A stretch of 12,287 nt of DNA from Candidatus Thorarchaeota archaeon (lineage in GTDB: Archaea; Asgardarchaeota; Thorarchaeia; Thorarchaeales; Thorarchaeaceae). Made by a program: the position numbers and the translations under genes. Below, in pieces: positions 1-12,287 of this stretch. Where the stretch lies: contig JAEORG010000462.1 of NCBI GenBank assembly GCA_016841005.1, positions 1 through 12,287 of the forward strand, given 5' to 3'. Below the pieces are notes generated by a model. That model saw nothing but the letters and a program-made list of their open reading frames with translations. It searched no databases and was not told where the DNA came from. The first letter of the stretch is position 1. Each line of letters starts with the position of its first letter.

Positions 1-654
1 AGTTCCAGTACCATCAGTTCCTGCGTCATAGTATGTTCCATTGTTCCAATCACCGTCAAAAACAGACCTAAAGTATGCAGTGACATCTGTGTCAGTCATA
101 GCGATACTCCACTCCCGGTTTGCTTTGCCATCAGATTCTGGAAAACTGGTCTTTGCCCAATTTCCTGAATGAACTATTGTAGTGTCATTGTCTATAATGA
201 TGAATTTTTGATGAGCATACGTGAAATCTACATCGCTAGTCCATTTGACCTCATATCCTAACTCAGTGAGATTATTTGCAACATAATCGTTCTGTGAAGT
301 ATATCCCAAACTGCCTTCACCTAAAAGAAACTTCATCTCAATTGAGGGTTTTGTGTCATGGAGCTGATGTATCAGGTCTAGGATGTTTGGATTATTGATT
401 CCATATATTTCAACATAGATACTATCAGTAGCGGAATTTAGGAAATGCCATAGCTCATCTGTACTTCCATCAGGTGATACGAAGGTTGTGACATTCATAT
501 TCTTCTCAAATGTCTGCCAAGTATGTGTCTGTGCGATTACTGCAGAGCTTGAAGGTGCAGATATACCAACAGGTGCAAAAACAACAGACATTGCAGGAAG
601 AGCAATGAGAAACACAAGAACCATACCAAGAATAATGTGGCGGATTTTATTCAT
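1..654 (-). CDS. Exported phospholipase D-like protein, partial (C-terminus beyond left edge)
   Basis: Reading the minus strand from ATG at 654 gives 218 codons open to the window edge. Residues 1-27 are a signal peptide or anchor: basic MNKIRH, then a hydrophobic run ending near VVFA. Residues 57-184 look like one PLD-family domain. A SPDGSTDELWHFLNSA stretch is followed by beta-alpha segments and the HKD motif HQKFIIID (H148, K150, D155), then HSGNW and NREWS, the usual sequence downstream of HKD. The family uses the HKD histidine for phosphodiester cleavage or transfer; the substrate (lipid, nucleic acid or other) cannot be told here. Active enzymes need two HKD motifs, so a second copy may lie outside the window, or the protein may dimerise. 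A Shine-Dalgarno GAGGAG sits 7 nt before the ATG, supporting this start. The leader implies action outside the membrane. Family confident, function not. Confidence 0.82.
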   Translation of the reverse strand, partial: MNKIRHIILGMVLVFLIALPAMSVVFAPVGISAPSSSAVIAQTHTWQTFEKNMNVTTFVSPDGSTDELWHFLNSATDSIYVEIYGINNPNILDLIHQLHDTKPSIEMKFLLGEGSLGYTSQNDYVANNLTELGYEVKWTSDVDFTYAHQKFIIIDNDTTIVHSGNWAKTSFPESDGKANREWSIAMTDTDVTAYFRSVFDGDWNNGTYYDAGTDGTGT

Positions 655-706
655 CTGTATTCTCCTCAGTTCCACATTCGAACTAACCAGCGAACGTACT
701 GGGTAG

Positions 707-715
707 ACTTATACC
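707..715 (-). promoter_or_regulatory. Candidate TATA box for the PLD-like gene
   Basis: The minus strand reads GGTATAAGT, about 53-61 nt upstream of the PLD-like ATG. A start site about 26 nt downstream would leave a leader of around 30 nt containing the GAGGAG ribosome binding site. The same AT-rich patch lies about 40 nt before the divergent gene at 751 and may serve both directions. The match is short, so this is tentative. Confidence 0.35.
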
Positions 716-737
716 TTACTCAATGGTACTAAATCCT

Positions 738-743
738 AGGAGG
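738..743 (+). promoter_or_regulatory. Ribosome binding site fixing the TTG start at 751
   Basis: AGGAGG, a perfect Shine-Dalgarno core, lies 7 nt before TTG at 751. It supports that non-ATG codon as the true start. Confidence 0.8.
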
Positions 744-750
744 CTCTTCG

Positions 751-1008
751 TTGAAATTGTTCTACAAGATTGCTCCTGAGAAATATAGAGAAGCTCTGGA
801 CAAAATAAAGAATGAATTTGGCATGCATGAAGAAGTGGATGAGGCAAAGACATTGCTCATGCTCAATACAGAGGATAAGATAGAGCTTATTTCAGGTATG
901 TATGATCCTTACGAGGATGAGTATGCGACAATACGAGTCGTTTTAGTTGATGAATCTCTGAAAGAATTCTTTGATGTAGTACTAGGAGACCCCTATAAGA
1001 TAAGATAA
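751..1008 (+). CDS. Small acidic protein of unknown function
   Basis: This is an 85-residue protein starting at TTG behind a perfect AGGAGG. I do not recognise a family. It is rich in Glu and Asp, lacks cysteine, and has no signal peptide or membrane segment, so it should be a soluble cytoplasmic protein. The pattern suggests a compact alpha/beta fold: an amphipathic helix at about residues 9-23, strands near 34-49 (TLLMLN, IELISG) and 59-66 (TIRVVLVD), and a closing helix at 67-77. It is divergent from the PLD-like gene and is followed by an imperfect hairpin at 1021-1064. The strong ribosome binding site and clean reading frame make it likely to be a real gene. Its role is unknown. Confidence 0.65.
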   Translation: MKLFYKIAPEKYREALDKIKNEFGMHEEVDEAKTLLMLNTEDKIELISGMYDPYEDEYATIRVVLVDESLKEFFDVVLGDPYKIR

Positions 1009-1020
1009 AATTAGTATCGA

Positions 1021-1064
1021 CGACAGGGAGTACCTCATTAAATCACGAAGTAACTCCCATGTCG
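1021..1064. repeat. Imperfect inverted repeat (hairpin) between convergent genes
   Basis: The left arm, CGACAGGGAGTAC (1021-1033), pairs with the right arm, GTAACTCCCATGTCG (1050-1064). This gives three paired blocks (CGACA, GGGAGT and AC), with two single-base bulges and a loop of about 16 nt. It starts 12 nt after the stop of the small acidic gene and faces the end of ferredoxin A. It may act as a transcription terminator or mRNA-end structure for converging transcripts, but no T-run follows it. Confidence 0.45.
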
Positions 1065-1109
1065 AGTCACCAACACCAAAATCTGGCATTGGTAGTCTAG
1101 GTTTATGGA

Positions 1110-1292
1110 TTATTCTTCGATTGCGCCTTCAGGGCAGCTGTCTACACACGCATAGCATTCGGTGCATTCATCTGCACGGTCGACTTGATAGATGGCTTTG
1201 TCGTTTTCAATCACAAACAGTGTTGGGTCAACGGGACAGACATCAGCACAAGTTCCTTCTCCTGTACAAGCGTCAGTTATCTTCCAAATCAT
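1110..1292 (-). CDS. Dicluster ferredoxin A with one cluster-I cysteine replaced by Glu
   Basis: A 60-residue bacterial-type ferredoxin, a small soluble electron carrier. The C-terminal half has an intact CTECYACVDSCP motif (C43, C46, C49, C53). The N-terminal half reads CTGEGTCADVCP: C9, C15 and C19 are present, but Glu replaces the expected cysteine at position 12. Ferredoxins of this type that lose this cysteine, usually to Asp, often hold a [3Fe-4S] or an interconvertible [4Fe-4S] cluster. The expected cofactors are therefore one [4Fe-4S] (C43, C46, C49, C19) and one altered cluster (C9, C15, C53). It is about 80% identical to ferredoxin B just upstream and has its own promoter. ATG at 1292 matches the N-terminus of the paralogue. 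The partner enzyme is unknown. Confidence 0.9.
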   Translation of the reverse strand: MIWKITDACTGEGTCADVCPVDPTLFVIENDKAIYQVDRADECTECYACVDSCPEGAIEE

Positions 1293-1312
1293 TCTGAATC
1301 ACTTCTTTTTAA

Positions 1313-1328
1313 GACTCTAAATGGAGTC
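1313..1328 (-). promoter_or_regulatory. Inverted repeat in the ferredoxin A leader
   Basis: GACTC-N6-GAGTC begins 20 nt upstream of the ferredoxin A ATG. An equivalent 5+5 inverted repeat lies 19 nt upstream of ferredoxin B, and both are followed by a shared pyrimidine tract on the plus strand (TCACTTCTTTT). The matching position suggests an operator or leader hairpin near the transcription start. Confidence 0.4.
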
Positions 1329-1355
1329 CTGCATTTGTGGTGCGGCTCATATTAG

Positions 1356-1364
1356 CATTTAAAC
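1356..1364 (-). promoter_or_regulatory. TATA box of ferredoxin A
   Basis: The minus strand reads GTTTAAATG, close to the archaeal TATA consensus, 64-72 nt upstream of the ATG. The identical nonamer lies 62-70 nt upstream of ferredoxin B. The expected start site is near 1334, just before the 1313-1328 inverted repeat. Confidence 0.6.
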
Positions 1365-1379
1365 TTCGGGGTTATCTAC

Positions 1380-1390
1380 AAAAAAAGAAA
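1380..1390 (-). terminator. Oligo-T terminator of ferredoxin B
   Basis: The minus strand reads TTTCTTTTTTT, starting 3 nt after the ferredoxin B stop codon. Archaeal RNA polymerase terminates at such T-tracts, so ferredoxin A probably depends on its own promoter rather than on read-through. Confidence 0.6.
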
Positions 1391-1393
1391 CGC

Positions 1394-1579
1394 TCATTCT
1401 CCTTCTTCAATCGCGCCTTCAGGACACGAATCGACGCATGCATAGCACTCTGTGCACTCATCTGCTCGATCAATCTGATACACAGCTTTTTCGTTCACAA
1501 CATAAAGTGTTGGGTCAACGGGACAGACATCAGCACAAGTTCCGCAGGCGGTACAGTTGTCATTTACCTTCCAGATCAT
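1394..1579 (-). CDS. Dicluster 2[4Fe-4S] ferredoxin B
   Basis: A 61-residue ferredoxin with both cluster motifs complete: CTACGTCADVCP (C9, C12, C15, C19) and CTECYACVDSCP. By family rule C9, C12, C15 and the last cysteine bind one [4Fe-4S] cluster, while the second CxxCxxC plus C19 bind the other. It is a soluble low-potential electron carrier, for example for oxidoreductases or hydrogenases; none is encoded nearby. It is the intact twin of ferredoxin A (about 80% identical) and is likely the ancestral form because it keeps all eight ligands. ATG at 1579 has only a weak ribosome binding site. A TATA box at 1641-1649 and a T-tract at 1380-1390 make it a single-gene unit. Confidence 0.92.
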   Translation of the reverse strand: MIWKVNDNCTACGTCADVCPVDPTLYVVNEKAVYQIDRADECTECYACVDSCPEGAIEEGE

Positions 1580-1598
1580 TGTAGGTCACTTCTTTTGT

Positions 1599-1615
1599 GG
1601 ACATTTTAGGTGTCC
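1599..1615 (-). promoter_or_regulatory. Inverted repeat in the ferredoxin B leader
   Basis: GGACA-N7-TGTCC begins 19 nt upstream of the ferredoxin B ATG, in the same place as the repeat before ferredoxin A. The arms differ in sequence, so a shared regulator is not certain. Confidence 0.4.
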
Positions 1616-1640
1616 TTCGAGTTTCTGCGCATACTCATCC

Positions 1641-1649
1641 CATTTAAAC
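1641..1649 (-). promoter_or_regulatory. TATA box of ferredoxin B
   Basis: The minus strand reads GTTTAAATG, identical to the ferredoxin A box and at nearly the same distance from the ATG (62-70 nt). The recurrence of both sequence and spacing is the main support. Confidence 0.6.
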
Positions 1650-1659
1650 ATCTTGCTAA

Positions 1660-1675
1660 AACCAAATCTTTGGTT
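1660..1675. promoter_or_regulatory. 16-bp palindrome between ferredoxin B and the permease
   Basis: AACCAAA-TC-TTTGGTT is a perfect 7+7 inverted repeat. It lies just upstream of the ferredoxin B TATA box, where archaeal activators or repressors often bind. It is also about 105 nt before the divergent permease. It may be an operator for either gene; the regulator is unknown. Confidence 0.4.
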
Positions 1676-1767
1676 ACTTTATGAAATTCAAACTATAGTA
1701 GGAATCTTCAAAAGGTTCATACAAGGGCCATCAAAGAGCACAAACACGATTCCCCATGAATTTTACC

Positions 1768-1776
1768 TGAGGCGAT
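1768..1776 (+). promoter_or_regulatory. Ribosome binding site of the permease
   Basis: TGAGGCGAT, one mismatch from TGAGGTGAT, sits 4 nt before TTG at 1781. It supports that start. Confidence 0.55.
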
Positions 1777-1780
1777 TTAT

Positions 1781-3124
1781 TTGACTGAAGCATCGACGAA
1801 CAAGAAGACGGATAGCAAATTTGCTAGACGCCTTGGTCTAATCGGTGCGACAAATATCGGGCTTGGTGCCATGCTAGGTGGTGGAATTTATGTTATTTCG
1901 GGAACTGCAGCGGGATTTGTTGGGCCTGCATTAGTTCTTGCATACTTTGCAACAGGAGCCCTAACAATCTTTACAGCAGTAAATTATGCAGAACTGTCTG
2001 CGTCAATCCCGAAACAAGGTGGGGGATATACTTTTGCCGCTGAAACTTTTGGAGGATTTCCAGGTTTCTTGACAGGATGGTTTCTGTTTATTGGTAACAT
2101 CGTAGCTTGTGGTCTATATGCGCTTGCTGTTGCACATACATTTGTTGCACTCATTCCTAGCTGGAGCATTTCAGATGTTGGTATAATCGCTATTATCATA
2201 ATTTTGGTAACATTTGCAACAAATATCGTGAGCATCAAGGGAGTATCCAATATATTAAGCATACTAAACATCATTCAATCATTCGTACTCTTTTCGTTCA
2301 TCTTCATTGGTTTATTATTCATACAACCTACAAACCTAGATCCATTCATTCCAGAATTTGTCGGAATACCACAATTCATGACAGCAGTGTCATTCATTTA
2401 CATAAGCTTTGTCGGCTTTGAACTCATAACAACAGCTTCGGAAGAGATCAAAGAACCAGCGAAGAATATACCTCGAGCAATTGTATTGACCCTAGGAATT
2501 GCTACTGTGGTGTACATGGCTGCATCATTAATTCTAGTAGGTGTAACACCATACACGACAATTGCAGACTCTAATACACCCATTGCTGATGTCTATGGTA
2601 TAATGCTTGGGGCACCAGCCCTCTACATAGGTCTGGCTGGAATGGCTGCATCAAATTACGCTGCACTCAATGCAACTTTTCTAGCTACAGCAAGAGTAGC
2701 TTACTCAATGGGGAGGGATAGGTACTTTCCTATCTTTTTAGACAGAGTCCACTCCAAGCTTAAGACCCCTATTCCTGCACTTGTTGTGACCTTTATTCTT
2801 GTTAGTTTCTTTGCTTTACCAGGGGATGTATCACTCGTAGCATCTTTAGCGGATTTCGGATATCTCGTAGGATTGGCAATAGTAAACGTTTCAGTGATAA
2901 TGCTTCATAGAAAAGGACTGAGTGTTCCAGGAACATTTAAAGCTCCGTTATTTCCATTGATTCCAATACTAGGAGCGATTACCTGTATACTACTTATTCC
3001 AAGCTTACATTTTGAAACTCTAATACTGGGTGGTTTGCTAACCATATTCGGTCTTGTTGTATTTGGACTCTATGGTGGACAGAGGAATCGAACATATGTG
3101 AGAAGAATCAATGGGGAAGAATGA
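1781..3124 (+). CDS. APC-superfamily amino acid permease
   Basis: A 447-residue integral membrane protein of the usual family length, with about 12 hydrophobic segments. Family landmarks are the helix-1 glycine motif GLGAMLGGGIYV (27-38), GPAL (48-51), YAELSASIPKQGGGY (69-83), SFVGFELITTASEE (209-222) followed by EPAKNIPRAI, and ATARVAYSMGRDRYFP (302-317). The glycine motif and the helix-6 FVGFE region form the substrate and ion site in known members, which import amino acids or related amines with protons or Na+. The exact substrate is not readable. TTG at 1781 is supported by the ribosome binding site; the next residues are polar (TEASTNKKTDSK), as expected for a cytoplasmic N-terminus. It ends 2 nt from the convergent RAM-domain gene, a possible functional partner if that protein senses the imported amino acid. 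Confidence 0.93.
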   Translation: MTEASTNKKTDSKFARRLGLIGATNIGLGAMLGGGIYVISGTAAGFVGPALVLAYFATGALTIFTAVNYAELSASIPKQGGGYTFAAETFGGFPGFLTGWFLFIGNIVACGLYALAVAHTFVALIPSWSISDVGIIAIIIILVTFATNIVSIKGVSNILSILNIIQSFVLFSFIFIGLLFIQPTNLDPFIPEFVGIPQFMTAVSFIYISFVGFELITTASEEIKEPAKNIPRAIVLTLGIATVVYMAASLILVGVTPYTTIADSNTPIADVYGIMLGAPALYIGLAGMAASNYAALNATFLATARVAYSMGRDRYFPIFLDRVHSKLKTPIPALVVTFILVSFFALPGDVSLVASLADFGYLVGLAIVNVSVIMLHRKGLSVPGTFKAPLFPLIPILGAITCILLIPSLHFETLILGGLLTIFGLVVFGLYGGQRNRTYVRRINGEE

Positions 3125-3126
3125 TG

Positions 3127-3363
3127 TCAATCATCTACAGTGATGAATGACTCGAAATCATCAATTCCGGTAATTTCTGCAACACGTTCGATGAATTCTC
3201 TATAAACCTCAAGTGAATCAACAAGGACCCATGCTATGACATCAAATTTTCCATCGCGAACAGTATGCGCTTCAAGCACTTCCTTCTGTGCTCTCAACTC
3301 CTCCCTAATCTTCTTGGCCTGACCCTCCTTAGTCTTAACCGTGAAGAGCACTTTGATTGGCAT
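3127..3363 (-). CDS. Stand-alone RAM (Lrp/AsnC C-terminal) domain protein
   Basis: A 78-residue protein matching only the ligand-binding half of Lrp/AsnC regulators, with no helix-turn-helix. The ferredoxin-like beta-alpha-beta-beta-alpha-beta order is visible: VLFTVKT (5-11), helix 14-28, VLEAHTVRDGKFDVIAWVLV (29-48), helix 49-65 (SLEVYREFIERVAEI) and FESFITVDD at the end. In the family these domains dimerise and then form higher rings, binding amino acids at the dimer interface. Stand-alone versions are common in archaea and may tune full-length Lrp proteins. ATG at 3363 has no clear ribosome binding site; a TATA-like sequence at 3394-3402 suggests a nearly leaderless mRNA. Its convergent neighbour is an amino acid permease. 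Confidence 0.82.
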   Translation of the reverse strand: MPIKVLFTVKTKEGQAKKIREELRAQKEVLEAHTVRDGKFDVIAWVLVDSLEVYREFIERVAEITGIDDFESFITVDD

Positions 3364-3371
3364 TGTTCATC

Positions 3372-3386
3372 GTTACTTTCTGTAAC
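3372..3386 (-). promoter_or_regulatory. Inverted repeat in the RAM-domain promoter
   Basis: GTTAC-TTTCT-GTAAC is a perfect 5+5 inverted repeat between the TATA-like box and the ATG. A protein bound here would block transcription start, so it is a candidate operator. Confidence 0.4.
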
Positions 3387-3393
3387 AAAGGGA

Positions 3394-3402
3394 CATATGT
3401 AA
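3394..3402 (-). promoter_or_regulatory. TATA-like box of the RAM-domain gene
   Basis: The minus strand reads TTACATATG, 31-39 nt upstream of the ATG at 3363. A start site about 26 nt downstream would fall near 3372. Weak consensus. Confidence 0.35.
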
Positions 3403-3418
3403 TCTTCTGTTAGGTGTT

Positions 3419-3429
3419 AAAAAAGAAAA
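3419..3429 (-). terminator. Oligo-T terminator of uvrC
   Basis: The minus strand reads TTTTCTTTTTT, starting 2 nt after the uvrC stop codon. It is a typical archaeal T-tract terminator. Confidence 0.6.
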
Positions 3430-3430
3430 T

Positions 3431-5239
3431 CTAGAGAGGATCTTTGGTATCAATCCATTCACGAAGAACCTTCGCGCTTGATTTAGTCATCCCCTCAACT
3501 TTCGATAGTTCCTCTACAGATGCAGATCTAACTTTATCATAACTTCCTAAGGTCTGAATCAATGCTGCTCTCCTTTTTGGTCCGATTCCTGGAGCTTCCT
3601 CGAGAAAAGATCCGCTGAATCGTTTTTCTCTCAGCTTATGATGATACTTCTGGGCAAATCGATGAGCTTCGTCCCGGACCCGTTGAATAAGTTTCAGACC
3701 ATCGGAATTAAGGTCTAAGACAATCCCATCCATTCTATCCCTTGTATAAAGTATCTCATCTTGTTTTGCGATGCTAGCTACATGGAGATATTCTAAACCA
3801 AGTGCTTTCAAAGCTTTTAATGCAACATTAAGCTGGCCTTTCCCACCATCGACAATAATGAGGTCAGGTAATGCTTTTCCTTCTTCTAAACGTCCTTTAT
3901 ACCTCCTAGAAATGACTTCATACATCATCGCATAATCATCAGGTGTTTCCTTTGAACGAATACGAAACATACGGTATCTTTTGTTGTTTGGTTCTCCATT
4001 ATTGAAAACTACACAAGATCCTGTGGGATCAGTTCCCTGAATATTTGCAATGTCGAACCCTTCGATATGAATGGGAGCTCGTGAGAGACTCAATGCGATC
4101 TTGAGTTCCTTCACACCTTCATCAACAATTTCTTCCTCACTATCTCCGAGAATCAGTATTTTCCGCAACTGGCGATAAGCATTCTTGTTTGCCATATCAA
4201 CTAATTCTTTTTGTTTTCCGGACTCCGGTACAACAATATTAACAGAACTACCAGCTGTTTCTTCCAACCATATACTCAGTTGTTTCATATCAGGAATAGA
4301 ACATGGGAGGAGTATTTCACTAGGAACCTTCGGTAACATAAAATAGAACTGCTCGATGAATGTTGTTAGGACATCAGCATCCGACGAATCCATATCCTCC
4401 TCAAAGTAGAAACTATCTTGCCCAATTAACCTCCCACCTCGAACTAACAACATCTCAATAAGAGCGGCATCTTCAGTTCGAGATATTCCTAAAACATCGC
4501 GACTAATTCCTCCAGTATCAACAATCTGCTGGCGTCGCATTACAATTTCAATATCTGTTAATCGATCTCTTAGCTCTGCCGCCTTTTCAAACTCCAGATT
4601 CTCTGAAGCAACACGCATCTGTTCTTCGATCATTTGAGTAAGCTGCTCAGAATTTCCATCGAGGTACAAACACATCTGCTCTACTAGACTCATGTATTCA
4701 TCTCTCGAGATGTAATCTTGACAAGGTGCAGTACATCGATCTAGGTGATAATCCATGCAAGCCCGCTTTTGTTTAGTTGGGTCAGGACACATAGCTACAG
4801 GAATGAACTTACGTGCTGTATCAAGAAACTTCTCCAATCTCTTCGTACTTCGATATGGACCAAAATATCTGGCACCATCTTTCTCAACATCGCGAGTCAC
4901 GATAAATGTCGGTTTTTCACATTCAAGATCAACTTTGATCCAAGCATGTCGTCTATCATCTTTCAGAGCGCGATTAAACTTTGGCTGATGCTTTTTGATT
5001 AATGTCGCTTCAAGAATCAGTGCTTCTCGCTCTGTGTTGGTGACCATTGTTTCGAGGTCTCTTACACGTTGCATCAATTCCCAGGTTCTTCTATCATAGT
5101 GGTTTCGTAAATAAGAACTGACGCGCTTACGTAGTTCCTTTGCCTTTCCAATGTATAGAATCTCACCCTTCTCATTCTTCCAGAGATACACTCCGGGTTG
5201 AAGAGGGAGGTCCTTTACTAACTTGGAGAGGTCTGACAT
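3431..5239 (-). CDS. uvrC: UvrC, excinuclease ABC subunit C
   Basis: UvrC makes both incisions around a lesion after UvrA and UvrB load, in the cytoplasm. In order, counted from ATG at 5239 (602 residues, the usual length): a GIY-YIG nuclease domain for the 3' cut (PGVYLW 15-20, LYIGKAKELRKR 28-39); a cysteine cluster C151, C161, C169, C173 matching the Fe-S site known in UvrC; a UVR helix pair for UvrB contact (about 202-229); the RNase H-like domain for the 5' cut, with D396 in GFDIANIQG, D464 in VDGGKGQ and DEAHRFA near 523; and tandem helix-hairpin-helix motifs at the C-terminus (PGIGPKRRAAL, VEGMTKSSAKVL). An in-frame TTG at 5248 would add three residues, but the ATG has the better spacing from upstream purines. 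All key residues appear present. Archaeal copies are generally attributed to transfer from bacteria. Confidence 0.96.
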   Translation of the reverse strand: MSDLSKLVKDLPLQPGVYLWKNEKGEILYIGKAKELRKRVSSYLRNHYDRRTWELMQRVRDLETMVTNTEREALILEATLIKKHQPKFNRALKDDRRHAWIKVDLECEKPTFIVTRDVEKDGARYFGPYRSTKRLEKFLDTARKFIPVAMCPDPTKQKRACMDYHLDRCTAPCQDYISRDEYMSLVEQMCLYLDGNSEQLTQMIEEQMRVASENLEFEKAAELRDRLTDIEIVMRRQQIVDTGGISRDVLGISRTEDAALIEMLLVRGGRLIGQDSFYFEEDMDSSDADVLTTFIEQFYFMLPKVPSEILLPCSIPDMKQLSIWLEETAGSSVNIVVPESGKQKELVDMANKNAYRQLRKILILGDSEEEIVDEGVKELKIALSLSRAPIHIEGFDIANIQGTDPTGSCVVFNNGEPNNKRYRMFRIRSKETPDDYAMMYEVISRRYKGRLEEGKALPDLIIVDGGKGQLNVALKALKALGLEYLHVASIAKQDEILYTRDRMDGIVLDLNSDGLKLIQRVRDEAHRFAQKYHHKLREKRFSGSFLEEAPGIGPKRRAALIQTLGSYDKVRSASVEELSKVEGMTKSSAKVLREWIDTKDPL

Positions 5240-5282
5240 TATTCTCAATAATCAATCCTTTGATTTCCTTTTCAGCCCTTCT

Positions 5283-5291
5283 CTATATATC
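5283..5291 (-). promoter_or_regulatory. TATA box of uvrC
   Basis: The minus strand reads GATATATAG, 44-52 nt upstream of the uvrC ATG. It predicts a start site near 5261 and a leader of about 20 nt. It shares the 200-bp divergent spacer with the first metallopeptidase promoter. Confidence 0.5.
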
Positions 5292-5362
5292 TACAACTCT
5301 CGGAAAGATTGCGAATAGATTATTGTGAATTAGAGTTGGAAATTCAAGACGAGTTAAGTTTT

Positions 5363-5398
5363 TATTAATATCGCAAACGTTTGCGCTTATAGCAAGCG
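5363..5398 (+). promoter_or_regulatory. Promoter and palindromic operator of metallopeptidase 1
   Basis: The AT-rich TATA-like run TTATTAATAT leads directly into CGCAAACGTTTGCG (5372-5385), a perfect 14-bp palindrome. Positions 5363-5391 are identical over 29 bp to 7016-7044, in front of the paralogous peptidase; the next 7 bases differ at two. The palindrome touches the TATA region, so a bound regulator would hinder TBP/TFB or polymerase. The predicted start site is near 5390, leaving a leader of about 50 nt before the ATG at 5440. Confidence 0.65.
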
Positions 5399-5439
5399 CT
5401 GAAAAGCTATGTTTCCACTGCATAGAGCGGTAGAAGGCA

Positions 5440-6975
5440 ATGAATCTGACGCAGCTTGGTATTTGTAGATGGCCTGTGAAGACAGGCATCATCTTGGTAG
5501 TGTTAGGAGGAATCTTAGTGCCTTCTACCTTGTTCTTCATTTCAAGACCTTCCTCTCTTGCTAGCCAGTTCGCAACGGGGGTTTCTACAAACGAAGCCCC
5601 CTCTCTACAAAGGGATAGAGAATTGGTTGTGAGTGAAGAGAATATTGGTGATCAACAACTCTTCTGGGTTACATATCCCGAAGGGGCAGAACAGATACTT
5701 TCGACTCTACTCTCTGTTGGAACTCACTGCTACGTATACATGGCAAACACATCCATTGAGGCTCAAGGAGAATCTAATTCAATAACGAAGTGTGATGACC
5801 TAAGAGAGGTTTTTGACAGTGATATTTATCCAAAGGATGTTGAGCTTGCTGGCAATCCGGATGGAAATCTCGGGGATATTGATGGAGATCCCAAAGTCAC
5901 CATATTTCTTGGACCATTTGTGGAACATCTCTATGCAGGAAGATATGACCTTATGAATGAGATAGCAAGTACTCACTCAAACTACAGAGAAATGTTCATG
6001 ATTGATGCAACAAGGACAATCAATGATATGATCTGTCTCGCAATTCACGAGTTCAATCACCTAATCTGGTTTAATCATGAGATGGATGAGGCAGACTTTC
6101 TTGTCGAAGGTCTAGCAAACTTTGCAATCCAATATTGCGGATACTGGGGGGCGACTGCGGAAGCACAAGCCAGGAGATTCACAGAAAACCCACAGGATTC
6201 TCTACTATTCTTTAACCGGATTTCAGAAGATTATTACTGGGATGTAAGTTACGGACAATCATACCTATTCATGATCTACCTGTATGAACGATTCGGGATT
6301 GATTTCGTCAGAAGTCTTGTATCTATTCCTGAGGACGGTGCTATCGCTGTTGAAGTTGCACTATCCAATGGAGGATATGATTTGACCTTCAACGATGTCT
6401 ATCTGGATTGGATAGTAGCTTGTACTTTAGACAATCCAGAAATCTACGAAGGTGTCTATGGTTTTTCTACTGTTAACTATACGATAGATTACAAATATTC
6501 AGTTGGTGCAGACTACCCAATTGAAAGATCAGATATCACATTCAACTATTATGGCATTCATGCAAGGAAATTGTACTCTCCTTTGGATAATATGACTCTG
6601 AAAATAGAGAATCCGATTTCGAATGCACTAGGAATCGCAATAGCTGTTCTTGATGATGAAGGATGGAGTATTACTCAGACTCTCCATACTGAACAATCTA
6701 TGGAAGTTCTCGAGTACATCGAGGGCACCAACGTACGAGAGGTGTATTTGATAATGTCCTTGATGTCAGAAAACACACCTTCAGAATTTGGATACGTCTA
6801 TAATCTAGACGAAATTTCCTCCGTAGACTTGGATTACAGTATTTCTGAAGGAGTGCAATCCCAATCTTCAGAATTACCCATCTTTATCCTCCCCATTTCA
6901 GGAGTATTAGTTGTTAGCATCATAGCTATTGTTGTTCTTCATAGACGAAGAGATACAGTCGTTCAGGTGATGTAG
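5440..6975 (+). CDS. Membrane-anchored zinc metallopeptidase, M30 (hyicolysin)-like, copy 1
   Basis: A 511-residue cell-surface protein. A hydrophobic segment at about 17-35 (GIILVVLGGILVPSTLFFI) is a signal peptide or anchor. A C-terminal helix (about 482-502) is followed by a basic HRRRD tail, so the bulk faces outside. The catalytic core has HEFNH at 203-207 (zinc ligands H203 and H207, general base E204) and E223 in FLVEGLANFA as probable third ligand, a gluzincin layout. Before it, AGNPDGNLGDIDGDPKVTIFL (137-157) resembles the segment preceding the active site in M30 peptidases. A cysteine pair, C97 and C118, is conserved in copy 2 and could form a disulfide. The target is unknown: surface proteins or external peptides. 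ATG at 5440 has only a close, weak AGAAGG; no better in-frame start is visible. Peptidase class confident, MEROPS family tentative. Confidence 0.85.
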   Translation: MNLTQLGICRWPVKTGIILVVLGGILVPSTLFFISRPSSLASQFATGVSTNEAPSLQRDRELVVSEENIGDQQLFWVTYPEGAEQILSTLLSVGTHCYVYMANTSIEAQGESNSITKCDDLREVFDSDIYPKDVELAGNPDGNLGDIDGDPKVTIFLGPFVEHLYAGRYDLMNEIASTHSNYREMFMIDATRTINDMICLAIHEFNHLIWFNHEMDEADFLVEGLANFAIQYCGYWGATAEAQARRFTENPQDSLLFFNRISEDYYWDVSYGQSYLFMIYLYERFGIDFVRSLVSIPEDGAIAVEVALSNGGYDLTFNDVYLDWIVACTLDNPEIYEGVYGFSTVNYTIDYKYSVGADYPIERSDITFNYYGIHARKLYSPLDNMTLKIENPISNALGIAIAVLDDEGWSITQTLHTEQSMEVLEYIEGTNVREVYLIMSLMSENTPSEFGYVYNLDEISSVDLDYSISEGVQSQSSELPIFILPISGVLVVSIIAIVVLHRRRDTVVQVM

Positions 6976-7015
6976 AGCTTATTCCCTTCCCAAATCCAAA
7001 TCGAAACAACCAGTA

Positions 7016-7074
7016 TATTAATATCGCAAACGTTTGCGCTTATAACAAACGTTTTTAAATATCGCAAATGTATG
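7016..7074 (+). promoter_or_regulatory. Promoter with three operator-like sites, metallopeptidase 2
   Basis: Positions 7016-7044 repeat the 29-bp block seen before copy 1, including CGCAAACGTTTGCG at 7025-7038. A second, weaker site, CAAACGTTTT (7046-7055), and a half-site-like CGCAAATGTATG (7063-7074) follow. Between them lies TTTAAATA (7054-7061), a full archaeal TATA consensus, so the sites flank the box on both sides. If that box is used, transcription starts near 7084, and the leader is very short. Confidence 0.65.
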
Positions 7075-7082
7075 TTTCTAAC

Positions 7083-7087
7083 GGTGA
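7083..7087 (+). promoter_or_regulatory. Ribosome binding site deciding the TTG start of metallopeptidase 2
   Basis: GGTGA, part of the archaeal GGAGGTGAT core, lies 6 nt before TTG at 7094. No in-frame ATG precedes the hydrophobic leader, so TTG is the best start. Confidence 0.5.
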
Positions 7088-7093
7088 AACCAT

Positions 7094-8974
7094 TTGACTA
7101 TAAGGGATAAAGCTTCGAAGAAAGTTATTGCTGCAATAGTCATTCTTTTGGTCGCGGGGAGTATAGTGACTGCGAGTTGGCTGATATCAATAACAGAGAA
7201 CAATTCAGAGATTGATTGTATGTTAATCGGGCCCTCTCGAATTGAAAGTGGCTACATTCAGGTTGAAGCTTTATTCAGTCCTTTTACAGACCAGCTTAAG
7301 CTGACTTACGTCGAGTGTGATCCGATGCCAAATAACCTTCAAGTAATCAATAATGTCACAGGAAATGACCCATATGAAGAATGGTTCAGCGCCTCATTAT
7401 TGTATGATATATACGCGGAGTTCATCTCAGGGACAGGATACCAATTTGCGTTCCATTTCATAGATGAGTATGGTAAGAATAAGATAGTATACCTCTATGT
7501 TCCATTCTCTCCTGATTCCGAAACAAATACTCAACAGAACATTTCTGATGTGGTCATAAGTACTACTCAAAATTCAGAGGTTGTTGGAAATCAATTGCTC
7601 TTCTGGACTCCAACTCTAGAAGGATCAAATCAAGCGTTAGCCACACTACTTGCTGTAGGAAACTCATGCTATGTGTATATGGCTAACTCGTCAATCGACC
7701 TTCTAGGAGAGGAGAACTCTATCTCCAAATGCGAGGGATTGCGGAATGTATTTGATGAAACTATCTATCCGAAAGCAATAGAGCTTGCTGGTAATCCAGA
7801 TGGAAATTTAGGCGATATTGATAATGACCCTAGAATCACACTGTTTCTTTTTCCTATGGTTCGAACCATGGGGCAAGCATACTTGGGTACTCACCAACCA
7901 AGAGATGAACTCCCCGGCCCCCTCTCAAACGAACGAGAGATGATATATATCGACTCTGAAAAGGATCTGAACGAAACCATTTGCATCACCATTCATGAAT
8001 TCAACCACCTAATCTGGGACAATTACGAATTTGATGAGGCGGATTTCCTAACGGAAGGATTAGCAAACTATGCAATCGATTATACAGGATATTGGTGGTA
8101 CATCACAGATGCAGTAACTCGGTCATTTACTAATTACCCGGAAGTGTCCCTATTATATTTCAACAGATTCTATAGTGACTATTGGGATGCTAGCTATGGA
8201 CAGGGATACCTCTTCGTAACATATCTGGCAGAGAAATTTGGTGTGGAAACTGTGAGAAGCTTGGTTACAATGGAAGAAGATGCAGCTCTTGCAGTTGAGA
8301 AGGCTTTAAGCAACACGAACAATTCAATGTCATTCAATGATGTATACTTAGATTGGGTAACTGCATGTGTACTAGATAATCCATCTATTGAAGATGGTAA
8401 GTATGGTTTCCTTACTCAGGATTATGTCATTCAGAGGTATAGTAGACTCCTCGGCAACTGGCCTGTGGAGAGAAAGGATGTCAGACACAATCTCTATGGA
8501 ATGAATGTTAAGAAGATATTCAACCCTCAATCCAATTTTACATTTGAAATTGAAAATCCATATCCATATGCGTTAGGAATTGTAATTGCAGTACTTGATG
8601 CAGATGGCTGGAGGGTGAATCAATTGATCAGATATTCTGTAGCAGGTTCATTCTCGGAATATGTTGAGGGCCATGAGATTGAAGAAGTAAACATAATCAC
8701 CTGTGTAATGTCTGCAGACACTCCAACAGATTATCATGATGTTTTTGCATTAGATGAGATACCTCATGTGAATCTAGATTACTCAATAAGACAAGGAATT
8801 ATCACAAACTATTCACAAATCCCCTTCTTTGCTCTCATCATTGGATTACCGACAGTAGTTGTCATTTCAGCTGTGATAATGGTCAAATATAGGAGAGTTA
8901 AATATGTGAAATCAACAAACCTGATGAGAAAGGGAGAATTATCCTATCCTAAAGGATTTGTTGCAAGAAATTAA
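7094..8974 (+). CDS. Membrane-anchored zinc metallopeptidase, M30 (hyicolysin)-like, copy 2
   Basis: A 626-residue paralogue of copy 1, roughly half identical by eye across the shared 350-residue core. Residues 10-32 form the N-terminal hydrophobic leader. HEFNH at 301-305 and E321 in FLTEGLANYA give the zinc site, and C192 and C213 match the copy 1 cysteine pair. AGNPDGNLGDIDNDPRITLFL (232-252) and FNDVYLDW near 415 are also conserved. It differs by an extra N-terminal region of about 110 residues (40-150), rich in beta-strand-like alternation and without known motifs, perhaps an Ig-like adhesion or targeting domain. A C-terminal helix (about 575-597) is followed by a longer basic cytoplasmic tail. 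It heads an operon: the next gene starts 17 nt after its stop. All catalytic residues are intact. The substrate is unknown. Confidence 0.86.
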   Translation: MTIRDKASKKVIAAIVILLVAGSIVTASWLISITENNSEIDCMLIGPSRIESGYIQVEALFSPFTDQLKLTYVECDPMPNNLQVINNVTGNDPYEEWFSASLLYDIYAEFISGTGYQFAFHFIDEYGKNKIVYLYVPFSPDSETNTQQNISDVVISTTQNSEVVGNQLLFWTPTLEGSNQALATLLAVGNSCYVYMANSSIDLLGEENSISKCEGLRNVFDETIYPKAIELAGNPDGNLGDIDNDPRITLFLFPMVRTMGQAYLGTHQPRDELPGPLSNEREMIYIDSEKDLNETICITIHEFNHLIWDNYEFDEADFLTEGLANYAIDYTGYWWYITDAVTRSFTNYPEVSLLYFNRFYSDYWDASYGQGYLFVTYLAEKFGVETVRSLVTMEEDAALAVEKALSNTNNSMSFNDVYLDWVTACVLDNPSIEDGKYGFLTQDYVIQRYSRLLGNWPVERKDVRHNLYGMNVKKIFNPQSNFTFEIENPYPYALGIVIAVLDADGWRVNQLIRYSVAGSFSEYVEGHEIEEVNIITCVMSADTPTDYHDVFALDEIPHVNLDYSIRQGIITNYSQIPFFALIIGLPTVVVISAVIMVKYRRVKYVKSTNLMRKGELSYPKGFVARN

Positions 8975-8991
8975 CCAAGGGAGGCACACCT

Positions 8992-9885
8992 ATGACTAAA
9001 TCGGAATTCAGAAATTTCATTGAAACATGGAAGGTGAGCCTTAGATTCGCTTACCGAAATTATGTTTCATTCTTCCTCGCAATTCTAGGTGTATTGGTAA
9101 TCACAGCAGGATTGTTCTTCCTGATATTATTGATTTATTCGATTCCCACGATACTACAATCAGGTCCTTTAGATGACCTCTTCGATATTTTTGACCTTAT
9201 TGGGAATGCCTTTGATGGTGCTGTCAATGTTGGTGGTATTGGTGTAGCCATCTTTTTGGCAGGCTCAATTCTTGCTCCATTTCTCATGGCATTTGGAGCT
9301 CTATATGGAATGGCTCAGGAAATTATTGAAAGCGGGGGCACAATGGCAGAAGGCGTTTTTGTGTGGTATAAACGCAAATCAGGCAGGTTAGTATTAGGCG
9401 GCCTTTTCCAGTTCATCGTTGTGATCCTACCACTCATTCTAACCTACATTGTTGGAACGATTCAATACCAAGGTAGAGAACCGACTAACCAAGAATGGAC
9501 GATGTTCATCACATTTGCCTACCTGTGGATTGCCATAATAGCAGGAGTGTTTTCCATGGTTTTTCCTGCAATAGTAGATGGTTTAACAATCCATAAAGCT
9601 ATCAAACGTTCAGCAAGTATGTCAATAAGATTCTTACCGACCGTCTTTTCGGTATGGATAGTTATTCTGGCCATGGGATCAATTCTAGTTGTTCCACTCG
9701 TCCTGCAAGAAATAGTTGGTTTGATAATAATCGCCGATGCATTTTTTGAATTATACACCATACTATCTTTGTCGGCATTGGTCTTTCTTGTTACACCAGT
9801 TGCGGTATTAGCCATCAGTAGAACGTACATAATTCTGTCCTCATTCTATGAGGATATTGAAGAGATGGAGGATGATTCAGCATGA
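8992..9885 (+). CDS. Six-helix integral membrane protein of unknown function
   Basis: A 297-residue membrane protein with about six hydrophobic segments (27-51, 84-105, 134-157, 170-192, 217-240, 257-282) and an acidic C-terminal tail (EDIEEMEDDSA). The loop VDGLTIHKAIKRSASM (195-210), a conserved-looking amphipathic patch between helices 4 and 5, recalls DUF4013/DUF7847-type and glycerophosphodiesterase membrane-domain proteins, whose roles are largely unknown. No catalytic motif or transporter signature is evident. ATG at 8992 follows AAGGGAGG with 7 nt spacing, a strong ribosome binding site. It lies 17 nt after metallopeptidase 2 and overlaps the regulator gene by 4 nt, so it is almost certainly cotranscribed. 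It could help place, export or sense the peptidases; that is inference. Confidence 0.75.
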   Translation: MTKSEFRNFIETWKVSLRFAYRNYVSFFLAILGVLVITAGLFFLILLIYSIPTILQSGPLDDLFDIFDLIGNAFDGAVNVGGIGVAIFLAGSILAPFLMAFGALYGMAQEIIESGGTMAEGVFVWYKRKSGRLVLGGLFQFIVVILPLILTYIVGTIQYQGREPTNQEWTMFITFAYLWIAIIAGVFSMVFPAIVDGLTIHKAIKRSASMSIRFLPTVFSVWIVILAMGSILVVPLVLQEIVGLIIIADAFFELYTILSLSALVFLVTPVAVLAISRTYIILSSFYEDIEEMEDDSA

Positions 9886-10520
9886 ACCCAAGTCGAACCA
9901 CTTCGAAAACAATGAAGGATCTTGAGATTATAACAGATTTTGATACATTAAAGGCGCTCTTTTCTCAGAAAATAAGAGCGAAAATCGTTTTCGAGTATCT
10001 TGTAAATGAGGCAATGACAGTCAAACAGTTGGCAGATGAATTGAATAAGAATCCAGGAAACATTCTTCGTCATATTGACAAATTGAAAGAAGCAGGTCTT
10101 GTGCGTCAGGTGAGGACTGAGAGAACTAATACCGGCATTGTGCAACGATACTACAGAGCAACCGCAAAAGAGTACAAACTCGGACTCGCGGAAATGATGA
10201 AGGGAAAAGAACCTAGAAAATCACAAACTAAAAATCGTCTAGTTGACATGATACATGCCTTAGAAGCATACGGAGTGACAATTCCAGAAGAAAAGTTGGA
10301 TACTGCTGTTAATCTCCTCAAGGATATGTTTGATGCAGAGAACAAGGTCAGACCAAACATTTCAATCACAGATCAGGAGTTCTGGAACAATCTTCAGAGG
10401 GAACAACAATCAGATGTATCTCTACTTATGAGAGACCTATTCCTCTCCGAGGATTCGGAATATCTTCAGAGAAGGAAAAAATGGAATGACTTCGTAAAAT
10501 CGCATATGAATCTCAAATAA
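9882..10520 (+). CDS. ArsR-like winged-helix transcription regulator
   Basis: A 212-residue cytoplasmic DNA-binding protein. Residues 21-95 form a winged helix of the ArsR/HTH_20 type: helix 1 at FSQKIRAKIVFEYL (27-40), helix 2 at TVKQLADEL (46-54), a recognition helix at NPGNILRHIDKLKEAGLV (57-74) and a wing ending in YYRATAKEYKL. Residues 115-210 are helical and charged, with no metal-binding cysteines, and are probably a dimerisation or effector part I cannot assign. ATG at 9882 overlaps the preceding stop as ATGA, and GGAGG lies 10 nt upstream, indicating translational coupling. Being last in the peptidase operon, it is the natural candidate to bind the CGCAAACGTTTGCG palindromes upstream of both peptidases. 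It ends 5 nt from the convergent uvrA stop. Confidence 0.85.
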   Translation: MNPSRTTSKTMKDLEIITDFDTLKALFSQKIRAKIVFEYLVNEAMTVKQLADELNKNPGNILRHIDKLKEAGLVRQVRTERTNTGIVQRYYRATAKEYKLGLAEMMKGKEPRKSQTKNRLVDMIHALEAYGVTIPEEKLDTAVNLLKDMFDAENKVRPNISITDQEFWNNLQREQQSDVSLLMRDLFLSEDSEYLQRRKKWNDFVKSHMNLK

Positions 10521-10525
10521 CTGAA

Positions 10526-12287
10526 CTACTCGATTGGTCCATACTTCACATTGGGTCCATAAAGTGTAGCTCTAAGATGGTTTCCTGTATACGATGATGC
10601 AATATCACACAGCTCTTCAGGGGTTCCCATACCTACCAGCATTCCGCCTTTGTCCCCACCCTCTGGACCAAGGTCGATGACATGGTCCGCAGTTTTGATT
10701 ACCTCAAGATTATGCTCTATCATAATCACTGTATTTCCAGCATTGACAAGTCTGTTGATGACCTTAAGAAGAACATGAACATCATAGGCGGATAGTCCGG
10801 TCGTGGGTTCATCGAGGATATACATTGTGTTTCCAGTACCCTTTCGCGAGAGCTCAGAAGCGAGCTTCATCCTCTGCGCTTCCCCTCCACTGAGTTGGGT
10901 TGCAGGTTGCCCAAGTTGCAAATATCCAAGTCCCACATCGACCAAGGTCTGGAGCTTGTCCTTAATTTTCGGAATTTCTCCAAAGAAGTAAAGGGCTTCA
11001 TCAATTGTCAGTGACAGGATTTCATTGATGTTCTTCCCCTTGAATTTCACCTCAAGGGTCTCTCTGTCGAATCGTTTACCTTTACAAACATCGCATTGGA
11101 TATACACATCACTCATGAAGTGCATCTCAACCCTTATGACGCCACTACCTTCACACTTCTCGCAACGACCCTCTCGTGTGTTGAAACTAAAACGACCTAG
11201 AGTGTATCCTCGTGCCTTTGCATCAGGCATCTTAGCAAAGATTTCTCGTATGTATCCAAATGTCTTAGTATAGGTCGCAGGATTGGACCTTGGTGTTCTG
11301 CCAATCGGACTCTGGTCAACAAGAACCAACCGATCAATATTCTCAACTCCAATGAGTTCTTTGTATTTCCCAGGTTTCTTACTCGCACCATTTAGCTCTC
11401 TGGCCAGAGCATTGTATAGAGTTTCATTTAGTAGAGTACTCTTGCCACTACCTGACACTCCGGTCACACATATGAACTTTCCAAGCGGAAATTCAACATC
11501 AATACCTCTGAGATTGTGTTGCTCAGCACCTCTAAGGAAGATTGATTGCCCATTACCCGCTCGCCTCTCTTCAGGAACTGGAATCTGCTTCTCACCCGAT
11601 AGATATTGAGCAGTGAGGGATTCCTCATTCAGGAGAACCTCATCAGGAGCGCCCTCAGATATGATTTCACCACCATGAACTCCAGCAAACGGACCTAGGT
11701 CAATAATATAATCAGCTGCCTCTATTGTATCCTTGTCATGTTCAATCACAACAACAGTATTCCCGAGACTCCTGAGGTTGTAGAAAGTTTCAATCAGTCG
11801 ATGGATGTCTCTAGGATGTAACCCTATGCTGGGTTCATCCAAACAGTAGAGCACTCCGGTAAGAGCTGATCCTATCTGTGTAGCTAATCTGATTCGTTGA
11901 GACTCTCCTCCACTAAGAGTCATAGATAGTCTATCAAGGTTCAGATATTCAAGTCCCACTGACAGCAAGAAACGAAGCCTTGATAGTATCTCTTTTAGAA
12001 CAAGTTCTGCAATCTTTTTCTCCCGATCACTCAGTTCGATGTTCTCAAAGAAATCGTATGCCGCCTGAATGGTCAATGAAGACACAGAATCGATGGATTT
12101 TCCACCTACAGTAACAGCAAGACTTTCTGGTTTCAACTTTCTCCCATTGCAACTTGCACAGACTGACTTAGCAGCAAATTTCTCACCAATCTGTTGAGCT
12201 CGATATTGATACCAGGGTTTTGTGCTACTATTTCCGTCCTCAAACACTTTCTCAAGATATGGAACAACCCCAGTCCATTTTCTTGTG
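10526..12287 (-). CDS. uvrA: UvrA, excinuclease ABC subunit A, partial (N-terminus beyond right edge)
   Basis: UvrA is the damage-recognition ATPase of nucleotide excision repair; it loads UvrB. About 586 C-terminal residues of an expected 940 or so are present. The frame stays open to 12287 (RKWTGVVPYLEK before the GTG at 12247), so that GTG is internal, not a start. Visible in order are a CASCNGRKL zinc-type knuckle; the first nucleotide site's signature LSGGESQRIRLA and Walker B LYCLDEPSIGLHPRD; the second site's Walker A GVSGSGKSTLLN; a zinc module (CEKCEGSG paired with CDVCKGKRFD); then LSGGEAQRMKLA and MYILDEPTTGL, with a distal IEHN switch histidine. Everything seen is intact. The first Walker A lies outside the window. 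It is encoded on the same strand as uvrC but separated from it by the peptidase gene group. Confidence 0.96.
   Translation of the reverse strand, partial: TRKWTGVVPYLEKVFEDGNSSTKPWYQYRAQQIGEKFAAKSVCASCNGRKLKPESLAVTVGGKSIDSVSSLTIQAAYDFFENIELSDREKKIAELVLKEILSRLRFLLSVGLEYLNLDRLSMTLSGGESQRIRLATQIGSALTGVLYCLDEPSIGLHPRDIHRLIETFYNLRSLGNTVVVIEHDKDTIEAADYIIDLGPFAGVHGGEIISEGAPDEVLLNEESLTAQYLSGEKQIPVPEERRAGNGQSIFLRGAEQHNLRGIDVEFPLGKFICVTGVSGSGKSTLLNETLYNALARELNGASKKPGKYKELIGVENIDRLVLVDQSPIGRTPRSNPATYTKTFGYIREIFAKMPDAKARGYTLGRFSFNTREGRCEKCEGSGVIRVEMHFMSDVYIQCDVCKGKRFDRETLEVKFKGKNINEILSLTIDEALYFFGEIPKIKDKLQTLVDVGLGYLQLGQPATQLSGGEAQRMKLASELSRKGTGNTMYILDEPTTGLSAYDVHVLLKVINRLVNAGNTVIMIEHNLEVIKTADHVIDLGPEGGDKGGMLVGMGTPEELCDIASSYTGNHLRATLYGPNVKYGPIE

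What the first reader, a model, noticed from the sequence alone, without database searches (positions are those of the whole stretch)
5363..10520. Possible self-regulated surface-proteolysis module: two M30-like peptidases, a six-helix membrane protein and a winged-helix regulator
Two paralogous outward-facing, C-terminally anchored zinc peptidases (HEFNH...E intact in both) share a palindromic promoter element. The second is in an operon (17-nt gap, then 4-nt overlap) with a membrane protein and an ArsR-like regulator. That layout suggests one circuit: the regulator controls both peptidases and itself, and the membrane protein assists or senses. I know of no named system with this composition. 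Motifs, spacing and palindromes are seen; the circuit is inferred.
Basis: partly seen in the sequence, partly recalled or inferred. Interest (0 to 1): 0.7.

Follow-up and report, generated by a model that had tools for sequence, protein, structure and literature searches.

The report
Asgard membrane–regulator pair controlling surface peptidases
In Thorarchaeota (Asgard archaea), a small DNA-binding regulator paired with a membrane protein appears to control its own gene cluster through a conserved DNA switch, and here the cluster includes two surface zinc peptidases, which makes it a candidate two-protein way of linking the cell surface to gene expression.

Summary
The anatomy is confirmed. 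Two M30-like peptidases, a helical membrane protein (MP) and a winged-helix regulator (REG) lie in order, both peptidase promoters carry an identical 25-nt palindromic element, and the gaps are 17 nt and a 4-nt overlap.

The four-gene reading is only partly right. The core is the MP–REG pair: 61 of 67 REG matches in 47 genomes of the Thorarchaeal class have an MP directly upstream, but only six follow a peptidase. Elsewhere the pair sits with Toastrack proteins, serine hydrolases or ABC permeases.

The palindrome link is strong. A three-box operator with 19-nt spacing round a TATA-like stretch precedes the peptidase operon in all six genomes; in a seventh, boxes 1–2 precede a peptidase-1 ortholog. 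The composite pattern occurs nowhere else in the 47 genomes. Sister operons carry a related AAACGTTT-type operator, and the REG recognition helix changes with it.

Most likely, REG represses its own operon and MP relays a membrane cue that relieves it; the peptidases are one clade's output. DNA binding is well supported, repression likely, MP as sensor inferred. This is a new variant of a known kind (membrane protein–winged-helix dyads).

The parts
5440..6975 (+). Peptidase 1: M30-like HExxH zinc peptidase, 511 aa, hydrophobic stretch near each end
7094..8974 (+). Peptidase 2: M30-like zinc peptidase, 626 aa, extra N-terminal beta region, first gene of the three-gene operon
8992..9885 (+). MP: all-helical membrane protein, 297 aa; CysZ/choline-transporter-like arrangement (tentative)
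9882..10520 (+). REG: PH1932-like ArsR-type winged-helix regulator, 212 aa, no Cys, recognition-helix stretch NPGNILRHI
5372..5385 (+). Operator palindrome CGCAAACGTTTGCG of the peptidase 1 promoter (inside the exact 25-nt repeat 5367-5391); degenerate second box at 5391-5400
5360..5371 (+). AT-rich TATA-like stretch just before the peptidase 1 palindrome
   Evidence: by eye
7025..7038 (+). Operator box 1, palindrome CGCAAACGTTTGCG, peptidase 2 operon
7044..7053 (+). Operator box 2 (AACAAACGTT), 19 nt after box 1
7054..7062 (+). TATA-like stretch TTTAAATAT between boxes 2 and 3; same place in the six operons of other genomes
7063..7072 (+). Operator box 3 (CGCAAATGTA), 19 nt after box 2

Best explanation
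The locus is one clade's version of a widespread Asgard two-protein regulatory pair: a multi-helix membrane protein (MP) and a PH1932-like winged-helix regulator (REG). REG binds GCAAACGTT-type boxes that flank the TATA-like stretch and so keeps TBP/TFB/RNA polymerase off its own operon and off the peptidase 1 promoter (operator link shown by comparative genomics; binding and repression inferred). MP, encoded immediately before REG, relays a membrane or surface cue to REG, probably by holding or deforming it at the membrane, which lifts repression (inferred). The output is a surface protein. In this clade it is one or two C-terminally anchored M30-like zinc peptidases; in sister operons the neighbours are a Toastrack protein, a serine beta-lactamase-like hydrolase or a MacB/FtsX ABC permease. 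The peptidase is an interchangeable effector, not the core of the system.
For: 61 of 67 REG matches in 47 genomes of the Thorarchaeal class have an MP directly upstream on the same strand; of the 6 without, G019 C179, G032 C75 and G024 C213 lie at contig ends by their coordinates. Peptidase-MP-REG order in 6 of 6 genomes with the close peptidase. Composite operator (<=1 mismatch) in 7 of 47 genomes, each time before a peptidase of this group, 0 in the reversed control; the pattern was drawn from the window and five of these promoters, so the informative results are G005, G019 and its absence elsewhere. Three-box score 25-30 of 30 in the seven three-box operon promoters (window peptidase 2 and six genomes); best 21 in 575,306 bases of L079-L118, scanned at 19/19 spacing with a pre-filter on box 1. 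CAAACGTTTG: all 24 sites in 698,595 bases of 51 sources lie at REG-operon or peptidase promoters (places read). It is at 19 of 44 REG promoters against 7 of 426 other gene starts (Fisher p 1.9e-16), and those 7 are neighbours sharing the same region. Core AACGTT: 32 of 44 against 35 of 426. Recognition-helix stretch NPGN[IV]LRHI in 8 of 8 peptidase-clade REGs (half-site GCAAACGTT); N[PA]GTILHHI in 29 of 29 Toastrack-context REGs (mostly TCAAACGTTTGR); KPGTxLHHV in 7 of 7 group D REGs that could be read, of 10 (mostly GGAACGTT). Peptidase-clade REGs are one clade, support 100/100.
Against: No binding, expression or interaction data. MP's best structural matches are transporters (CysZ, choline transporter-like), so it may be an effector rather than a sensor; 16 MP-family matches are not in a REG pair, some at contig ends. 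AAACGTTT misses 11 of 29 Toastrack-context and 9 of 9 group D promoters; of the 11, 5 have an AACGTT core in the same stretch, and of the 9, 3 do; more lie further upstream, a looser test. GCAAACGTTTGC alone is no rarer than its reversed control in these genomes. The window's peptidase 1 promoter has only one good box and a differently placed TATA-like stretch. Operator conservation among related genomes partly reflects shared descent.
Confidence: 0.55

Rival explanations
1. REG is an autoregulated repressor that senses a cytoplasmic ligand with its own C-terminal domain; MP is a co-regulated effector (transporter or lipid-handling protein), not a sensor.
For: MP's best structural matches are CysZ and choline-transporter-like proteins, and one distant relative shows a weak GPDPase_memb match (E 0.0014, below cut-off). 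REG has about 110 residues beyond the wHTH, like PH1932. A second MP gene precedes the pair in 38 of 61 cases, which suits a hetero-oligomeric transporter.
Against: The pair stays together while the other genes change; this fits a signalling partner better, though it does not exclude a transporter.
Confidence: 0.3
2. A peptidase-centred surface proteolysis circuit: peptidases, MP and REG form one dedicated system, with MP helping or sensing proteolysis.
For: Strict peptidase-MP-REG order in 6 of 6 genomes plus the window, with operators before both peptidases.
Against: MP and REG occur without peptidases in most genomes of the class, and 23 of 29 peptidase loci show no MP or REG match in the DNA fetched, some on short contigs.
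Confidence: 0.1
3. The AACGTT boxes bind a different regulator (or are a promoter feature) and their link with REG is only shared synteny.
For: All evidence is comparative; the operons are orthologous and related genomes share ancestry.
Against: The same core precedes REG operons with unrelated first genes (peptidase, MP, small TM protein, radical SAM protein), CAAACGTTTG is absent from 419 of 426 other gene starts, and the element changes in step with the REG recognition helix.
Confidence: 0.07

Closest known systems
HAAS-PadR-like wHTH dyads of the extended PSP/Lia envelope-stress network (PMC11237479; section 28 read, other parts as passages)
   Same: Two-component substitute: a signalling partner, often fused to membrane domains, always encoded beside a stand-alone wHTH, with Toastrack and FtsX/MacB among the associated domains; sister operons here show the same neighbours.
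   Different: MP has no HAAS-type Pfam match; REG is ArsR/PH1932-like, not PadR; the host is Asgard; the output here is an M30-like peptidase.
SdpR/SdpI of Bacillus subtilis (PMC6818787, passages seen: sdpRI encodes its own repressor and a membrane antitoxin; membrane sequestration of SdpR by SdpI is recalled)
   Same: ArsR-type autorepressor encoded with a polytopic membrane protein.
   Different: REG scores far below the SdpR model (23.2 against 100 bits); no SdpI domain was listed for MP; gene order is reversed; no toxin seen.
PH1932 (1uly/2cwe), ArsR-type wHTH of Pyrococcus horikoshii
   Same: Full-length profile match to REG, E 1.8e-24.
   Different: Two papers in the library hold the name; the one passage read lists it only as a wHTH family (PMC6316755). 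Its function and neighbours were not examined.
Lugdulysin (7bb8), M30 zinc metallopeptidase of Staphylococcus lugdunensis
   Different: The archaeal enzymes are predicted membrane-anchored, with extra beta regions and 19% identity.

Membership tests
M30 (hyicolysin/lugdulysin) peptidases | HExxH zinc motif with a downstream Glu ligand | tested here: met
   H301, E302, H305 and E321 invariant in 40 sequences; aligned to lugdulysin
M30 (hyicolysin/lugdulysin) peptidases | Lugdulysin fold and active-site Tyr | tested here: met
M30 (hyicolysin/lugdulysin) peptidases | Match to a curated M30 family model | tested here: inconclusive
   No M30 model listed at E<=0.1 for either window peptidase; only Peptidase_MA_2 and MXAN_6640 below cut-off. 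I therefore call them M30-like
M30 (hyicolysin/lugdulysin) peptidases | Proteolytic activity | not testable with these tools
   needs an enzyme assay
ArsR/SmtB metalloregulators | ArsR-type wHTH | tested here: met
   PF01022 37.4 bits against cut-off 22
ArsR/SmtB metalloregulators | Cys metal-binding motif / metalloregulator model | tested here: not met
   0 Cys in 212 residues; NF033788 30.9 against cut-off 55 bits
PH1932-like ArsR regulators | Full-length similarity to PH1932 | tested here: met
   profile A2 against 1uly, positions 11-202, E 1.8e-24
HAAS-PadR dyads | Signalling partner encoded next to a stand-alone wHTH | tested here: met
   MP directly upstream of REG in 61 of 67
HAAS-PadR dyads | HAAS domain (DUF1700/DUF1048) | tested here: not met
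   Pfam scans of the window MP and three MP relatives at E<=0.1 list none
HAAS-PadR dyads | PadR-type wHTH | tested here: not met
   PF03551 13.7 against cut-off 27 bits; ArsR models above cut-off
SdpR/SdpI | SdpR equivalence | tested here: not met
   NF033789 23.2 against cut-off 100 bits
Lia/PSP system | Toastrack/LiaF protein in the operon | tested here: not met
   Not among the window proteins scanned; present in sister operons as cluster c2 (profile E 2.3e-11 to 4qrk; LiaF-like_C matched by 20 of the 22 members scanned, of 31)
CysZ / choline-transporter-like membrane proteins | Shared fold | tested here: inconclusive
CysZ / choline-transporter-like membrane proteins | Sequence match to the family | tested here: inconclusive
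   No CysZ or CTL model listed at E<=0.1 for the four MPs scanned; one of them weakly matches GPDPase_memb

The most novel reading that the evidence does not exclude
Asgard archaea use a phosphorylation-free transmembrane signalling dyad, a multi-helix (perhaps CysZ/CTL-like) membrane protein plus a PH1932-like repressor, as a plug-in switch. Each paralogous copy carries its own co-evolved operator and drives a different surface output: M30-like peptidase, Toastrack scaffold, serine hydrolase or MacB-type ABC permease.
Probability: 0.45. Interest if true: 0.8.

Novelty: new variant of a known kind. Interest (0 to 1): 0.58.

Why it matters
Little is known about how Asgard archaea, the closest prokaryotic relatives of eukaryotes, sense and remodel their surface (recalled). 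This gives a defined gene pair, with REG matches in 44 of 47 and MP matches in 44 of 47 genomes of the Thorarchaeal class, an operator that can be read from sequence, and a predicted specificity code (recognition-helix positions against the outer operator bases) that can be tested with purified protein, without growing the organism.

Tried and rejected
Peptidase-defined four-gene system: rejected because MP-REG pairs are far commoner than peptidase operons and peptidases occur without the pair.

Genome-wide regulon from the 12-mer GCAAACGTTTGC: 7 of 47 genomes had a match and 9 of 47 had one to the reversed control. Only 2 of the 7 sites (G003, G019) lie at peptidase promoters. Regions round four of the other five were fetched but not analysed. 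The 13-mer GTCAAACGTTTGA gave 7 places in 6 genomes, 0 in the control; 6 of 7 lie before MP-MP genes of REG operons (in G032 REG is on another contig), the one in G023 does not.

Peptidase-clade REGs nested inside the Toastrack-context group: suggested by the tree (98/87), but the AU test does not reject the Toastrack-context group as one clade (p 0.427), and a quick MP tree groups the peptidase-operon MPs with group D instead. The origin of the peptidase operon is left open.

Thiol metal sensing by REG: rejected (no Cys).

MP fold: Foldseek gave no match below E 0.001; the CysZ/CTL likeness rests on VIA-align and stays tentative. A PDB sequence search with the MP profile gave only chance-level hits (E 0.22 and worse).

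Rows dropped: the promoter count covers 44 REG genes, namely 43 of the 67 class matches plus the window, which is counted once, by its peptidase 1 promoter; L097, L116 and L123 had too little upstream sequence, L094's REG was lost by the gene picker, the other matches were not fetched with flanks for this count. The pair count left out the seven MP rows of G222-G226.

Print searches for this dyad: listings show no paper whose title or abstract start describes it; the library holds open-licence papers only. PMC11237479 says Toastrack is sporadic in archaea, with occasional transfers to Euryarchaeota (passages).

No structure of REG or of an MP-REG complex was predicted (both jobs went to MP and peptidase 2).

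Hairpin test: simple shuffles, no covariation test; 8 of 23 gaps had a longest stem that 30 or more of 200 shuffles equalled.
Full report
What is there. The window is Thorarchaeal (Asgard) by its protein relatives; no whole genome is held for it. Between uvrC (minus strand, 3431-5248) and uvrA (minus strand, from 10526, TIGR00630 above cut-off) lie peptidase 1 (5440-6975), peptidase 2 (7094-8974), a membrane protein MP (8992-9885) and a regulator REG (9882-10520).

REG. It is a PH1932-like ArsR-type protein over its full length (E 1.8e-24 to 1uly), without cysteines, hence not a thiol metal sensor. Matches at E<=1e-30 exist in 44 of 47 genomes of the class, 67 in all.

The core is the pair. 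Of 67 REG matches, 61 have an MP directly upstream on the same strand, and 38 of these have a second MP before it. By neighbourhood there are four contexts in the class and beyond. (A) Peptidase-MP-REG: 6 genomes and the window. (B/C) REG followed by a Toastrack protein, nearly always MP-MP-REG-Toastrack: 29 loci in the promoter set; the Toastrack call rests on profile E 2.3e-11 to 4qrk, which PMC11237479 names as a Toastrack structure, and on LiaF-like_C in 20 of 22 members scanned. (D) Loci with small two-helix proteins, MP-REG, a multi-TM protein and a serine hydrolase (PF00144 in the one scanned) in varying order. (E) Five genomes outside the class (G222-G226) with MP-REG near an ABC ATPase and, in G223-G225, a permease of about 960 residues downstream (ABC_tran, FtsX and MacB_PCD models in the G223 proteins, the only ones scanned). 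Peptidases also occur without the pair: 23 of 29 peptidase loci, Heimdallarchaeal and a second Thorarchaeal group, show no MP or REG match in the DNA fetched, some of it on short contigs.

The operator. In the window the peptidase 2 promoter carries three boxes at 7025, 7044 and 7063 with TTTAAATAT between boxes 2 and 3. All six genomes with peptidase-MP-REG show the same three boxes at 19-nt period with TTTAAYA between boxes 2 and 3; in G005 the promoter lies on another contig that ends inside a peptidase-like N-terminus (by eye). The composite pattern with at most one mismatch occurs in 7 of 47 genomes: these six and, before a peptidase-1 ortholog, G019; the reversed control gave none. The pattern was drawn from the window and five of these promoters, so G005, G019 and the absence elsewhere are the independent part. 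Three-box scores are 25-30 of 30 in the seven three-box operon promoters (window and six genomes), 22-23 in the two peptidase-1 promoters (window, G019), and at most 21 in 575,306 bases of loci L079-L118. In the six genomes the ATG lies 21-22 nt after TTTAAYA (read by eye), which suggests leaderless mRNA (inference); the window's TTG start lies further off.

The operator goes with REG, not with the peptidase. In 51 sources (698,595 bases) CAAACGTTTG occurs 24 times, and all 24 places lie at the start of a REG operon or of a peptidase of the group (places read against gene tables). AAACGTTT is found at 6 of 6 context A, 18 of 29 context B/C and 0 of 9 context D promoters; CAAACGTTTG at 4 of 6, 15 of 29 and 0 of 9; GAACGTTC at 2 of 9 context D. 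Among 426 other gene starts in the same loci AAACGTTT and CAAACGTTTG occur at 16 and 7 (Fisher p 4.5e-18 and 1.9e-16); the 7 are neighbours that share the operon's upstream region. The bare core AACGTT is at 32 of 44 REG promoters and 35 of 426 others. Some B/C misses carry sites further upstream, in L086 and L089 before a gene that starts the operon (radical SAM in L089); several context D loci carry GGAACGTT sites outside the counted stretch.

Specificity code. The stretch at the recognition-helix position (position recalled from ArsR-type proteins) reads NPGN[IV]LRHI in all 8 peptidase-clade REGs, N[PA]GTILHHI in all 29 B/C REGs and KPGTxLHHV in the 7 of 10 context D REGs that the script could read. 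The operators read GCAAACGTT (half-site), mostly TCAAACGTTTGR (exceptions L084 and L087) and mostly GGAACGTT in the same order. Three groups are few, but the change in protein and DNA together is what a binding pair predicts. Peptidase-clade REGs form one clade (100/100).

Mechanism. Boxes that touch both sides of the TATA-like stretch point to repression of the operon, including REG itself, by blocking the basal factors (established archaeal logic, recalled). That MP relieves repression is inferred from the constant pairing and the surface nature of several outputs. The nearest published idea is the HAAS-PadR dyad, which its authors propose as an alternative to two-component systems and which also goes with Toastrack and FtsX/MacB (PMC11237479, section 28 read). 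The HAAS and PadR parts were tested here and not met, so this is an analogue, not a member. SdpR/SdpI is a second analogue (PMC6818787, passages).

Verdict on the finding. Observation confirmed; circuit partly right; the unit to study is the MP-REG pair. In the open-licence library, the listings show no paper describing it.

Noticed in passing
Loci L079-L109, gap between the two MP genes (for example L086, L089, L098, L102): A hairpin with different but self-complementary stems (such as GAGAGTGCCTC/GAGGCACTCTC, GCTCACACT/AGTGTGGGC, TGCTCCCCTC/GAGGGGAGTG) lies between the two MP genes in many Toastrack-context operons, and another (GTGACCCCATCA...) before MP in group D. Looks like an RNA element kept by compensatory change; covariation not tested.
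   Followed up: partly
Downstream of REG in L079-L109 (cluster c2, for example L081:9206-9973): A Toastrack/LiaF-like protein is a regular neighbour of REG in this class, whereas the passages seen of PMC11237479 call Toastrack sporadic in archaea, with transfers to Euryarchaeota.
   Followed up: partly
L127:6044-6739 (G019): The peptidase 1 reading frame runs in frame into about the last 40 residues of an MP-like sequence at the contig end, while REG starts at the end of another contig: an internal deletion or an assembly scar.
   Followed up: partly
L175-L179 (G222-G226): Outside the class the MP-REG pair, in G224 and G225 in two tandem copies, sits near ABC ATPase and, in G223-G225, FtsX/MacB-like permease genes.
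   Followed up: partly
window 1110-1292 and 1394-1579, minus strand: Two neighbouring small ferredoxin-like genes whose DNA repeats at 76-81% identity (Fer4 models for the first).
   Followed up: no
window 3431-5248 and 10526-12247: The module lies between uvrC and uvrA; G019 has the uvrC relative next to peptidase 1 and uvrA relatives next to REG on separate contigs, so the site looks shared.
   Followed up: partly
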